The notes under the pieces are model-generated. The model was given only the letters and a program-made list of their open reading frames with translations. It was not told the DNA's origin and did no database searches. Made by a program: the position numbers and the translations under genes. Source: Solibacteraceae bacterium (GTDB taxonomy: Bacteria; Acidobacteriota; Terriglobia; Bryobacterales; Bryobacteraceae). From it: 64,000 bases of DNA. Shown piece by piece: positions 1 through 64,000 of the stretch (its first letter is position 1; every line of letters begins with the position of its first letter). The stretch spans positions 1 to 64,000 of the forward strand of contig JAJPJX010000146.1 in assembly GCA_021324015.1 (NCBI GenBank). The letters run 5' to 3'.

Positions 1-522
1 CTGGCCGGCCAGATCGCGAAAATCAAGGGCTGCCGCGCCGTCGGCGTCGCTGGCTCGGACGCCAAGATCGAGTGGCTCCGCAGCCTGGGTTTCGACGCGG
101 CTTTCAACTACCGGACCGCCACCGACTACCCCGCCAAGCTGCAGGAGGTCTGCCCGAACGGCATCGACGTGTACTTCGACAATGTGGGCGGCTCGCTCAC
201 CGACGCCGCGCTGCGGCTCATCAACGTCAAAGCCCGCGTGGTGATCTGCGGACAGATCTCGCAATACAACCTGGAGAAGCCGGAGATGGAGCCGCGCTGG
301 CTCTGGCAACTGATCGTCAAGCAGGCGCGCGTCGAGGGATTCCTGGTGTTTCAGTTTGCGGACCGCTACCGGGAAGGCCTGGAACAGATGGCCGCCTGGC
401 TGAAGGATGGCAAACTCACCTACCGGGAAGAGGTGGTCGAAGGAATCGAGAACGCGCCGGCCGCCTTCATCGGCATGCTCCAGGGACGCAACACCGGCAA
501 ACAACTGGTGAAGATCGGCTAA
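1..522 (+). CDS. NADP-dependent oxidoreductase, MDR superfamily (3' part)
   Basis: The frame is open from base 1 to a TAA at 520-522, giving the last 173 residues of a protein whose start lies outside the window. The visible part matches the C-terminal half of zinc-independent medium-chain dehydrogenase/reductases of the CurA / prostaglandin-reductase type: the end of the Rossmann fold (AGSDAKIEWLRSLGFD), the family motif DVYFDNVGG near residue 57, and the C-terminal LTYREEVVEGIENAPAAF helix. These enzymes reduce activated double bonds with NADPH in the cytoplasm; the substrate cannot be told from sequence. The gene is followed by a broken antitoxin gene, so it appears to end its transcription unit. 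Confidence 0.85.
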   Translation: MAGQIAKIKGCRAVGVAGSDAKIEWLRSLGFDAAFNYRTATDYPAKLQEVCPNGIDVYFDNVGGSLTDAALRLINVKARVVICGQISQYNLEKPEMEPRWLWQLIVKQARVEGFLVFQFADRYREGLEQMAAWLKDGKLTYREEVVEGIENAPAAFIGMLQGRNTGKQLVKIG

Positions 523-560
523 ACGCCGATGGATGCTGGAGGGGCCGGTAGAATCGACAT

Positions 561-754
561 GTGCGCAACGAGTTCACCGCATTCTCGATCGAGAGTGCCC
601 GTGGGACGTCGCGTACTGCGCGGAAGTTCCCGAGTCTGACGGCCAGGGCGCATCGCGGGAAGAGTGTCTTGCGAACTTGCACGAGGCCATCGCGCTCATT
701 GCTGAGGCGGCGCGATTCGGAGATCGCCAATCTGCTCGCCAGGAGGATTTGTAA
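561..754 (+). pseudogene. HicB-family antitoxin remnant with a frameshift
   Basis: Two overlapping frames each carry half of a HicB-like antitoxin. The first, from GTG 561, reads MRNEFTA, a typical HicB start. The second reads ILDRECPWDVAYCAEVPE, then DGQGASREECLANLHEAI, the HicB core, and ends at 754. The join is around base 581; adding one base there would restore a single protein of about 64 residues. HicB proteins are RNase-H-fold antitoxins that bind the HicA mRNA interferase. No HicA frame is seen on either side, so this looks like a decayed, toxin-less copy. A sequencing error or programmed slip is less likely but cannot be excluded from one sequence. Confidence 0.6.
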
Positions 755-781
755 CAAGCTCTCGATTCCCGAGCCGCCGGG

Positions 782-1180
782 CTAGTCCAGCGCGCCGGAC
801 ACCGCCCGCAGCAACTCCTCCCGCGTGAAGGGCTTCGCCACCAGGACGAAGCCCTTCGTCTCGGCAAAAGCGTGCGTCACCGTACTGTCATGAAATCCGG
901 AGATGAACAACACGCGCAGGTCCGGCTGCCGGGCTAACAGGCGCGATGCCAGCGCCGGACCCGTCAAGTCCGGCATCATCACGTCAGTCAGTAGCAGGTG
1001 GATAGGGGAAGATGCACTCTCGTACACCTCGATGGCGTCTGACCCGCCGTTGGCCACCAGCACGTCGAACCCCGCGCCGGCAAGAATGACGCGCACGAGG
1101 TTTAGAACCGTCACGTCGTCATCCACCACGAGGATGGTGTGTTTACCCGGCATTTGGGCAATTGCGCCACAATCGGCCAT
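782..1180 (-). CDS. Receiver-only response regulator (CheY-like)
   Basis: The product has 132 residues and consists of little more than one receiver domain. Acidic residues D20-D22 (LVVDDD), the phospho-acceptor D66 (LLTDVMMP), S94 in place of the usual Thr (LFISG), and K116 (VAKPF) are all present, so it should be phosphorylatable. There is no output domain, so it probably acts through protein contacts or as part of a phosphorelay; no histidine kinase lies nearby. I chose the ATG at 1178-1180, preceded by an AGGGAAA ribosome-binding site, because the longer open frame upstream is only the antisense of gnd. It is transcribed divergently from gnd. Confidence 0.85.
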   Translation of the reverse strand: MADCGAIAQMPGKHTILVVDDDVTVLNLVRVILAGAGFDVLVANGGSDAIEVYESASSPIHLLLTDVMMPDLTGPALASRLLARQPDLRVLFISGFHDSTVTHAFAETKGFVLVAKPFTREELLRAVSGALD

Positions 1181-1366
1181 GCTGATTTCCCTGCGGAGAA
1201 GCGTGCCGCTGAGGGCTGCTGATTTGACTCGGCTTTGTCCGCAGGGCGGAAGGTTCCCTGTCGCCCTTGGATTGTGCCTCCGCTGACTTTTTATTATAGC
1301 CGCAGCTTCCCGTCGGCGAATCCAGCAGTTTCCGCGCCTCATCTGAATGCTGGAGGAGGAGTCTCG

Positions 1367-2290
1367 ATGGTACTTGGGATGATCGGTCTGGGCAAGATGG
1401 GAGCGAACATGGCGGAACGCCTCACCCGCGCCGGCCACCAGGTGGTAGGCTACGATCGCGATGCTGCCGCGGTCAAAAAGGTGATCGAACGCGGCGGCCT
1501 GGGCGCGGACTCTCTGCCCGCGCTGGCACGCCAGTTGCAACCCCGCCGCGCCATTTGGATCATGGTGCCCGCCGGCGATCCCGTGGATCAAACCATCCAG
1601 GCCCTCCTGCCCCACCTGGCGAAAGGCGACATCCTCATCGACGGCGGCAATTCCAATTACAAGGACTCGCAGCGGCGCGGCGCGGAGTTGAAGGCCCAGG
1701 GATTCGAGTTTCTGGATGTGGGCACCAGCGGCGGTATCTGGGGGCTCCGCGAAGGCTACAGCATGATGATCGGCGGCGACGGCGAAGCCGTCTCCTGGCT
1801 GCGTCCCATTTTCGAAGCTCTGGCGCCCGCCGCCGACAAGGGCTGGGGCCACGTGGGTCCGTCCGGCGCCGGGCACTTCGTCAAGATGGTGCACAACGGC
1901 ATCGAGTATGGCCTCATGCAGGCCTACGCCGAAGGGTTCGAGCTGATCCGCCGCAAGGAGGAGTTTCAGCCGGACCTGGTGCAGGTCGCCGAAATCTGGC
2001 GCTATGGCAGCGTGGTGCGCTCCTGGCTGCTCGACCTGATTGCCGATGCGCTGGGCAAGAACCCCAACCTGGAGGGAATCGCGCCGTACGTAGCCGACTC
2101 CGGGGAGGGCCGCTGGACGGCCAAAGAGGCCATCGACCTGGGTGTCGCCATGCCGGTCATCTCCCTGGCGCTGGAACGCCGCTTTCTGACCCATGACGCC
2201 GAGCGCTTCGCCGACCGCCTGCTGGCGGTCACCCGCCAGGAATTCGGCGGCCACGCCGTCAAGACCGAAGCGGGAAGGGCGCGCGGGTGA
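1367..2290 (+). CDS. gnd: 6-phosphogluconate dehydrogenase, decarboxylating (short form)
   Basis: A 307-residue protein with the N-terminal nucleotide-binding motif GLGKMG (residues 7-12), the substrate motif IDGGNSNYKDS and the catalytic lysine/asparagine stretch KMVHNGIEYG. It converts 6-phosphogluconate to ribulose 5-phosphate and CO2 in the cytoplasm. At about 300 residues it belongs to the short GntZ/YqeC-type subgroup rather than the 470-residue E. coli type; members of that subgroup often prefer NAD, which is inferred here. The ATG at 1367 is preceded by a strong GGAGGAGG site. The stop overlaps the GTG start of the HAD gene, so the two should be translationally coupled. Confidence 0.93.
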   Translation: MVLGMIGLGKMGANMAERLTRAGHQVVGYDRDAAAVKKVIERGGLGADSLPALARQLQPRRAIWIMVPAGDPVDQTIQALLPHLAKGDILIDGGNSNYKDSQRRGAELKAQGFEFLDVGTSGGIWGLREGYSMMIGGDGEAVSWLRPIFEALAPAADKGWGHVGPSGAGHFVKMVHNGIEYGLMQAYAEGFELIRRKEEFQPDLVQVAEIWRYGSVVRSWLLDLIADALGKNPNLEGIAPYVADSGEGRWTAKEAIDLGVAMPVISLALERRFLTHDAERFADRLLAVTRQEFGGHAVKTEAGRARG

Positions 2291-2895
2291 GCGTTCGCGC
2301 GTTGTTCTTCGACGTGGGCGGGGTGCTGGGCACCAACGGCTGGGACCGGGCCGCCCGGCGCCGCGCCGCCGCGGAGTTCCACCTGGACTGGGAGGAGCTC
2401 GAGGAGCGCCACGAGCTGCTGGCCGCGGATTTCGACAACGGCCGCATCACCCTGGACCAGTACCTGGAGCGCATCGTCCTTTACTGCCAGCGGCCCTTTT
2501 CGCGCGAGGCATTCCGCGAGTTCATGTACGCGCAGTCGCAGCCCAATCCCGGCAGCCTGGCTATCGTGGCGGAACTCGCGCGCTCCGGCCGCTACTTGCT
2601 GGCGACGCTGAACAACGAATCCGCGGAGCTGCACCGCTACCGCATCGAGCGCTTTGGGTTGCGCGGCCTGTTCACGGTGTTCTTTACCTCCTGCTACCTG
2701 GGTGTGCGCAAGCCGGACGAGAAGATTTACCGGCTGGCCATGGCGCTCACACAGCGTGAGCCGGAGGAGTGCCTCTTCGTGGACGACCGCGCCCTGAATG
2801 TGGAATCCGCCGCCCGGCTGGGCATTCCCGCCATCCGCTTCCAGTCCGCCGGGCAGCTTCGCGAGGAACTCGAGCGTCGCGGCGTTTTACCGTAG
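2287..2895 (+). CDS. HAD-IA family phosphatase
   Basis: A 202-residue haloacid-dehalogenase-fold hydrolase. Motif I is FFDVGGVL, with the nucleophile Asp present but the usual second Asp replaced by Gly, as also occurs in YihX-type sugar-phosphate phosphatases. The helical cap follows at about residues 15-85, then motif II (LLATLNNES), motif III Lys (GVRKPDEKIY) and the metal-binding motif IV (CLFVDDRALN). The GTG start at 2287 overlaps the gnd stop, so a cytoplasmic sugar-phosphate or metabolite-repair role fits the context, but the substrate is unknown. Confidence 0.85.
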   Translation: MSVRALFFDVGGVLGTNGWDRAARRRAAAEFHLDWEELEERHELLAADFDNGRITLDQYLERIVLYCQRPFSREAFREFMYAQSQPNPGSLAIVAELARSGRYLLATLNNESAELHRYRIERFGLRGLFTVFFTSCYLGVRKPDEKIYRLAMALTQREPEECLFVDDRALNVESAARLGIPAIRFQSAGQLREELERRGVLP

Positions 2896-2899
2896 AGGG

Positions 2900-3349
2900 A
2901 TGCCGGCGCGCATCCGCATCAGCCGCTTTCGCCTCGCCCAACTCCCCCGCATCCTGGCCATCGAAAATGCCGCCTTCCCGCGCGAGGCCTACAACCGGCA
3001 GATGTTCCTGGAACTGCATCGCGATTGCAGTCCTCTGTTTTACATCGCGCGTTATGGGCATGCCATCGCCGGATACATGGTGACCTGCACTGCCGGGAGC
3101 CACGCGGAGATCGTCTCCATTGCCGTCCATCCGCAGTTCCGGCAGCGCGGCTTGGGAGCCGCCCTGATGCGGCACACTTTGCGGCGCCTGAAACCAGCCG
3201 GCATCACGCAGGTGGACCTGATGGTCCGGACCACCAACGCCGCGGCCATCGCCTTCTATCGCCGATTCGGCTTCCGGCGCGCCCGCTGCGTGGCCGGCTA
3301 CTACGATGACGGCGCAGACGGGATACTCTACCGGCTGCGGCTGCACTAG
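2900..3349 (+). CDS. GNAT family N-acetyltransferase (RimI-like)
   Basis: A 149-residue protein with the GNAT fold: N-terminal beta strands, then the acetyl-CoA pyrophosphate loop in VHPQFRQRGLGAALMRHTL (Q/R-x-x-G-x-G/A) and the C-terminal motif RTTNAAAIAFYRRFGF. The arrangement resembles RimI/ArdAT-type ribosomal-protein or peptide N-acetyltransferases, but the acceptor cannot be assigned. The ATG at 2900 lies 4 bases after the stop of the HAD gene; a longer in-frame extension upstream overlaps that gene and looks non-coding. It is probably part of the gnd operon. Confidence 0.85.
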   Translation: MPARIRISRFRLAQLPRILAIENAAFPREAYNRQMFLELHRDCSPLFYIARYGHAIAGYMVTCTAGSHAEIVSIAVHPQFRQRGLGAALMRHTLRRLKPAGITQVDLMVRTTNAAAIAFYRRFGFRRARCVAGYYDDGADGILYRLRLH

Positions 3350-3367
3350 ACTGGTTGTGGTTGACCG

Positions 3368-3757
3368 ATGCCCCCGATTCTGCTGTGGCTGGCTTTTGCC
3401 GGCGCCCCGGATTTCCGCACATTCGTCGCGCGCGTGGAGCCGATCTTCGTGAAGCCCCGCGAGGGCAGCGCGCGCTGTTACGATTGCCACTCGCGTGAGA
3501 GCAACAAGGCTGCGTTTCATTTGGCGCCATTGGGGCCGGACGGCAAATGGAGCACCGCGCAGTCCCGCGCCAACTACGAGAACGTGCTGCGCCTGATCAC
3601 CCCTGGCGAGCCGCTGAAGAGCCGTTTGTTGACCCACCCCCTGGCGGCCGATGCCGGGGGCGACGAATTCCACACCGGCGGCAAGTTCTGGGCCTCGCAG
3701 GAGGACCCCGAATGGAAGCTCCTGTCGGATTGGGTGCGCGGCCGGCCCTCGAAGTAG
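3368..3757 (+). CDS. Small exported haem-binding protein with CxxCH motif
   Basis: A 129-residue protein. The hydrophobic start (MPPILLWLAFAGAP) could be a short signal peptide, and a single covalent haem-c motif, C37-Y-D-C40-H41, follows. The overall pattern resembles the planctomycete-type cytochrome C modules common in Acidobacteria and Planctomycetes: a haem site near the N-terminus, then PGEPLKSRLLTHPL and a closing EWKLLSDWVRG segment. These act outside the cytoplasmic membrane. It follows the acetyltransferase by 18 bases and converges on the receptor gene. The partner and redox role are unknown. Confidence 0.7.
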   Translation: MPPILLWLAFAGAPDFRTFVARVEPIFVKPREGSARCYDCHSRESNKAAFHLAPLGPDGKWSTAQSRANYENVLRLITPGEPLKSRLLTHPLAADAGGDEFHTGGKFWASQEDPEWKLLSDWVRGRPSK

Positions 3758-3766
3758 CGGCCGGCC

Positions 3767-6700
3767 CTAGAAAGTGAACCGGAGCGCGGCTTCGAGCGAC
3801 CTTGCGCCGCCGGTCTGAAACAGGGGCGCCAGGCCGCTTGCCGGACTGCCGGTTCCCAGCATCAGGTTCAGCATGGAAGGCGCGCTGCCAAACAGGGGAC
3901 TGGCCAGGTACCGCACCGGGTCCGCGAAATTCGGATGGTTCAGCGCGTTGAACGCTTCCAGCCGGAACTCGAGCCGGCGCTCGGCGCGGAGGGTGAAATC
4001 CCTGCGCAGAGCCAGATCGAGCTGCGACATGCCGAAACCGCTGAGAGCGTTGCGCCCCAGGCTGCCCTGCGTCAGGCCCGGCGTGGTTTCGAAAGCGGCG
4101 CGGTTCAAACGCCGGCCGCCCGGGGCGGCGCCGTCGGCGATCCAAACCGGCTGCCCGCCCACCAGGTCCGGGCGTGCGGCGTTGGCAAACGCGATGCCCA
4201 TGGCCTGATCGCTGTTCAGCACGGTGATGGGGAAACCCGTGCGGGTGTGCAGGATGCCGTCCAGCGCCCAGCCGCGCAGCCATGCGGCCCCCCGTCCGGC
4301 CGATCCCAGCGGTGGCAATTCCCAGGTGAAGGCCGCCGTGAAGGCATGGCGAGCATCGAAGTCGGAGGAGGCGCGGTCCTGCCCCAGGCTGACCGCCGGC
4401 CCCGCCCAGTAGAAGGCGGTGTCGGTGGAGCTGTTATCGAGCGAATGCGACCAGGTATACGCCACCAGGCCTTGCAGCCGCCGCGCCAGGCGCCGCCGGT
4501 ACTGCATCTCGAGCCCGTTATAGCCTGACGCGCCGTGGTTGGTGGCCAGCGCCACCCAGCTCACCGCACTGCTTCCCGGGCCTCCCATTTCCCGCCGGAT
4601 CAGGCGCCGGCCCTGCGAGCCCACGTATCCCACCGTCACCGCGTCGTGATCGCCAAAGGCGTGCTCTACCGAGGCGCTGTATTGTGCCACTACCGGCATG
4701 CGCAGGTTCGGCACGAAGCCGTAGCTCAGCAGCATGGAAAACGGCGCGTACCGGTCGTTGCCGAACTGGCGCACGCCCAGCGGGCCGCCGTTGATCACAT
4801 CCGTGGCGATGCTCAGGCTAGAGTCGTAATAAAGGCCGCCGCCGATCCGCACCACCGTGCGGTTGCTGTGCGACGGCTGGAAGGCCAGGCCCAGCCGGGG
4901 CGCGAAGTTCGAAAAGCGCTGCGGCCAGATGGGGCCGCTCGTGCGCACCACCGTGCCCTGCACCGGGTCCAGCGAGTAGGAAGGCAGGTTGTAGGCCGGC
5001 GGAGGGCTGTACTCCCAACGCAGTCCGTAGGTCAGCGTGAAGCGGGAAGCGATGCGCCAGGTGTCCTGCGCGAACAGGGACAGCTCGCGTACTACCACAG
5101 AGTCGTATTCCGGCGGGGAACTGGCGATCCACAGGTTGTGGTTCGAGACGAAATCGTCCAGGTTGTCCGCGATCACGCTCAGCGTGCCCGTGGCATCGTG
5201 GCGGTCGGGCGCCAGGCGGCGGTAGTCGAACCCCGCGCGGAGGCTATGCGCCCCGCGGTTCCGGCTGGCAGTCCCGGTCACGTTCCACTGGGTTTGCTGC
5301 CGGTCGCCCTCGCGGCCCGAGATGATCTCCCCGACCCCGGAAATCGAGAAGCGCAACAGCCGGTCACACAGGCCGGGCACGCGCACCAGGTAGAGCGTCG
5401 TGGGCTCCAGGCTGCAGCCCGCCGCCGTGTCGTCCATGGTCTTCCAGAATGTGTGCACCGCCGACACCGAGCCGTTGGTGCGCAGGTCCACGACCAGGTC
5501 TGAGGGGGCGCGCAAGTTCAGACCGGCGGTGAGACTTTTCGCCCGCAGGTTCAGTTGACTGATCTCGGTGGCGCCGAACTCGTTGAACGACGGCGAATCA
5601 TTGTAGCGCGCAAACAGCGTCAGACGGGAGGAGATCGCATGGTCCAGCCGGAGACTCCCCACGTCCAGGCGTGAGGGCCGGTTGTTCCGCCCGATCCACG
5701 CCGCCAAGCCATTGCCCAGGTCCCCTCCGTTGGCCACGGGGAAAAAATTCAGCGCTGGCTGCATGGCTGCCGGCGCCTCTGCCCGTGCCTCCGCGGAGGG
5801 CACCGCGGTCTCCCAGGCAAAAGGCTGGCGCAGCCGGATCCCTTCATAAGAGAGAAAGAAGAACGTGCGGTCGCGCCGGATGGGACCACCCAGGCTGGCG
5901 GCGAAGTCATTCAGACGCAGAGCCGCCCTTCCCTCGCCGTTCTGATTGGCGAACCAGTCGTTGGCCGCCATGTCTTCGTGCCGGAAGGCGTAAACCAGCG
6001 AACCGTGTAGGTTGTTGGAGCCCGAGCGGCTCACGAGAGCTACTTGCGCGCCCGGCAGCTTGCCGAACTCCGGCCTGGCCGTGGCCGTCTCGATGCGGAA
6101 TTCATCCAGCGCTTCGAGCGGTATCAGGCTGTGCAGGCTGCCCAGAGCCGACATGCCGGGCAGCGTCCCGCCGGTGGCCTGAGCCGGAAGGCCGCCCGCG
6201 CTCACGCCCGTGTTGGCGCTCAGCCCGTCGATGGTGAAATAGTTGCTGTTGGGCCGTTGTCCGCTGGCCGTGAACTGCCCCGCTTCTCCGCGGGTGGCGG
6301 GGGTCACCAGGGTTCCCGGCGCCAGGTCCATGAGCGCCAGCAGGTTGTGGCCGCTCAATGGAAGGCGCTCGATCCGGTCGCGGCCGATCACGGTGCTCAC
6401 CGCGGCATCCTGCGAATTTGAGCCCGGGGCCGTGCCCTCCACCGTGATGGTCTCCCGCACGCTGCCGATGGAAAGCAGGAAATCCGCCTCTGCCGGTCTG
6501 CCCAATTCCAGCTTCACGCCGAAGCGGATCATGGTGCGGAACCCTTCTTTGCGCACCGTGATTTTGTAGACTCCCGGGTCGAGCGAGGCCACCACGTAGC
6601 CGCCATCCGGCTGCGATCGCACCTCCCGGCGGAAGCCGGAGTCCTCGTTCAGCACGGTCACCTGGGCTTCCGGAACGGCCGCGCGCGAAGGGTCCAGGAT

Positions 6701-6796
6701 CACTCCGGAGACGTAGGAGAACGGCTGGGCCCGCACCGGCGCCGCGCCTGCCACACAGAACAGCAAGAGAGGCAGCACGCGGCGCGGATGCTTCAT
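3767..6796 (-). CDS. TonB-dependent receptor, Oar-like, with carboxypeptidase-regulatory domain
   Basis: A 1009-residue outer-membrane protein. Residues 1-23 form a signal peptide (LLLFCVAGAAPVRA). A carboxypeptidase-regulatory-like beta-sandwich follows (about 28-110, GVILDPSRAAVPEAQVTV), then a plug-like domain (LPLSGHNLLALMDLAPG, FTIDGLSANTG), then a large beta-barrel that ends in Phe (ALRFTF), as outer-membrane barrels do. Such Oar-type receptors are expanded in Acidobacteria and are thought to import or bind large polymers; the ligand is unknown. Its ATG overlaps the stop of the anti-sigma gene by four bases, which ties its expression to the sigma/anti-sigma pair. Confidence 0.9.
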   Translation of the reverse strand: MKHPRRVLPLLLFCVAGAAPVRAQPFSYVSGVILDPSRAAVPEAQVTVLNEDSGFRREVRSQPDGGYVVASLDPGVYKITVRKEGFRTMIRFGVKLELGRPAEADFLLSIGSVRETITVEGTAPGSNSQDAAVSTVIGRDRIERLPLSGHNLLALMDLAPGTLVTPATRGEAGQFTASGQRPNSNYFTIDGLSANTGVSAGGLPAQATGGTLPGMSALGSLHSLIPLEALDEFRIETATARPEFGKLPGAQVALVSRSGSNNLHGSLVYAFRHEDMAANDWFANQNGEGRAALRLNDFAASLGGPIRRDRTFFFLSYEGIRLRQPFAWETAVPSAEARAEAPAAMQPALNFFPVANGGDLGNGLAAWIGRNNRPSRLDVGSLRLDHAISSRLTLFARYNDSPSFNEFGATEISQLNLRAKSLTAGLNLRAPSDLVVDLRTNGSVSAVHTFWKTMDDTAAGCSLEPTTLYLVRVPGLCDRLLRFSISGVGEIISGREGDRQQTQWNVTGTASRNRGAHSLRAGFDYRRLAPDRHDATGTLSVIADNLDDFVSNHNLWIASSPPEYDSVVVRELSLFAQDTWRIASRFTLTYGLRWEYSPPPAYNLPSYSLDPVQGTVVRTSGPIWPQRFSNFAPRLGLAFQPSHSNRTVVRIGGGLYYDSSLSIATDVINGGPLGVRQFGNDRYAPFSMLLSYGFVPNLRMPVVAQYSASVEHAFGDHDAVTVGYVGSQGRRLIRREMGGPGSSAVSWVALATNHGASGYNGLEMQYRRRLARRLQGLVAYTWSHSLDNSSTDTAFYWAGPAVSLGQDRASSDFDARHAFTAAFTWELPPLGSAGRGAAWLRGWALDGILHTRTGFPITVLNSDQAMGIAFANAARPDLVGGQPVWIADGAAPGGRRLNRAAFETTPGLTQGSLGRNALSGFGMSQLDLALRRDFTLRAERRLEFRLEAFNALNHPNFADPVRYLASPLFGSAPSMLNLMLGTGSPASGLAPLFQTGGARSLEAALRFTF

Positions 6797-8490
6797 TCGA
6801 CCGTTCTCCCACCCGGCTGCGAGAGCAGACGCTCGTAGGCTTCGGCGCCGGCCCGCAACTGCGTCAGGCTCTCCAGCAGCTCCGCGGGCAGCCGGGCCTC
6901 GGGCACCGGCGGCGGCGCCGCGGCGAACAGGGCTGCCAGTAGGGTCTCGGTGTGCCGCGCCTCCCGGAACAGCTCCTCGGTGGCCGGCTGCCAGGCGCCT
7001 GCGGAAAGGGCGGAGCGCGCGGCGGTGGCCGCCGGCCCGGCCAGCGGTGACAGCACCGGGTTCAGCAGGCGCTGCAACTCGACTGTCTGGCGTGCGAGCA
7101 CGCCGGTGTGCTCCTGCACCATCTGGCGCAGCAACTCCTGGTCCTGGCTGCTCAGCCCGGCCGCCGCATCGGAGGGAAAGCGATCCGCCAGGCGGCGCAG
7201 AGCGTAGATCCGGGACATTACCGCATCGCTCATGTCCAGCGCCTGGCCGGCCAGTTGCTCGAAAAACGCCCGCCCGCCGAGCTGCTCCTCCATGCGGGCC
7301 TGTAAGCCGGGGGCTTCCGCTCTTACTGCCTCAGCGCCGCCGGGCCGCGCCGGCGGCGCGCCTGCCGCGGGTTCGGCGAACCGGATCACGACCCTGGGCA
7401 TCGCGGCCAGCGCTTCCTGAATGCGCTGCTGCCGTTCGGCGCCTACCCCCACGCCGCTGACCAGGATCTGGCTGCCGCTGCGCCGCACCTCTATAGGATC
7501 GCCCAAATCGGCCCCCACCTGGTGTAGGGCCGCCAGCACCCGCAGTTCGTCGCCCACAGTGGCGGGCGGCTTGGCGGCCGGTGCCGCTGCGGCTGGATGC
7601 GGGGCCGGCGGCAGCGTGGGAGCGATGCGCTCCTCCCGGTTGACCTCGCCGGCGATCTCCGCGGCGGCGCCCTCGTCCAGCACGGTGATCTCCACCCATT
7701 CCCGATTGCGGAACTCCAGCCGCTCTTCCACCGGGCGATAATCCCGTGCGTCCAGGCGCAGCACAGCCTCCTGCAAAACTCCCGACTGTGTGGTGGTCCG
7801 GATGCGGTATCCGCCCGGCCTGCCGCTGATGGAGGTGACCTCGTCGCGGCGGTCCGCCAGTTGCTCTCGCCACGCCGCATACGAGCGCGCGCTGAGCGGG
7901 TCCTCCCAACTGTAGTGCGCCGCAGCGAACAGCGCCTCGAGCGGCGCGGCCCCGGCTTCCTGCGGGACGCTCCCGGCGCGGGCTCCGATCACCCGCGTGA
8001 GGCGCTGCTGCCGCGTGCGAATCTGGATGCGCCGCGGACCCTCGCGGCGCGCTTCCGCCGCCACCGCCTTGCGCAGCAGCGCGGCGGCCCGCACCGAGGG
8101 CGCGTTCTGAAACTGGTAGATTATCGCCGCGACCAGCGCCAGGGCCACGGCCGCCGGAGCCCAGCGCCGGGCCGGCCCGGCCAGCCGCGCCACCGCTTGC
8201 GCCATGCGCCGCGCCAAAGAAACCGGCTCCAGCGCGGCATCTGCTTCCGCCATGCGCCGGCGCAAATCCGCCCAGGGCGCCGGCGGGGGCGGCAGATGCG
8301 CCTGCCACACATCCTTCCGATACCGCACGCACTCGCCCGCCACCCGTTGGATCTCCTCGATCTCCAGGCGGCATTGCCAGCAGGCCTCCAGGTGCTCCCG
8401 GACCCGGCCGGCGGCACGCGACCCCAGTTCCCCATCCGCGTACCGCAACAACTGTTCGCCTTCGGGGTGGCGCATTTCCAGACTACGCAT
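6793..8490 (-). CDS. Transmembrane anti-sigma factor with zf-HC2 domain and large periplasmic part
   Basis: A 565-residue protein. Residues 8-60 carry the zinc-binding anti-sigma motif H33-x3-C37-x2-C40. A proline-rich linker and one membrane helix (about 110-127, WAPAAVALALVAAIIYQF) follow, then a 430-residue extracytoplasmic region. That region includes a stretch around 315-365 (VEVRR/SGSQILVSGVGVG pattern) that resembles a BON fold, and a helical C-terminus. It should hold the adjacent ECF sigma factor at the membrane and release it on an outside signal. It overlaps the sigma gene by 8 bases and the receptor gene by 4. The periplasmic part is much longer than in standard anti-sigma factors. 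An ATG at 8475 is an alternative start. Confidence 0.8.
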   Translation of the reverse strand: MRSLEMRHPEGEQLLRYADGELGSRAAGRVREHLEACWQCRLEIEEIQRVAGECVRYRKDVWQAHLPPPPAPWADLRRRMAEADAALEPVSLARRMAQAVARLAGPARRWAPAAVALALVAAIIYQFQNAPSVRAAALLRKAVAAEARREGPRRIQIRTRQQRLTRVIGARAGSVPQEAGAAPLEALFAAAHYSWEDPLSARSYAAWREQLADRRDEVTSISGRPGGYRIRTTTQSGVLQEAVLRLDARDYRPVEERLEFRNREWVEITVLDEGAAAEIAGEVNREERIAPTLPPAPHPAAAAPAAKPPATVGDELRVLAALHQVGADLGDPIEVRRSGSQILVSGVGVGAERQQRIQEALAAMPRVVIRFAEPAAGAPPARPGGAEAVRAEAPGLQARMEEQLGGRAFFEQLAGQALDMSDAVMSRIYALRRLADRFPSDAAAGLSSQDQELLRQMVQEHTGVLARQTVELQRLLNPVLSPLAGPAATAARSALSAGAWQPATEELFREARHTETLLAALFAAAPPPVPEARLPAELLESLTQLRAGAEAYERLLSQPGGRTVE

Positions 8491-9037
8491 GATTCACCTT
8501 CCTCAGCCTCACCAGCGCGCGGCGCAGAAACTCGCCCACCGCCGACGGGCTGATCCCCAAAATGGTGCCGATCTCGGGGTATCGCAGGCCTTCCAGGCGC
8601 AGATGCAGACACCTCCGCTGCTGCTCCGACAATCCCTCCACGCCTCGGTGGAACCGCAGCATCCGTTCCCTCTCCAGCAGGTTTTCCTCCGGATTCAACT
8701 CACTGCCGGCCAGTTTGCCTTCCAGATCCGGGTCGAAAGGCGCCTGGTTGCTCTCCCGCGCCCGGATCTTCAGCCCCAGGTTGTGGGCCACCCGGAAGAT
8801 CCACGCCCGGCAGTTCTGAATGTCTTCGCCTTTCCGCAGCGTGACGTACAGGCGCAGAAAGACCTCCTGCGTAGCCTCCTGCGCCTGCGCGGGGTACAAG
8901 CCCAGCGTCAGCAGGTAGCGGTACACGTCTTCGCGCGCCTCTTCGAACAACTGCGCCACGCGGTCCCGCAAGCTCATCGCGGCGCGTTCTTCGCGGAGCA
9001 TGCGCGCCAGTTCCTCAGAAAGCGGATAGGACGACAT
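8483..9037 (-). CDS. ECF-subfamily RNA polymerase sigma factor
   Basis: A 184-residue sigma-70-family protein with only regions 2 and 4. Region 2 spans about residues 28-95 (AQEATQEVFLRLY and CRAWIFRVAHNLGLK). Region 4 spans about 125-182, with the helix-turn-helix LSEQQRRCLHLRLEG followed by YPEIGTILGISPSAVGEFL. It directs RNA polymerase to an alternative promoter class and is presumably held inactive by the overlapping anti-sigma factor downstream. The three overlapping genes (sigma, anti-sigma, receptor) suggest it controls its own operon and the TonB-dependent receptor. A TATGAT on the minus strand about 35 bases upstream of the start could be its -10 box. Confidence 0.92.
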   Translation of the reverse strand: MSSYPLSEELARMLREERAAMSLRDRVAQLFEEAREDVYRYLLTLGLYPAQAQEATQEVFLRLYVTLRKGEDIQNCRAWIFRVAHNLGLKIRARESNQAPFDPDLEGKLAGSELNPEENLLERERMLRFHRGVEGLSEQQRRCLHLRLEGLRYPEIGTILGISPSAVGEFLRRALVRLRKVNHA

Positions 9038-9116
9038 CGTTCTACGGCTTCCCGCCCGGACGGGCTGTGCCCATCATAAGACACCCAAGCTAAGACCCCG
9101 CTGGCCGCTCCGGCAA

Positions 9117-9148
9117 CTACACTCGCGGAAATTTCCCGGCGGGTGTAG
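9117..9148. promoter_or_regulatory. 32-base imperfect palindrome in the divergent sigma/glycosyltransferase spacer
   Basis: CTACACTCGC (9117-9126) pairs with GCGGGTGTAG (9139-9148) with one mismatch, and the spacer starts with the perfect palindrome GGAAATTTCC. It lies between the divergent sigma-factor and glycosyltransferase genes, so it could be an operator or a bidirectional regulatory site; a hairpin at the 5' end of the glycosyltransferase message is the alternative. The possible GTG start of that gene is the last base of the palindrome. Confidence 0.4.
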
Positions 9149-9180
9149 TGGAAGCGGCTCCCTCACCGGTCTTCGAAACG

Positions 9181-10236
9181 ATGCCCTCTCCACCCTTGGT
9201 GTCCGTCACCGTGGTTACGCACAACAGCGGCCGGGTTGTCGGTCCGTGCCTGGAATCGGTCTTTCGCCAGCAGGGTGTTCGGGTGGAGGTCATTGTGGTG
9301 GACAACGCCTCGGCGGACGACACCCCGGACCTGCTGGCGCGCTACCGAGGCCGCCTGCGCCTGCTTCGAAACACCCGCAATCTGGGCTTCGCGGCGGCGC
9401 AGAACCAGGCCATCGCGCAGGCCGCCGGCGAGTGGGTGCTGACGCTGAATCCAGACGTGCTGCTGCTGCCCCGCTTCCTGGATCATCTGGTAGCGGCCGC
9501 CCGGCTGGATCCGTCCGCCGGATCTGCCTGCGGCAAGCTTTTGGCCATCGGCCCCGGGTTCCAGCCTCTCGAAGAGCCGCTCCTGGATTCCACCGGCATC
9601 TATTTCACTCCTTCCCTGCGCCACTTCGACCGTGGCTGGCACGAGCCGGACGACGGGCGATTCGATCACCGGGAATATGTCTTCGGCGCCAGCGCGGCCG
9701 CGGCTCTGTACCGCCGCGCCATGATTGCGGACGTCTCCGACGGCGCGGACTTCTTCGATCCGGACTTCTTCGCCTATCGCGAGGACGCCGACCTGGCCTG
9801 GCGCGCCCAGTTGCTGGGCTGGCGCTGCCTCTACGTTCCGGAAGCCGCCGCCTATCATGTGCGACGTGTGGTTCCGGGCAACCGGCGCGCCGTGCCTGCG
9901 GTCCTGAACATGCACTCCGTCAAGAACCGCTTCCTGATGCGCATCAAGAACATGACCCCCGGCGTCTACCGCCGCTGCTGGCTGCCTGCCACGCTGCGCG
10001 ATTGCGTGGTGGTGGGCGGTTGCCTGCTCTGGGAGCAGACTTCACTGGCGGCCTTTTGGCGCGTGGCCCGCTGCCTGCCGGCCGCCCTCGAAAAGCGCCG
10101 CCGCATCATGCAACGCCGCCGGGTCCCGGACGCAGCGATCGCGCCCTGGTTCGCCGCCGAGACACCGCTCCCCCCTGGTGTTGGCAGCGGGTTGCCGAGC
10201 CGCGACCGTGAGGGAGCGGTGGAGACGGCCGGCTAG
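9181..10236 (+). CDS. Glycosyltransferase family 2
   Basis: A 351-residue GT-A fold transferase of the rhamnosyltransferase-like kind. The N-terminal motif VSVTVVTHNSG, the nucleotide-binding VDNASADDTPD, the metal-site region LTLNPDVLL and the acceptor-side REDADLAWRAQLLGW are all visible. It should move a sugar from a nucleotide donor onto a cell-surface glycan at the cytoplasmic face of the membrane. GTG 9148 is an alternative start; ATG 9181 places the first strand at the usual distance from the N-terminus. The last residues (SRDREGAV) are encoded by a dispersed intergenic-type repeat, so the natural C-terminus has probably been replaced or extended. It overlaps the convergent transglycosylase gene by 4 bases. 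Confidence 0.87.
   Translation: MPSPPLVSVTVVTHNSGRVVGPCLESVFRQQGVRVEVIVVDNASADDTPDLLARYRGRLRLLRNTRNLGFAAAQNQAIAQAAGEWVLTLNPDVLLLPRFLDHLVAAARLDPSAGSACGKLLAIGPGFQPLEEPLLDSTGIYFTPSLRHFDRGWHEPDDGRFDHREYVFGASAAAALYRRAMIADVSDGADFFDPDFFAYREDADLAWRAQLLGWRCLYVPEAAAYHVRRVVPGNRRAVPAVLNMHSVKNRFLMRIKNMTPGVYRRCWLPATLRDCVVVGGCLLWEQTSLAAFWRVARCLPAALEKRRRIMQRRRVPDAAIAPWFAAETPLPPGVGSGLPSRDREGAVETAG
10190..10220 (-). repeat. Dispersed 31-base repeat, copy in the 3' end of the glycosyltransferase gene
   Basis: Read on the minus strand, this 31-base stretch begins ACCGCTCCCTCACGGT and ends GCGGCTCGGCAACC. It matches a second copy at 43650-43679 at 26 of 31 positions when one gap is allowed. One copy is intergenic and the other is inside a coding frame, where it is translated as PSRDREGAV. 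This is what a small mobile or REP-like repeat does when it lands at a gene end. Confidence 0.65.
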
Positions 10237-11684
10237 GCGCCCTGCCCGGTCACTTCCGGTACGCGTTCCCGCAATGCCGCCTGGGCTTCCTCGAACACCT
10301 GGCTGAAGAACCGGCGCGAGGTGGGCGAGCAGCCGATGTGCAGGATGCGGCTGTTCTCCGGCTCTTCAATAAAGCCCAGGTTGCCGCTCCAGCCCAGGTC
10401 GTCCAGCACGAAACGCAGGCACTCGCGCTCGGCGGCAGGCACGCCTTCCAACGTAAGATCGATCACCTGGCCGGTGCTATGCTCGTCCAGTCCGTTGCGT
10501 GGCCCCCCACGGTGCCACAGCGCGGCTACCGGGAGCGGCACAAACGCCTCTCCCTCGGGATGCGCGGTATCATACAGGCGGCGCGTTTCATAGGCGATAT
10601 AGACGAGCGTGCCGAGGGCCGCCGGTGAAGCCATGGCCGGCTCCCCCGGCGGCGGGCGGAAACCCAGAAACTCAGGTGCATCCGGGGCGCTCGCCAGCGC
10701 CCTGCCTGCGGCGGCTGTTTCCAGGTCTGCGGGTGTCAGCCATACGGAGAGCCGGTCCGGCGCGCGCTGCGACGGGTTGGAGCGAAAGCGGTACTCTTCG
10801 GCCAGCGCACGGAACGCCCGGGGGTCCTCTTTGTAGAGCGCCAGCAACTGCTGGGCGCGCATGACCCGGAACCAGTAAGTGGGCGAGTAGTCCCGTTCCA
10901 TCTGCCGCCGGATCTCGTCGTAAAGCTCCCGGTGGAATGCGGGGCTGCACGAAAAGAACATCCGGGCCACGCTCATGGGCGCGGCTGGGGAGTCTGCGGC
11001 CTGCCCGGCCAGTTGGCGAAATTCCGCCACGCAGCCTTCCCCGCAATGGTAGGCGAACACGGCCCAGTCGCGGCCGCCGAAGTGCTCCTCCATCCGCGCC
11101 AGGTACTTGGCCGCTGCCGGCAGGGCTCGCTCCGGCACCAGACGGTCGTCCCGCACGATAGCTTCGTAGCGTTCCTTGCGGCGGTACTTCACGTACACCA
11201 GCTTGCCGCGCTTGTTGCGCACCTGCTTGCGCGTCACGGTCACCCGGTAGCGGCGCGCGTGCACCACCTTCAGCCCGATCCTCCGGGCGGTCGCCTCGGA
11301 GATTTGCATAATGCCTTTAGGACCGGCCGGGCTGACTGCTTTCGCGTCACCCCAGCTCTCCAGGTACGCAATCGCCGCCAGCAGGGAAACCGGCAGACCG
11401 CTCTTGCGCGCGGCGTCCTGGAAGAGGCGCTGCATGCGCGGGCTGGTGATCCGCTGGGCGCCGGCCAGCGCCTGCGGGTCGCGCATGATGGCGAAGGTCT
11501 GCGACTGGATCATCTGCTCCACGCGCTCGGCCAGCGCGCTGTCACTGATCCCCTCCCTCGCCACACCGATGCCCGGCAGAGTCTGGCTGGGTACAAACCG
11601 GGCGGAGGATACCGCAAGGCCGGGGGCGCTCCCGAGCACCGCCAGGAGCGCGCTGGCTAGGGAAGGGCGCAGGCGTGAGCGCAT
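10233..11684 (-). CDS. Lytic transglycosylase with SLT domain
   Basis: A 483-residue exported protein. An N-terminal signal peptide (about 1-25) is followed by a soluble lytic transglycosylase domain from about residue 85 to 230. The catalytic pair E109-S110 lies in AIAYLESWGDAKA, and GPKGIMQIS and the later VFAYHCGEGCV fit the SLT fold. A basic stretch (about 150-175) rich in Arg/Lys interrupts the domain and is unusual. The enzyme should cleave the MurNAc-GlcNAc bond of peptidoglycan in the periplasm, forming 1,6-anhydro ends. The C-terminal 200 residues are not recognised. Convergent with the glycosyltransferase. Confidence 0.83.
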   Translation of the reverse strand: MRSRLRPSLASALLAVLGSAPGLAVSSARFVPSQTLPGIGVAREGISDSALAERVEQMIQSQTFAIMRDPQALAGAQRITSPRMQRLFQDAARKSGLPVSLLAAIAYLESWGDAKAVSPAGPKGIMQISEATARRIGLKVVHARRYRVTVTRKQVRNKRGKLVYVKYRRKERYEAIVRDDRLVPERALPAAAKYLARMEEHFGGRDWAVFAYHCGEGCVAEFRQLAGQAADSPAAPMSVARMFFSCSPAFHRELYDEIRRQMERDYSPTYWFRVMRAQQLLALYKEDPRAFRALAEEYRFRSNPSQRAPDRLSVWLTPADLETAAAGRALASAPDAPEFLGFRPPPGEPAMASPAALGTLVYIAYETRRLYDTAHPEGEAFVPLPVAALWHRGGPRNGLDEHSTGQVIDLTLEGVPAAERECLRFVLDDLGWSGNLGFIEEPENSRILHIGCSPTSRRFFSQVFEEAQAALRERVPEVTGQGA

Positions 11685-11750
11685 CTCTACTACTCACCTT
11701 ACCCGAATTTGTCCGGGTTGTCGCTCGCACCAGCCGGGAACTGCCTGGTC

Positions 11751-13706
11751 CTACCGCGCCGCCCGCCGCTCCGCTCCCGCCGCCGGCGCCAGCGCGGCCA
11801 CGGCCCACGCCGTCGCGCTGGCCGAAATCCACTGGTCGTGCTCGTAGGGGAACCCGCTCTGGAAATACGGCTGGAACTTCGGCGCGCGGCTGCGCACGTA
11901 CCAGGAACCATCCGGAAACTGCGTGCGCCGCAGGAACCCCACGCCGCGCCGGTATACCGCATCCGCCGGGCTCGCCGTGCCGCTCTCGTGCAGCGCATAG
12001 AGCGCCTCCCCGGTGGCGAAGGCGTCGCTCGAGAGGTTGGCATTCTGCGCCCAGCCCCCGTCGGCCCGCTGTTCTGCCTTGAGCGCCTCGGCGGCCCGCC
12101 GCACTTTCGCGCGGTCCACGCCCGCCCAGTGCAACCCGGCCAGGTACATTGCCCGCTCGTCCGTGGTCGCTGGCTCGGACTCGAGCAGCCACGCCGTGGC
12201 GCGCGCCAGCCGCCGGTCGAACTCGGCCTTGCGTCCCGGCGGCCCGTAGATCTTCAGCCCGCGAATCGCCAGCGCCGTGCGGCTGATGTGGCTCTCCTCC
12301 ATCGGCGCGCGTGAAATTCCTCCCAGGTACCAGCTTCCGTCGGCCCGCTGTTCGGCGGCGATCTCCGCTGCCATGGCGTCGGTCACTTCGTCCGGCGGTG
12401 CGCCCTCCGCGGCCAGGCCCAGGAGCGCGAAGATCAGTTGGTCCGCTCCGCCGCCGAACGAGATGCGCTCGAGCAGCATTTCCCGGAAGCCGGTCCACTG
12501 GGCCTTCACAGTCTTCTGACTCTCCTGCGCGGTCGCCTCGTCCACGGGAATCCCGCTGGCGCGCGCCGCGCCCACGGCGACCGCGCTCATGTTCTGGTGA
12601 TGGCAGGCGGCGCAGCCGCCCTGCCGGAAGAACTCCGCGGCGGAGCGCTGCAACAGCGGCACGCTGCGCATGACGGCCGTTCGCGCATCCCGCGGCTCCG
12701 GGCCGTCTCCGCGCTGCGGCGGCGCGTATGCGAGAGCCTCTTTGGCGCCGGCGGCCTGGAGCATTGCAACGACACGTCTGCTGCCGAACTTTCGGGCCCA
12801 GTCCAGCGCCGTCTCCCCAGCGTCGCTCCGGCCATTCGCCTCCGCGCCCGCATCCAGCAGCAGCCGTACCACCCGCGGATCCTGCCTTTCCGATGCCACC
12901 GCCAGCATCAGGGGCGTCATCCCCCGGACATCCAGCGCGTTCACCTTCGCCCCCGCCGCGAGCAGCGTCCGTATCAGTTCCGGGGATCCAAACGGCGCCG
13001 CCAGGTGCAGCGCCGTCAGCTTCGTCAAGGCGATCGGCCCGTTTTTGACTTTGCCGCCGAACCGGTTGGCCGCGTTCACGTCCGCTCCCTTGGCCAGCAG
13101 TAGTTTTACCGCCTCCAGGTCACAGTTGCCCGCCGCCGACATGAGCGCCGTGTTGCCGCCCTCGTCCGCCGAGTTGGCGTCCAGACCCTTTTCGAGCAGC
13201 AGTCGCACGGTCTCCGGATCGCCGGCGTCCGCCGCCGTGAGCAGGGCGCTATTGCCGTGCGTGTCTTTGGCTTGGGGATCCGCCCCTTTGGCCAGCAGCA
13301 GCCGTACTGTCTCCGATGCGCCCGCAATCGCTGCGGCCGACATCAGCGGCGTGCGCCCCAGTTTAGAACGCGCGTTGACGTCCGCGCCGCGGTCCACCAG
13401 CAGCCGCACTTTCGCCGGATCCGCCGCCCCCCAGATCAGAGCCGTGGCCTCCAGTTGGCTTTTGGCGTTGACGTCGGCCCCGGCGTCCAGCAGCAGCTTC
13501 ATCGCCTCCGGGCTGCCGAAAGCCGCGGCGTGCATCAGCAGCGTGGCTCCGCGCCGATCACGCCGGTTCACGTCCAGGCCCTTTGCCATCTGAGATTTCA
13601 GCGAGGGAAGATCGTTGTTGCGAATGGCCAGGAACGGATCGTCCCCGGCGTTCGCGCAAAAGGGCAGAAACAGCGCTGCCGCTGCCGCCAGTTCCCGGAC
13701 CGACAT
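11751..13706 (-). CDS. Ankyrin-repeat / CxxCH / alpha-alpha toroid fusion protein
   Basis: A 651-residue exported protein in three parts. After a signal peptide ending near FCANA, residues 25-330 hold about nine ankyrin repeats (GATLLMHAAAFGSPEAMKLL, GADVNAK and similar). A haem-type motif, C365-A-A-C368-H369, follows in a linker. Residues 430-640 carry repeats of the squalene-cyclase/prenyltransferase toroid kind (EQRADGSWY, EQRADGGWA, FPDGSWY). Ankyrin repeats bind proteins, CxxCH would carry haem c in the periplasm, and toroid repeats often form enzymes or binding scaffolds; the joint function is unknown. An AGGAGGGG site precedes the ATG, with a possible TATGAT -10 further up. Confidence 0.8.
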   Translation of the reverse strand: MSVRELAAAAALFLPFCANAGDDPFLAIRNNDLPSLKSQMAKGLDVNRRDRRGATLLMHAAAFGSPEAMKLLLDAGADVNAKSQLEATALIWGAADPAKVRLLVDRGADVNARSKLGRTPLMSAAAIAGASETVRLLLAKGADPQAKDTHGNSALLTAADAGDPETVRLLLEKGLDANSADEGGNTALMSAAGNCDLEAVKLLLAKGADVNAANRFGGKVKNGPIALTKLTALHLAAPFGSPELIRTLLAAGAKVNALDVRGMTPLMLAVASERQDPRVVRLLLDAGAEANGRSDAGETALDWARKFGSRRVVAMLQAAGAKEALAYAPPQRGDGPEPRDARTAVMRSVPLLQRSAAEFFRQGGCAACHHQNMSAVAVGAARASGIPVDEATAQESQKTVKAQWTGFREMLLERISFGGGADQLIFALLGLAAEGAPPDEVTDAMAAEIAAEQRADGSWYLGGISRAPMEESHISRTALAIRGLKIYGPPGRKAEFDRRLARATAWLLESEPATTDERAMYLAGLHWAGVDRAKVRRAAEALKAEQRADGGWAQNANLSSDAFATGEALYALHESGTASPADAVYRRGVGFLRRTQFPDGSWYVRSRAPKFQPYFQSGFPYEHDQWISASATAWAVAALAPAAGAERRAAR

Positions 13707-13771
13707 ACTTCACCCCTCCTGAGGTGCCGCAATCATAAGGGATCGCCGCTTCCCGGTCAACGGAAAACTGC

Positions 13772-13777
13772 TAGAAT
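13772..13777 (+). promoter_or_regulatory. Candidate -10 box giving a leaderless start at 13786
   Basis: TAGAAT lies 8 bases before the ATG at 13786, so transcription would begin at or next to the start codon. There is no Shine-Dalgarno sequence before this ATG. No convincing -35 element is visible. Confidence 0.45.
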
Positions 13778-13785
13778 TCCCTCGA

Positions 13786-14844
13786 ATGAGCGCCCAGGAC
13801 TCCCAGAACAGCTTCCCCAGAATCCATAACGCCATGTGGCCCGGATTGGTAGGCAAGGGGCCGGATTCGGAACCCCCCATCGACCTGGACACCATGCTGC
13901 GCCTGACCGCCGCCGCCGAGGTCAACGGCGTGAAGTTCGACGGTGTGGACCTCTTCCTCTTTGACCCGCACATCAGCATCGATTCCACGCCCGACGACCT
14001 GAAACGCCTGGCCGACAAGGTGCGTGCGCTCGGCCTGGTGGTGGGCTCAGTCGTGGCGCCCGTCTGGCCGCCCACCGGCGGCGGTTCCGCCATGGGAAGC
14101 GCGGCCGAGCGCGCCCGCTTCGTCGAGCAGGTCCACAAGGCCTGCCACATCGCCCGTACGCTGCGCGAACTGGGCATCCGCCCCTACGGCGTGGTGCGCA
14201 TCGATTCCGCCGCGAGCCCCGCGGACTGGGCCCAGGATCCCGAAGGCAACACCCGCCGCATCGCCGAAACCTTCCGCGAAGCCTGTGCGGTCGCCGAAGA
14301 TCACGGCGAGCGTCTGGCCGCCGAAGGCGAAATTTGCTGGGGCGGCATGCATAGCTGGCGCGCCATGGTGCGCCTGCTCGAACTGGTAAACCGTCCGAAG
14401 ACCCTCGGTTTCCAGGCCGACATGGCCCACACCCTGCTCTTCACGCTGGGCTATAACGCGCCCGAGGACCGCATTCTGCCGCCGGACTTCGTCTGGGGCC
14501 AGGGCGGCGGACTCGACGCCGCGCTGCGCACTCTGACCGCCGCCCTGCGCCCCTGGACCATCGACTTCCATGTGGCCCAGAACGACGCCACCGTGAAAGG
14601 CTCCGGCTCGCACGACAAAACCGGCCACCACTGCCTGCCTCACGATCCCAACGGCAAGCTTGATATCGTCCGCCACGCCGGCCTCTGGATCCGCGGCGAA
14701 GACGGGCAGCCCACCCGCGCCTTCCGGCACATCTGCTGGGACGGCTGCATGTTCCCCAATGCCGTGATGATGAACCAGCAGACCTGGAACGACATTCTCT
14801 CCGTCATGATCGCCGTGCGCGCGGCCCACGGGTGGAACGAATAG
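13786..14844 (+). CDS. Sugar phosphate isomerase/epimerase family protein (TIM barrel)
   Basis: A 352-residue cytoplasmic protein of the xylose-isomerase-like TIM-barrel superfamily. Supporting segments are [14 protein letters not shown] near the N-terminus, [19 protein letters not shown] in the middle and possible metal ligands in [20 protein letters not shown] and IDFHVAQND. Such enzymes isomerise or epimerise keto-sugars or inosose derivatives. It is the first of three genes with a dehydrogenase and a nitrilase-family amidase, which suggests a catabolic route for an uncommon sugar or sugar amide. No ribosome-binding site is present; a -10-like TAGAAT is 8 bases upstream. Confidence 0.8.
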
Positions 14845-14846
14845 GT

Positions 14847-15992
14847 ATGAGCACAAAACCATTGCATGTCGGGCTGGTGGGCTATGGCTTCATGGGCCGC
14901 ACCCACTCCAACGCCTTCGCCCAGGTCAACCATTTCTTCCCGCTGGATTACCAGCCCGTCCTCAAAGCCGTGTGCGGCCGTGATGCCGCCAGGACCGCGG
15001 CCTTCGCCGCGCAGTGGGGCTACGAATCGGTGGAATCCGACTGGCGCCGCCTGGTCGAGCGCCGGGATATCGACCTGATCGATATCGCCAGCCCCAACGA
15101 TACGCACGCCGAAATCGCCATTGCCGCGGCCCAGGCGGGCAAAATGGTCCTGTGCGAAAAGCCGCTGGGTAGAAACGCGGCGGAATCCGTGCGGATGGCC
15201 GCCGCCGTGGAGCAGGCCGGCGTGCCCAACATGGTCTGGTATAACTATCGCCGCGTCCCGGCCGTGATGCTTGCCAAGCAACTGATCGACCAGGGGCGGC
15301 TGGGGCAGATCTTCCATTACCGCGCCAAGTTCCTCCAGGACTGGACCATCTCCCGCGATCTGCCCCAGGGTGGCGCGGCCCTCTGGCGCCTGGACGTCAG
15401 CGTGGCCGGCAGCGGCGTCACCGGCGACCTGCTGGCCCACTGCATCGATACCGCCATGTGGCTGAACGGCTCCATCGATCAGGTCACCGCCATGACCGAG
15501 ACTTTCATCAAGGAGCGCAAACACAACCTAACCGGCAAGGTGGAAAAGGTCGGCATCGACGATGCCAGCGCCTTCCTCGCCCGCTTCGCCAACGGCTCCC
15601 TCGCCATCTTCGAGGCCACGCGCTACGCCCGCGGCCACAAGGCCCTCTACACCCTGGAAATCAACGGCGAGCACGCCTCCATCTTCTGGGACCTGCACGA
15701 CCTGCACCGCCTGCAATACTTCGATCACCGCGACGAAGGCCCGCTGCGCGGCTGGCGCTCCATCCACATCACCGACGGAGACCATCCCTACATGCAGCAC
15801 TGGTGGGTACCGGGCCTGCAAATCGGCTACGAGCACACCTTCATCCACCAGGTGGCCGATTTCCTGGAGGGTCTGGCCTCCGGCAAAGCGCCGGGCCCGT
15901 CGTTCCGCGACGGTCTGGCCACGGATCACGTCACCGACGCGGTGCTCAAATCCGCGCAATCCGGCCGTTGGGAACCGGTGGCGCGGGCATAA
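14847..15992 (+). CDS. Gfo/Idh/MocA family oxidoreductase
   Basis: A 381-residue NAD(P)-dependent dehydrogenase. The Rossmann motif [12 protein letters not shown] is at residues 9-20, and the family signature [12 protein letters not shown], with the catalytic lysine, follows at about 96-107. The C-terminal alpha/beta domain carries the usual [16 protein letters not shown] with the conserved His. These enzymes oxidise sugars or inositols in the cytoplasm. It begins 2 bases after the stop of the isomerase gene, so the two are likely co-translated and may act on the same compound in turn. Confidence 0.9.
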
Positions 15993-16001
15993 TCAAGCGC
16001 G

Positions 16002-16790
16002 ATGAGCACGTTTCGAATCGCACTCGCCAACCTCCGCTTTCCCGCGGCTCCCGAGGAGTCCGTCGCGCTGGCCGGGCAAGCCGTCGCGCAAGCGTCCCGC
16101 GAAGGCGCCGGTATTGTCTGCTTTCCGGAATGCTTCATTCCTGGCTACCGCATAGCCACAAAGCCGGTGCCGCCGCCGGATCCCGCCTTCCTCGAGCGTG
16201 CCTGGTCCGCCATGGCGGCGGCCGCCGCGAAGGCCGGCGTGGCCGTGGTTCTCGGCACTGAGCGCGTCGTGGACGGCGGTCTGCGCATCTCCGCCCTGGT
16301 CATCAACGCCGATGGAACCATCGCCGGTTTCCAGGATAAAGTCCAGCTCGATCCCTCCGAGGATGGCCTCTATGCGCCCGGTTCCGGGAGGCAGGTTTTC
16401 CAAACCGGTCCGCTGAGGTTTGGTGTCGTGATCTGCCATGAAGGCTGGCGCTATCCGGAGACGGTCCGCTGGGCTGTCCGGCGCGGCGCCCAGGTCGTGT
16501 TTCACCCGCATGTTCACGAACCCGAGCCCGGCGGTTACCGGCCTTCGACCTTCGCCGATCCCGCCAACTCCTTCCATGAGAAAGCCGCCTTGTGCCGCGC
16601 CGCCGAGAACACCTGCTGGTTCGCCAGCGTGAACGTGGCCAGCCCGGGCTCGCCCACTACATCAGCAGTCGTGCGGCCCGATGGGACCGTGCTCAGCTAC
16701 CAGCCGTACGGGAAGGAAGGGCTGCTCGTCGCGGATATCGACCTCGCCGCAGCCACGGGGCTTCTTGCGGCGCGCTGCAAATACGCCTAG
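16002..16790 (+). CDS. Carbon-nitrogen hydrolase (nitrilase superfamily)
   Basis: A 262-residue protein with the complete Glu-Lys-Cys catalytic triad: E43 (GIVCFPECFIPGYR), K113 (GFQDKVQLD) and C145 (GVVICHEGWRYPE). Members hydrolyse amides, carbamoyl groups or nitriles in the cytoplasm. It lies 9 bases after the dehydrogenase gene and probably belongs to the same catabolic unit, though a CATAAT 8 bases before its ATG could also give it its own leaderless promoter. Its stop overlaps the stop of the convergent receptor gene by 4 bases. The amide substrate is unknown. Confidence 0.88.
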   Translation: MSTFRIALANLRFPAAPEESVALAGQAVAQASREGAGIVCFPECFIPGYRIATKPVPPPDPAFLERAWSAMAAAAAKAGVAVVLGTERVVDGGLRISALVINADGTIAGFQDKVQLDPSEDGLYAPGSGRQVFQTGPLRFGVVICHEGWRYPETVRWAVRRGAQVVFHPHVHEPEPGGYRPSTFADPANSFHEKAALCRAAENTCWFASVNVASPGSPTTSAVVRPDGTVLSYQPYGKEGLLVADIDLAAATGLLAARCKYA

Positions 16791-19700
16791 TAGCTGAGCT
16801 TCAGGGCGAACTGAAGCAGCCGCGGCGAGGCCGCCGAAAGAATCTGGCCGAAGTTCGGCGAGTTCAGATCCGCGACCGGAAGTCCGAAATTGGCGTGGTT
16901 CGGCGTGTTGAAGGACTCGGCGCGGAACTGCAGCCGCACGCTTTCCGTCAGCCGGAAATTGCGCGTCAGGGAAGCATCCAGATCGGTGAACGCCGGGCCG
17001 CGGGCAATGTTGCGGCCGGCGTTGCCGAACTGGCCGGCCTGCGTCACCGGGTTGAGCCGCTGGAATGCCGCGGGACTGATCCATTGCTGGACCGAGTGTG
17101 GGCCGGCGTTCGGATCGCCTACCAGGTTCGGCCGGCTGGCCGGATAGCCGGAAATCGGCGGGCTGTTGGCCTGGAGGGAAACGTTGGTCGAATCGTAGAC
17201 CGTGAACGGCGTGGGCGAATTGTGGCTGGCAATCACATTGATCTGCCAGCCGCCGAAGATCCTGCGGACTGCCGCGGGCGCGGCCTTCGGCACGCGCGGC
17301 TCCCAGGATCCGCTGGCCACCAGCCGGTGTCTCGCGTCGAACAGCGACGGGCCATGCTCGGCGGCCAGGTCGAAGGGGTTTTGCGCCAGGTCGTTGGCGC
17401 CCGCCAGCGGCTGCGAGGAAGCGCCGGCGAGGTTCATCGACGAGAGATAGTCAAGCGATTTCGAAAACCAGTAGGAAACGTTGAATCCCAGCCCGGCCGC
17501 GTAGCGCCGGGACAGGCTCACCTGGCCGGCCTCATACGTCGAGTTGGTGATGTTGGCAAGCTCCGCGATCGTGGAGAAGGTGCAGGGCCCTCCCTTCGGC
17601 GGACACCCCGCGTAGATGCGCCGTTGATCGGCATTCTGGGCGGTGGCGCCGGGTCCGTAGACTGCCGGGTTGGCCTCGATGTTGCGCGGCAGGTGCGTGC
17701 CCTTCGATCCGGCGTAGCGCGCCTCGATCAGGTACTGTCTGAAGAGCGAGTGCTGGATGCCGAAATTCCAGTTCTGAACGTAAGGCGCGCGGGCCCTGGG
17801 GTCGATGCCGAACACCGTGGAGGGCGAGACAAACGTATTCGGCGCGGGAACTGTGTGTCCGAGATACGGGCTTGCGAAGTTGAGCCCCGCGCCGCTGAAC
17901 TGGTTGAACTGGGCCGCCGGCAACGCGCTGATGGGCACCTGAGAAGCCGTGCCCGGGCCGTTCTGAAACTGGTCGTAGAAAACGCCGTAGGCCGAGCGGA
18001 TAGCCCATGCGCCATCGCCCCGGGGATCCCACGCAAACCCGATGCGGGGCATGAAGGCGTTGTCCCCCGGCGCGATGCCCTTCGCAATCCCCGGATCCCC
18101 CGGAAACAGCAGGCCGGTGGGCGCATTCGGATACACCTTGGATGGCTCGCCCGGTACGAACGCGTTCAGCCGGTCTTGGATCTCAGTGATGGGATTGACC
18201 CGCTCGAAGCGGAGTCCGTAGTTCAAGGTGATGCGCGGACTGATGCGCCACTCGTCCTGGGCGTAGCCGCCCAGGCCCCAATTCCTCAGGCCGCGGTGGA
18301 AGTCGCCCAGGCCCTGGTAAAAGGTGACCGGAGCCCCCAGCAGCAGGTTGGCGATGGCGTCGTTTGTCGGAAACGTGGAAGCGAAGACGAAGAAGGAGTT
18401 GGGTGCGATCCCCTGGTACATGCTCACCGGCGTGCGCACGTACTCGGCGCCAAACTTGGCGGCGTGCGCGCCGTGGATCCACGACAGGCCGTCCTGCGCC
18501 TCATAGGTGTTCTGCGAAGAATCGCGCGGTCCCGTGATCGCGCCCCCGATCGGCGAGTAACCCACGATGTTGAAGAACGGCGGACCCTGGCCGGCGGCTA
18601 CGGCTGCCGGAAGGGTGAATCCCAGTGCGGCCGGCGGAGTCTGATTCAGGCGCAGGTCGAAATTGAAAAGATAATGCAGAAACGATCCGCGCAGAGAATT
18701 GGTGAGAGACGGCGAGAACACGTGCGTGTCGGACAGTTCGGCTGAGTCCGTCTTCAGGTCGTCGCGCGTCGGGAAGCCCGGCACAGGCGTGCCGCGCACG
18801 GAAACCGGGTTGAAGTCATAGCCGCCGGACCAGGAAAAGCGCGCAAACACCCGGTCCTTCGAGGAGGCGTTGAAGTCCAGCCGGCCGCCTGCCTGGTCGT
18901 AGTTGTTTGCGCCGACCACCGTGGTTCGGTAAAGGTTTGGCGACACGTTGCCCAAGGGGTAGAGCCCGAGGACCTGCCAGGCCACCGGGTTGATGGCCGG
19001 AGCCGGGATGCGGTTGTTCGGGAATGCGGCGCCGCCCGCGGCCAAGTTGAGCAGCGGACCGGTGAGGCCGGAAAAATCCCCCGCGCGCTGCTGCGCGCTC
19101 GGCACCGTCGCCGAGGTCGTCAATCCCTGGCGGTTGCGAAAACCTTCGTAATACGCGAAGAAGAAGAGCCGGTCGCGCCGGATCGGTCCGCCGGCCGTGC
19201 CGCCGAACTGATTCTGCTTCAACGGCTCCACCGCGCTGGAGAAGAAATTCCGGGTGTCCAGCTTGTCGTTGCGAACGAAGGCGTACAGACCCCCGTGGAA
19301 TTCGTTGCCGCCCGAGCGTGTCACCACCGTAGTGGTGGCGCCCGCCGTGCCGCCGTACTCGGGAGGCGCCGTCTGCGTCAGAATGCGGAACTCTTCGATG
19401 GCATCCACGGGGATCTTGAGCGCATACCCCGCGTCCATCCGGTTCACGTTTTGCGCGCCGTCGATCATGTACATGTTCTGCTCGGGCCGGGCGCCGTTGA
19501 CGGCGTATGTTTGTCCCTGGCGCAGCGGGCCGCCGGCCTGGATCAGTCCGCCGGTCAACGCGGCGGCGCCGGTTTGCAGCAGTCCGAGTTGCGTGAAGTT
19601 GCGGCCGTTGAGCGGCAGGTCGGTGATCTCCCGCCCCGTGACTACGCCGCCCAGCGTGTTCGTGGAAGTGTCCACCAGCGGGGCTGCTCCGCTCACCGTC

Positions 19701-20050
19701 ACTTCGGATTGGATCGAGGCGACTTCCAGGCGCAGTTCCACCCGCGCCGTCTGGCTGACCTCGACCCGAATGGGCCCCTGCCGCAGGCTGGCGAAGTTGG
19801 GCATCTCCACTGTCAGGTTGTACTGCCCAACCGGCAGCAGCGGGATCCGAAAGAATCCGTTCGCGCCCGTGAGGGTAGTTTTGGAAAAGCCGGTGTCCAG
19901 GTTTCTAGCCGTCACGTGAGCCGCTGCCAGGCGGCTCTCCGATTGATCGGTGACCAGTCCTTCAATGGCGCCGTCGGGGTCCTGGCCCCGCGTCAGCGGA
20001 GAGACGGCCAGACACACAAAGAGCGGCACGATCGCGCAGCGTCGATTCAT
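16787..20050 (-). CDS. TonB-dependent receptor, Oar-like, with carboxypeptidase-regulatory domain
   Basis: A 1087-residue outer-membrane protein. The signal peptide is MNRRCAIVPLFVCLAVSPL; the ATG at 20050 was chosen because it opens this peptide directly. A carboxypeptidase-regulatory sandwich follows (about 30-110, GLVTDQSESRLAAAHVTA), then a plug with the Acidobacteria-typical LPLNGRNFTQLGLLQTG and MYMIDGAQNVNRMDAG, then a barrel ending ALKLSY. It shares this design with the receptor at 3767-6796 but has no sigma/anti-sigma pair beside it. It converges on the isomerase/dehydrogenase/nitrilase genes, which hints at uptake of the compound they degrade; that link is inferred. Confidence 0.9.
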   Translation of the reverse strand: MNRRCAIVPLFVCLAVSPLTRGQDPDGAIEGLVTDQSESRLAAAHVTARNLDTGFSKTTLTGANGFFRIPLLPVGQYNLTVEMPNFASLRQGPIRVEVSQTARVELRLEVASIQSEVTVSGAAPLVDTSTNTLGGVVTGREITDLPLNGRNFTQLGLLQTGAAALTGGLIQAGGPLRQGQTYAVNGARPEQNMYMIDGAQNVNRMDAGYALKIPVDAIEEFRILTQTAPPEYGGTAGATTTVVTRSGGNEFHGGLYAFVRNDKLDTRNFFSSAVEPLKQNQFGGTAGGPIRRDRLFFFAYYEGFRNRQGLTTSATVPSAQQRAGDFSGLTGPLLNLAAGGAAFPNNRIPAPAINPVAWQVLGLYPLGNVSPNLYRTTVVGANNYDQAGGRLDFNASSKDRVFARFSWSGGYDFNPVSVRGTPVPGFPTRDDLKTDSAELSDTHVFSPSLTNSLRGSFLHYLFNFDLRLNQTPPAALGFTLPAAVAAGQGPPFFNIVGYSPIGGAITGPRDSSQNTYEAQDGLSWIHGAHAAKFGAEYVRTPVSMYQGIAPNSFFVFASTFPTNDAIANLLLGAPVTFYQGLGDFHRGLRNWGLGGYAQDEWRISPRITLNYGLRFERVNPITEIQDRLNAFVPGEPSKVYPNAPTGLLFPGDPGIAKGIAPGDNAFMPRIGFAWDPRGDGAWAIRSAYGVFYDQFQNGPGTASQVPISALPAAQFNQFSGAGLNFASPYLGHTVPAPNTFVSPSTVFGIDPRARAPYVQNWNFGIQHSLFRQYLIEARYAGSKGTHLPRNIEANPAVYGPGATAQNADQRRIYAGCPPKGGPCTFSTIAELANITNSTYEAGQVSLSRRYAAGLGFNVSYWFSKSLDYLSSMNLAGASSQPLAGANDLAQNPFDLAAEHGPSLFDARHRLVASGSWEPRVPKAAPAAVRRIFGGWQINVIASHNSPTPFTVYDSTNVSLQANSPPISGYPASRPNLVGDPNAGPHSVQQWISPAAFQRLNPVTQAGQFGNAGRNIARGPAFTDLDASLTRNFRLTESVRLQFRAESFNTPNHANFGLPVADLNSPNFGQILSAASPRLLQFALKLSY

Positions 20051-20174
20051 TTCGTTCCGAGCCTTTCGGTATTTCGTGAGCCGGGACTTACCTGGCGGCG
20101 CGGGCCGCGGGCGCACCCAAGCCCTCGCCGTTAGCTGCCATCATTCCCCTCCAGACGATCAGATAGCTTGGGCG

Positions 20175-20204
20175 ATTCTAGCCGAACGCGGAATCCGGCT
20201 TCAA
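20175..20204 (-). promoter_or_regulatory. Sigma-70-type promoter for the receptor gene
   Basis: On the minus strand TTGAAG (20204-20199) and TAGAAT (20180-20175) are separated by 18 bases and point at the receptor ATG at 20050, giving a leader of about 115 bases. The remaining 20205-20311 stretch holds only a 7-base inverted repeat, GTAGCAC (20245-20251) and GTGCTAC (20294-20300), just before the HicB start. Confidence 0.5.
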
Positions 20205-20311
20205 TAATCGAAATGCATTAGCGACCCGCGCGACGTGTTCCCTTGTAGCACAATGCAGCGAACTGCAAACATCTCCTGTAACTCGTCGTTGAAGTGCTAC
20301 GATCAATGCAG

Positions 20312-20572
20312 ATGGAACTGGCAATCCGCATCGAGGTGCAGCAATTGCCGGAAGGGGTTTATTTGGCTACCTCCGAAGAACTGCCGGGGCTTGTGGCTCA
20401 AGGGCGAACGATTGCCGAGACTTTGGAAATCGCACGCGATGTCGCGCGCCGGCTGATCGAGGCTCGCCGCGAGCGCGAGGGCGATCTCTCGTTGCCGGCC
20501 AGTCGGCCATCGTGCCGGTTGTGTCTCGATCGTCTCTACACCCGAAACCGCTCGTCGATCTCCACCTGGTAG
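20312..20572 (+). CDS. HicB-family antitoxin, orphan
   Basis: An 86-residue protein whose first 55 residues match HicB-like antitoxins: MELAIRIEVQQLPEG, then ATSEELPGLVAQGRTIAET, EIARDVARRLIEARR and DLSLP. HicB normally sits beside a HicA toxin, which it neutralises and represses; no HicA frame is visible. The natural C-terminus seems replaced, because the last 30 residues are antisense to the end of the convergent AhpD-like gene. ATG 20306 and GTG 20294 are alternative starts; 20312 was preferred because a TACGAT lies 8 bases upstream, matching other starts here. It may be a decaying remnant. Confidence 0.6.
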   Translation: MELAIRIEVQQLPEGVYLATSEELPGLVAQGRTIAETLEIARDVARRLIEARREREGDLSLPASRPSCRLCLDRLYTRNRSSISTW

Positions 20573-20931
20573 CCGCTGACCAGCCGGTTGGTCTCGTTAG
20601 CCATCCCCACCACGGCCATCAACTCCGCGAACATGGCGTCGCTCATGCCGGCCTTGCGCGCCGCGGCGGTGTGCGACGCGATGCAGTAGCCGCACTGGTT
20701 CGTGGCGCTCACCGCCAGGTAGATCATCTCCTTGGTCAGCGGGTCCAGCGCGCCCGGCGCCATGATCTGCTTGATGCTCTCCCAGGTGCGCCGGAGCGTC
20801 GCCGGGTCGTGCGCCAGCGCCTTCCAGAAGTTGTTGATCCAGTCTGTCTTTCGCGTGGCCATGATGTCGTCATAGACCGCCCGCACCTCTGGAGGGGCAT
20901 CCGCGTATTCCACCAAACCCAAAGTCGCCAT
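20536..20931 (-). CDS. Carboxymuconolactone decarboxylase / AhpD-like protein
   Basis: A 131-residue all-helical protein. The redox-active CxxC with following His is present in [19 protein letters not shown], the AhpD-type signature, after [15 protein letters not shown]. AhpD-like proteins reduce peroxiredoxin partners or act as small peroxidases; others in the family are true decarboxylases, so the role stays open. The ATG at 20931 was preferred to the one at 20940 because a TACAAT lies 7 bases upstream on the minus strand. The gene is divergent from mutM, and a role in handling oxidants would fit beside an oxidative-damage glycosylase, though this is inference. Confidence 0.8.
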
Positions 20932-20938
20932 GCTTCGC

Positions 20939-20954
20939 ATTGTATTGGCATAAT
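20939..20954. promoter_or_regulatory. Divergent -10 boxes between the AhpD-like gene and mutM
   Basis: TACAAT on the minus strand (20944-20939) is 7 bases before the AhpD-like ATG, and CATAAT on the plus strand (20949-20954) is 12 bases before the mutM ATG. Only 35 bases separate the two start codons, so promoter elements must overlap with both coding regions. Confidence 0.45.
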
Positions 20955-20966
20955 CGGGGATGCGCC

Positions 20967-21881
20967 ATGCCCGAACTGCCGGATGTGGTGGTCTACGTGG
21001 AAGCCCTCGCGGAGCGGATCCTCGGCCGCCGCCTGGAACGCGTGCGTCTGGCGAGTCCCTTCCTGCTGCGCAGCACGGAGCCGCCGCTCGCCTCGGCGCA
21101 CGGCCAAACCGTTCGCGAACTGCGCCGCCTCGGCAAGCGCATTGCCATGGGCCTGGAAAACGGCCACTGGCTGGTGCTCCACCTGATGATCGCCGGCCGC
21201 CTGCACTGGCGCGCGCCGGGAGCGCGCCTGGCTGGCCGGCAATCCCTGGCGGCCTTCGATTTTGCGGAAGGCTCGCTGGTGCTCACCGAGGCCGGTTCGC
21301 AGAAACGCGCCTCCCTGCACGTGGCGGCGGGCGAAGAGGGGCTCCGCGCGCTCGATCCCGGCGGCCTCGAAATGCTGGAAGCGGATCTCGCCGCCTTCTC
21401 CGCGGCGCTCACCTCCGCCAACCACACCCTCAAGCGGGCCCTGACCGATCCGCGCCTGTTCAGTGGCATCGGCAATGCCTATTCCGACGAGATCCTGCAC
21501 CGCGCGCGGCTTTCTCCCGTCGCCCTCACCCAGCGCCTCGATTCCGCGGAAATCCGGCGGCTCTACGAAGCCACGCGCGAGACTCTCCGCGAGTGGGTGG
21601 AAAAGCTGCGGGCCGAAGCGCGCGCCGGTTTCCCGGAAAAGGTGACGGCCTTCCGCGAAGGCATGGCGGTCCACGGGCGCTATGGGCAGCCCTGCCCCCG
21701 CTGCGGCGCCAAGGTGCGGCGCATCCGCTATGCCGCTAACGAGACCAACTACTGCCCGCGGTGCCAGACCGGCGGCCGGCTGCTGGCGGACCGCGCGCTC
21801 TCCCGCCTGCTGCGCGAAGACTGGCCCCGCACGCCCGAAGAACTCGACCTGCTCCTGCGTCCCGCGGGCAACTCGCGATAA
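20967..21881 (+). CDS. mutM: Formamidopyrimidine-DNA glycosylase family protein
   Basis: A 304-residue Fpg/Nei-type base-excision-repair enzyme. The catalytic N-terminus MPELPDV (Pro and Glu after Met removal), the conserved lysine near residue 57 (RRLGKRI), the helix-two-turn-helix motif [12 protein letters not shown], and a C-terminal zinc finger with C243, C246, C263 and C266 are all present. It removes oxidised bases such as 8-oxoguanine and nicks the strand. Small differences from classical MutM in the C-terminal tail leave Nei-like substrate preference possible. It is divergent from the AhpD-like gene and converges on the PQQ dehydrogenase gene. Confidence 0.88.
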
Positions 21882-21888
21882 CCGCCCC

Positions 21889-23994
21889 TTACTTCTCCGG
21901 CAGCGCGAAAGCCACGTACGAGCCGCCGGAAGGCGCCCCGGATTTTCCGCCCCCCGCCGCGATCACCACGTACTGGCGCCCGTTCACCTCGTAAGTCGCC
22001 GGCGTGGCATTGCCCGCCGCCGGCAGCGTGTCCTCCCAGAGCAGTTTGCCGGTGGCCTTGTCGTAGGCGTGAAACTTGCGGTCGTGATTCGTCGCGCCGA
22101 TGAACAGCACGCCGCCCGCCGTCACCAGGGGCCCGCCGTAGTTCTCCGTGCCCGTGTTGCGCATCCCCCTGGCCGCCAATTCCGGAAATTCGCCGAACGG
22201 GATCTGCCAGGCGATCTCCCCCTTGTCCAAATTGATGGCGTTCAGCGTGCCCCAGGGCGGCTTCACCGCCGGATATCCGTCCGGATCCAGGAACTTGTTG
22301 TAGCCGTCGGTGGTGTAGGGCAGGTCCATGGGGGAAGGCGCGCCCGTCTCCATGGCCGCGGCCGTGTCTTCGCCCGAAACCAGGTACCGCGTAATCGCCC
22401 GGATGGCCGGCGCCGGCAATTGCGCAAAGCCCGGCATGCGCCCGTTGCCGCTGTGGATGATGGTCGAAATCTCTCCCGCGCTGTACTTATCCCCGATGTC
22501 CACCAGCGAGGGGAACTCCGGCGGCGTGCCGCGCAGGTCGGCGCGGTGGCAACTGGCGCAGTTCCGCAGATACAGGTTGCGCCCGCGGGGCTGCTGCGCC
22601 TTGGGTTTTTCCACCAGCCGCAGGATCCAGGCCATCTCGTTGGCGTTCACGTAGAGCAGACCCGTCGCCGGGTCGAAGGCCGCGCCGCCCCATTCGCCGC
22701 CGCCGTCGAAGCCCGGGAATACCACCGATCCCTCGAAGCTCGGCGGCACGAATTGGCCCGCGCTGCGCACTTTCCGAAGGCGCTCCAGCGCCGCCTGGTG
22801 CGCTTCCGGCGTGCGGTCCGTCAGAAGGTCCTCGGTGAGCGCCTGCCGCGAAAAGGGCGGCGGCTTCAGCGGAAACGGCTGCGTTTTGGCCAGCGACTCT
22901 CCCGGCGCTTCCGACGCCGGCACCTCGCGGTATTCGATGGGGAACAGCGGTCTGCCGCTCTCCCGGTCGAAGACGAACACCACGCCGGACTTGGTGATTT
23001 GCGCCACCGCGTCCACCAGCCGCCCGCCGCGCGCCACCGTCACCAGCGCCGGCGGGGCGGGAAAGTCGCGGTCCCACACGTCGTGCTTCACGCCCTGAAA
23101 ATGCCAGACGCGCTCGCCGGTCTCCGCTTTCAGCGCCAGCACGCAATTGGCGAACAGGTCGTCCCCTTTGCGATTGGCGCCGTAGAAGTCGAAGGCTGCC
23201 GACCCGGTGGAAGCAAACACCAGCCCGCGCCGCGCATCCAGGCTCATCCCCGGCCAGTTGTTCGCCCCGCCGCTGTATGTCCACGCGTCCTTCGGCCAGG
23301 TGTCGTAGCCGAACTCGCCGGGATGCGGAATGGTGTGAAAACTCCAGCGGATCTTGCCCGTGCGCACGTCGAAGGCGCGAATGTCGCCCGGCGCCGAAGG
23401 CAGCGTTTCGCTGACCAGGCTGCCCAGGATGAGCAGATCCTTGTAAATGATCCCCGGCGTGGTGGCAGTGATGAACTGCTCCTGCGGCGGCCGTCCCAGC
23501 CCCTCGCGCAGGTCGACGCGCCCCTGCCGGCCGAAACTCTCCACGGGCTTTCCGCTGCGCGCGTCCAGCGCGTACAGGAAATGACCCGACACGAAAAAGA
23601 TGCGCTCTTCACCGCCCGCGCCCCACCAGGTCAGGCCGCGGTTGCGCGCCTTGCCGATCACCTTCTTGCCCTGGTTCGGATCGAAGCTCCAGCGCAGCGT
23701 GCCGCGGGCCGCGTCGAGCGCGATCACCCGCAGCTTCGGCGTGGTCGCATACAACACTCCGTTCACCACGATCGGGTTGCACTGCATCTCCGACCCCGGG
23801 AACATATCGCCCGTGTCGAAGGTCCAGGTTACCCGCAGCCTGCGCACATTCGACCGGTTGATCTGGTCCAGCCGCGAGTAGTGGATGTTCTCTGCTCCTC
23901 CGCCATACACCTGCCAGGTGTCATAGCCCGCCTTGGGAACGCTCCGCGGCCCGTGGGCCAGCATGGCCAGCGCTAACGCCAGTTTCCATCCCAT
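21889..23994 (-). CDS. PQQ-dependent dehydrogenase with inserted cytochrome c domain
   Basis: A 701-residue exported quinoprotein. A signal peptide ([15 protein letters not shown]) precedes an eight-bladed propeller whose first blades begin at [18 protein letters not shown] mono-haem cytochrome c domain, C479-A-S-C482-H483, is inserted before the last blades ([21 protein letters not shown]). The relatives are PQQ glucose/quinate and alcohol dehydrogenases; the inserted cytochrome would pass electrons on to a periplasmic carrier. The substrate is not evident. GTG 24012 is an alternative start but overlaps the likely -10 box, whereas ATG 23994 has a GGGAG site. No PQQ synthesis genes lie in this window. 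Confidence 0.88.
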
Positions 23995-24010
23995 GGTTTT
24001 TCGAACTCCC

Positions 24011-24018
24011 ACTATACT
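24011..24018. promoter_or_regulatory. Overlapping divergent -10 boxes
   Basis: ACTATACT reads as TATACT on the plus strand (24013-24018) and TATAGT on the minus strand (24016-24011). The two boxes face the secreted protein at 24039 and the PQQ dehydrogenase at 23994, respectively, so RNA polymerase could serve only one direction at a time. No clear -35 elements. Confidence 0.4.
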
Positions 24019-24038
24019 GTGAATGAGTCTGGCTTCGC

Positions 24039-24698
24039 GTGCTGCCGCCTCCCAAATTCCTGGCTCTGCTGCTCCTGCTGCTCCCCACGCCCGAGTACTT
24101 CACCGAGGATTTCTCGCGCGGCATGGACCGCTGGTGGTCTGAAGGGGGCGAGCGCGTATGGGTCGAGCACGGCCGTCTCCGCGTCGAGGCCGACCAGCCC
24201 GGCATCCCCGGCGGAGGGGTTGCCACGGTGTGGTGCAGGATCCCCCACCCGGCGGACTTCCAACTGGATCTGGATGCGCAGGTGCTCTCCTCCTCCATCG
24301 CCGCCAATAACATCAACCTCTTTTTCTGCTATACGGATCCCTCGGGCCAGCCTCTCGAATCCACGCGCGCGGCCCGCGCCAGCGCCTCTTACGATCTCTA
24401 TCACCGCCTGAACGGCTACATCATTACCTTCCTGAACGACAAGGGAACCGCGCGCACGCGCATCCGCCGCGATCCGGGATTCCATCTGCTGGCGGAGAGG
24501 TTCTCCGGCCAGTGCCTTGAGGGGCGGACTTACCACCTGCGCGTGCGCAAGCGCGGCGGCGAAATCCGCTTCCTCGTGGACGGCCGCGAGGTCCTGGCCG
24601 CCACCGACCCGCACCCTCTCGGCCAGGGGCTCCTGGGCCTGCGCACCTATCGCACGGACCTCTGGTGGGACAACATCCGCCTGCGGGAACTCGACTGA
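24039..24698 (+). CDS. Secreted beta-sandwich protein (DUF6250/DUF1961-like)
   Basis: A 219-residue protein with a short hydrophobic N-terminus ([10 protein letters not shown]) and a concanavalin-like beta-sandwich pattern: [35 protein letters not shown], and the closing [22 protein letters not shown]. This layout is seen in DUF1961/DUF6250 domains and related polysaccharide-lyase or sugar-binding folds, so an extracytoplasmic carbohydrate-binding or -cleaving role is plausible. GTG 24039 is the likely start; there is no good ribosome-binding site. It is followed 27 bases later by another exported protein. Confidence 0.65.
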
Positions 24699-24718
24699 GC
24701 GCGCAGCCGTCCAATCTC

Positions 24719-24725
24719 TCAGCCC
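24719..24725 (+). other. No Shine-Dalgarno sequence at the start of the 732-residue gene
   Basis: The seven bases before ATG 24726 (TCAGCCC) and those further up hold no ribosome-binding site. The gene is presumably read from the transcript of the preceding secreted protein. Confidence 0.3.
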
Positions 24726-26924
24726 ATGCTTTCGGCGACGGCACGCCCGGCGGCCTTGCTGCTCGCGCTCACGGCTCTGCGGGCGCAGGCGCCTTCTTTC
24801 GACACGGCCTATTCCGCGCTCGAGCGCAAGAACCCGCCCGGCGGCGTTTTCCTGCTGCGCCTCACGGCCGCCGGCCCCTTCCACGAAGGCGAACTGATTC
24901 CCATCGAGTTCACTTTCCGCGCGCCGGCGGGCGGCCGCTATAACTTTCACGGCGTGCTGCTCGATCCCGGCTCCGGCTGTGGAGACCTCGCGCACCCTTG
25001 CCATCCCATGGATATGCGCACCTTCTCCAAGGCCGACCCCATGCTGAGCCTGGACATGTCCGCCAAGCCGGTGCGGGCCGATCTCAACGGCTACGTGCCC
25101 CGCCTCAAACCCGGCCGCTACCGGGCTGCCCTGGTCGCCAGCCGGCTGATCCGGAAAGGCGGTGGACCGCTCTCCTCCGTCTGGGGCTACGCAGAGCCGG
25201 CCGAATATCTCGTCTCCAGCCGCATCGAGTTTACCGTGATCCCTGCCACGTCCGAATGGACGAAGCGCACCGTCGAGAAAGCCGTGGCAGTGCTGGAATC
25301 GCCGCTGCCCAACAGCCCCGGGGGCTACCAGGACCGTGTGACGGCCGCCCGCCGCCTGCGCTTTCTCCAGCATCCGCTCGCCTGGGAGGCCGCGATGGCG
25401 CACTATGGCGTCGAGCCCGGCAGCAACGATCTGCTCTTCGGCCTGTGGGAGGCGCCGCGCTCCGCCGAGGTCTGTGCGCTCATGCGCCGCCGTCTCGCGG
25501 AGCCCGAGCAGTATGTCACGTTCTACTACCTGACGTACCTCACGGATATCTGCTTGCGGGCGCGCCCGGACTTCGATCCGCGCCAGCGGAATGCGGAGGT
25601 GGCCGCCCGGCGCGACGCCATCCGTGAGGAAGCCGCCGCCGCGCTGGCCGCCGGCCTGGATCGCAAAACTGGGGTGCGCAAGGGCGCGGCCATCTACAGC
25701 CTGCTGGAACACCTCGAATACGTCCGGAACAACAGCAGCCATCCCGCGGATCTGCCCGCCTGGCTGCCGCAACTGCGCCGCGAAGCCGCGGCCGCCTACT
25801 TCGATCTGCCGCCCTACATGCGCGGCGGCCTGTTCTCCTCGGGCTTCTGGCCGCTGCTGCGTGGCCCCGAAATGGCCGCGCTCCTGCGGACCGTCCTGGC
25901 CGCCAAAGTTACGGACTACAACGCGGAGCAGCATTGGAACGCGGCCCTCCGCCGCCTGTTCGAGGTAGCGCCCGAAGAAGCCCGCGCGCGGATCCTGGCT
26001 GAAATGCGCAACCCGGAAACCCGCATCGACGCGGCCACCCTCGCGCTCCTGCCGCCGGAATCGGTCCCCAACATGGATGACGATCTCGTCCGGACGCTGG
26101 CCGGCGCGCAGCGCCTTCCCGGGGGCAATGCGCGCATGGCCGCGGCCATGCTGGCGCGCTATGCCTCGCCCCGCGCGCTGGGCCGCATCAAAGCCATTTT
26201 CGAGTCGCAGCAGAACCCCTGCCAGCCCGAGCTGATGGCCTATTTCCTGCGCGTGGACCCCGCCTACGCGGACGCCGTCTTCCACCGCCACTCCTGGGAC
26301 ATGCACGGCCCCGCGCCCTGCGCGTGGGAGTATTTCACCATTACGCCGAAGTTGCGCATGCATGCGGTCCTGGAGCGGTATCTGGCCGCCTACCTGATGC
26401 ACGAAGACGTTCGCCTGAAGCAGGCCGCCGCCGAAGCATTAATGCGCTACGGCTCACCCGCGGCACAGGCGCCGCTGTGGCACGCGTACCGCTATTTTCA
26501 CGACTTCTGGAAGAACCGCCGGAGCGAGATCACCCCAATGTCGGCCAACGAGATGCTGGAGTGCAGCCTGCGCAGCGCCATCGCCCGCGCGCGCAACTGG
26601 CTCGCGCGCGAGCCGGACTTGCGCCTGATCGAGTCCCTCTGCCTCACCGAGCGCTGCCTCTGGGAGACGCAGCAGGACCTCGAAGCCTGGAAGCCCCTGC
26701 GCGTGGAAGTCTGGATGGCTGCGCCGGAGGATTTCCGCGCCAACGTGGCGCAATATGGAAGCCTGGATTCGCTCGACGCGTTGCAGCGCAAACTGGCGCA
26801 GTTCCCCGCCGGGACCACCTTTCAGTTGACAATGGCGCCCCGCGACCGCCCCCTCGCCCCGGAACTGCGCCGCCGTGCGGCCGCCGCGGGACAGGTCCTC
26901 ACGCCGGCCCCGGGCGCGCAATAA
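24726..26924 (+). CDS. Exported hypothetical protein with HEAT-like helical repeats
   Basis: A 732-residue protein I cannot place in a named family. It has a signal peptide (AALLLALTALRAQA), then a beta-rich domain to about residue 175 (GGVFLLRLTAAGPFHEGE, IPIEFTFRAPAGGRYNF) with cysteines that could form a disulphide (SGCGDLAHPCHP). The remaining 550 residues are Ala/Leu/Arg-rich helical pairs that look like HEAT or ARM-type repeats (AAMLARYASPRALGRIKAIF, RLKQAAAEALMRYGSPAAQA). This suggests a periplasmic scaffold or binding protein. It is probably co-transcribed with the preceding secreted protein. Confidence 0.6.
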   Translation: MLSATARPAALLLALTALRAQAPSFDTAYSALERKNPPGGVFLLRLTAAGPFHEGELIPIEFTFRAPAGGRYNFHGVLLDPGSGCGDLAHPCHPMDMRTFSKADPMLSLDMSAKPVRADLNGYVPRLKPGRYRAALVASRLIRKGGGPLSSVWGYAEPAEYLVSSRIEFTVIPATSEWTKRTVEKAVAVLESPLPNSPGGYQDRVTAARRLRFLQHPLAWEAAMAHYGVEPGSNDLLFGLWEAPRSAEVCALMRRRLAEPEQYVTFYYLTYLTDICLRARPDFDPRQRNAEVAARRDAIREEAAAALAAGLDRKTGVRKGAAIYSLLEHLEYVRNNSSHPADLPAWLPQLRREAAAAYFDLPPYMRGGLFSSGFWPLLRGPEMAALLRTVLAAKVTDYNAEQHWNAALRRLFEVAPEEARARILAEMRNPETRIDAATLALLPPESVPNMDDDLVRTLAGAQRLPGGNARMAAAMLARYASPRALGRIKAIFESQQNPCQPELMAYFLRVDPAYADAVFHRHSWDMHGPAPCAWEYFTITPKLRMHAVLERYLAAYLMHEDVRLKQAAAEALMRYGSPAAQAPLWHAYRYFHDFWKNRRSEITPMSANEMLECSLRSAIARARNWLAREPDLRLIESLCLTERCLWETQQDLEAWKPLRVEVWMAAPEDFRANVAQYGSLDSLDALQRKLAQFPAGTTFQLTMAPRDRPLAPELRRRAAAAGQVLTPAPGAQ

Positions 26925-26929
26925 GTGTG

Positions 26930-27187
26930 CTACACGGTCGCGAAATAGGCGGCGTTCCGCTCGGCGTGCGCGGCTAGCTCCGCGGGTAACTCGTCCAACG
27001 GGTAAATCGAGGACGTGGGACACACCGGGACGCAGGCGCCGCAATCGATGCATTCCGCCGGGTTGACGAGCAAGGTCTCCGCTTCTTCAAAACCAGGCTC
27101 ATCCTTTTTCGGATGAATGCAATCCACCGGACAAGCTTCGACACAGAGTTCGTCTTTAGTGCAAGTTGAGGTGATTACGTAAGCCAT
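26930..27187 (-). CDS. FdxA-like 7Fe/8Fe ferredoxin
   Basis: An 85-residue ferredoxin. The first cluster set is C9, C15, C19 and C23 (ELCVEACPVDCIHP) and the second is C46, C49, C52 and C56 (ECIDCGACVPVCP). The N-terminus MAYVITSTC and the tail ELPAELAAHAERNAAYF are typical of FdxA-type soluble ferredoxins, which carry one 3Fe-4S and one 4Fe-4S cluster, although the spacing between C9 and C15 is two residues shorter than usual. It moves low-potential electrons in the cytoplasm. It lies about 107 bases downstream of the PfkB kinase gene. Confidence 0.88.
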   Translation of the reverse strand: MAYVITSTCTKDELCVEACPVDCIHPKKDEPGFEEAETLLVNPAECIDCGACVPVCPTSSIYPLDELPAELAAHAERNAAYFATV

Positions 27188-27294
27188 AACCCTTGAGAAA
27201 GAATTACCTTGCAATCGGCCTGCCAGCGTTCCGGGTCCCGAACTCCTGAAGAATCAACGCCGCGGAGAGATGCCGCGGGTCGCGGTGGGGCATT

Positions 27295-28227
27295 CTACGC
27301 AGTCCGGGCGGCCTGCATCCACGCTGTGGTCTCGTTCCAGGTGCGCACGCCGTTGGTGGCGCCCAGGTGTTCGACCGCCATGGCGGCTACCGCATTGGCG
27401 AAGCGCGCTGCCTCGGCCGGGCCGCCGCCGCGCTCCCGTGCCGCGAGGTAGCCTCCCACGAAGCAGTCCCCCGCGCCGGTGGTGTCCACCGCGGTCACCG
27501 CGAAGGCAGGGGAGTGAAATTCCCCCTCGGGTCCGAAGACCGCGCAGCCGGCGCGGCCCAGCTTGATCACCACCGTGCGGGCGCCCTCACGGCGTAGGCG
27601 TGCCGCCGCGGCGGCCGGGTCTGCCACGCCCGTCAGCATTCGCGCCTCGTCCTCGTTCCCAAACAGGATGTCAGTGTGCGGCAGGCAGGGCCCCAGGTCG
27701 GCCAGCCAGCGCCCTTCGGTGTCCCAGTGCGTATCCACGGAAGTACTCAGCCCCGCGGCTTTGGCCAGGCGCAGAATTTCCGGCTGGTGCGGCCGCAGCC
27801 GCGGTAGCCCAAAGGGGCTGGCCAGGTGATAGTGGCTCCGCCCGGCGAACTCGCGCCGCCAGGCCTCCGGCTCCAGGAACATCTCGGAACTAGCCCCCGG
27901 CCGCAGCAGCAGGGCCCGGTCGCCGTTAGTCCGAACCAGGGCGACGGTGGTCGTGGTGGGAGCCGCGGACCGGCCCACGCCTCCTGTGTCCACCCCGGCT
28001 CCGGCCAGCCGCTCCAGCAGGTACTCGCCGAACGCGTCGCGGCCCACCAGGCCTGCCAGGCGAACCGGCACCCCCAACTTAGCGAGCGTGTAGGACGTGC
28101 TGGCGCCGTTCCCGCCCAGGTGCTGCTCGATCGCCTCGACCCAGGTGGTCCCTCCCCAGCGAATTGTGTCCGCCGGCCGCACCAGGATGTCCAGCACCAG
28201 GTGGCCGGAGCACAGTGCGGCGCCCAT
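27295..28227 (-). CDS. PfkB-family carbohydrate kinase
   Basis: A 310-residue ribokinase-fold kinase. The glycine-rich N-terminal signature is GGNGASTSYTLAKLGVPV and the C-terminal signature with the catalytic Asp is DTTGAGDCFVGGYLAA. ILFGNEDEARML and VVIKLGRAGC fit the ATP-binding half. It should phosphorylate a sugar or nucleoside with ATP in the cytoplasm; the substrate is not predictable. It starts 6 bases after the stop of the membrane-anchored protein, so it belongs to the DAHP-synthase operon. Confidence 0.87.
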   Translation of the reverse strand: MGAALCSGHLVLDILVRPADTIRWGGTTWVEAIEQHLGGNGASTSYTLAKLGVPVRLAGLVGRDAFGEYLLERLAGAGVDTGGVGRSAAPTTTTVALVRTNGDRALLLRPGASSEMFLEPEAWRREFAGRSHYHLASPFGLPRLRPHQPEILRLAKAAGLSTSVDTHWDTEGRWLADLGPCLPHTDILFGNEDEARMLTGVADPAAAAARLRREGARTVVIKLGRAGCAVFGPEGEFHSPAFAVTAVDTTGAGDCFVGGYLAARERGGGPAEAARFANAVAAMAVEHLGATNGVRTWNETTAWMQAARTA

Positions 28228-28233
28228 GCGGGT

Positions 28234-29157
28234 TCAGGAATTGCCCCCCAGCAGGGCCTCCAGAAACACCCGCGGCACTGGCCAGGAACCTACCACGCGT
28301 ACCTTTTCCTTGCGGAAAAGGCCGCCTGTGAGGACACCGCTCAGGTCGCGGGGGTTGGGAGTCTGCTTCTCGCGCGCGATGGTCTCCTTCAGCAGCGTGG
28401 TGGTGCGCTCCAGTTGCGCCGCCAGCGCGGCGGCGTCCTGCTCGGACTGGCAGGCGACATCCAGTCCGGCCGCGAAGCCGTCCCCCTGCGGGCCCAGGGT
28501 GAGCAACACGCTCTCCGCGTTCGCCAAAGCGGCTGCAAACAGGCGTGTACCTTCCGGCAAAGGCTGCGCGTTCTTCAGCAGCGAACCGGGCAGGTAGACC
28601 CACACGGGCTCGGGCGGCGGCTGGAGACCGGCCGGTCCGGAGTTGCTGCTTTGCAAGGCCCGCGCCGCGTCGCTCTCGGGACCCACTGCCAGACCCATCA
28701 GGTTCCGCTGCAGCGGAAAAAACGAGATCTTACGCTCCGGCGTGCTGCCGTCCAACTCGCAAAACGTGTACAGGCAGCGGCCGGCCTGCGAGGCTACATA
28801 GGACTCCAGGCGCTTCCAGTCGAAACGCCCGCGCACCACGAAGTACTTTCCGGTGGGCGCGAACGAAGCCATTACGGCGTCCAGGTCCTTGGTGTAATCA
28901 AAGTTGGTTCGGCTGACGAACGCCTGGTATTCGGGCTCGGCCGCACCGGCTTTGTCCAACAGGCGTAGAATGCCGTACTGCCGCAGGGCGGCGAAATCCG
29001 CATAAAGCACCACGGCATCGCGCGTGGGCAGCCGCGACAGCCAGTTCGGCGCGCCGCTCAGCCGCGCGCGCCGGTAATAGGAGATGCCCCAGATCGAGCC
29101 CCCGCAAACCGCCGCCAGCAGCGCGACCAGCAGCCAGAGGCGCTTCCTGTAGCTCAC
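28234..29157 (-). CDS. Membrane-anchored hypothetical protein
   Basis: A 307-residue protein with one N-terminal membrane helix (WLLVALLAAVCGGSIWGISYY) followed by a large domain probably outside the cytoplasm. The body has an alternating strand/helix pattern with LPTRDAVVLYADFAALRQ and YFVVRGRFDWKRLESYV, a layout seen in DUF3352-like proteins of Acidobacteria, but I do not recognise a catalytic motif. It sits between DAHP synthase and the PfkB kinase with only 6-10 bases on each side, so it is co-transcribed with them although no functional link is obvious. Confidence 0.6.
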   Translation of the reverse strand: MSYRKRLWLLVALLAAVCGGSIWGISYYRRARLSGAPNWLSRLPTRDAVVLYADFAALRQYGILRLLDKAGAAEPEYQAFVSRTNFDYTKDLDAVMASFAPTGKYFVVRGRFDWKRLESYVASQAGRCLYTFCELDGSTPERKISFFPLQRNLMGLAVGPESDAARALQSSNSGPAGLQPPPEPVWVYLPGSLLKNAQPLPEGTRLFAAALANAESVLLTLGPQGDGFAAGLDVACQSEQDAAALAAQLERTTTLLKETIAREKQTPNPRDLSGVLTGGLFRKEKVRVVGSWPVPRVFLEALLGGNS

Positions 29158-29167
29158 CAGAGCAGTA

Positions 29168-30208
29168 TTACACAGCCGGAACGGCCGCCGCCGCGCGGGT
29201 TTCTTTCCACAGCGAGATGTAGGGCTCCAGCATCTTCATCATGCCGCGGAACTCCTCCAGGTTGAGCGACTGGGCGCCGTCGCTAAAGGCCTTCTCCGGA
29301 CAGGGGTGCACTTCCAGCAGCAATCCGTCGGCGCCGATGGCCACCGCCGCGCGGGCCAGCGCCGGCACCAGGCTGCGCTTGCCGGTAGCGTGGCTGGGAT
29401 CCAGGACCACCGGCAGGTGCGTCAGTTCGTTGAGCACCGGCACCGCCGCGATGTCGCAAGTGTTCCGCGTGGCCGTCTCGAAGGTGCGGATGCCGCGCTC
29501 GCACAACACTACGTTGGGATTGCCATGCGCCACCACGTACTCCGCCGACATCAGCAGTTCCTTGATGGTGGAGCTCATGCCGCGCTTCAGCAGCACCGGC
29601 CGCCCGCAGCCGCCCAGCGACTTGAGCAGCGCGAAATTCTGCATGTTGCGGGCGCCCACCTGCATCACGTCGGCGTATTCGGCCACCAGGTCTACATCCC
29701 GGTCGCTCATGATTTCCGTGACGATTCCCAATCCGGTGGCTTCTTTCGCCTTGCTCAGCAGCTTGAGGCCCTCCACTTCCAGACCCTGGAAATCGTAGGG
29801 CGACGTCCGCGGCTTGAAGGCCCCTCCGCGCAGCATCTTGGCTCCCGCCTCGGCTACCCCTTCGGCGGTCTCCATGATCTGCCGCTCCGATTCCACCGAG
29901 CACGGGCCGGCCATCACGACGAATTCGTCGCCCCCGATCTCGTTGCCGTTGATGCGCAGCACCGAGTGGTCGTTCTTGAACTCCCGGCTGACAAACTTGT
30001 AGGGGGCCGAAATCCGGACCGCGCTCTCCACCCCCGGCGTGGCTTCCAGGGATTCCAGGCAGGCGGTCACATCTCCCACCCCCACCACGCCGATCACCAC
30101 CCGTTCTTCTCCCTGGATGGAGTGCACTTTGTAGCCAAACTCCCGAATGCGCTCGCATACGTGGTCGATTTGTTCCTTGGTGGCGTGAGGCCGCATGGAG
30201 ATGATCAT
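29168..30208 (-). CDS. aroF: 3-deoxy-7-phosphoheptulonate synthase (DAHP synthase), AroA-I-beta type
   Basis: A 346-residue enzyme that condenses phosphoenolpyruvate and erythrose 4-phosphate, the first step of aromatic amino acid synthesis. Residues 1-70 form a ferredoxin-like regulatory domain ([20 protein letters not shown]), as in the Thermotoga-type enzyme, where it mediates feedback inhibition by Tyr or Phe. The catalytic barrel starts at about 85, with [33 protein letters not shown] and [12 protein letters not shown]. The ATG at 30208 has an AAAGGAAG site. The 5' leader carries a terminator-like hairpin (30234-30266), suggesting control by attenuation. Three downstream genes follow closely. 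Confidence 0.93.
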
Positions 30209-30233
30209 GTTCTGGCTTCCTTTCTGTGAGCCG

Positions 30234-30266
30234 CAAAATAAAAAACCCACTCGATTCGAGTGGGTT
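30234..30266 (-). terminator. Intrinsic terminator in the aroF leader (attenuator)
   Basis: On the minus strand AACCCACTCG (30266-30257) pairs perfectly with CGAGTGGGTT (30253-30244) around a 3-base loop and is followed directly by TTTTTTATTTT. It ends about 26 bases before the aroF ATG, after the promoter at 30388-30417. On the plus strand the hairpin has no T-tract, so it acts on aroF. A terminator inside the leader of a biosynthetic gene implies conditional read-through. Confidence 0.72.
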
Positions 30267-30387
30267 GGGCTCTGGTTGACTGCAAAATGTCTGCTGCTCC
30301 AACGCCACTCTACCGATCCCGGCGATACCACCGGAATCGGAAAATAAACGAGTTGGCGAAGGAGTACGGCATGTTACGTAAAAACGC

Positions 30388-30417
30388 AGTATATGCCAAC
30401 CGGGTCTCTCCGCGCAA
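30388..30417 (-). promoter_or_regulatory. Candidate aroF promoter
   Basis: On the minus strand TTGCGC (30417-30412) and TATACT (30393-30388) are 18 bases apart. Transcription would begin near 30381, giving a leader of about 170 bases that includes the attenuator. Just upstream, TTGCCAC (30426-30432) and GTGGCAA (30442-30448) form an inverted repeat that could be an operator. Confidence 0.5.
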
Positions 30418-30496
30418 CTGGGCCGTTGCCACTTTGCCAGGGTGGCAATGAGCGTGAGACTCGGCCGGTCCGTTCCGGAGGAGCCGGGGGTAAACT

Positions 30497-32629
30497 ATGG
30501 GGGTGACTCGCCGCCACCTCTGCTCCATGCCGGCGCTCCTGGCGTGCCGCCGGCTGCTCTGCGCCCAAGAGCCCTCTCATTCCGCCGCGCCGTTCCCCGG
30601 AGTGGCTTATCGCGACTACCCGCGCGTGCTGCCCGACTACCTGCGTGGCTTGGCCGCCCGGGCTTATCGGGCGCGCAACCAGGAACTGGCCAAACTGACC
30701 ACTCCGGAGGCTGTGCGCCGGCGGCAGCAGTGGGCCCGCGAGACGCTCTGGAAGCTCATCGGCGGCATGCCGGAGCGCACTCCTTTGAACGCCCGCACGG
30801 TGGGTTCCTTCGAGCGCCCCGGCTACCGGGTCGAAAAGATCCTTTACGAGAGCCGTCCCAACTTCCACATCCCGGCGAATCTCTACATCCCCTCTGGGGC
30901 TAAGCCGCCCTTGCCGGGCGTGCTGTTCCAGATGGGTCACACGCTCAACGGCAAGGCCGGCGACAGCTATCAGCGCTGCTGCCAGGGACTCGCCCGGCTG
31001 GGCTACCTGGTGCTGGCCTTCGACCCCATGGGCCAGGGAGAACGGGTCTACTATCCGGATGCGGCCCTGCGCCGCACGCGCCTGGCCTCGGCCGACGAGG
31101 AGCACACCCTGCCGGGCAAGCAGATGCTGCTGTTCGGCGACACGGCCACGCGTTTGCAGTTGTGGGACGCCATCCGCAGCCTGGACTACCTGGCCGCGCA
31201 TCCGCTGGTGGACCCCAAGCGCCTGGCTTCCACCGGACAGTCCGGGGGCGCGACCCTGACCATGCTGCTGGTGGCGGTAGACGACCGCCTCACCACCGCC
31301 GTCGAGTGCAGCGGCAACACGGAGAACGTGGCCTGCGCGCATTTCAATCCGCCCGGATCCACGGACGACGCGGAACAGAATTTCCTGGATTCCGGGCCGC
31401 TGGGCTTCGACCGCTGGGACCTGTTCTACCCCTTCGCCCCCAAGCCCTTGCTGTGTACGGTGAGCGATAAGGACTTTTTCGGCACTTATTCGCCGAACTA
31501 CATTTCCAACGGCTGGGAGGAATTCGGCAAGCTGCAAAAAATCTACGAAGTCCTGGGCCACCGCGACCATCTGGCCTGGGCCGATACCCCCCTGCCGCAC
31601 GGGCTCTCCTACGACAGCCGCCTCCAGGTGTACAACTGGTTCGCGCGCTGGCTCAAAGGCGATGGCCAGCCGGTTCGGGAAGAGCCACCCACCGAGCCCG
31701 AGCCGGACAAGGTACTCTGGGTGGCCGGGAGCGGCAACGTGGTGGCTAGCTTCCACGGAGAGACCCCCTTCTCTCTCAACCGCAAGCGCCAGGTAACTCC
31801 ACAGCCTGCTCCGCTCGACCGCTTGCTGCGGCTGGAAAAGCCGCCCGCGGGAGCGCAGGCTGCCGTGCTGCGGCGGTTTCCCTCCCGGGGCATCGACATC
31901 GAAGCGCTGGATATCCCGTCGGCCGCGGGCGTGACGCTGCCGGCCTGGCTGTTCCTGCCGCGCCAGAGTGCCGCTGCCAAGAACGCGCTGCTGGTTTTCG
32001 ATCCCTCCGGGCGCAACACGCGCTGGCACGAGGGCGAGCTGTACCAGGAACTGGCCTTGCAAGGCCACGTGGTGTGCGTGGCGGACGTGCGCGGCATCGG
32101 GGACCTGATGCCCGAGTACGGGCACGGCAACCCGCGCTATGCGCGCTCGCACCAGGCCGAGGAGGATTACGCGTGGGCCTCCGTGATCCTGGGCCGTCCC
32201 CTGTTGGGCCAGCGGGCGACCGACATGCTGGCAGCGGCGGCGGCCCTGCGCCGTCATCCGGCGGCTCGCGGCCGGCGTCTGCGCCTGGCGGCCTCGGCCC
32301 GGCTCACGGTGCCTGCGATTTTCGCCGCCGCGCTGGATCCCGCAATCGAGGAACTCTATCTTTCCGGCGGCCTGGTTTCCTATCGCAGCATCGTGGAGAG
32401 CGAAGAGTACGGCGTGCCCTTCGCCAGCTTCCTGCCGCAGGTGTTGCTGCACACGGACCTGCCCGAGGTGGCCGCTGGTCTGGCCCCCCGGCGGGTCTGG
32501 CTGGCGGGAACCGTGAATGCTGTAGGCGACACGCTGGAGCCCGACGCCGTCCGGCAGATCTATGGCGGCAGCCACATCACCGTGCTGGCGAAGGAGCAGT
32601 GGGATGTGGAGAGCCTGAGCCGCTCATGA
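30497..32629 (+). CDS. Exported alpha/beta-hydrolase, acetylxylan-esterase-like
   Basis: A 710-residue protein with an N-terminal export signal ([20 protein letters not shown]). An alpha/beta-hydrolase domain spans about 60-400: the oxyanion strand [22 protein letters not shown], the nucleophile elbow [12 protein letters not shown], and a candidate acid/His region near [17 protein letters not shown]-type sequence. A second, partly similar half follows ([14 protein letters not shown]), but there the nucleophile elbow is not evident ([12 protein letters not shown]). Relatives include acetylxylan esterases and the Planctomycete/Acidobacteria prolyl-oligopeptidase-like group. GTG 30503 is an alternative start: TAAACT lies 6 bases before it. 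The stop overlaps the next ATG. Confidence 0.72.
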
Positions 32630-33621
32630 AAGCCTGTCTGCTGGCCGCGCCCGCGCCTGTCGAAAGCCGCCCTTTGGTTTACGGCAATGCGCCCAAGCCT
32701 CGGCCGGAGGGCAACCAGGTCCTGGTGCGGGTCCGCGCCTGCGGCGTGTGCCGCACGGACCTGCACGTCATCGAAGGGGAACTGCCGCCGCGCAAATCGC
32801 CGGTGATTCCGGGTCACCAGGCGGTCGGCGTGGTGGAGGAATTAGGCGATGAAACGCGCCTGCTGCGGGCCGGAGACCGTGTGGGCATTCCCTGGCTGCA
32901 CCGCACCTGCGGGGTCTGCGAGTACTGCCGCGCGGGGAGGGAGAATCTCTGCGAAAGCGCTTCCTTCACCGGCTACGTGGTGGATGGCGGCTACGCCGAA
33001 TACGCGCTGGCTCCGGAGGACTTCGTGTACCGCATCCCGGACGGCTTCGCCGACCGCCATGCCGCGCCGCTGCTGTGCGCCGGGATCATCGGCTTCCGCT
33101 CGCTGCGCCTTTCGGGCGTGGAGCGCGGCGGCCGGCTGGGGCTGTATGGTTTCGGCGCGGCGGCGCACGTGACCATCCAGGTGGCGCGCCACTGGGGTAT
33201 CGAAGTCTACGCAATCACCCGCGACGCGCGGCACCGCCAACTGGCCCTGGAACTGGGCGCTGCCTGGGCCGGCGAGAGCGGCGAAGAACCGCCGGCCAAG
33301 TTGGACGGCGCCATCATTTTCGCTCCCGCCGGGGAGCTGGCCATTGCCGCCCTGCGCGCGCTCAAGAAGGGGGGGACGGTGGCCCTGGGCGGAATTCACA
33401 TGAGCCCGATTCCACCCATCGATTACAGCCTGCTCTACCACGAGCGGGTGCTGCGCAGCGTGGCCAACAACACCCGCGAGGATGGCCGCGATTTTCTGCG
33501 GGTCGCCGCCGAGATCCCCATCCACCCGCAGGTGGAGGAGTACCCTCTGGAAGCGGCCAATGAAGCGCTGAACGCTCTAAAGCACGACGCCGTGAGGGGC
33601 GCAGCAGTGCTGTTGATCTGA
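32626..33621 (+). CDS. Zinc-dependent alcohol dehydrogenase
   Basis: A 331-residue medium-chain dehydrogenase. Catalytic zinc ligands lie in [10 protein letters not shown] and PGHQAVG, the structural zinc in [16 protein letters not shown], and the NAD-binding glycine motif in LYGFGAAAH (last Gly replaced by Ala). The tail with [14 protein letters not shown] is typical of AdhA/YogA-like enzymes that reduce or oxidise simple alcohols and aldehydes. The ATG overlaps the stop of the esterase gene (ATGA), so the two are translated together and the alcohol released by the esterase might be its substrate; that pairing is inferred. Confidence 0.9.
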
Positions 33622-33632
33622 AAAGGGGTGAC

Positions 33633-35477
33633 CTAAAAAATGAAGCTCAGCCCGCCGCGGAAGGCCCGGGGGGTCTGCATCAGCAGGACCCTTCTTCCGT
33701 TCGCCGTGGAGAGCGGCAGATACCCCTGCGCCAGCAGGTTGCGCAGATCGGCGGTCACTTCCATGCGCCAGGGCAGAATCGACAGGCCGGGAATGGGTTG
33801 GCGGAAGTAGAGATTCAAGCCCGGTTCGGGCCGCATGACCTGCGTCGAGTAAAGCACCCCGGGAGACGCCATGGGCCGGTCGGTCCATTGGTAGCTGGCG
33901 ATCATGTGCGTGCCGGTCCAGGGGGAGGTGGCGGTGACACGCGCGGTGGCGGTGTTCGCCCGGCTGGCGCGGATCATGGACCGCAAATCGTCGGGACTCG
34001 CGCTGGCCAGCTCCTGGCCGCTCAGCGTCAGGGCGCCGATGGATCCGTACATGAGTGTCGCGCTGAGGTGGTCGCCCAGGAACTGTGTCACTGCCGCGGT
34101 ATACCCGTTGGTTTGATAATCGCCGCCGTTGAAGACTGAGTAGCCCGAAAGCAGGTCAGGCAGCAGGTCTGTACCGCCATAGAGACCCTGCGGCGCGGCG
34201 ACGGTCAGCGCCGCATTCGTGACCGACTCATGATACGCGCCCAAGCTGTAGGTGCGCGAGCCGATCTTCCGCGAGTAGGTCATCTCAAAATCGTCTCCAC
34301 GCTGCACTTGCGTCCGGCCATCCCGCATGGAGACGCGCGGGAACATTCCCAGCGCCCCCAGGTCACGCTGTAGTTCGGTGCCTGCCTGCGCATCCAGTTC
34401 CGCCGGGCTGTTGGCCACCGCCAGGTCCGGGCGGGCATTGCCGGACGTATACACGAACTCGACTGTCCCGTTTTCTCCCAAGTCGTAGGTCAGCCGGGCG
34501 TAAGGGCTGAAGTAGTTCAGGCGCTCCAGGAACGACACCGAATCCATGGCGAAGCCGTATTGGAGCGAGAGGTTATCGGTGAGGCGCTGATGCTGGTCGA
34601 AGCTCACCGATAGGCTGCGCATAGCCGGCAGTGAGGAATTGCCCGCGGTGAGACCTTCCGCCAGCCGCCCGGGCAGGAACAATTGGCGCATCGTGACGGC
34701 CACCTGCGGGCCATCCGGGTTGTTGCTGCGGCTGAAACTGGTGCGGAAGGCGGCCGAGGGCATGCCGGACTGGGAGCCTGAGCCCAGGTTGCCGCTGAAC
34801 TGGAGGGCATTCTTGCCGAACAGCGAGGTCGCCAGCGCGAAGGCCGTACCCAGGTCCGAGCTGCCCATCCCGGGCTCCGGCCCACTGCCTCCCGCGGCCA
34901 GGTTCACCACGCCGCGAGTATCCGAAAAGATGGCGGTGTGCTCTTCTTGCCCCAGATCCGGCCGCCGTCCCGGAAGCAGGCGCAGCACCGGCCGCGTGGA
35001 ACTGGCGGTGCGGAGCACCCATTTCCATTCGTCCGTCATGACGGCCGGCTGCTCGGCCGAACCAGGGCGAACCAGTTGAATGGAACTGAACAGCGTGGCC
35101 AGGCTGACACTAAAAAAACTGCGTATGCCCGGCTGCACCAGGATGCGGGACTTGACGGCGGGAACGAAGCTGGCCAGCGTGACACGGATGGAATAGAGGT
35201 CCGGCGCCAGGCCGGCGAACGTGAACTCGCCGCGTTCGTTGGTGAGGCCTTTTTCGTAGAGGCGATCCTGCCGGTTGTAGAGCAGGACCGTGGCTCCCAT
35301 TTGCGGGATGCCCGCCGTGTCAGTGACCAGACCGGCGATCACGCCCGCCATCGGTGGAGCAACGGCCCCCCGCGCCGGGGGCGCGGGCGCGACCCACAAC
35401 AAACCCGCAAACAGCCAGGCAACCGAATTGTGCGTCTTCAGCCACATGCGGGTGGACGCATCTCCCGGCGGGCGCAT
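33633..35477 (-). CDS. Carboxypeptidase-regulatory-domain outer-membrane barrel protein
   Basis: A 614-residue exported protein. A signal sequence (SVAWLFAGLLWVAPAPPARG) precedes a carboxypeptidase-regulatory sandwich at about 45-130 (GLVTDTAGIPQMGATVLL). The remainder is rich in alternating strands and ends in Phe (GGLSFIF), consistent with an outer-membrane barrel. Unlike the two Oar-like receptors it is short and no plug motif is seen, so it may be a barrel without active TonB gating. ATG 35447 is an alternative start. It lies 13 bases after the GWxTD gene and is probably expressed with it. Confidence 0.7.
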   Translation of the reverse strand: MRPPGDASTRMWLKTHNSVAWLFAGLLWVAPAPPARGAVAPPMAGVIAGLVTDTAGIPQMGATVLLYNRQDRLYEKGLTNERGEFTFAGLAPDLYSIRVTLASFVPAVKSRILVQPGIRSFFSVSLATLFSSIQLVRPGSAEQPAVMTDEWKWVLRTASSTRPVLRLLPGRRPDLGQEEHTAIFSDTRGVVNLAAGGSGPEPGMGSSDLGTAFALATSLFGKNALQFSGNLGSGSQSGMPSAAFRTSFSRSNNPDGPQVAVTMRQLFLPGRLAEGLTAGNSSLPAMRSLSVSFDQHQRLTDNLSLQYGFAMDSVSFLERLNYFSPYARLTYDLGENGTVEFVYTSGNARPDLAVANSPAELDAQAGTELQRDLGALGMFPRVSMRDGRTQVQRGDDFEMTYSRKIGSRTYSLGAYHESVTNAALTVAAPQGLYGGTDLLPDLLSGYSVFNGGDYQTNGYTAAVTQFLGDHLSATLMYGSIGALTLSGQELASASPDDLRSMIRASRANTATARVTATSPWTGTHMIASYQWTDRPMASPGVLYSTQVMRPEPGLNLYFRQPIPGLSILPWRMEVTADLRNLLAQGYLPLSTANGRRVLLMQTPRAFRGGLSFIF

Positions 35478-35490
35478 GGCCCGCCGAGCC

Positions 35491-37167
35491 TTAGTTTACC
35501 GTAAATTGCGCACTCGGTGTTAGGGTCTGATTTCTTAATTTATCCGTGACCTTCAGCTTCAGGGTGTACTGGCCCGGAGCCAAGGCCTTGAGCGGCAGCA
35601 GCTTTTCTATCGTCACCTGGGAAGCCGAAGCATCCGGCAGGTTGATGACCTCCTCGGTGAAATCGAAAATCTTCTCGTTGCTGCCGTTCTTGACCACTTC
35701 GTACTCGATCTGCCCGCTCGGCTTGTGAGTCTTCTGGTCGGCCTCGAAGTTATAGAGCTTCAGATAGATACCCATTTTTTCGTCGCGCTTGAAGCTCTCC
35801 GTGACGCGCGGCCGCACCTTGGTGGAGCCGATCACGAACTGGCCGGTGCCAATGCTGCGGGTGGGGACCTTCTCGATGAGGTCGGCCAGCACCAGGGTGC
35901 TGCTGGCCAGTTTCTCCGCGTCCGGCCGGGGCACGTTCAGGGCCACTTCGTAGTTGTTCATGTTGCCGCCCACCACATCCTTGGAAACCACGTTCAGGCG
36001 GTAGGTGCCGGGGGCCAGAGCCAACTGCTTCTGGTAGATCGAAGACCGCTGGCTCATGGCTTGCAGCATCTCGGTGGGGCTGTCCACGGTCACCGTATCC
36101 TCGAAGACCTGCACCACGCGGCGCGTCATGGTGGTGATGCGACCGTAGATATTGACCACAGCCTTTTGCACGCCCTCCTTGGCCTGGAAGTTCAGGTCCT
36201 TGTTCTCATACTGGAGGGTGATATTGGTAAGGACGGAGGCGTCGGTGAGCGGGAAATAGTCCACCCGCGCCTTCATGGGCAGGATGTTGAAGGTGATCTT
36301 GGAGTTGACCTCCGCTTCCAGGTCTTTGAACTTGATCACCGGCGGTTTCTGCAGCTTGGCGTACTGCTCCAGGCGGGTGAACTCATTCATGCTCTCGGGA
36401 GTTCCGCCGAACGCCGTGCCCAGGTGGGTGCCGTCGGTACGGTTGAAGCGGTCGGTCTTAGAGGCCAGGCCCATCTGCTCCATGAGAGTCAAGCCCGCGT
36501 TGGGCACATACAGCAGGGCGTCCTTTTCGGACGGGTCCATGGTCATGTGATACTCGCCGGTCATGGTCGGGTCCACGAACTCGATAATGATGTTCGTGCC
36601 GATGCCCTCGATGTAGCGATATCGCCAATCCTCGAACGGGTAGGTCGAAGTCGTGCCGCCGCCTTCTTCCGGGGGACGCTCGTAGGTGCCGCCAGAGGGG
36701 TGCGACTCGATTTCATCCGGTGGGCCGAAGGTGATGTAAATGCGTCCGCGGTCGGTCTTCCACCCGGGGATGCCCGAGGCGTAGTGTTCGTTGGCGTACG
36801 CGATCCGGCGGTAGTGCTCTTCCTTGAACTCGTTCTCGATGGTGTCCGGGGTGGGGTCGCGGCGCAGCCAGAACTGCTCGATGAACTGCTCCCGTTCCTC
36901 GTCGGTCTGGAGGCGCTTGAAAGCCGCCCGCTCCTCATCGGTGATGATGTAGGCGACGTCCTCGTTCAGCCACTTGCGGTAAGGCGTTTCCAGTTCTTTG
37001 CGGAGCTTCTCTTCGCGCTTCCGTTTCTCCTTTTCGGAAAGCGGTTTGGCGACGGTCTCGCGCGACGTGCTGGAATCGTTCTTGGCCTTTTTATCGGCCG
37101 CAAGCGCACTACCGGCTACGAACAACCCGAGAGTGATGTAAGAGACCCAAAGGCGTGCCGAAGTCAT
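35491..37167 (-). CDS. GWxTD domain-containing protein
   Basis: A 558-residue exported protein. A signal peptide ends near GSALAA, then a charged Lys/Glu segment leads into the GWxTD domain at about 60-210, with the signature G-W-K-T-D followed by RGRIYITFGPPDEIES. The GWxTD domain is widespread in Acidobacteria and Bacteroidetes but has no established function. The C-terminal 300 residues look like beta-sandwich domains (ALAPGTYRLNVVSKDVVGGN; LKALAPGQYTLKLKVTDKL). A promoter lies upstream at 37208-37237. Confidence 0.88.
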   Translation of the reverse strand: MTSARLWVSYITLGLFVAGSALAADKKAKNDSSTSRETVAKPLSEKEKRKREEKLRKELETPYRKWLNEDVAYIITDEERAAFKRLQTDEEREQFIEQFWLRRDPTPDTIENEFKEEHYRRIAYANEHYASGIPGWKTDRGRIYITFGPPDEIESHPSGGTYERPPEEGGGTTSTYPFEDWRYRYIEGIGTNIIIEFVDPTMTGEYHMTMDPSEKDALLYVPNAGLTLMEQMGLASKTDRFNRTDGTHLGTAFGGTPESMNEFTRLEQYAKLQKPPVIKFKDLEAEVNSKITFNILPMKARVDYFPLTDASVLTNITLQYENKDLNFQAKEGVQKAVVNIYGRITTMTRRVVQVFEDTVTVDSPTEMLQAMSQRSSIYQKQLALAPGTYRLNVVSKDVVGGNMNNYEVALNVPRPDAEKLASSTLVLADLIEKVPTRSIGTGQFVIGSTKVRPRVTESFKRDEKMGIYLKLYNFEADQKTHKPSGQIEYEVVKNGSNEKIFDFTEEVINLPDASASQVTIEKLLPLKALAPGQYTLKLKVTDKLRNQTLTPSAQFTVN

Positions 37168-37207
37168 ACGCTCACCACTTCCTGACCGGACTCTGCGATG
37201 TTAATTC

Positions 37208-37237
37208 ATTGTACGGTCGATTTTTCAACAGCGTCAA
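37208..37237 (-). promoter_or_regulatory. Sigma-70-type promoter for the GWxTD gene
   Basis: On the minus strand TTGACG (37237-37232) and TACAAT (37213-37208) are separated by 18 bases, upstream of the GWxTD start at 37167, predicting a leader of about 35 bases. Confidence 0.55.
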
Positions 37238-37269
37238 GCCGGGCGGAAGCCTCACAGTGGGCGGGGAAC

Positions 37270-38283
37270 TCACACCCGGGAGCGCAGCGCCGGATCGCCG
37301 GCTTTGGCGGCTTCCACCATGCCCAACAGACGGTCCTCAAAGGCGAAATCCACACTCCGCTTAGGCTGGCGGACGTACCAGCGGTAGGTTTCCTTGAGGC
37401 CGCGCTCGAAGGGGGTGGGGCGGATCCCCAGGACCCGCGCGACCTTGGTGACGTTCTCGGTGATGGGCGGCAGGTCGAAATAGTGGCCGAAGTAAGCCGG
37501 TTCCCCCATGGGATTGCCGCCCCCCTGGCTGATGACCTCGCGGGGGATGCGCACGATTTGCGGTTCAACGCCCGCGGCTTTGGCCAGGGCGCGCAGCAGA
37601 TCCGCCTGGGTGACAGGCCGCTCGCTGCCGATGTTGAAGGCTTCGCCCACGGCGGCGGGATTCTCCATGGCTTCCCGGCAGGCTTCCACCAGGTCCTTGA
37701 CATAGACGAACTGCATCAGGCGGTAGCCGTCGCCGGGGAGAATGACAGGCCGTCCGGCGCGCAGCCGGTCCCAGAAGAAGGCTTCCCGGTAGAACGGGTT
37801 GCGCGGCCCGTAGACGAAAGGCGGGCGAAAGGTGACCACCGGCAGGCCGCGCCGCTGGTGCAGGCGGAACAGCATGCGCTCGCTCATGGCCTTATTGCGC
37901 ACATAGGGATCGGGGTGCTGGTCCGGCGCCAGGGGGTCGCCCTCGTAGTGGTTCAGCCCGTCGCCGTAGGCCGCCACGCTGGACATGAAAATGTAGCGCG
38001 TCAGGCGGTCGCCGCAGGCGTGCACGGTGGCTTCCACCTGGGCGGCCGTGGTGCCGCGCTCCCAGTCGTACACGTTGTCGAAAACCACATCGAAGCGGCG
38101 GCCCGCCAGAACCTCCTTCAGAGAGGCCGCGTCGTTGCGGTCGGCCACCAGACCTTGCACGCGCCGGCCCAGGTCGTGCGTGGGCTTGCGGTGCAACACG
38201 GCGACACTGTGCCCGGCCTTGAGCAATTCCTCCACCAGGAGGCGGCCGATGAACAAGGTGCCGCCGATGACGAGAACTTTCAT
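37270..38283 (-). CDS. NAD-dependent epimerase/dehydratase (extended SDR)
   Basis: A 337-residue extended short-chain dehydrogenase. The cofactor motif GGTLFIGRLL is at residues 8-17, the strand RYIFMSSVAAYG carries the Ser, and the catalytic Tyr and Lys are in PYVRNKAMSE. The glycine motif ends in GR rather than the common GxxGxxG, and the overall shape resembles NAD-epimerase-like proteins that act on sugar nucleotides or related sugars. It lies 33 bases after the inositol-phosphate synthase gene on the same strand, so a shared promoter is likely. Confidence 0.85.
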   Translation of the reverse strand: MKVLVIGGTLFIGRLLVEELLKAGHSVAVLHRKPTHDLGRRVQGLVADRNDAASLKEVLAGRRFDVVFDNVYDWERGTTAAQVEATVHACGDRLTRYIFMSSVAAYGDGLNHYEGDPLAPDQHPDPYVRNKAMSERMLFRLHQRRGLPVVTFRPPFVYGPRNPFYREAFFWDRLRAGRPVILPGDGYRLMQFVYVKDLVEACREAMENPAAVGEAFNIGSERPVTQADLLRALAKAAGVEPQIVRIPREVISQGGGNPMGEPAYFGHYFDLPPITENVTKVARVLGIRPTPFERGLKETYRWYVRQPKRSVDFAFEDRLLGMVEAAKAGDPALRSRV

Positions 38284-38316
38284 AACGGGAAGTGAAACCG
38301 GGACGACGCCCGCCGT

Positions 38317-39636
38317 TTAATCGTAGTATTCCAGGCCGAGGTGCGTAATCAAAGTTTCGCCGCGCATCCAGCGCAAGGTGTTTTTCAGCTTCATCAACTG
38401 GATGAAGATATCGTGTTCGGGATAGAGGCCGGGGGCGGTCATGGGCGCCTTGAAATAGAACGACAGCCACTCCTGCACACCGCGCATGCCGGCGCGCTGC
38501 GCCAGGTCCAGGAACAACACCAGGTCGAGCACCAGCGGCGCCGCCAGAATGGAGTCGCGGCACAGGAAATCGATCTTGATCTGCATGGGATAGCCCAGCC
38601 AGCCGAAGATATCGATGTTGTCCCAGCCTTCCTTGGCGTCGCCGCGGGGCGGGTAGTAGTTAATGCGCACCTTGTGGTAGATGTGCTCGTAGAGTTCCGG
38701 GTACAGGTCCGGCTGGAGGATCTGCTCGAGCGCGGAGAGCTTGGACTCCTCCTTGGACTTGAACGAGCCGGGGTCGTCCAGCACCTCGCCGTCGCGGTTG
38801 CCCAAGATGTTGGTGGAGAACCAGCCGTGGACGCCCAGCATGCGCGATTTCAGCCCCGGGGCGATCAGGGTCTTCATGAAGGTCTGGCCGGTCTTGAAGT
38901 CCTTGCCGCAGACCGGCAGATGGCGTTCGCGGGCCAGTTCCAGCAGGGCCGGGGTATCCACGGTGAGGTGCGGCGCGCCGTTGGCGTACGGCACGCCGGA
39001 TTTCAGGGCGGCGTAGGCGTAGATCTGGCTGGGGGAAATTTCGGGATCGTTCTTCTGCAGCCCGCACTCAAAATCCTTCAGCGTGGCGTGGACCGGGGCG
39101 GGGGTATGGAACACCTCGGTGGAGCCGCACCAGATCATCACCAGGCGGGCGGCGCCGGTGCGCTCGCGGAAGCGCCGGATGTCGTCCATGAGCATCTCGG
39201 CATGCTCCATCTTGGAGGCTGGCGGCTTGACGTTGGGCCCGTGGATGCGGCGGACGTATTCCTGGTCGAAGACCGCCCGCATGGGCTGAATGGCGGCCAG
39301 CGGCTCTTTGAGCTTTGCCAGCAGGGGTGTTTCGAGCACGCCAGCCTTGTCGGCCGCCTGGTAGCAGTTGTCCTCGTAGATATCCCAGGTCCCGAAGACC
39401 AGGTCTTCAAGCCTGGCGAGCGGGACAAAGTCCTTGATCCGGGGAGTCCGTCCTTCGGTCCGCTTCCCCAGCCGGATGGTCGCAAGCTGCGTCACCGAGC
39501 CGATGGGTTTGGCCAGGCCGCGCTTGACGGCTTCCACGCCGGCGATGAATGTGGTGGTGACCGCACCCATGCCGGGAATCAGGATGCCGAGTTTCCCTTC
39601 CGTGGGTGCGATCTGGACGTTCTCGTTGGTGGACAA
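38317..39636 (-). CDS. ino1: Inositol-3-phosphate synthase
   Basis: A 439-residue protein of the myo-inositol-1-phosphate synthase family, which turns glucose 6-phosphate into inositol 1(3)-phosphate with NAD as a bound cofactor. Supporting segments are the N-terminal ILIPGMGAVTTTFIAGVEA, the central GKDFKTGQTFMKTLIAPGL and the C-terminal IDIFGWLGYPMQIKIDFLC. The only reasonable start is TTG at 39636, since the next in-frame Met is residue 23 and would cut off the glycine motif; an AGGAGAGAAGG site lies upstream. Inositol phosphate would feed phospholipid or compatible-solute synthesis. The HisN-like phosphatase at 49294 might help but is distant. Confidence 0.9.
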   Translation of the reverse strand: MSTNENVQIAPTEGKLGILIPGMGAVTTTFIAGVEAVKRGLAKPIGSVTQLATIRLGKRTEGRTPRIKDFVPLARLEDLVFGTWDIYEDNCYQAADKAGVLETPLLAKLKEPLAAIQPMRAVFDQEYVRRIHGPNVKPPASKMEHAEMLMDDIRRFRERTGAARLVMIWCGSTEVFHTPAPVHATLKDFECGLQKNDPEISPSQIYAYAALKSGVPYANGAPHLTVDTPALLELARERHLPVCGKDFKTGQTFMKTLIAPGLKSRMLGVHGWFSTNILGNRDGEVLDDPGSFKSKEESKLSALEQILQPDLYPELYEHIYHKVRINYYPPRGDAKEGWDNIDIFGWLGYPMQIKIDFLCRDSILAAPLVLDLVLFLDLAQRAGMRGVQEWLSFYFKAPMTAPGLYPEHDIFIQLMKLKNTLRWMRGETLITHLGLEYYD

Positions 39637-39715
39637 GACCTTCTCTCCTTGTTTCGGGTGGGCAAGCCGCGCGGCCTGGGCCGGGCAGCAAAAAAGCCGT
39701 GATTAGCCGAAATGC

Positions 39716-39722
39716 TATAATA
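39716..39722. promoter_or_regulatory. Overlapping divergent -10 boxes between ino1 and the LytTR gene
   Basis: TATAAT (39716-39721) is 9 bases before the ATG of the response regulator and implies a leaderless message. On the minus strand TATTAT (39722-39717) overlaps it and faces ino1, giving a leader of about 75 bases. No clear -35 element. Confidence 0.5.
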
Positions 39723-39730
39723 CCAACTCA

Positions 39731-40501
39731 ATGCGAGAGCGCGCGACGGCTACACTTACGACCGTTATTGTAGACGACGAGCAGCTTGCCTGCGACGAAC
39801 TGGCCTACCTGTTGCGGGACTTTCCTGAAGTGGAACTCGCCGCCACCGGCACCAACGGCTTGGAAGCCGTCCAGTTGATCCAGAAGCTGGAGCCGGATCT
39901 GGTGTTTCTGGACGTGCACATGCCGGGGATCGACGGGTTGGGGGTAGTCCGGCAGCTTCGCGAGAAGAACATCGACCTGCCGTATTTTATTTTCGTGACG
40001 GCCTACGATCAGTATGCCGTGCAAGCCTTCCGGCTGGAGGCCATGGACTACCTGCTGAAGCCGGTGGACAAGGCCAGGCTGGCGGAGACCATCGAGCGGG
40101 CGCGGCGGGCGGTGCAGGACCGGCAAAAGGTGCACATTCCCGAGCCGCAGCGGATGGGCGCCGCGCGCTCGAAGCTGCTGGTGCGCAATGGAAACCGCAA
40201 TTTCATCGTGGACGCGCAGGACGTCATCTACGCCACCATCGACAACGGTCTCATCACGCTGGTGGCCAGCAACGTGGAAGGCCACTCCAACTACCGCACC
40301 ATCGAAGACCTGCAGGCCAACCTGGACAAGGACACCTTCTGGCGGGTGCACCGCTCCTACCTGGTGAACATTAACAAAATCAAGGAAGTCGTGCCCTGGT
40401 TCAAGTCCAGCTACCAGTTGCGCATGGATGACAAAAAGCACACGGAGATCCCGGTAAGCCGGGTGCAGACACGTAGACTGAGGGAATTGCTGAAGCTGTA
40501 G
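39731..40501 (+). CDS. LytTR-family response regulator
   Basis: A 256-residue two-domain regulator. The receiver has D15/D16, the phospho-acceptor D61 (LVFLDVHMPGIDG), T90 (FVTAYD) and K110 (YLLKPVD). The LytTR DNA-binding domain occupies about 150-253 (LLVRNGNRNFIVDAQDVIY, FWRVHRSYLVNINKI, IPVSRVQTRRLRELL). It should control transcription after phosphorylation by a histidine kinase, but none is encoded here, so the partner is elsewhere. The ATG has a perfect TATAAT 9 bases upstream and no ribosome-binding site. A hairpin follows the stop. Confidence 0.93.
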   Translation: MRERATATLTTVIVDDEQLACDELAYLLRDFPEVELAATGTNGLEAVQLIQKLEPDLVFLDVHMPGIDGLGVVRQLREKNIDLPYFIFVTAYDQYAVQAFRLEAMDYLLKPVDKARLAETIERARRAVQDRQKVHIPEPQRMGAARSKLLVRNGNRNFIVDAQDVIYATIDNGLITLVASNVEGHSNYRTIEDLQANLDKDTFWRVHRSYLVNINKIKEVVPWFKSSYQLRMDDKKHTEIPVSRVQTRRLRELLKL

Positions 40502-40506
40502 GGAGA

Positions 40507-40551
40507 GGACAGGCGCAGTCCGCCTGTCCCGCGGGTTCCTTATTTCTTTTT
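40507..40551 (+). terminator. Probable terminator after the LytTR gene
   Basis: GGACAGGCG (40507-40515) pairs with CGCCTGTCC (40521-40529) around a 5-base loop, 6 bases after the stop codon. It is followed by a T-rich stretch ending in TTCTTTTT near 40551, which is farther from the stem than in ideal intrinsic terminators. Confidence 0.5.
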
Positions 40552-40559
40552 ACCTGCTT

Positions 40560-40780
40560 GCGGGATCGATCCCTGCCCCCGGCCAGGTACACCGGGGGCG
40601 CAAGTTCCGCCTGTGACGGTGAAACTCGGGTGGGCCCACCAACTACTGCGTTTTTCGCGGGTGCCGCGGCGACGGGCACCTCTTTCGATTTCAGAGTAAG
40701 GCCTGGGATGCGGCCCCGGCCGTCACGCGGCCGGTAAGTCATTGAAAAGCGGGCGCGGGAAATTTTTTTTCGAATGTGAA
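40560..40780 (+). ncRNA. Structured intergenic stretch, possible non-coding RNA
   Basis: No gene fits between 40502 and 40859. Within it are three strong hairpins: GCCCCCGG/CCGGGGGC (40575-40582 with 40592-40599), GGTGCC/GGCACC (40660-40665 with 40675-40680) and CCGGCCG/CGGCCGG (40716-40722 with 40728-40734), plus the palindrome GGTGGGCCCACC (40629-40640). The stretch ends in a run of eight T near 40770. Stem-rich, non-coding and T-terminated, it could be a small RNA of about 200 bases. I could not match it to 6S RNA, SRP RNA, RNase P, tmRNA or a known riboswitch, and the strand is uncertain. Confidence 0.25.
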
Positions 40781-40802
40781 TGCCTGCGGCCTGCGGGCAG
40801 AA

Positions 40803-40819
40803 GACCGCTTCCTGCGGTC
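40803..40819. repeat. Short hairpin repeat related to the dispersed repeat
   Basis: GACCGC and GCGGTC flank TTCCT. The core CCGCTTCCTGCGGT differs by one base from CCGCTCCCTGCGGT in the copy at 43650-43679, so it is likely a partial member of that repeat family. Confidence 0.4.
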
Positions 40820-40859
40820 ACAACGGCGCGATTAAGCTAGTGCTGGTGTTTGCAGCCCG

Positions 40860-41444
40860 CTACACCGGCACGCCTACGGACCACAGCAGGTAGCCGATGG
40901 CCTGGCGGACGCAGTTCCAGCGCTCGCGGAGGGAGCGGTGCTGCTTTTCGGGACGGGGAGAGCCATAAGCGGCGATGCCGCGGGCCTGGAGCATTTTCTT
41001 CACGCGATAGATGTGGTAGCCGTCGGAGACCACGATGGCGGATTTGAGGCCCATGCGGCGCAGGATCTCGGCGGCGGCGCCGATGGAATAGACCGTGGAG
41101 TCGCCCTGGTTTTCGACGATGATCATTTCCGAGGCCACGCCGTGGCTGATCAGGTAACTCCGGCCGACGGCGCCTTCCGTAAAGACAGGATCGCCGCCGG
41201 CGCCGCCGGTGGTCATGATGCGAGGCGCGAGCCGGCGCTCGTAGAGTTCCAGGGCGTGGTCCAGGCGGGCGCGGAGCACCGGGGAGGGCCGGCCACGGTA
41301 TTCGGCCGCGCCCAGCACCAGGATGACGTCCGCGGGCCGGGCCTCGTCACGGCCGGCCTGCCGCTCGATGCGGAGGGCCACCCCGGCCACCGCGAGCGCC
41401 ACGGCGGCGCATCCCACGCCGGCGATCCAAAAGAGCCGTTTCAT
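40860..41444 (-). CDS. YdcF/ElyC/SanA family membrane protein (DUF218)
   Basis: A 194-residue protein with one N-terminal membrane helix (WIAGVGCAAVALAVAGVAL) followed by a DUF218 domain. The family motifs are ADVILVLGAAEYRGRPSP, the conserved TTGGAGGDPVFTEGAV and the C-terminal AIVVSDGYHIYRVKKMLQARG. DUF218 proteins such as SanA and ElyC affect envelope integrity or peptidoglycan precursor supply, but their biochemistry is unresolved. It lies between the structured intergenic stretch and the divergent TrmH gene and seems monocistronic. Confidence 0.87.
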   Translation of the reverse strand: MKRLFWIAGVGCAAVALAVAGVALRIERQAGRDEARPADVILVLGAAEYRGRPSPVLRARLDHALELYERRLAPRIMTTGGAGGDPVFTEGAVGRSYLISHGVASEMIIVENQGDSTVYSIGAAAEILRRMGLKSAIVVSDGYHIYRVKKMLQARGIAAYGSPRPEKQHRSLRERWNCVRQAIGYLLWSVGVPV

Positions 41445-41490
41445 TGGCCTCGGGCAGTTCGTTCAGTAACATTATTGTAGAAAGAAGAGC

Positions 41491-42294
41491 ATGTCCAGGA
41501 CGGAGGCCATCACCAGCGCGGCCAATCCCCTGCTGAAGTCCGTGCGCCGCGCCATCGTGCGGGGGGAGTTGACCGCGGACGGGTTCGCCGTGGCGGAGAC
41601 CTTCCACCTGCTGGAGGAGGCGCTACGCAGCGACTGCGAGGTCAAGATCGTGCTGGCGGCCGCCTCGGTGGAGGCGGCGGTGGAAAAGCACGTGCGGCGG
41701 CTGGCGGGGATCAAAGTGGCCACGGCGCCGGACGCGCTGTTCCAAAGCGTGGCGGGCACGGAGACCAGCCAGGGAGTGATCGCGCTGGTGCGGCCGCCGG
41801 CCTGGACCTTGCAGCAGTTGTTCCGCGGGCGCAGCCTGGTAGTCGTGCTGGACGGATTGCAGGACCCGGGGAACGCGGGCACCATCGCGCGGGCGGCGGA
41901 GGCCTTCGGCGCCACCGGCATGATGTTCCTGAAGGGCACGGTGAGCCCCTTCAACGCCAAGACACTGCGGGCCTCGGCGGGCTCGCTGTTCCGGCTGCCG
42001 TTCGTGCACGGGATCGACGCGGCCCTGGCGCGGGCGGCGCTGCAACAGAACGGTGTGGAGGTGTATGCCGGCGTGCCGGGCGACCGGGACCGGGCGGTGC
42101 CGCTCGAGAAGGCGGACTGGACGCGCAAGTGCGGCCTAATCATCGGCAACGAGGCCCGCGGCGTGAGCCGGGAGATGCGCTCGGCGGCTTTGGACGTTTC
42201 GATTCCCACCGTGGGTGTGGAATCGCTGAACGCGGCGGTGGCGGCGGGCATTCTGCTGTATGAGGCCCGGCGCCAGCGGGCGCGGGAAGGATGA
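41491..42294 (+). CDS. TrmH-family (SpoU) RNA 2'-O-methyltransferase
   Basis: A 267-residue protein with an N-terminal substrate-binding domain (about 1-100) and a knotted SpoU methyltransferase domain. The three SpoU motifs are visible: LDGLQDPGNAGTIARAAEAFG, LIIGNEARGVS and VSIPTVGVESLNAAVAAGILLYE. It should methylate a ribose 2'-hydroxyl in rRNA or tRNA with S-adenosylmethionine. An AGAAGAG site precedes the ATG. The rarA gene begins 28 bases after its stop, so the two form an operon. Confidence 0.9.
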   Translation: MSRTEAITSAANPLLKSVRRAIVRGELTADGFAVAETFHLLEEALRSDCEVKIVLAAASVEAAVEKHVRRLAGIKVATAPDALFQSVAGTETSQGVIALVRPPAWTLQQLFRGRSLVVVLDGLQDPGNAGTIARAAEAFGATGMMFLKGTVSPFNAKTLRASAGSLFRLPFVHGIDAALARAALQQNGVEVYAGVPGDRDRAVPLEKADWTRKCGLIIGNEARGVSREMRSAALDVSIPTVGVESLNAAVAAGILLYEARRQRAREG

Positions 42295-42322
42295 CCGGCG
42301 CGAAACCGCCGGTCCTGTCTCT

Positions 42323-43648
42323 ATGAGTTTGTTTGATACCAGCCTGCCGGAAGTGGTGGACAAGCGGCGGCCCCTGGCCGACCGGATGCGTCCGGAACGG
42401 CTGGGCGAATTGGTGGGACAGGAGCATATCCTGGGCCCGGGCAAGCCGCTGCGGGAGCAGATCGAGCGGGACGAGCTCAGCTCCGTAATCCTGTGGGGGC
42501 CGCCGGGAGTGGGCAAGACCTCGCTGGCGAAACTGATCGCCCGGCTGACGCATTGCGAGTTCCTGCCCTTTAGCGCGGTGCTGAGCGGGATCAAGGAGAT
42601 CAAGGCGGTGATGGCGGATGCGGAGCGGTTCCGCCGGCTGGGCCGCCGCACGATCCTGTTCGTGGACGAGATCCATCGCTTCAACAAGGCGCAGCAGGAC
42701 GCCTTTCTACCCTACGTGGAGCGGGGCGACATTATTCTGATCGGAGCGACCACGGAGAACCCCTCGTTCGAGGTGATTTCGGCGCTGCTTTCGCGCTCGC
42801 GGGTGTACGCGCTGAAAGCACTCGCCGTACCGCAGATCACGGAGTTGCTGAAACGCGCGCTGGCGGACAGGGAGCGCGGGCTGGGCGAGCGGGAGATCCA
42901 GGCCGGCGACGAGTTGCTGGAGCAGATCGCTCTGTTTTCGAACGGCGATGCCCGCACGGCCTATAACGCGCTGGAGGCGGCGGTGGCGGCTTCGCCGGGG
43001 AAGGAACTGGCGGCGCAGGCGGTCGAGGACGCCATCCAGCGCAAGGTGCTGCTCTACGACAAAGGCGGCGAGGAGCACTACAACCTGATTTCCGCGCTGC
43101 ACAAATCCGTGCGGTCGAGCGACCCGGACGCGGCCCTTTACTGGCTGGGCCGCATGCTGGAGAGCGGGGAGGACCGGCTGTACATCGCGCGGCGGCTGGT
43201 GCGCATGGCCATCGAGGATATCAGCCTGGCGGATCCGCGGGCGCTCGAGCAGGCCGTGGCGGCCATGCAGGCGGTGCACTTTCTGGGCATCCCGGAGGGC
43301 GACCTGGCGCTGGCGCAGGCGGCCATCTACCTGGCGGTGGCGCCCAAATCGGACGCCGCCTACCGGGCCCTGAACCTGGTGCAGGAAGACGTGCAGAAGA
43401 CCATGGCCGAGCCCGTGCCCCTGCACTTGCGGAACGCGCCCACGGCCGCCATGAAGCAGTGGGGCTACGGCGAGGGCTACCAGCACGCGCACCAGTTTGC
43501 GGATGCACTGGTGGAGATGGAGTGCCTGCCGCCGTCGCTCGCCGGGAAGCGGTACTACCTGCCGACGGAGCGGGGCGTCGAGAAGCGCATCAGCGAGAGG
43601 CTGGAAGAGATCCGCAAGCGGAAAGCGGAGGGAAGGGAACGGGAATAA
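42323..43648 (+). CDS. rarA: Replication-associated recombination protein A (AAA+ ATPase)
   Basis: A 441-residue RarA/MgsA ATPase. Walker A is GPPGVGKT (59-66), Walker B with DEIH is at 115-118, the sensor region is IGATTENPSFEV, and the C-terminal tetramerisation domain has the family's HYNLISALHKSVRSSDPDAALYWL and YGEGYQHAH segments. RarA works at stalled replication forks, opening ends or loading partners alongside single-strand-binding protein. The ATG at 42323 was chosen because the upstream extension lacks similarity. Confidence 0.94.
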   Translation: MSLFDTSLPEVVDKRRPLADRMRPERLGELVGQEHILGPGKPLREQIERDELSSVILWGPPGVGKTSLAKLIARLTHCEFLPFSAVLSGIKEIKAVMADAERFRRLGRRTILFVDEIHRFNKAQQDAFLPYVERGDIILIGATTENPSFEVISALLSRSRVYALKALAVPQITELLKRALADRERGLGEREIQAGDELLEQIALFSNGDARTAYNALEAAVAASPGKELAAQAVEDAIQRKVLLYDKGGEEHYNLISALHKSVRSSDPDAALYWLGRMLESGEDRLYIARRLVRMAIEDISLADPRALEQAVAAMQAVHFLGIPEGDLALAQAAIYLAVAPKSDAAYRALNLVQEDVQKTMAEPVPLHLRNAPTAAMKQWGYGEGYQHAHQFADALVEMECLPPSLAGKRYYLPTERGVEKRISERLEEIRKRKAEGRERE

Positions 43649-43649
43649 C

Positions 43650-43679
43650 CCCGCTCCCTGCGGTGGCGGCTCGGTAACC
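43650..43679 (+). repeat. Dispersed 30-31-base repeat, intergenic copy
   Basis: Begins CCCGCTCCCTGCGGTGG and ends CGGCTCGGTAACC directly after the rarA stop. It matches the copy at 10190-10220 (minus strand) at 26 of 31 positions with one gap. CCGC/GCGG can form a small hairpin. Confidence 0.65.
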
Positions 43680-43692
43680 AGCGTGCCGGCGG

Positions 43693-44124
43693 CTACTTGT
43701 GGGCTGTGACGGTGATCTCGATATGCGCCGTGCCGACGAGCTTAGCGACTCCCACGGTGGTGCGGGCGGGCCGGGGCTCCTTGAAGAACGTGGTGTAGAC
43801 GGCGTTCATGCGGGGGAACAGGCTCATGTCCGTGAGATAGACCTGCACGGTGACGGCGTTATCGAAACTCATACCGGCTTCTTTCAGCACCAGGCCGATG
43901 TTTTCCAGGGCCTGCTTGACTTCCGCTTCGAAGTCGTCCGGAATCTGGTGGGTTTTCAGATCCTGGCCGGTCTGACCCGCCACGTAGAGCGTCCCGTCAA
44001 TCAGGATGCCGGGGCTGAACGGCCCGCCGGCGGCAAACTCTTTCGGATGGATCTCCTTCTTGGAGGCGGCAAACGAAGAAACTCCCAGCCCGAGGCTCAG
44101 GAGGAGAACTGTGAATATGCGCAT
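43693..44124 (-). CDS. RidA-family protein with a signal peptide
   Basis: A 143-residue protein in which a signal peptide (MRIFTVLLLSLGLGVSSFA) is followed by a full RidA/YjgF domain. GGPFSPGILIDGTLYVAGQTG, the helix EAEVKQALENIGLVLKEAGM and the C-terminal EPRPARTTVGVAKLVGTAHIEI, with the Arg that binds the substrate carboxylate, are present. RidA proteins deaminate reactive enamines and imines made by PLP enzymes, normally in the cytoplasm; here export to the periplasm is predicted. It lies after the repeat and converges on rarA. Confidence 0.85.
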   Translation of the reverse strand: MRIFTVLLLSLGLGVSSFAASKKEIHPKEFAAGGPFSPGILIDGTLYVAGQTGQDLKTHQIPDDFEAEVKQALENIGLVLKEAGMSFDNAVTVQVYLTDMSLFPRMNAVYTTFFKEPRPARTTVGVAKLVGTAHIEITVTAHK

Positions 44125-44170
44125 ATGCCGAGCTTACAACAGCCGCGGCGGTTTCTCCCGGGCAACCGGC

Positions 44171-44536
44171 TTACTTGCTTTTGGATTCCAGCCTGAGGTT
44201 CATCACGGCCTGTTTCCGGGAATCGAACGAGCTCAGGGTCTTGGCGGGACTGGCGGAGTTCTGGTATTCCGCCCGCAGTTCGTAATCCACGTCCGGGCTC
44301 AAGCCATGAAAGAAGTACGCGCCATGTTCTTTGGTGATGAACGAACGAACCTGCAGAGACTTGGTGTTTTTCAACTGGACCACCGCGCCATCCACGGGCT
44401 GATCCTGGGCATTGGTCACCGTGCCCTGCACGGTACGCAGGTTGGCTTCGGGATCCTTGTCTTTCTTGGCCCCGAAAGCCAGCGCCGCGGCGAGCAGCAG
44501 CGCCAGGAAACTCACGAGCCAGATTTTTCGATGCAT
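44171..44536 (-). CDS. Small exported carboxypeptidase-regulatory-like protein
   Basis: A 121-residue protein with a signal peptide (IWLVSFLALLLAAALAFGA) and a single carboxypeptidase-regulatory sandwich: VQGTVTNAQDQPVDGAVVQL, FITKEHGAYFFHGLSPD and VDYELRAEYQNSAS. The domain alone is probably a binding or structural module in the envelope. The ATG at 44536 has an AGGAG/GGAAGG site upstream. It lies 47 bases before the start of the RidA-like gene and could share its transcript. Confidence 0.75.
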   Translation of the reverse strand: MHRKIWLVSFLALLLAAALAFGAKKDKDPEANLRTVQGTVTNAQDQPVDGAVVQLKNTKSLQVRSFITKEHGAYFFHGLSPDVDYELRAEYQNSASPAKTLSSFDSRKQAVMNLRLESKSK

Positions 44537-44606
44537 CCTTCCGAACTCCTCTCGAATGACGCGGCGGCGGGGGAAAGGGTTGCACCCCGCAGGGCGCAAC
44601 GGAGGA

Positions 44607-44822
44607 CTACTTCCAATCGTCTTCGATTTCGTCCTCGTCCTCGGATTCCACGTAGTCCTCGTCTTCTTCCTCTTCCAGTTCGTCGGCGGACTCGAGTTCC
44701 AGGGGATCGGTGCCGACGACCTTCAGGTCCGCGCCGCATTCATCGCAACTGATCGAATCGCCTTCATCGACGTCTTCCTCATCGACATCGATCGCGCCGT
44801 CGCAAACGGGACATGTCACCAT
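44607..44822 (-). CDS. LysW-like zinc-ribbon protein with acidic tail
   Basis: A 71-residue protein. C4-x2-C7 and C26-x2-C29 form a zinc ribbon in the LysW arrangement, with the family's DLKVVGTDPLELE following. LysW is the amino-group carrier for lysine or arginine synthesis and needs a C-terminal EDWGE whose last Glu is aminoacylated. Here the tail is 15-20 residues longer, almost wholly acidic, and ends EDDWK, so the essential terminal Glu is missing. It is therefore LysW-like in fold but probably not a carrier. A GGGGAGGAGAG site precedes the ATG at 44822. No lysine pathway gene lies nearby. Confidence 0.72.
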   Translation of the reverse strand: MVTCPVCDGAIDVDEEDVDEGDSISCDECGADLKVVGTDPLELESADELEEEEDEDYVESEDEDEIEDDWK

Positions 44823-44895
44823 GATCGCTCTCCTCCCCGGGTACACTTTCTTTATACGAAACTCCCAGCGGCTTGCCAACTGCAAAATACGTCTG

Positions 44896-45408
44896 TCAGC
44901 GGGGTGCGGAAGCGGCCATCCGGCGGCGCGTGGTCACGGGCACGATCCCTTTGAGCCGCAAATACATAAAGAGCTGCTGGCGGTGCGTCAGCTCGTGCTC
45001 TTTGATCATTTGCAGCATCTCCAGGCGGGTGACCTGCTGGCCGTCGAAGCGGGTGATGATTTGGGAGAAAAACTCGGGGGGACGGGCGGCCAGTTCGGGC
45101 AGGCGGCGGTCCAGGGCCTCGCGCAGTGCGGCGGCCAGGGAAGCGGCGGCGGCGCCGGCGGGGAGGGCGGAAAAATGGCGCTTCATTTTCTCGCGAAAAT
45201 CCGGCGCGGCCAGGTTGGTTTCCCCGTCCAGGAGCATTCCGGAGAGGCCGCTGCCGGCGTCCAGGATATGCCGGGCGATCTCGCGAAAGGACATGAGCTC
45301 GGGGGCGGGCTTGAAGTCCAGCTCGCCGGCGGGGCAATCTTCCACCGCCTGAATGGTGTCTTGCCGGACGGTCTTCCAGGAGTTCAGGACATACTCGACG
45401 CGTACCAT
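44896..45408 (-). CDS. DinB-family protein
   Basis: A 170-residue four-helix-bundle protein of the DinB/YfiT superfamily. The metal-site histidines are in REIARHILD and in the closing EMLQMIKEHELTHRQQLFMYL. DinB-like proteins are often thiol transferases (bacillithiol or mycothiol) or have unknown roles. The ATG at 45408 was preferred to the one at 45417 because TACAAT lies 7 bases upstream, matching other starts in this window. Divergent from the enolase-superfamily gene. Confidence 0.82.
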   Translation of the reverse strand: MVRVEYVLNSWKTVRQDTIQAVEDCPAGELDFKPAPELMSFREIARHILDAGSGLSGMLLDGETNLAAPDFREKMKRHFSALPAGAAAASLAAALREALDRRLPELAARPPEFFSQIITRFDGQQVTRLEMLQMIKEHELTHRQQLFMYLRLKGIVPVTTRRRMAASAPR

Positions 45409-45415
45409 AGCACTC

Positions 45416-45464
45416 ATTGTATCCGCGGCGCCGCGACATGGAGCCGGGAGGGGAGAGGTATGAT
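45416..45464. promoter_or_regulatory. Divergent -10 boxes between dinB-like and enolase-superfamily genes
   Basis: TACAAT on the minus strand (45421-45416) is 7 bases before the DinB-like ATG, and TATGAT on the plus strand (45459-45464) is 6 bases before the ATG at 45471. Both predict leaderless messages. The 62 bases between the start codons hold no other feature. Confidence 0.45.
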
Positions 45465-45470
45465 GCCCTC

Positions 45471-46655
45471 ATGCAGCGACGCGAGTTTTTCCGGGCCGCG
45501 GCGGCCGCGGGAGCGCCGGCCCTGGCGCGGGCGAGCGAGATGCGCGGGCAGATACGGATCACGGGCCTGGAAACGGACCTGCTCCGGTTCCCGGCGCGGC
45601 ACCCGTATTACGACGCCATCCACACGTTCGGCACCGAAGGCGGCGGGGTGGTGCTGCGCGTGTTGACCGACGCGGGCATCACCGGGTGGGCCTACAGCTC
45701 CTTCGGCACCATCGCCGGCGGTCCGAAGGTGGTGCAGACCATCCTGGAGACGGAAGTCAAGCCGGTGCTGGCCGGCCAGGACCCCGGTTTCCCGAAGCGG
45801 CTGCGGGCGGACCTGTGGAAGGCGCTGGAGTATCACGGAGTGCAGGGGGTGGTACAGTTCGCCATCGCGGCGGCCGATATTGCGGTGTGGGACATCCTGG
45901 GAAAGGCGGCGCACCTGCCGGTGTACAAAATGATCGGCGCCTACGCCGAGCGCATGCCGGCCTACTCCATGTCCGGCTGGTATTACGAAAACGACGGCGA
46001 TCTTTCGCAGTTTAAGAGGGCGCTCGAGGCCGCGCTCGAAGAGGGCTTCCACGCGGTGAAGATCAAGGTGGGGCGGAATGCGCTGGAGGATGATGTGCGG
46101 CGCATCCGCGCGGCGCAGGAGACGGCGGGAAAGGGCCGCCGGGTGATGGTGGACGCCAACCAGGTCTTCCGCGTGAACGAGGCTATCCGCCGCGGCCGGG
46201 TGTACCAGGAGATGGGCTGCTTCTGGTACGAAGAGCCGCTCGCGCCGCACGATAAGGCGGGCTACGCGGAGCTGGCGCAGGCGCTGGACATCCGCATCGC
46301 CACCGGGGAGAACGAGTACACCAAGTACGCTTACGTGGACCTGATCACACGGCGCGGCGTGGATGTGGTGCAGCCGGACAACCGCCGCTCGGGCGGGCTC
46401 ACGGAGTGGATGGAGATTGCCGCCATCGCGGACGGCTTCGGGCTGGAACTGGCCAGCCACGGGGGCGGGCCGACGAACCTGCACATGCTGCTAGCCATGC
46501 CCAACGCCATTTATATGGAAACCGGCAGCCTGCGCGGGGATTCCTCGAGCGTCGAGAAGCTGCGCATGGCCGGCGGCGAAATCCTGGCGCCGGAAACGCC
46601 CGGCATGGGCAGCGAACTGCGGCCGGATTATGTGCGCAAGTTCAAGGTAGGGTGA
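45471..46655 (+). CDS. Exported enolase-superfamily enzyme (mandelate racemase/muconate lactonizing type)
   Basis: A 394-residue protein. The N-terminus MQRREFFRAAAAAGAPALA is a twin-arginine-type signal, then comes the capping domain and a beta/alpha barrel. K197-I-K199 (HAVKIKVG), the metal ligands D228 (VMVDANQ), E254 (FWYEEP) and E280 (TGENEY), and H330 (LASHGGG) are all present. This is the mandelate-racemase-like catalytic set, used for racemising or dehydrating hydroxy or sugar acids such as galactarate or gluconate. Export of such an enzyme is unusual. TATGAT is 6 bases before the ATG. Two PPK2 genes follow within 10 bases. Confidence 0.86.
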   Translation: MQRREFFRAAAAAGAPALARASEMRGQIRITGLETDLLRFPARHPYYDAIHTFGTEGGGVVLRVLTDAGITGWAYSSFGTIAGGPKVVQTILETEVKPVLAGQDPGFPKRLRADLWKALEYHGVQGVVQFAIAAADIAVWDILGKAAHLPVYKMIGAYAERMPAYSMSGWYYENDGDLSQFKRALEAALEEGFHAVKIKVGRNALEDDVRRIRAAQETAGKGRRVMVDANQVFRVNEAIRRGRVYQEMGCFWYEEPLAPHDKAGYAELAQALDIRIATGENEYTKYAYVDLITRRGVDVVQPDNRRSGGLTEWMEIAAIADGFGLELASHGGGPTNLHMLLAMPNAIYMETGSLRGDSSSVEKLRMAGGEILAPETPGMGSELRPDYVRKFKVG

Positions 46656-46664
46656 GAGACACGC

Positions 46665-47432
46665 ATGCTCGACAAGGTGGACCTGGCGCTGAGCCTCTCC
46701 AAGGAGGAGTACAAGGCGCGGGTGCCGGTGTTACGCCAGCACCTGGCCGACCTGGAGACCCAGTGCTGGCAGCATCACATCGGCAGCCTGATCGTTTTTG
46801 AAGGCTGGGACGCGGCGGGCAAAACACGCTGCATTTCGCTACTGACGGAGAAGATCGATCCGCGCGGCTTCCGGCTGCACTCGATCCTGCCGCCCCGAAC
46901 CTACGAGCAGCACCTGCCCTGGCTGCACCGGTTCTGGGCGCGGGTACCGGAGTACGGCCAGATCGCGCTGTTTAACCGAAGCTGGTACCGGCGGGTGTGG
47001 GAGGAGCGCGTGGAGAAGATCGTGCGCAAGGCGCAATGGCGCGCCGCCTACCAGGACATCTCCAGCTTCGAGCGCACGCTGGCCGACGACGGGTATGTGA
47101 TCGTGAAGCTATTCCTGCACATCAGCCGGAAAGAGCAGCACCGCCGCCTCACGAAACTGGAGGCGAACCGCATGACGCGCTGGCAGGTGCGGCCGGAGGA
47201 CTGGGCGCGCCACGACAAATACAAACAGTACCTGGCGGCATCCGAGGAAATGCTGGAGAAGACCAACTCGGAGTGGGCGCCCTGGACGATCGTGGAAGCG
47301 ACCGATAGCTGCTGGGCCAAGGTCAAAGTATTCGACACCGTGATCGGGGCGCTGGAGAGCGCGCTGCGGGAGCGCTCCGCGGTCCCGGCCAAAGCCGCGT
47401 CGAAGTCCGGGAAGCGGAAGAAGGCGAGGTAG
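46665..47432 (+). CDS. PPK2-family protein, degenerate Walker motifs
   Basis: A 255-residue polyphosphate-kinase-2 fold protein. Walker A is GWDAAGKTR (47-55), where active enzymes have GKGG, and Walker B is NRSWY (104-108) in place of DRSWY. EKIDPRGFRLHS, the lid-region QWRAAYQDISSFERTLADDGY and the Lys-rich tail match the family. The substitutions suggest weak or absent catalysis, as in the N-terminal half of two-domain polyphosphate:AMP phosphotransferases. It precedes an intact PPK2 gene by 3 bases, so the pair may work as a complex. Confidence 0.85.
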   Translation: MLDKVDLALSLSKEEYKARVPVLRQHLADLETQCWQHHIGSLIVFEGWDAAGKTRCISLLTEKIDPRGFRLHSILPPRTYEQHLPWLHRFWARVPEYGQIALFNRSWYRRVWEERVEKIVRKAQWRAAYQDISSFERTLADDGYVIVKLFLHISRKEQHRRLTKLEANRMTRWQVRPEDWARHDKYKQYLAASEEMLEKTNSEWAPWTIVEATDSCWAKVKVFDTVIGALESALRERSAVPAKAASKSGKRKKAR

Positions 47433-47435
47433 CCG

Positions 47436-48167
47436 ATGCTCGAAACCCTGGATCTGACCCGGCAGCTCACCAAGGAACAGTATGAGCGCGACCTGCTGCA
47501 ATACCAGTTGCAGATGCGCGACCTGGCGCGCGAGCTCTACGAGCGCAAGCGCTCGCTGGTGGCGGTGTTCGAAGGCTGGGACGCGGCCGGCAAAGGGGGC
47601 AGCATCCGGCGGGTGACCGAGAAGCTGGATCCGCGGGGCTACGAAGTGTTTTCCATCGGCGCGCCGCAGGGGGAGGAGCGCACGCACCACTACCTGTGGC
47701 GCTTCTGGCGGCGGTTGGAGCCGCCGGACGAGAAGCAGATCCTGATCTTCGACCGGAGCTGGTACGGGCGGGTGCTGGTGGAGCGCGTGGAAGGCTTCGC
47801 CAGCGAGCCGGCCTGGAAGCGGGCTTACCGCGAGATCACCGAGTTCGAGCGGCAGTTGACCGACGCCGGCGTGATTCTGGCGAAGTTCTGGCTGCACATC
47901 AGCAAGGAAGAGCAATTGCGGCGCTTCCGCGGACGCGAGGACACGGCCTACAAGCGCTGGAAGCTGACCGGCGAGGACTGGCGCAACCGGGAGAAGTGGG
48001 ACACTTACCTAATCGCCGTGGAAGACATGCTCGTGAAAACCAGCACCAGTGCCGCGCCATGGACCACGGTGGAAGCCAACTTCAAATGGTACGCGCGAGT
48101 GAAGGTCCTGCGGACCCTGGTGAAGAGCGTGGGCAAGGCACTGGGGAAACGGAAGGTGGGGAAGTAG
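47436..48167 (+). CDS. PPK2-family polyphosphate kinase, catalytically intact
   Basis: A 243-residue PPK2 protein. Walker A GWDAAGKGG (47-55), Walker B DRSWYGRV (106-113) and the following FASEPAWKRAYREITEFERQ are complete, as is the C-terminal KTSTSAAPWTTVEANFKWYARV. PPK2 enzymes move phosphate between polyphosphate and nucleotides; the class (AMP, ADP or GDP) cannot be fixed by eye. With the degenerate copy just upstream, it resembles the C-terminal active half of class II (AMP-phosphorylating) enzymes. It ends at a palindromic repeat region. Confidence 0.9.
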   Translation: MLETLDLTRQLTKEQYERDLLQYQLQMRDLARELYERKRSLVAVFEGWDAAGKGGSIRRVTEKLDPRGYEVFSIGAPQGEERTHHYLWRFWRRLEPPDEKQILIFDRSWYGRVLVERVEGFASEPAWKRAYREITEFERQLTDAGVILAKFWLHISKEEQLRRFRGREDTAYKRWKLTGEDWRNREKWDTYLIAVEDMLVKTSTSAAPWTTVEANFKWYARVKVLRTLVKSVGKALGKRKVGK

Positions 48168-48182
48168 CGGCCGGTTCTTCCG

Positions 48183-48264
48183 CCCCTGCCGGGGCTTCGG
48201 GCTTCACCGATGCAAACCACACGGCTCACGCCGTGGGCTACGGTCTTGCGCCCTGACGGGCTGC
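48183..48264 (+). repeat. REP-like palindromic cluster
   Basis: Three short hairpins lie in tandem: CCCC-TGCC-GGGG (48183-48194), CACGGC-TCAC-GCCGTG (48220-48235) and GCCC-TGAC-GGGC (48250-48261). The gap from 48168 to 48338 holds nothing else. This kind of tandem-palindrome unit is typical of dispersed repeats in Acidobacteria and Planctomycetes, where it sits just after genes. No second copy is visible in this window. Confidence 0.5.
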
Positions 48265-48338
48265 GGGGTCGATCAGCAAAAGATTGAAGTCATTTGGGAC
48301 CTAGATGCCCTACCCAATCGGCTGTCCACGTGCGGTTC

Positions 48339-48659
48339 TCATCGGACCTTTACGACTTGACCCGGCTGGATTGACTGCAGGGTGGCCAGCGCTGCCGGCA
48401 CAAGGCGTTTCAGATCGGCGAGCCGGTTGGTCGGTGCGCACAGGATCAGCACGGAGATGCACCGAAGACCGACGTTTTGCTGAGCCGGGATACCTTGATC
48501 AACTGTGATGAGGACCTCGAAGCCTTCGGCTTCGGCCGCCCGCAAGAGTTCCCCATTCTTGAGACCTGCGAGTTCGGCGTAACGCGCGGATTGGCATTCA
48601 TGCCCGGCGAAAAGATGACGCAAGCGCTCATCGATGCATTCGTCAAGCAGTAACCGCAT
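48339..48659 (-). CDS. DUF5615 PIN-like protein, putative toxin
   Basis: A 106-residue protein of the DUF5615 family, a short PIN-like fold. It has the N-terminal acidic motif LLLDECIDERL, a central FEVLITVDQGIPAQQ with the conserved Asp, and ISVLILCAPTNRLADL. These residues resemble the metal-binding acids of PIN ribonucleases. It is encoded directly after, and overlapping by one base, a DUF433 gene, the arrangement proposed as a toxin-antitoxin module. RNase activity is inferred by family resemblance. Confidence 0.82.
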   Translation of the reverse strand: MRLLLDECIDERLRHLFAGHECQSARYAELAGLKNGELLRAAEAEGFEVLITVDQGIPAQQNVGLRCISVLILCAPTNRLADLKRLVPAALATLQSIQPGQVVKVR

Positions 48660-48865
48660 CAGGTCCGGGCTAGGAGCAGATCCTTGGCTTCTTCGAGAGC
48701 CTGGATCGCCAATTCCCGGCTTACGGTGGGGAATCCCTGGAGGAAGTCCTCCAAGGTTTCGCCGCCTTCCAGATACTCGAACAGGGTCTGGACGGGCACA
48801 CGGGTGCCGCGGAAAACCGGGGTCCCGTGCATGATTTCGGGGTCGCGGCTGATTGCCTGCGCCAT
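48659..48865 (-). CDS. DUF433 protein, putative antitoxin
   Basis: A 68-residue protein with the DUF433 signature: DPEIMHGTPVFRGTRVPV, LFEYLEGGETLEDFLQGFP and the C-terminal helix. The fold is a winged or ribbon-helix DNA-binding type and is usually paired with DUF5615. TGATG links its stop to the start of the DUF5615 gene, so the two are translationally coupled. GATAAT is 6 bases before the ATG at 48865, again suggesting a leaderless message. Confidence 0.83.
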   Translation of the reverse strand: MAQAISRDPEIMHGTPVFRGTRVPVQTLFEYLEGGETLEDFLQGFPTVSRELAIQALEEAKDLLLART

Positions 48866-48871
48866 GTGTGT

Positions 48872-48877
48872 ATTATC
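48872..48877 (-). promoter_or_regulatory. Candidate -10 box of the DUF433/DUF5615 operon
   Basis: GATAAT on the minus strand, 6 bases before the DUF433 ATG. No convincing -35 hexamer is seen. Confidence 0.4.
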
Positions 48878-48892
48878 GCCCCCAAACGGGCT

Positions 48893-49273
48893 TCACGCGT
48901 GGGAGGCGACGGCCGCCTTTTCCTCCTGCTCGACTTCGCTGGCGCAACGGGCTAGCTGGTCGGGCAGCATGGTGACCAGGTCCTTTTCCATGTCTTCGCC
49001 GGTGGCGACCAGGTGCAGGAGGTGCTGGGCGGCCAGCCGGCAGCACCAGGGGTCGGTGATAGCGCGGCCGCGCGCCTTGCTGAGCGCCAGCAGGTCGGGC
49101 AGCAGGAGGGCAATGGTTTTCTCCTCCCGCGACTCGCTATCCTGAAGAATGAACTTGACGTCGACGGAATCGCTGTGCCGGATGGAAATAGCGGTTTGCA
49201 TCCATTTGAGCAGCACCAGGTATTTGCGCCCGAACGGGTCGGGACCGGCTTCGAATTGACGGAAGTTCAGCAT
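48893..49273 (-). CDS. Conserved hypothetical protein
   Basis: A 126-residue soluble protein with no domain I recognise. It begins MLNFRQFEAGPDPFGRKYLV, has a beta-rich first half (AISIRHSDSVDVKFILQDSE) and a helical second half (CRLAAQHLLHLVATGEDMEK). It has no signal peptide. It is divergent from the HisN-like gene with only 20 bases between the start codons, and a TAGAAT lies 9 bases before its ATG. Codon use and GC resemble its neighbours, so it is a real gene. Confidence 0.62.
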   Translation of the reverse strand: MLNFRQFEAGPDPFGRKYLVLLKWMQTAISIRHSDSVDVKFILQDSESREEKTIALLLPDLLALSKARGRAITDPWCCRLAAQHLLHLVATGEDMEKDLVTMLPDQLARCASEVEQEEKAAVASHA

Positions 49274-49281
49274 CTGAAGGT

Positions 49282-49288
49282 TATTCTA
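49282..49288. promoter_or_regulatory. Shared divergent -10 box between two start codons
   Basis: TATTCTA reads TATTCT on the plus strand (49282-49287), 6 bases before the HisN-like ATG, and TAGAAT on the minus strand (49288-49283), 9 bases before the ATG of the hypothetical gene. Only 20 bases lie between the two ATGs. Confidence 0.5.
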
Positions 49289-49293
49289 CCAGC

Positions 49294-50058
49294 ATGGGCA
49301 AATTGGACCGGGAAGTGGAGACGGGGCTGGCGATCGCCCGCGGCGCGGGGGAAATTGCGCTGCGGCATTTCCGGCGCGGAATCGGGTTTGAAGACAAGGC
49401 GGACGACTCGCCGGTGACGGTGGCGGACCGGGAGAGCGAGCGGTACATCGCGCGCGCCCTGGAGGAAGCCTTCCCCGACGACGGCCTACTGGGCGAAGAG
49501 GGCTCCGACAAGCCCTCCCAGAGCGGACGGCGCTGGATCATCGACCCCATCGACGGCACACGCGATTTCGTGCGCGGGTCGCTACCGTGGGCCGTGCTCC
49601 TGGGGCTGGAAGCCGATGGGGAGGTGGTGGCGGGATTCTCCTACCTGCCGGCGCTGGGCGAGATGTTCCATGCTTCCCGGGGCGGCGGGGCGTACCGTAA
49701 CGGCGATCGCATCCGGGTTTCGCCGATCGGCGAGCCGGCACGGGCAGTCGTGTGCGTGAACGGGCTGAACGGACTCACGCGCTACGGGTTCGCGCCGCGC
49801 CTGCTCGACTGGCTGAAGCCTTTTTGGGGCGTGCGCAGCATGGGCGGGTGCCTGGACGCCATGCTGGTGGCCCAGGGCCAGGCCGAGTTGTGGATCGAGC
49901 CTACAGGCAAGCCCTGGGATTTCGCGCCACTGAAAATCATCGCGGAGGAGGCGGGCGGGCGTTTCTTCGACTTCCAGGGGCGGAACACCATCTACGGAGG
50001 CAACTGCGTGATCGTGAATCCGGCCCTGGAGGAGGAAGCGCGCCGTTTCGTATCATAA
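49294..50058 (+). CDS. Inositol-monophosphatase-family phosphatase, HisN-like
   Basis: A 254-residue metal-dependent phosphatase. Metal ligands are in GLLGEEGS (E68/E69), in IIDPIDGTRDF (D84, D87) and in the C-terminal KPWDFAPLKIIAEEAGG. The spacing and the R in DGTRDF match histidinol-phosphatases of the HisN type more than inositol monophosphatases, where Asn is usual. It would remove phosphate from histidinol phosphate in the cytoplasm, though inositol phosphate cannot be excluded given ino1 in the window. TATTCT lies 6 bases before the ATG. Confidence 0.87.
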   Translation: MGKLDREVETGLAIARGAGEIALRHFRRGIGFEDKADDSPVTVADRESERYIARALEEAFPDDGLLGEEGSDKPSQSGRRWIIDPIDGTRDFVRGSLPWAVLLGLEADGEVVAGFSYLPALGEMFHASRGGGAYRNGDRIRVSPIGEPARAVVCVNGLNGLTRYGFAPRLLDWLKPFWGVRSMGGCLDAMLVAQGQAELWIEPTGKPWDFAPLKIIAEEAGGRFFDFQGRNTIYGGNCVIVNPALEEEARRFVS

Positions 50059-50062
50059 AAGG

Positions 50063-51235
50063 GTGAGAAGAGTTTTCTGGCTCCTGATCCTGGCGGCCGG
50101 GCTGCGGGCTACCGAGATCCGGAGTGGGGCCATGCTGGGACGCCAGTACGATCAGCGCGCCTTCTACGTGCGCTCCGGCCCGAACGAGCCCTGGCAGAAG
50201 AGCTATTCCGGCCCCGAATACCGCGCCGAGGCCCAGGGCAAGCTCATGAATGTCCGGCTGGCCCAGGCGCTGTTCCAGGACGAATACCTGAAGGAAGCGC
50301 CCTTCGACCCGGAGCGTAATACGGATGCGGTCATCGAGGCGCTGGATTTCTACAAGCGCCACGGCGTGCTAATGATCAACGTGAGCCTGCAAGGCGCGCA
50401 GGCGGGCTATGACGTGACCGTGAACGGGATCGATCGCGGAAACAGCTTCCGCGACGGGCCGCTGCGGGGCAGCCTGGTGAGCGCCTTCCGCGCGGACGGC
50501 AGCCTGAAGCCGGAATGGATGGCCCGGCTGGACCGCCTGCTCAAGGCCGCTGACGAGCGGGGCATGGTGGTGAACGTGATGTATTTCTATCAGGGCCAGG
50601 ACGGGGTGTTCCTCTCCTCGGCGGCCATTCACGGCGCGGCGCGCAGCATCACGGACTGGCTGATTTTGCACCGCCACCGCAACGTGCTCATCGACGTGGC
50701 TAACGAATACGATCTGCCGGGCGGACGCTGGAACTTCAACAGCTATATCCCACAGAATATCCTGCAACTGGTGGACGAAGTGCGGCAGCGCTTCCGCATC
50801 CGCAATGCGGATTTCATGCTGCCGGTGAGCGCCTCGAGCGACGGGCGGATGCTGTATCCCAAGTCGCTGGAGGGGCAGGTGGACGCGGTGCTGCTGCACG
50901 GCAACGACCGTACCGTGGAGTACAAACGCCGGCGGCTGGCGCAGTTCCGCAATATCGAGCGCCCGGTGCTGATGACCGAAGACGATAACGGGCGCGCCAG
51001 CACGACTGCTAACCTGTCCAGGGACCTGGCAAGCTGCGATCTGCTGTTCCAGCAGGCGGCGGGCTGGGGATACATGCCCTGGGTGCAGGCGCAACGCTTC
51101 CCCTTCCGGTATCTGCCGGCGCCGGCTTCCCAGGTGCGGGACGACCTGCCGGAAAAAGAGCGCGATATGGTCTATTTCCACGCCGTCCTGGACCACATCG
51201 CGGGGCTGGTGCTGCGGCGCCCGCCGCAGGAATAA
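50063..51235 (+). CDS. Exported glycosidase-like protein (TIM-barrel candidate)
   Basis: A 390-residue protein with a signal peptide (VFWLLILAAGLRA). The repeating strand/helix pattern suggests a beta/alpha barrel: VIEALDFYKRHGVLMINVSL, GMVVNVMYFYQGQDGVF, and NVLIDVANEYD, where a Glu after an Asn recalls the acid/base site of clan GH-A glycosidases. A second acid in RPVLMTEDDNG could be the nucleophile. The specificity is unknown. GTG 50063 opens the signal peptide; TATCAT is 6 bases upstream and AAAAGGG lies adjacent. It starts 4 bases after the HisN-like gene. Confidence 0.68.
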   Translation: MRRVFWLLILAAGLRATEIRSGAMLGRQYDQRAFYVRSGPNEPWQKSYSGPEYRAEAQGKLMNVRLAQALFQDEYLKEAPFDPERNTDAVIEALDFYKRHGVLMINVSLQGAQAGYDVTVNGIDRGNSFRDGPLRGSLVSAFRADGSLKPEWMARLDRLLKAADERGMVVNVMYFYQGQDGVFLSSAAIHGAARSITDWLILHRHRNVLIDVANEYDLPGGRWNFNSYIPQNILQLVDEVRQRFRIRNADFMLPVSASSDGRMLYPKSLEGQVDAVLLHGNDRTVEYKRRRLAQFRNIERPVLMTEDDNGRASTTANLSRDLASCDLLFQQAAGWGYMPWVQAQRFPFRYLPAPASQVRDDLPEKERDMVYFHAVLDHIAGLVLRRPPQE

Positions 51236-51251
51236 CGAGAGACCCATCCAG

Positions 51252-52289
51252 ATGAAAGTCGCGGAGTTGATCGCGCCGCACCAGTTCCGCCTGGTGGAGA
51301 CGCCCGAGGGAGAGCCCGGGCCCGGGGAGGTGCTGGTGCGGGTGGACGCGGTGGGGATCTGCGGCTCGGATCTGCACTCGTACGCCGAAGGCGCGGTGGG
51401 CGACACGCCCTGCGAGTACCCGCAGGTGCTGGGCCACGAACCCGCGGGCACGGTGGTGCGCGCCGGCGCGGGGGCGGCGGGCTGGGCGCGGGGAGACCGC
51501 GCGGCGCTCGAGCCGGCCCTTTACTGCTACCACTGCGAGTTCTGCCGCGCGGGGCATCACAACGTCTGCCAGCACATCCGCTTCCTGAGCATGCCCGGGG
51601 ATCCGGGATTCTTCCGGGAATACGCGGTGCTGCCCGCGGGCAACCTGCTGGCCATCCCGGCACACCTGGGGGCCGCGGAGGCCACCCTCGTGGAGCCGCT
51701 GGCGGTGGTGCTGCACTCCCTGCGGTTTGCGGACATCCATCCGGGAGAGACGGCCGTGGTCTTCGGGGCCGGGCCGATCGGGCTGCTGACGGTGATCTGC
51801 CTGAAACTGGCGGGCGCCGGGCGGGTGTGGTCCTTCGAGCCGGTGGCCGCGCGCCGCGAAATGGCGCGGCAGGCGGGCGCCGATGCGGCCATCGATCCGA
51901 CGGCGGCCGATCCGGCGCGCGAGATCCTGCACGATACGGGCCGGCGCGGCGTGGATGTGGCCATCGACTGCGCCACCAAGGGCGACACGGTCAATCAGTG
52001 CCTGCACGCCGTCCGAAACGCCGGGCGAGTGGTGATCACGGGGATTCCCTCGGAAGTGCACGTGCCGGTGGAGTTCTCCCCCCTGCGCCGCAAGGAACTG
52101 GCGGTCTACACCGTGCGGCGCTCGAATCACGAATCCGCCCGGGCGCTGGAACTGCTGCTCGGGAACATCCCGCGATTCGCGGCGCTGATTACCCACACGC
52201 GGCCGCTGGAGCGGATCGGCGAGGCCTTCGGGATGGTGGAGCAGCGCTCGCACGGCGCGGGCAAAGTCGTGATCCGGCCGGGGGAATGA
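51252..52289 (+). CDS. Zinc-dependent dehydrogenase (threonine/sorbitol dehydrogenase type)
   Basis: A 345-residue medium-chain dehydrogenase. Catalytic zinc ligands are in GICGSDLHSY and VLGHEPAG, structural zinc ligands in CYHCEFCRAGHHNVC, and the NAD motif in VFGAGPIGLLTV. FEPVAARREMARQAGADAAI and the following VDVAIDCATKGDTVNQCL fit the sorbitol/threonine dehydrogenase branch. It probably oxidises a polyol or sugar-derived alcohol released by the preceding secreted glycosidase-like protein; that link is inferred from the 16-base spacing. Confidence 0.9.
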   Translation: MKVAELIAPHQFRLVETPEGEPGPGEVLVRVDAVGICGSDLHSYAEGAVGDTPCEYPQVLGHEPAGTVVRAGAGAAGWARGDRAALEPALYCYHCEFCRAGHHNVCQHIRFLSMPGDPGFFREYAVLPAGNLLAIPAHLGAAEATLVEPLAVVLHSLRFADIHPGETAVVFGAGPIGLLTVICLKLAGAGRVWSFEPVAARREMARQAGADAAIDPTAADPAREILHDTGRRGVDVAIDCATKGDTVNQCLHAVRNAGRVVITGIPSEVHVPVEFSPLRRKELAVYTVRRSNHESARALELLLGNIPRFAALITHTRPLERIGEAFGMVEQRSHGAGKVVIRPGE

Positions 52290-52295
52290 GCCGCT

Positions 52296-53657
52296 TTAAT
52301 CCAGCAGCAGAGCTCCGTAGATGCCCACCTCGGGAATGGTGATCTCGATCCCGCCTCCGGAGCTTTCGAGCGGCAGGCTGGCGGCGGGCGCTTCCGGCGA
52401 GTAGTAGCGGGCGCGGGAGTAGCTGCCGTTCACCTCCACGGTGACGGACTCGATGGGGTAGGAGGAGTAGTTGACAAGCTGCAGCAGAAGCTGCCGCCCG
52501 TCGGTCGAAAGGTAGGTGATCACCGAGGCCACGTTGAACAGGCGCACGCCGAGGTTTTCGCGGCCCAGCAAGTGAGGCAGTTCGTGGGAGAGCGCCTGCG
52601 GGTCCGGGGCCTCTTCCTTGTAGATAGCCAGACGGCCCTTGCCGCAGGGTTCCAGGGCGTATTCCTGGTTTTCCTTAACCTGGACCGGTTTCCAGGACGG
52701 CCCTACCATCACCAAGCCGCCGTTTTCCGCGAAGCCGGTCAGCTTCTGGCGCTCGGCGGGAGTAGGCGTCGGAACGTCCAGCGCGACCAGCGCCCGGATG
52801 CCCTCGAGCGAGGCGCCGGGCAGCGCGGGGCGCTCGATGATCCGGAAGGGCACGCGGCGGCGGGTGATCAGGTTCAGGTACTCGTCGGTCATGTCGGGGT
52901 TCTGGCCGGCGGGGTCCTGCACGACGGCGACGGCTCCGGCGGGGGTGAAGGCGCGCCAGGCGGCATGCTCCTCGAAAAACCTCAAGTACGCGGCGGTCTG
53001 CGGCCAGGCGCCGGGCTCGGCCACGGCGATCCAGCGGGCGCCCGCGGCGGCGGCATCGGCCACGGCGCGGGGGTAATCGCCGGGCGCAGGCTTATCCGGA
53101 AGATGGCCCAGCCAGACGGGACGGACGCCGCACCAGGCGCGCAGGGAGCGCGCCAGCCAGATATTGGAGTCGATCCAGGGGTCGCCCGAAGGGCCGGCCT
53201 GGGTCTCGGACTCGGAAGCGCGCACGCGCGGCCAGGCGCCGGCGGCGGTGGCCAGCACCGGCGCGGCGGTGTCGCGCGGCAGGCGCCCCTTGACCGGCAT
53301 GGGGATGACCACGGCGCTCCGGTTCCGACGATGCAAGGCCTTGGACACGCGCTCGGCGAAGCCTTCGGGGAAGTCGCCCTCCAGCACCAGGCCGTCCAGG
53401 TTGGCGGCCGCCGCCGCGGGCACGAAGGCGTCCGGGTCGGCGCCGGAATGCACCACTCCCAGGACGGCAAGATGGCGCTCACGGGCGCGGCGAGCCATTC
53501 CCGGATCAGCTTCTTTGCCCCACGGGATTAGAAGGCAGTTGACCGGCGTGTCCTGGAAGAGCTCCAGCGAGCCGCCTTGCCAGCGCGCTGGGACCCACCG
53601 ATCGGGGGTGGCGGCAAGCGCCGGCGCCAGGGCCAAAAGGAAGAGTGCCTGACGCAT
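52296..53657 (-). CDS. Exported hypothetical protein, glycosidase-like barrel
   Basis: A 453-residue protein with a signal peptide (LFLLALAPALA). Residues 25-250 look like a beta/alpha barrel (CLLIPWGKEADP, NLDGLVLEGDFPEGF, ARWIAVAEPGAW). Residues 260-370 resemble a beta-galactosidase trimerisation-like or glutamine-amidotransferase-like domain (GIRALVALDVPTPTPAERQK, FAENGGLVMVGP). The C-terminus is a beta sandwich (LLLQLVNYSSYPIESVTVEV). No catalytic pair can be named with confidence. It converges on the zinc dehydrogenase and may share a role in glycan use. Confidence 0.6.
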   Translation of the reverse strand: MRQALFLLALAPALAATPDRWVPARWQGGSLELFQDTPVNCLLIPWGKEADPGMARRARERHLAVLGVVHSGADPDAFVPAAAAANLDGLVLEGDFPEGFAERVSKALHRRNRSAVVIPMPVKGRLPRDTAAPVLATAAGAWPRVRASESETQAGPSGDPWIDSNIWLARSLRAWCGVRPVWLGHLPDKPAPGDYPRAVADAAAAGARWIAVAEPGAWPQTAAYLRFFEEHAAWRAFTPAGAVAVVQDPAGQNPDMTDEYLNLITRRRVPFRIIERPALPGASLEGIRALVALDVPTPTPAERQKLTGFAENGGLVMVGPSWKPVQVKENQEYALEPCGKGRLAIYKEEAPDPQALSHELPHLLGRENLGVRLFNVASVITYLSTDGRQLLLQLVNYSSYPIESVTVEVNGSYSRARYYSPEAPAASLPLESSGGGIEITIPEVGIYGALLLD

Positions 53658-53699
53658 TGTAGAAAAAGTCCCTAATCTCTCATCTTAGCGTACCTGTTC

Positions 53700-54560
53700 T
53701 TATGGGGCGGGCTCGACGTGCACCAGCACATCGGCCACCCAATTGAGGGTTTCCTTGATCTGTATGCGGACGTCGGTGGCGATGTCGTGGGACCGGCGCA
53801 CGGTCATTTCGGGATCCACTTCGAGGTGCAGGTCTACGTGATATCGCAAACCGGTCTTGCGGGCGTAAAGTTTTTCAACGCCGCGAACGCCGGCCACCGA
53901 GAGAGCCACCTTGCGAATGGGCTCCATGAGACTGTCGTCCGGCATGGTGTCCATGAGCTGCAAGGCGGTGTCCCGCGAGACACGCAGGCCCGTAAAGATG
54001 ACGATGAGCCCGACCGCGAAGCCGCCCCAGTGATCGGCAAGCAGGAAGTGCTCCGGGTCGGCCAGGGTGAGGCCCACGGCCAGCAGCGCGGTCAGGGCGG
54101 AAAGGATGTCCACGCAATCGTTCCAGGCATCCGCCACCAGGGCGGCGCTATGGATCTTGCGCCCGTAGTGGAACTTGATGTAGGAGAGGAAACTCTTGGC
54201 CACGGCGGAAGCTGCCAGCGCCGCGAGCACGTAGCGGGCGGGCGGGGGGTGCGTCAGGTGGATGTTCCCCAGCGAGCGGTAGCAGATGAGCACGCCGGCG
54301 GCGGCCAGAAACATGCCCACCAGCAGACCGGTCAAAGTTTCCACGCGGCCATGCCCGTAAGGGTGGTTCTCGTCGGCCGGTTTGGCGGCCAGGGTCAGGC
54401 CCAGGAACACCACGCCGGAGGCCACCACGTCGCCGGCAGATTCCAGCCCGTCGGCCACGGTGGCGGTGGAATGACCCGCCAGGCCGGCCAGAATCTTGAT
54501 CACCGCGAGGGAGCCGGAGACCAGAATCCCGGCGAGCGCCACCCTTTGGCCGATCTGCAT
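53700..54560 (-). CDS. Cation diffusion facilitator family transporter
   Basis: A 286-residue membrane protein with six predicted helices in its first 200 residues and a cytoplasmic ferredoxin-like C-terminal domain (GLRYHVDLHLEVDPEMTVRR) with metal-binding His. Helix 2 carries TVADGLESAGDVV and helix 5 carries VADAWNDCVDILS, where acidic residues form the metal site in this family. It exports divalent cations such as Zn, Fe or Mn in exchange for protons. A TAAACT lies 8 bases before the ATG. Divergent from yebC. Confidence 0.9.
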   Translation of the reverse strand: MQIGQRVALAGILVSGSLAVIKILAGLAGHSTATVADGLESAGDVVASGVVFLGLTLAAKPADENHPYGHGRVETLTGLLVGMFLAAAGVLICYRSLGNIHLTHPPPARYVLAALAASAVAKSFLSYIKFHYGRKIHSAALVADAWNDCVDILSALTALLAVGLTLADPEHFLLADHWGGFAVGLIVIFTGLRVSRDTALQLMDTMPDDSLMEPIRKVALSVAGVRGVEKLYARKTGLRYHVDLHLEVDPEMTVRRSHDIATDVRIQIKETLNWVADVLVHVEPAP

Positions 54561-54568
54561 TCACTCCC

Positions 54569-54574
54569 AGTTTA
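54569..54574 (-). promoter_or_regulatory. Candidate -10 box of the CDF gene
   Basis: TAAACT on the minus strand, 8 bases before the ATG at 54560. GGGAG in the interval could also serve as a ribosome-binding site, so leaderless initiation is not certain. Confidence 0.35.
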
Positions 54575-54597
54575 TGGGGTTTTCCCGGGCCGCGTGG

Positions 54598-54626
54598 TTG
54601 AGGCAAACGGTTGATTTTGTTATGCT
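54598..54626 (+). promoter_or_regulatory. Sigma-70-type promoter for yebC-ruvC operon
   Basis: TTGAGG (54598-54603) and TATGCT (54621-54626) are separated by 17 bases and point at yebC; the leader would be about 65 bases. Confidence 0.5.
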
Positions 54627-54697
54627 CGATAGGGTTGAATTCATATCGTAACGCCTTCCCGATCGTGAAGATTGGGCCTACCTGAGAGGTTTCACAA

Positions 54698-55444
54698 ATG
54701 TCGGGCCATTCGAAGTGGGCGACCATCAAGCACAAGAAAGCCGCCCTGGATGCCAAGCGCGGAAAACTGTTCACGCGCCTGATCAAAGAGATCACCATCG
54801 CCGCCCGGAGCGGGGGCGATCCGGACGCCAATCCCCGTCTGCGCACGGCCGTGCTGGCCGCCAAGGCCGTGAGTATGCCCGCCGACAACATCAAGAAAGC
54901 GATCATGCGCGGCACCGGCGAGTTGGAAGGCGGGCAGATCGAAGAAGTGATGTTTGAAGGCTACGGGCCGGGCGGCGCCGCCGTGCTGGTCAACGTGGCT
55001 ACGGATAACCGCAACCGCACCGTGAGTGAGATCCGGCACGTCTTTTCGAAGAACGGCGGTAACCTGGGCGAGCAGGGCAGCGTAGCCTGGATGTTCGAGC
55101 GCAAAAGCCAGATTCTGATTGCGGGCGACAAGGCGAACGAGGACCAGTTGATGGGCATCGTGCTGGACGCCGGCGCGGACGACCTTCGCCAGGACGGCGA
55201 AAACTGGGAGGTGCTTTCGGCTCCGGAAGCCCACGACCGGTTATTGGAGGCTATCCACAAGGCCGGCATCGAGACTCTCTCGGCGCAGGTGGCCATGGTG
55301 CCCAAAAACCTGGTGCGGCTGGAGGGCAAAAACGCCGGCGCGATGCTGCGCCTGAGCGAAGCGCTGGAAGAGCACGACGACGTGCAGAACGTGTACTCCA
55401 ATTTCGATATCGACGAAAAGGAACTGGAGGCTCTGGCGCAGTAA
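54698..55444 (+). CDS. yebC: YebC/PmpR-family DNA-binding regulator
   Basis: A 248-residue protein with the invariant N-terminus [20 protein letters not shown], then [18 protein letters not shown] and [20 protein letters not shown], all hallmarks of the three-domain YebC fold. Members act as transcription regulators or, as shown recently for some, help ribosomes through proline stretches. It heads an operon with ruvC (1-base spacing), a common bacterial gene order. The start is unambiguous. Confidence 0.96.
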
Positions 55445-55445
55445 C

Positions 55446-55943
55446 GTGCGGGTGCTGGGCATCGACTGCGGCACGGAGCGCACCGGCTACGGTGTCATCG
55501 AAAGCGATGGCCAGCGGCATCGGATTTTGACGGCAGGGGTTGTGCGGACGAGCGCGAAGTCGCCCATGGAGGCGCGCCTGCTGGAGATCTTCCGGAAGTT
55601 GCGGGAAGTGATCCGGGAGTACGGACCGGCGGCGGGCGCGGTAGAGGAGGTCTTCTCCGCGGCGAACGCGAAAACGGCGTTGAAGCTGGCGCAGGTCAGG
55701 GGGGTGGCGCTGTTGGCCATCGCGGAGGCCGGGCTGGATTGCGGCGCGTATTCTCCCCTGGAAGTGAAAATGAGTGTGGTGGGCTACGGGCGTGCCGAAA
55801 AGTCGCAGGTGCAGTTGATGGTGCACTCGCTGCTGCGGCCGGAGCCGGCGATCCGTTCCGAGGACGCCTGTGACGCGCTGGCGGTGGCCATCTGCCACGC
55901 CACCCGGATGGCCGCGGCGCGAAGGTGGGAGAACGCAGAGTGA
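55446..55943 (+). CDS. ruvC: Holliday junction endodeoxyribonuclease RuvC
   Basis: A 165-residue resolvase with the RNase-H fold. The four catalytic acids are in place: D7 ([13 protein letters not shown]), E67 (GAVEEVFSA), D140 and D143 ([11 protein letters not shown]). It cuts four-way junctions left by recombination, together with RuvAB, which is not in this window. The start is GTG 55446, one base after the yebC stop. The stop overlaps the GTG start of the next gene. Confidence 0.95.
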
Positions 55944-56608
55944 GGGGTCGAGAAAGACAGCCGGTGCGGCGCCGGCCGAAGATCGCCGTGTGGGGGCTGG
56001 CAGCCGGCTGCCTGGCGGCTTGCGGCGCGGCGGCGTGGGGTGCGGACGTCCCGCGCGTTTGTTACTCCAAGTCCTTCCCCGGCAGCAAGCCCGCCTTTGT
56101 GGCCATCACCCTGGAGAAGACCGGCGCCGGCGACTACAAAGAAGCGCCGGACGACGACAATCCCCTGCGGTTTCAACTTTCCGCCCCGGAGACTGGCGAG
56201 ATTTTCTCCCTGGTGGAGAAACTGGGGTATTTTAACCGCCCGCTGGAATCCCCGCTGAAGGTGGCCTTCATGGGGATGAAGACCTTCCGTTTCGAGAACG
56301 GGGCGGAAAAGCGCGAGGTCAAGTTCAACTACTCCGACGATCCGGACGCGCGCGCGCTGGCGGACTGGTTTGAGCGCATCTCCGAGAGCGAGCAGCACCT
56401 GATCAACCTGGAGCGCGCCGCCAAGTACGACAAGCTGGGCGTGCTGAACGCCCTGCTGTTGCTCGAAACCTCGTGGGACAAAAAGCGGCTGGTGGCGCCC
56501 GGGCAGTTTTTGCCCATGCTGGACCGCATCGCCAAAAACGAGACCTATATGCACACGGCGCGCCTGCGGGCCGCGGCCATCGCCGACGCCATTCGCGCCA
56601 ACAAATGA
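55940..56608 (+). CDS. Exported hypothetical protein
   Basis: A 222-residue protein with an Arg-rich N-terminus and a signal or anchor helix ([20 protein letters not shown]) that may be a signal peptide ending before ADVPRV. The mature part ([41 protein letters not shown]) is not recognised. GTG 55940 was chosen because GGGAG lies 8 bases upstream and it overlaps the ruvC stop; GTG 55925 is an alternative. It is coupled to the TlpA-like gene by an ATGA overlap. Confidence 0.6.
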
Positions 56609-57870
56609 AGCGTCTGCTGCCGGTTCTGCTTTGGGGTACGCTGTGCCTGGCGCAGGCCGGCCCTCCCGCGCCGGCCAAGGCCTCCGAAGCCGAGGAGCGC
56701 GAACTCAACACGGCGCTGGCCGAGGCAGGCTCCAGCCCCATCGAGTTCATCCGCGCACTCGAAAAGCACCTGGAAAAGTACCCCGATTCGCCGCGCCGCC
56801 TCGAACTGGAGCGCGCCCTGGTGCGGGCGGCCATGGAAAACAAGGACGACCGGCGCATTATCCTGTACGGTGAGCGGGTGCTGGCGCGCGACCAGGACGA
56901 CCTGCAGATCCTGGAGCGGGTGGCGCGGGCACTGCTCGCGAGCGACGCGCGCGACACCTCCGAGCGGGCCCTGCAATATGCGCACCGGTATGAAGAACTG
57001 GTGCGGCGCATGCGTTCGCAACCGGCGCCGGCACGTGTCGGGCCGGGCCAGTGGCAGGAAGAACTGGACCGCGGCCTCAACCGCGCGCTGGTGCTGGAGG
57101 CGCGCGCGGCGGGCAATCTGGGCCGCCTCGACGAGGCCATCGCGCTGGCCGGGAAGAGCTACCAGGCCTATCCGACCGCCGAAGCCGCGCGGGAGATCGC
57201 GCGCTGGGAGTCGCGGGCAGGCCGGGACCAGGACGCCGTCGAGCACCTGGCCGATGCCTTCACTATTCCCGACGCGCGCGCCACCGACGAAATGCGGGCC
57301 AAGGACCGCGCGCGCATGGGAGAACTTTACCGCAAGCTCAAAGGCTCGGAAGCCGGGCTGGGCGACTTGGTCTTGCAGGCCTATGACCGCACCTCGGCGC
57401 TGGTGGCCGCCCGGCAGCAGCGCTTGCGCAGCGAGGACCCCAACGCCCAAGCCAGCCGCGTGGCGGATTTCACGCTTTCCTCGCTGGATGGCGCGAAGTT
57501 GCCCCTGGCATCGCTCAAGGGCAAAACCGTGGTGTTCGATTTCTGGGCCACCTGGTGCGGTCCCTGCCGCCAGCAGCACCCCCTGTACGAAGAAGTGAAG
57601 CAGCGCTTCCGCGACTCCCCGGACGTGGTGTTCCTCTCGGTGAATACCGATGAGGACCGCACTTTGGTTGGACCGTTCCTCAAAACGCAGAAGTGGGACC
57701 AGAAGGTCTACTTCGAAGACGGCCTCTCCCGCGCCTTGCAGATCTCGTCCATTCCCACCACCGTCATTCTGGACAAGCACGGGGCGGTGGTGGCGCGCAT
57801 GAACGGCTTTCTCCCGGACCGCTTCGTGGACATGCTCAGCGAGCGCATCCACGACGCGCTGAAGGATTAA
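56605..57870 (+). CDS. TlpA-like thiol-disulphide protein with N-terminal helical repeats
   Basis: A 421-residue exported protein. After a signal peptide (LLPVLLWGTLCLAQA), residues 30-270 are helical and probably TPR-like (EAREIARWESRAGRDQDAVE-type pairs). A thioredoxin/TlpA domain follows at about 285-421, with the active site C318-G-P-C321 in FDFWATWCGPCRQQHP and the cis-Pro region ISSIPTTVILDKHG. It should transfer electrons to disulphides in the periplasm, perhaps for cytochrome c maturation. It ends the yebC-ruvC operon and is followed by a weak terminator. Confidence 0.85.
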   Translation: MKRLLPVLLWGTLCLAQAGPPAPAKASEAEERELNTALAEAGSSPIEFIRALEKHLEKYPDSPRRLELERALVRAAMENKDDRRIILYGERVLARDQDDLQILERVARALLASDARDTSERALQYAHRYEELVRRMRSQPAPARVGPGQWQEELDRGLNRALVLEARAAGNLGRLDEAIALAGKSYQAYPTAEAAREIARWESRAGRDQDAVEHLADAFTIPDARATDEMRAKDRARMGELYRKLKGSEAGLGDLVLQAYDRTSALVAARQQRLRSEDPNAQASRVADFTLSSLDGAKLPLASLKGKTVVFDFWATWCGPCRQQHPLYEEVKQRFRDSPDVVFLSVNTDEDRTLVGPFLKTQKWDQKVYFEDGLSRALQISSIPTTVILDKHGAVVARMNGFLPDRFVDMLSERIHDALKD

Positions 57871-57871
57871 C

Positions 57872-57888
57872 AACCGCTCCCGGTTTTT
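57872..57888 (+). terminator. Weak terminator after the TlpA-like gene
   Basis: AACCG (57872-57876) pairs with CGGTT (57881-57885) around CTCC and is followed by TTT. The stem is short, so this is a low-confidence call in the 25-base gap between convergent genes. Confidence 0.35.
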
Positions 57889-57895
57889 CCGGCCC

Positions 57896-58828
57896 CTACA
57901 GCTTCAACAGGCGGATACCGCCGTTGTTGGTGGATATGTCGATCGAGGGACCTCCGCTGCCGATGGTTCCTTCCAGGTGATGCTTGCTCACCGTGCCCTG
58001 AGTCTTCACTTCGAACTCGCTGTTGATGGAGTTGTTCGTGGTGCTGGCGATCAGCCGGGCGTTGATGCTCTGGGGCAGGCGCACGGTGATGCCGCCGTTG
58101 CTGGTGGAAACGCGCACGTCGCTCTGAAGCGGGCCATCCAGGGTCAGGTCCACGCCGCCATTGGAGGTTTCGATTTTAACCGGCCGGGCGCCGCTCGAGT
58201 GCGCCACCCGCACATTGACACCGCCGTTGGAGGTGGAGGCGTCCACCGAGCCCCGGACGTCTTCTGCGTGAATATGCCCGTTGGAAGTGTGCAGCGTCGC
58301 GGCGCCCTCCAGGCCTTGGAGGTCGATGGCCCCGTTGGAGGTCTGTACGTCGAGATTGCCGTGAAGATCGGCCGCGCGGACCGCGGCGTTGGAGGTCTTC
58401 AGGCGTCCATCGCCCTCTATGCCGTTGACCCGCAGGGACCCGTTGGAGCTGACGATGCGCTCCAACTGCGTCCGCCGGGGCACCTTGACCACGTACCGGG
58501 CGCCCATGTTGCCGCGGCGGTCGGACGGCCGCACGGTGCGGATGCTGACGGCGTCGGGAGAGTGGGAAATGTCGATCTGGATGGCGTCGCGCAGTTCGGA
58601 TGTGGGAGCATACTTGGCGCCGCTGATGTCCACGGTCTCCTGGTCCCAACCGGTGATCTCGACCGAGCCGTTGAAGTTCTCGAGCGATAGCCGCCCGCCG
58701 GACTTCAGGGCGTAGCTGTAGTGGAAATCCGTGGTGGAGCGTTCGGACGCGGCGAAATCTTCGATGTCGCAGCCCGCCAGCGCCAGCAGGCCGGGGAGCA
58801 GCGGCCAAAGCAGCATGGACCTTCGCAT
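57896..58828 (-). CDS. DUF4097 lipoprotein with TSNG beta-solenoid repeats
   Basis: A 310-residue protein with a lipobox (LLALAGC) that would anchor it to the membrane. From about 60 to 300 it has short strand repeats, each built around TSN-G or TNN: KTSNAAV, QTSNGAI, HTSNGHI, STSNGGV, ETSNGGV, STSNGGI, TTNNSI and STNNGGI. This is the DUF4097/DUF4098 right-handed beta-solenoid. The role is unknown; relatives are often regulated with sigma/anti-sigma pairs. The ATG at 58828 has GAGGTG upstream; GTG 58834 is an alternative. Confidence 0.82.
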   Translation of the reverse strand: MRRSMLLWPLLPGLLALAGCDIEDFAASERSTTDFHYSYALKSGGRLSLENFNGSVEITGWDQETVDISGAKYAPTSELRDAIQIDISHSPDAVSIRTVRPSDRRGNMGARYVVKVPRRTQLERIVSSNGSLRVNGIEGDGRLKTSNAAVRAADLHGNLDVQTSNGAIDLQGLEGAATLHTSNGHIHAEDVRGSVDASTSNGGVNVRVAHSSGARPVKIETSNGGVDLTLDGPLQSDVRVSTSNGGITVRLPQSINARLIASTTNNSINSEFEVKTQGTVSKHHLEGTIGSGGPSIDISTNNGGIRLLKL

Positions 58829-58840
58829 AGTCACCTCGAA

Positions 58841-60298
58841 TCAGGGAGTACGAGGGATGGGGGCGTTTTGTTCCGGCGAAATGAGCCGCAGCATGGAGAG
58901 GTTGACTGTCAGGGTGCGGGGGTCCGGCGGCGCCTGCCAGGAGGGGGAGGCGCAGATCTCGATACGGTACTCCGCCGCCTCGGGGAGGTCAGCTTCCAGG
59001 ACGAAGAGGCCCGGGCGTCTCAACACGGCCTGGCAGACCTTACACCCGTTGGCGGAGATCTCCACACGGACCGGCTGCCCTTGGGCGAAGGAGTTTTCGT
59101 GGGCGTGGCCGCGCAGGCGCAGCCGCTGGGGTTCGGGACGCAGGCGCGCCAGCCGGACGGTCGCCCGCGGGCCAATCCAGCGGAACTTGTTGCCGAAGAC
59201 GCCCTCCACCTCGTACCAGCCTTCGCCCAGGCGGGCGGCGTGGCCCGCAAACGAGAAGTCGATCAGGTCTTCGCGGTCGCCGGGATACAGTTCGGCGCGC
59301 TCGGCGGCCGGCAGAAGGGTATAGACGCCCCCCTGATTGGGAAAGTGTCCGCCGCATTTTCGGCAAGCCAGCGTGCCGGCAGCATCCCGCGCGAGTGCAG
59401 CGCGGCAATCCGGGCAGCGCAGGCAGGCTTCGAACGGGAGTGGCGGGGAATCCGCAGGCGGCGCGCCTGCCTTGCGGCAGAAGGCCGCCAGAGTGCCGCC
59501 CAGCAGGCGGGCGGCACGCCACGCCGAGCCGTACGGGTCCAGGCGGATGGCCAGCTTCTTTACCATCCGCTCGGCCCATCCGCGTTCGGAGACGAAGATC
59601 TCGTACTCGTGCGCCGCAAAGTGTTTTTGGACCAGGCGATGCCAGTCCTTCAGGCTCAGGCGGTAATTCTGGCGGATGCCAAAGCTCTCCTCCTGGGCGG
59701 CGCCGATCACGTCGCGCACCAGGAAGCCCAGCAGGCCCCAGGCGTCCAGCTTGCGCTCCCAGGCCCGCATGCGCCGGGGATATGGCGCGCGGTAGAGGCG
59801 CAGCGAAAGCAGGCGCCGCAGCGGCTCCTCGGCGAACAAGAAGACGCCGCCGGGCACGAGCACGCGCTTCACTTCCACAAAGATGCTCTCGATATCCGCG
59901 AACTGGGTGAGCATCTGGAAGGCCGCCACCAGGCGCAGAGAGCCGTCGCGGAAGGGCAGGTTGGCGGCGTCGCCCGCGATGCGCACCGGCGCGCGGGAGA
60001 GGTTCCACCGGTCCATCAGGGCCGTGCCGTGCCGCAGAGCGCCCGCGGACAGGTCCAGCGCGAATCCGTCGGCCCCGAACTCGTTGGCCAGCAGGTAGCT
60101 GGTGTGGCCGGCGTTGGCCCCGATTTCCAGGAACGGCGAAAGCAGTCCCAGGAAAGGCGCGTGCTTACGAAGGAGATATCCGCGTCGCTCGTTTTCTTCG
60201 GCATAGGCGGCGATGGCGCGCTCGGGCTCGCCCAGCGAGGCGAAGTCGTGGAACTCGACCGAGGCCCGCTTGACGGAAAGGGACTGCGCTTCCGGCAC
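58841..60298 (-). CDS. SAM-dependent methyltransferase with internal zinc ribbon
   Basis: A 485-residue cytoplasmic protein. A class I methyltransferase domain occupies about 45-200 (motif I FLEIGANAGHTSYLL, then FALDLS, and IAGDAANLPFRDGSLRLV). Next is a Trm112-like zinc ribbon at about 295-330 (CLRCPDC and ACRKCGGHF), which in other proteins sits N-terminal to the methyltransferase. The C-terminal 140 residues form a beta-rich domain (VRVEISANGCKVCQAVL). The substrate is unknown, perhaps a glycan or lipid. GTG 60298 follows the amidohydrolase stop by 2 bases; the upstream GTG at 60334 overlaps that gene. Confidence 0.78.
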   Translation of the reverse strand: MPEAQSLSVKRASVEFHDFASLGEPERAIAAYAEENERRGYLLRKHAPFLGLLSPFLEIGANAGHTSYLLANEFGADGFALDLSAGALRHGTALMDRWNLSRAPVRIAGDAANLPFRDGSLRLVAAFQMLTQFADIESIFVEVKRVLVPGGVFLFAEEPLRRLLSLRLYRAPYPRRMRAWERKLDAWGLLGFLVRDVIGAAQEESFGIRQNYRLSLKDWHRLVQKHFAAHEYEIFVSERGWAERMVKKLAIRLDPYGSAWRAARLLGGTLAAFCRKAGAPPADSPPLPFEACLRCPDCRAALARDAAGTLACRKCGGHFPNQGGVYTLLPAAERAELYPGDREDLIDFSFAGHAARLGEGWYEVEGVFGNKFRWIGPRATVRLARLRPEPQRLRLRGHAHENSFAQGQPVRVEISANGCKVCQAVLRRPGLFVLEADLPEAAEYRIEICASPSWQAPPDPRTLTVNLSMLRLISPEQNAPIPRTP

Positions 60299-60300
60299 GG

Positions 60301-61644
60301 CTAGTGCAGCTTCAGACCGTCGCGGTCCACCCACTCGCCGTCCAGCATGATCCGGTCGATCTTGCGCAGGTTGCGGACGTCCTCGGTCGGGTTGGCGTCG
60401 AGCAGCAGCAGGTCGGCGCGCTTGCCTGGCTCGACGGTGCCGAGTTCGTCCAGCCGGCGCAGGGCCAGCGCTCCGGTGCGCGTGGCGGCCACGATGACCT
60501 GCATGGGCGAGAGCCCGGCCTCCACCAGCAGTTCCAGCTCGCGGTGAGTCATCAGGCCAGGGAAGTCGATCGCCGAGCCGCCGTCCGAGCCGACCCCGAT
60601 CGGAACTCCGGCGTCGGCCATCCGGCGGGTGTTGCGCAGGTCGGTCTGGAATTCCGGGGGCACCCCCTGGAAAGGATGCGCGGCGAGATAGGAGCGCACC
60701 GCCGACAGGATATCGCCATCCACCGACCGCTTCAGGTCGGGGTCCGAGAGCAGTTCGGGGTGCTGCTGGAAAAGCCAGCCCAGCTCCTTGCGCACCAGCG
60801 TGGGGGCGAACACCAGTTGCAGGTTGCGCAGCTCGGCCAGAAAATCCGGGTCCAGGTTTTCGGTGTCCGAGATCATGTGCAGAAATCCGGCCGCGCCGTT
60901 CTTGACCAGGAACTGCACGTCCTCCAGCGTGGCGATGTGGCAGGTGACCGGGATGTTGAACTTGCGGGCTTCCTCCAGGATGGCTTCCATCACCGCGGGC
61001 TTGATTTTGGGCTGCTTGCCGTGCAGATCGTCCACCCAGATTTTGATGGCGTCCACCTGCTGGGAGGCGAGTTCGTCCACCTGGCGGCGGGCTTCCTCGG
61101 GCGTGGCCACCTGCCGTGCGATATCGCCCACCTCCTGCGAAGGATGGCCGCCCGGCGCGGTGAATCCCCGGCCGGCAGTGAACATCCGGGCCGTGAACAG
61201 CTTGCCGGAGCGCTCGGCATTGCGCACGGCGAAGCCGGCCTCCCGGTCGGTGCCGATGCTGCGCACGGTGGTGACGCCGAAATAGAGATACGTGTTCAGG
61301 TTCTCTTCGATACGCTCACGGGTGTAGTCCGCCGGCTTGTATTCCGGACCGGCGAGCGTGCCGAGATGCACGTGCAGGTCAATGAGGCCGGGCACCAGGA
61401 ACTTGCCCGCGCCGTTCACCTTCTCGGCAGCCTGCGGAATGGGGACGTCGGCGCGGGAACCGGCGGCACGGATGCGGTTACCGGCCACCACCACCACGGA
61501 GTCGGAGATCGGCGGGCCGCCCGTGCCGTTGATCAGCACCGCTCCGATGATGGCTTTCAGTTCGTTGGATTCGGTGGGCTTACAGCCGGCCAGCGCCACA
61601 AGCAGCGCGGCGCCGGCCACCAACGCGGGAGTCGAGCGCGGCAT
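60301..61644 (-). CDS. Amidohydrolase-family lipoprotein
   Basis: A 447-residue metal-dependent hydrolase. A lipobox (LLVALAGC) anchors it. The barrel carries the HxH motif DLHVHLG, a lysine (DAIKIWVDD) that may be carboxylated, the His ligands PVTCHIATLE and FLHMISD, and the Asp in GVGSDGGSAID. Amidohydrolases hydrolyse amides, lactams or imidazolonepropionate-like rings; exported ones often act on peptides or natural products. A TATCAT lies 8 bases before the ATG, on the minus strand. Confidence 0.87.
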   Translation of the reverse strand: MPRSTPALVAGAALLVALAGCKPTESNELKAIIGAVLINGTGGPPISDSVVVVAGNRIRAAGSRADVPIPQAAEKVNGAGKFLVPGLIDLHVHLGTLAGPEYKPADYTRERIEENLNTYLYFGVTTVRSIGTDREAGFAVRNAERSGKLFTARMFTAGRGFTAPGGHPSQEVGDIARQVATPEEARRQVDELASQQVDAIKIWVDDLHGKQPKIKPAVMEAILEEARKFNIPVTCHIATLEDVQFLVKNGAAGFLHMISDTENLDPDFLAELRNLQLVFAPTLVRKELGWLFQQHPELLSDPDLKRSVDGDILSAVRSYLAAHPFQGVPPEFQTDLRNTRRMADAGVPIGVGSDGGSAIDFPGLMTHRELELLVEAGLSPMQVIVAATRTGALALRRLDELGTVEPGKRADLLLLDANPTEDVRNLRKIDRIMLDGEWVDRDGLKLH

Positions 61645-61652
61645 GAGCCTTT

Positions 61653-61658
61653 ATGATA
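61653..61658 (-). promoter_or_regulatory. Candidate -10 box of the amidohydrolase gene
   Basis: TATCAT on the minus strand, 8 bases before the ATG at 61644. No Shine-Dalgarno sequence is present, which favours a leaderless message. Confidence 0.4.
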
Positions 61659-61744
61659 CTGAAAAGCCGCCGTGCCGCCACGTGCCTTCCCGCACCCTCG
61701 CGGAAAGCCGCCAGGCAGGACTTGACTTTTTTTCCGGACTGAGC

Positions 61745-61772
61745 TTGCAAATTCCCGGGCCGGGTGTAATAT
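61745..61772 (+). promoter_or_regulatory. Sigma-70-type promoter for the Rieske/cytochrome b operon
   Basis: TTGCAA (61745-61750) and TAATAT (61767-61772) are 16 bases apart, with transcription expected near 61780. The leader of about 235 bases to 62016 contains no open frame of note. It has GC-rich inverted stretches such as GACCGG near 61988 and ACCGGTCC near 61996, but no recognised riboswitch. This accounts for the 371-base gap from 61645 to 62015. Confidence 0.55.
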
Positions 61773-62015
61773 ATCGAGTGGACAAACTCGGACGGCCGGG
61801 GATGCGATGCTGATCAGGACCGGGAGGGGTAGAGTAAGGCTCTTTCAGGGCGACATTTTATAGGGCCCCAATTACTAGTAAGGCAGGCTTTCCATCCTCT
61901 ATATCCGGGAGCCTGGGTACGCCTCTGGGTTCGTAACAGCCGTGTTGCCGGGTCTGATCTGTCCTGAATCACTCAGAGAGACGGATGACCGGACGACCGG
62001 TCCATGGGGGGAACC

Positions 62016-62615
62016 ATGCCGAACCCTACGCTCGAGAGCTCCAGCGCGAAGACGGAGACCTCCGCTCACGCCAAGCCCACGCTGCTCGACGCGATTCGCA
62101 AAATCTTCTCGAAAACCCAGGATGCCGATGAGCAAAAAGTAGTAGCCCGCCGGCGGCGTTTCGTAATGGCGGCGGTGCTGGGCACCCTGGGTGTGAACTT
62201 CCTCATGTTCCTGAGGTTCTTTTTCCCGCGGGCGCTTTACGAGCCGAAGACCACTTTCAAGATCGGCTACCCTTCGGACTTCGGCTTCGGAGTGGATACC
62301 AAGTTCCAGAACCAATTCCGCATCTGGGTGGTGCGCAACACGGAAGGGATCTTCGTGATCTACGCGGTGTGCACCCACCTGGGCTGCACGCCGGACTGGA
62401 AGCCCAGCGAGCACAAGTTCAAGTGCCCGTGCCACGGCAGCGGCTACGATTCGGAGGGCATCAACTTCGAAGGCCCCGCGCCGCGGCCCATGGACCGGGC
62501 GCGCGTCGAACTCGATCCCGAAGGGGAAATCGTGGTGGACCTGAGCCATCTCTACCGATGGCCCAAGGGCGAGCGGTCCCAGTTTAACGACCCGGGCGCC
62601 ATCCTCCGGGTGTGA
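62016..62615 (+). CDS. Rieske iron-sulphur protein
   Basis: A 199-residue protein. A cytoplasmic N-terminus with an Arg cluster (RRRRF) leads into one membrane anchor (FVMAAVLGTLGVNFLMFL), a layout exported by the Tat route. The 2Fe-2S site is C119-T-H121-L-G-C124 and C137-P-C139-H140-G-S-G. It would be the electron-accepting Rieske subunit of a quinol:cytochrome c reductase with the next two genes. The ATG at 62016 has GGGGGG before it; ATG 62004 is an alternative. Promoter at 61745-61772. Confidence 0.93.
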   Translation: MPNPTLESSSAKTETSAHAKPTLLDAIRKIFSKTQDADEQKVVARRRRFVMAAVLGTLGVNFLMFLRFFFPRALYEPKTTFKIGYPSDFGFGVDTKFQNQFRIWVVRNTEGIFVIYAVCTHLGCTPDWKPSEHKFKCPCHGSGYDSEGINFEGPAPRPMDRARVELDPEGEIVVDLSHLYRWPKGERSQFNDPGAILRV

Positions 62616-62624
62616 GGGCGAATC

Positions 62625-63566
62625 ATGGCTGATATCGAGGGGAAGAACGGGTCTCCCGCATCCACGGGCACGCCCGCGGGCGGCGCGGGTAACGGCAACG
62701 GGAAGGGAAAGCTCACGGCGCTGATCGAGGACTCCAAGGCGGTACGCGACCGCGCACTGGAGGAATTGCAGGCACTGAAGCAGCCGGAGAAGACGGACCT
62801 CTGGAAGTCCGTGCTGCGCGTGAAGCACGACGAAACCCCGCGCAGTCGCGCGCTGGGCGTGCTGAGCAACGTATTTCTGCACCTGCACCCGGCCAAAATC
62901 AACCGCGACGCGGTGGCCTACAACTACACCTGGGGCATGGGCGGCATGACCTTCTACGTGTACATCACGCTGGTGTTCACCGGGGCGCTACTGATGTTCT
63001 ACTACCATCCCTCCAAGGTAGTGGCCTTCCGCGACATCCTGTACCTGGAGCACGATGTCCCGTTCGGCAAGCTCCTGCGGAACATGCACCGCTGGGGAGC
63101 CCACCTGATGGTCATCATGGTGGAAGTGCACATGTTCCGCGTGTACCTCACGGGCTCCTATAAAAAACCGCGGGAATTCAACTGGGTGGTGGGCGTGCTG
63201 CTGCTGGTGCTCACGCTGCTGCTGAGCTTCACCGGTTACCTGCTGCCGGACGACCAGTTGGGATTCTGGGCCGTCACCGTGGGGACCAACATGGCGCGCG
63301 CGACGCCGCTGCTGGGGCACGACGGGCCGTTCGGGCCGCAATTGGGCATGACGCCCTTCAACGACGTGCGCTTCGGCCTGCTGGGCGGTTCCATCGTGGA
63401 CGCCAACGCGCTGCTGCGCGCCTATATCTGGCACTGCGTGGCCATCCCGATCATCGCCTCCGCGTTCATGGTGGTGCACTTCTGGCGCGTGCGGAAAGAC
63501 GGCGGTATTTCCGGCCCGTCGCCGGTGATGCTGGAATCGGAGATCAAGGAGCCGCGGAAGATCTGA
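62625..63566 (+). CDS. Cytochrome b, N-terminal (b6-type) subunit
   Basis: A 313-residue membrane protein. A charged N-terminal stretch of about 90 residues, longer than usual, precedes four helices. Haem ligands are H155 and H169 in helix B (NMHRWGAHLMVIMVEVHMF) and H270 and H285 in helix D (WHCVAIPIIASAFMVVHF). The helix D pair has 14 residues between the ligands, as in cytochrome b6, versus 13 in mitochondrial-type cytochrome b. YLTGSYKKPREFNWVVGV is also b6-like. It oxidises quinol with the Rieske subunit. It begins 9 bases after the Rieske gene. Confidence 0.92.
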   Translation: MADIEGKNGSPASTGTPAGGAGNGNGKGKLTALIEDSKAVRDRALEELQALKQPEKTDLWKSVLRVKHDETPRSRALGVLSNVFLHLHPAKINRDAVAYNYTWGMGGMTFYVYITLVFTGALLMFYYHPSKVVAFRDILYLEHDVPFGKLLRNMHRWGAHLMVIMVEVHMFRVYLTGSYKKPREFNWVVGVLLLVLTLLLSFTGYLLPDDQLGFWAVTVGTNMARATPLLGHDGPFGPQLGMTPFNDVRFGLLGGSIVDANALLRAYIWHCVAIPIIASAFMVVHFWRVRKDGGISGPSPVMLESEIKEPRKI

Positions 63567-63585
63567 GGTCGCGAGGGTTCGCCTT

Positions 63586-64000
63586 ATGGATTTCCATCAG
63601 CTTTGGACCATCGTCAGCACCCCGGACAACATTCCCATCGTGCTGCTGTTGTTCGTGGTGCCGTTCTATACCTGGTACGGTCTGCGGCAGGCCTTCGCCA
63701 ACGACCGCCTGATCGCGCAACTGGAGGCCGACCCCGCCCTGGCCAAGACCCACCACCGCAAGACCCAGCCCTACAAGTCCGGCTGGGCCAAGGAAGTGCA
63801 TGTCTGGCCGTATCTGCTGCGCATCGAGTTCCTGGCGGCCATTATCGTGACCGTGATCCTGCTGGTGTGGTCCATCACGTTGAACGCGCCGCTGGAGGAA
63901 CCGGCCAATCCCACGCTGACCATGAACCCGGCCAAGGCGCCCTGGTACTTCCTGGGGCTCCAGGAAATGCTGGTGTACTTCGATCCCTGGATCGCCGGCG
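63586..64000 (+). CDS. Cytochrome b C-terminal / subunit IV-like protein (5' part)
   Basis: The frame opens at ATG 63586 and is still open at the end of the window, giving 138 residues. It starts MDFHQLWTIVSTPDN, has one N-terminal helix (IPIVLLLFVVPFYTWYGL), a charged loop, then a second helix (LAAIIVTVILLVWSITLN). It then contains NPAKAPWYFLGLQEMLVYFDPW, the conserved subunit IV/cytochrome b C-terminal motif that completes the quinol-oxidation site. It should pair with the preceding b6-type subunit. A fused cytochrome c domain at the C-terminus, as in Bacillus QcrC, cannot be tested here. It starts 19 bases after the previous stop. Confidence 0.85.
   Translation, partial: MDFHQLWTIVSTPDNIPIVLLLFVVPFYTWYGLRQAFANDRLIAQLEADPALAKTHHRKTQPYKSGWAKEVHVWPYLLRIEFLAAIIVTVILLVWSITLNAPLEEPANPTLTMNPAKAPWYFLGLQEMLVYFDPWIAG

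Follow-up and report, generated by a model that had tools for sequence, protein, structure and literature searches.

A single gene on the minus strand occupies positions 11751 to 13706 of the window, by which we mean the whole 64,000-nucleotide stretch of Solibacteraceae DNA analysed here (contig JAJPJX010000146.1, from a host genome of 8.2 Mb in 214 contigs). The initial annotation had given the span of this open reading frame exactly and had left its strand unstated. A Shine-Dalgarno-like AGGAGGGG lies immediately 5' of the ATG at 13706, and the predicted product carries the following features:

11751..13706, minus strand: whole gene, 651 amino acids, with a signal-like N-terminus, an ankyrin domain and a CxxCH-toroid (open reading frame, Pfam, AlphaFold2)
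13647..13706, minus strand: predicted signal peptide at about residues 1-20, judged by eye from its hydrophobic stretch and its final ANA
12753..13637, minus strand: ankyrin domain of nine helix pairs over residues 24-318 (Pfam PF12796 and model)
11754..12686, minus strand: CxxCH-toroid module over residues 341-651, modelled as six hairpins formed by twelve long helices
12600..12614, minus strand: CAACH motif of haem c type, residues 365-369, in the loop between toroid helices 1 and 2
11901..11948, minus strand: QW-type motif RGVGFLRRTQFPDGSW, residues 587-602 (regular expression)
11823..11861, minus strand: conserved loop QSGFPYEHDQWIS, residues 616-628 (conservation; placed on the CxxCH side from helix order)

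Read by eye, residues 1-20 resemble a Sec signal peptide with an ANA end, as had been proposed from the letters, and the orthologue N-termini look signal-like in the same way; residues 1-19 have a pLDDT below 50 in the full-chain AlphaFold2 model. The protein is thus probably exported, to judge from its N-terminal sequence. The ankyrin domain is matched by PF12796 at 1.3e-49 and its best fold match is the DARPin 6mol_A (Z 27.0, 2.7 A over 290); the nine ankyrin-like helix pairs modelled in residues 24-318 agree with the count of about nine repeats made earlier. Matches to Dot/Icm effectors in NCBIfam were rejected as ankyrin cross-matches, lying far below the cut-offs of those families.

Directly downstream, a lytic transglycosylase gene (10233-11684, minus strand) codes for 483 residues with an SLT domain at residues 87-145; no homologue of it turned up at any of the 17 orthologue loci. 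Minus-strand genes at 6793-9037 encode an ECF-type sigma factor and then a 565-residue protein with a zinc-finger match below cut-off, and are perhaps a sigma/anti-sigma pair.

Fold and conservation of the C-terminal module

AlphaFold2 models were computed from 18 aligned sequences. The full chain reached a pLDDT of 89.6 and a pTM of 0.88; modelled by itself, the C-terminal module scored 87.6 and 0.89. The toroid lies at the C-terminus as first described, but it is larger than the 220 residues then allotted to it, covering some 310 residues (341-650) with the CxxCH included. Structure prediction, which had been set in advance as a test of the toroid, gave two cyclases as best solved matches, 2sqc for squalene-hopene (Z 23.5, 262 residues at 3.4 A) and 1w6k for oxidosqualene (Z 23.1, 275 residues at 3.2 A). 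Behind them came synthases of drimenyl and copalyl diphosphate, thioester domains of complement and hydrolases of the GH105 type; Foldseek ranked drimenyl-diphosphate synthases and squalene-hopene cyclases at the top. In Pfam, SQHop_cyclase_N scored above its cut-off (32.1 bits against 26.2) and SQHop_cyclase_C narrowly below (24.9 against 26.1). Both the Pfam and the fold matches fit the earlier reading of the ADGSW/ADGGW repeats as a toroid of the squalene-cyclase type.

Conservation was followed through a set of 118 modules. Dropping spans of less than 150 residues and removing duplicates by their last 100 residues left 125 modules, from which those cut on the N side were taken out (120 left) and then two more entries, a true cyclase and an unrelated long protein. 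In a tree made by a quick method, a branch with support 88 splits the 101 rows of the ankyrin clade from the standalone relatives (17 modules). The QW motif, searched with a regular expression for what we take to be its consensus, occurs in the query, in 83 of the 101 ankyrin-clade modules and in 11 of the 17 standalone ones.

The CAACHH reported from the sequence corresponds to residues 365-370. In the model, the CxxCH site falls in the first hairpin loop of the six-hairpin toroid and not between modules, so that motif and toroid do occur together, as had been noted, but as one module instead of two separate ones. Compared with much of the toroid, this loop is modelled with low confidence: residues 22-25 of the module model have a pLDDT below 50, and the block 361-370 has one of 78 in the full-chain model. 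Every one of the 18 alignment rows, made up of the query and the 17 orthologue loci, which were found with motif-containing queries, keeps C365, C368 and H369. Such invariance among orthologues that are 39 to 61% identical to the query over the best segment means that the CxxCH is not a chance occurrence. Its conservation in orthologues had also been fixed beforehand as a test, and it is present in 116 of the 118 modules: 100/101 in the ankyrin clade and 16/17 among standalone relatives. The ankyrin-clade exception, one of the paralogues at L079, reads CAGACH, a CxxxCH variant; in the standalone exception (L117, 1225-2124, plus strand) the CxxCH stretch is deleted and the remaining module kept. 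At two further loci (L025 and L026), the orthologue frame is broken near the CxxCH region, either by sequencing error or by a real frameshift.

Other toroid loops are conserved as well. Each of the segments CxxCH, RxP, DGGW/SDA and DGSW to HDQWIS lies between an odd long helix and the next even one, and this helix order therefore suggests that they share one face with the CxxCH. In the ankyrin clade, the polar loop residues R466 (101/101), R607 (100/101) and Q625 (99/101) are nearly invariant, and Q546 (96/101) and D561 (92/101) are also conserved. No His, Met or Cys outside the CxxCH is conserved enough in the 101 ankyrin-clade modules for a ligand role, the best candidates for a sixth ligand being weakly kept (H623 in 54/101, M637 in 51/101).

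The squalene-hopene and drimenyl-diphosphate synthases among the best folds, together with the one QW motif, could point to a terpene cyclase or a prenyltransferase using an isoprenoid. This is, however, a most improbable reading. The DxDD motif, not visible to the initial annotation, is indeed absent from the query and from all 119 modules other than the one true cyclase, and it is present in 6 of the 7 distinct cyclase-like proteins listed. Moreover, the N-terminus is signal-like, and a true squalene-hopene cyclase with PDIDDT is encoded on a different contig of the same genome. The missing DxDD and this separate enzyme both agree with the earlier judgement that the toroid is probably not a cyclase.

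The complement matches suggest in turn a thioester between C368 and Q371 that would serve covalent surface attachment. Complement C3 and C4 carry their thioester in the sequence CGEQNM, to which the query CHHQNM is locally similar, and the C4 and C5 structures align with the module at Z scores from 19.1 to 20.5. Q371 is nevertheless found in just 62/101 ankyrin-clade modules and in 1/17 standalone ones, and C365 (101/101) and H369 (100/101) are kept though a thioester needs neither. The thioester domain was rejected as a candidate, and we give this reading hardly any weight.

Distribution, architectures and gene neighbourhoods

Within the taxonomic family of the window, 74 of 121 genomes, with the own genome among them, reach E <= 1e-10 and 67 reach E <= 1e-50; seven of the 74 do no better than 1e-30 to 1e-10 and may hold other toroids. 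A sample of the phylum gave matches in 17 of 297 genomes at E <= 1e-10, again counting the own genome, and both of these counts come from motif-containing queries. The richest genome (G401) has 11 matches, in 7 separate places among the matches listed; one of its loci (L079, G401:C341) carries three paralogous toroid genes in a stretch of about 10.4 kb (5106-6950, 10709-12616 and 13390-15468), with genes for a Ser/Thr kinase and an ECF sigma factor lying between them. Among plasmids from outside the phylum, the query module had no match at 1e-5, and a standalone relative was found at E <= 1e-8 in one record (Sphingobium). That alphaproteobacterial protein, annotated only as 'hypothetical protein', has a signal-like N-terminus, a CVSCH and a toroid match.

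A motif-free profile was built from the part of the module C-terminal to the CxxCH, using input rows that all carry the motif. Searched against 396 phylum genomes, it matched 34 at E <= 1e-8, with 44 rows that were grouped into 43 genes. Among the 29 genes at E <= 2e-12, a CxxCH stands ahead of the toroid in 25, one of them (L035) a broken gene with its CxxCH on a separate frame piece. The other four are truncated, being contig-end cuts or gene fragments, and no complete gene lacking CxxCH was found among the 29. As for the 14 weaker genes, CxxCH is present in three and absent from nine, two in very long frames having been left out. The nine consist of six cyclase-like proteins and of L117, L118 and L120, the last two covered only in part; CxxCH occurs in 0/6 and DxDD in 5/6 of the cyclase-like proteins. 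A weak similarity was also recorded between the A1 profile, positions 10-43, and an engineered cytochrome c555 trimer (whole-chain E 6.6e-6, no single stretch passing).

Searching for proteins of the same domain order, as had been advised, showed by regular expression that 63 of the 118 modules follow an ankyrin domain and that 9 precede one. In 22 more, an upstream CxxCHG, taken as PSCyt1, is followed by ankyrin repeats and then by the toroid. Pfam confirmed PSCyt1 (PF07635) in both relatives scanned (L022 and L029), found no match to it in the query at E <= 1, and agreed with the regular-expression architectures in the cases scanned. The remaining 24 modules, without detected ankyrin repeats, are the 17 standalone relatives and 7 members of the ankyrin clade, some of the latter being cut by frame breaks or contig ends and others giving no ankyrin match to the pattern. 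On the tree, architecture changes 12 times against 49.5 with shuffled labels, as estimated by a quick method with midpoint rooting.

The own genome contains two further toroid genes. One is a second member of the family, with ankyrin repeats after the toroid, in which the contig ends before the place of the motif. The other (L134, C95:7000-14000, at 612-4139 on the minus strand) is an open frame of 1176 codons in which a CVACH precedes the toroid and is followed by HEAT repeats and by a cytochrome-like C-terminal end with CVHCH. Three matches to the cytochrome assembly family Cytochrom_C_asm (PF01578) lie above cut-off in this genome.

The gene neighbours that were to be compared alongside domain order yielded no constant partner, and none pointing to a redox partner, across 66 loci that each have a distinct toroid gene and do not include the window. 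Kinases are no more frequent there (13/66) than in control stretches (4/20). One type of ECF sigma factor occurs at 6/66 loci, five times adjacent and once three genes off, against 0/20 controls; six cases are too small a number, and the loci are not independent of one another. A second type occurs at 2/66 against 0/20. Other clusters of neighbours comprise kinases, PQQ propellers and single enzymes, with nothing constant among them.

A putative haem c protein outside the cytoplasm

Haem c is likely to be attached covalently at the CxxCH. We base this on the invariance of the two cysteines and the histidine, on the spaced CxxxCH variant, on the likely export of the protein, on the fusions to cytochrome domains and on the presence of assembly proteins. 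A clustering of two cysteines with one or two histidines could also make a metal (zinc) site or a redox disulfide in an exported toroid protein, and the CxxCH pair are indeed the only cysteines in 64/101 ankyrin-clade modules, with a second histidine at 370 in 47/101. A disulfide would have no need, however, of the near-invariant H369 (100/101), a metal site would be left without further conserved Cys or His to complete it, and relatives are fused to a cytochrome domain, so that we regard this alternative as distinctly unlikely.

The reading we lean towards is that of an exported monohaem c-type cytochrome in which the toroid is a redox enzyme or a ligand-binding protein, with the haem at the mouth of its cavity. 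The haem would be bound through C365 and C368, with H369 of the same first hairpin loop as its ligand, and would probably be five-coordinate or have a variable sixth ligand. A reaction could then take place on something held in the toroid cavity. We infer such an enzymatic role from the fold and the conservation. In the paralogues with PSCyt1, this cytochrome domain of the same chain may exchange electrons with the toroid haem. The ankyrin repeats would form a docking arm towards a partner protein or a surface, a suggestion made because they are optional and found on either side of the toroid. Against this overall reading count the low model confidence of the motif loop, the absence of a conserved partner gene and the survival of one relative, L117, after deletion of its motif.

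Alternatively, a protein with a c-type haem could serve plain electron transfer or act as a scaffold. Its toroid would then be a platform without substrate, and both the ankyrin repeats and the toroid would be protein-binding surfaces that place the haem beside other cytochromes. The PSCyt1-type motif upstream in 22 of 118 modules, an architecture rich in repeats, the absence of DxDD, and the union of CxxCH, toroid, HEAT repeats and a C-terminal CxxCH in L134 are all in line with this idea. On the other hand, the near-invariant polar loop residues, which the helix order would place on one face, resemble a binding or active site, and the sixth ligand is not conserved. Electron carriers usually have a conserved sixth haem ligand, although it is not obligatory. 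We therefore find the electron-transfer reading rather doubtful. An enzymatic or ligand-binding role is preferred over that of a pure electron carrier because of the toroid fold and its one-sided conserved loops. It also fits the finding that no sixth ligand is conserved.

Members of the family probably perform redox chemistry outside the cytoplasm. More tentatively, the CxxCH-toroids could constitute a new class of haem enzymes, periplasmic oxidoreductases with a c-type haem at the toroid mouth and a substrate in the cavity, which the bacterial family of the window would have diversified into many paralogues per genome by the addition of ankyrin and cytochrome domains; the substrate might perhaps be a hopanoid, a polyprenoid or a glycan.

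The fold and the motif are each known, and we found their union unreported: a search of the open-access literature, subscription papers being outside its scope, returned no description of a CxxCH-toroid family, the papers that came up being on other subjects, such as PMC5462960 on hopanoid genes in Acidobacteria. If the haem is real, the fold of squalene cyclases has become that of a cytochrome, a scaffold for haem c that is not known to have been described, and genes that may be filed as squalene-cyclase-like or hypothetical would have a likely exported redox role. To our knowledge, no cytochrome c with a toroid fold has been known.

Comparison with known systems

The module is closest to squalene-hopene and oxidosqualene cyclases (PF13249, PF13243; 2sqc, 1w6k), with which it shares the alpha/alpha toroid, the DGGW/DGSW repeats of QW type and a sequence profile match. 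It differs from them in being one toroid of about 310 amino acids, against chain lengths of 623 residues for 2sqc and 725 for 1w6k, and in the lack of DxDD; the query also has a signal-like N-terminus, a CxxCH in the first hairpin and an ankyrin domain, unlike the cyclases. The complement C4 and C5 thioester domains are likewise alpha/alpha toroids, with reactive residues early in the domain, but their Cys-x-x-Gln is not conserved in the module, which has a CxxCH in its place. GH105 and unsaturated glucuronyl hydrolases share the alpha/alpha toroid at Z of about 19 to 20, with 10 to 14% identity to the module in structural alignments, which makes this a fold-level comparison. Finally, the module has the CxxCH of c-type cytochromes, and in L022 and L029 the ankyrin-toroid follows an N-terminal PSCyt1, the planctomycete cytochrome C domain. 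In contrast to c-type cytochromes, the haem motif is carried by a toroid instead of the small cytochrome c fold, and a distal Met or His is not conserved in the module.
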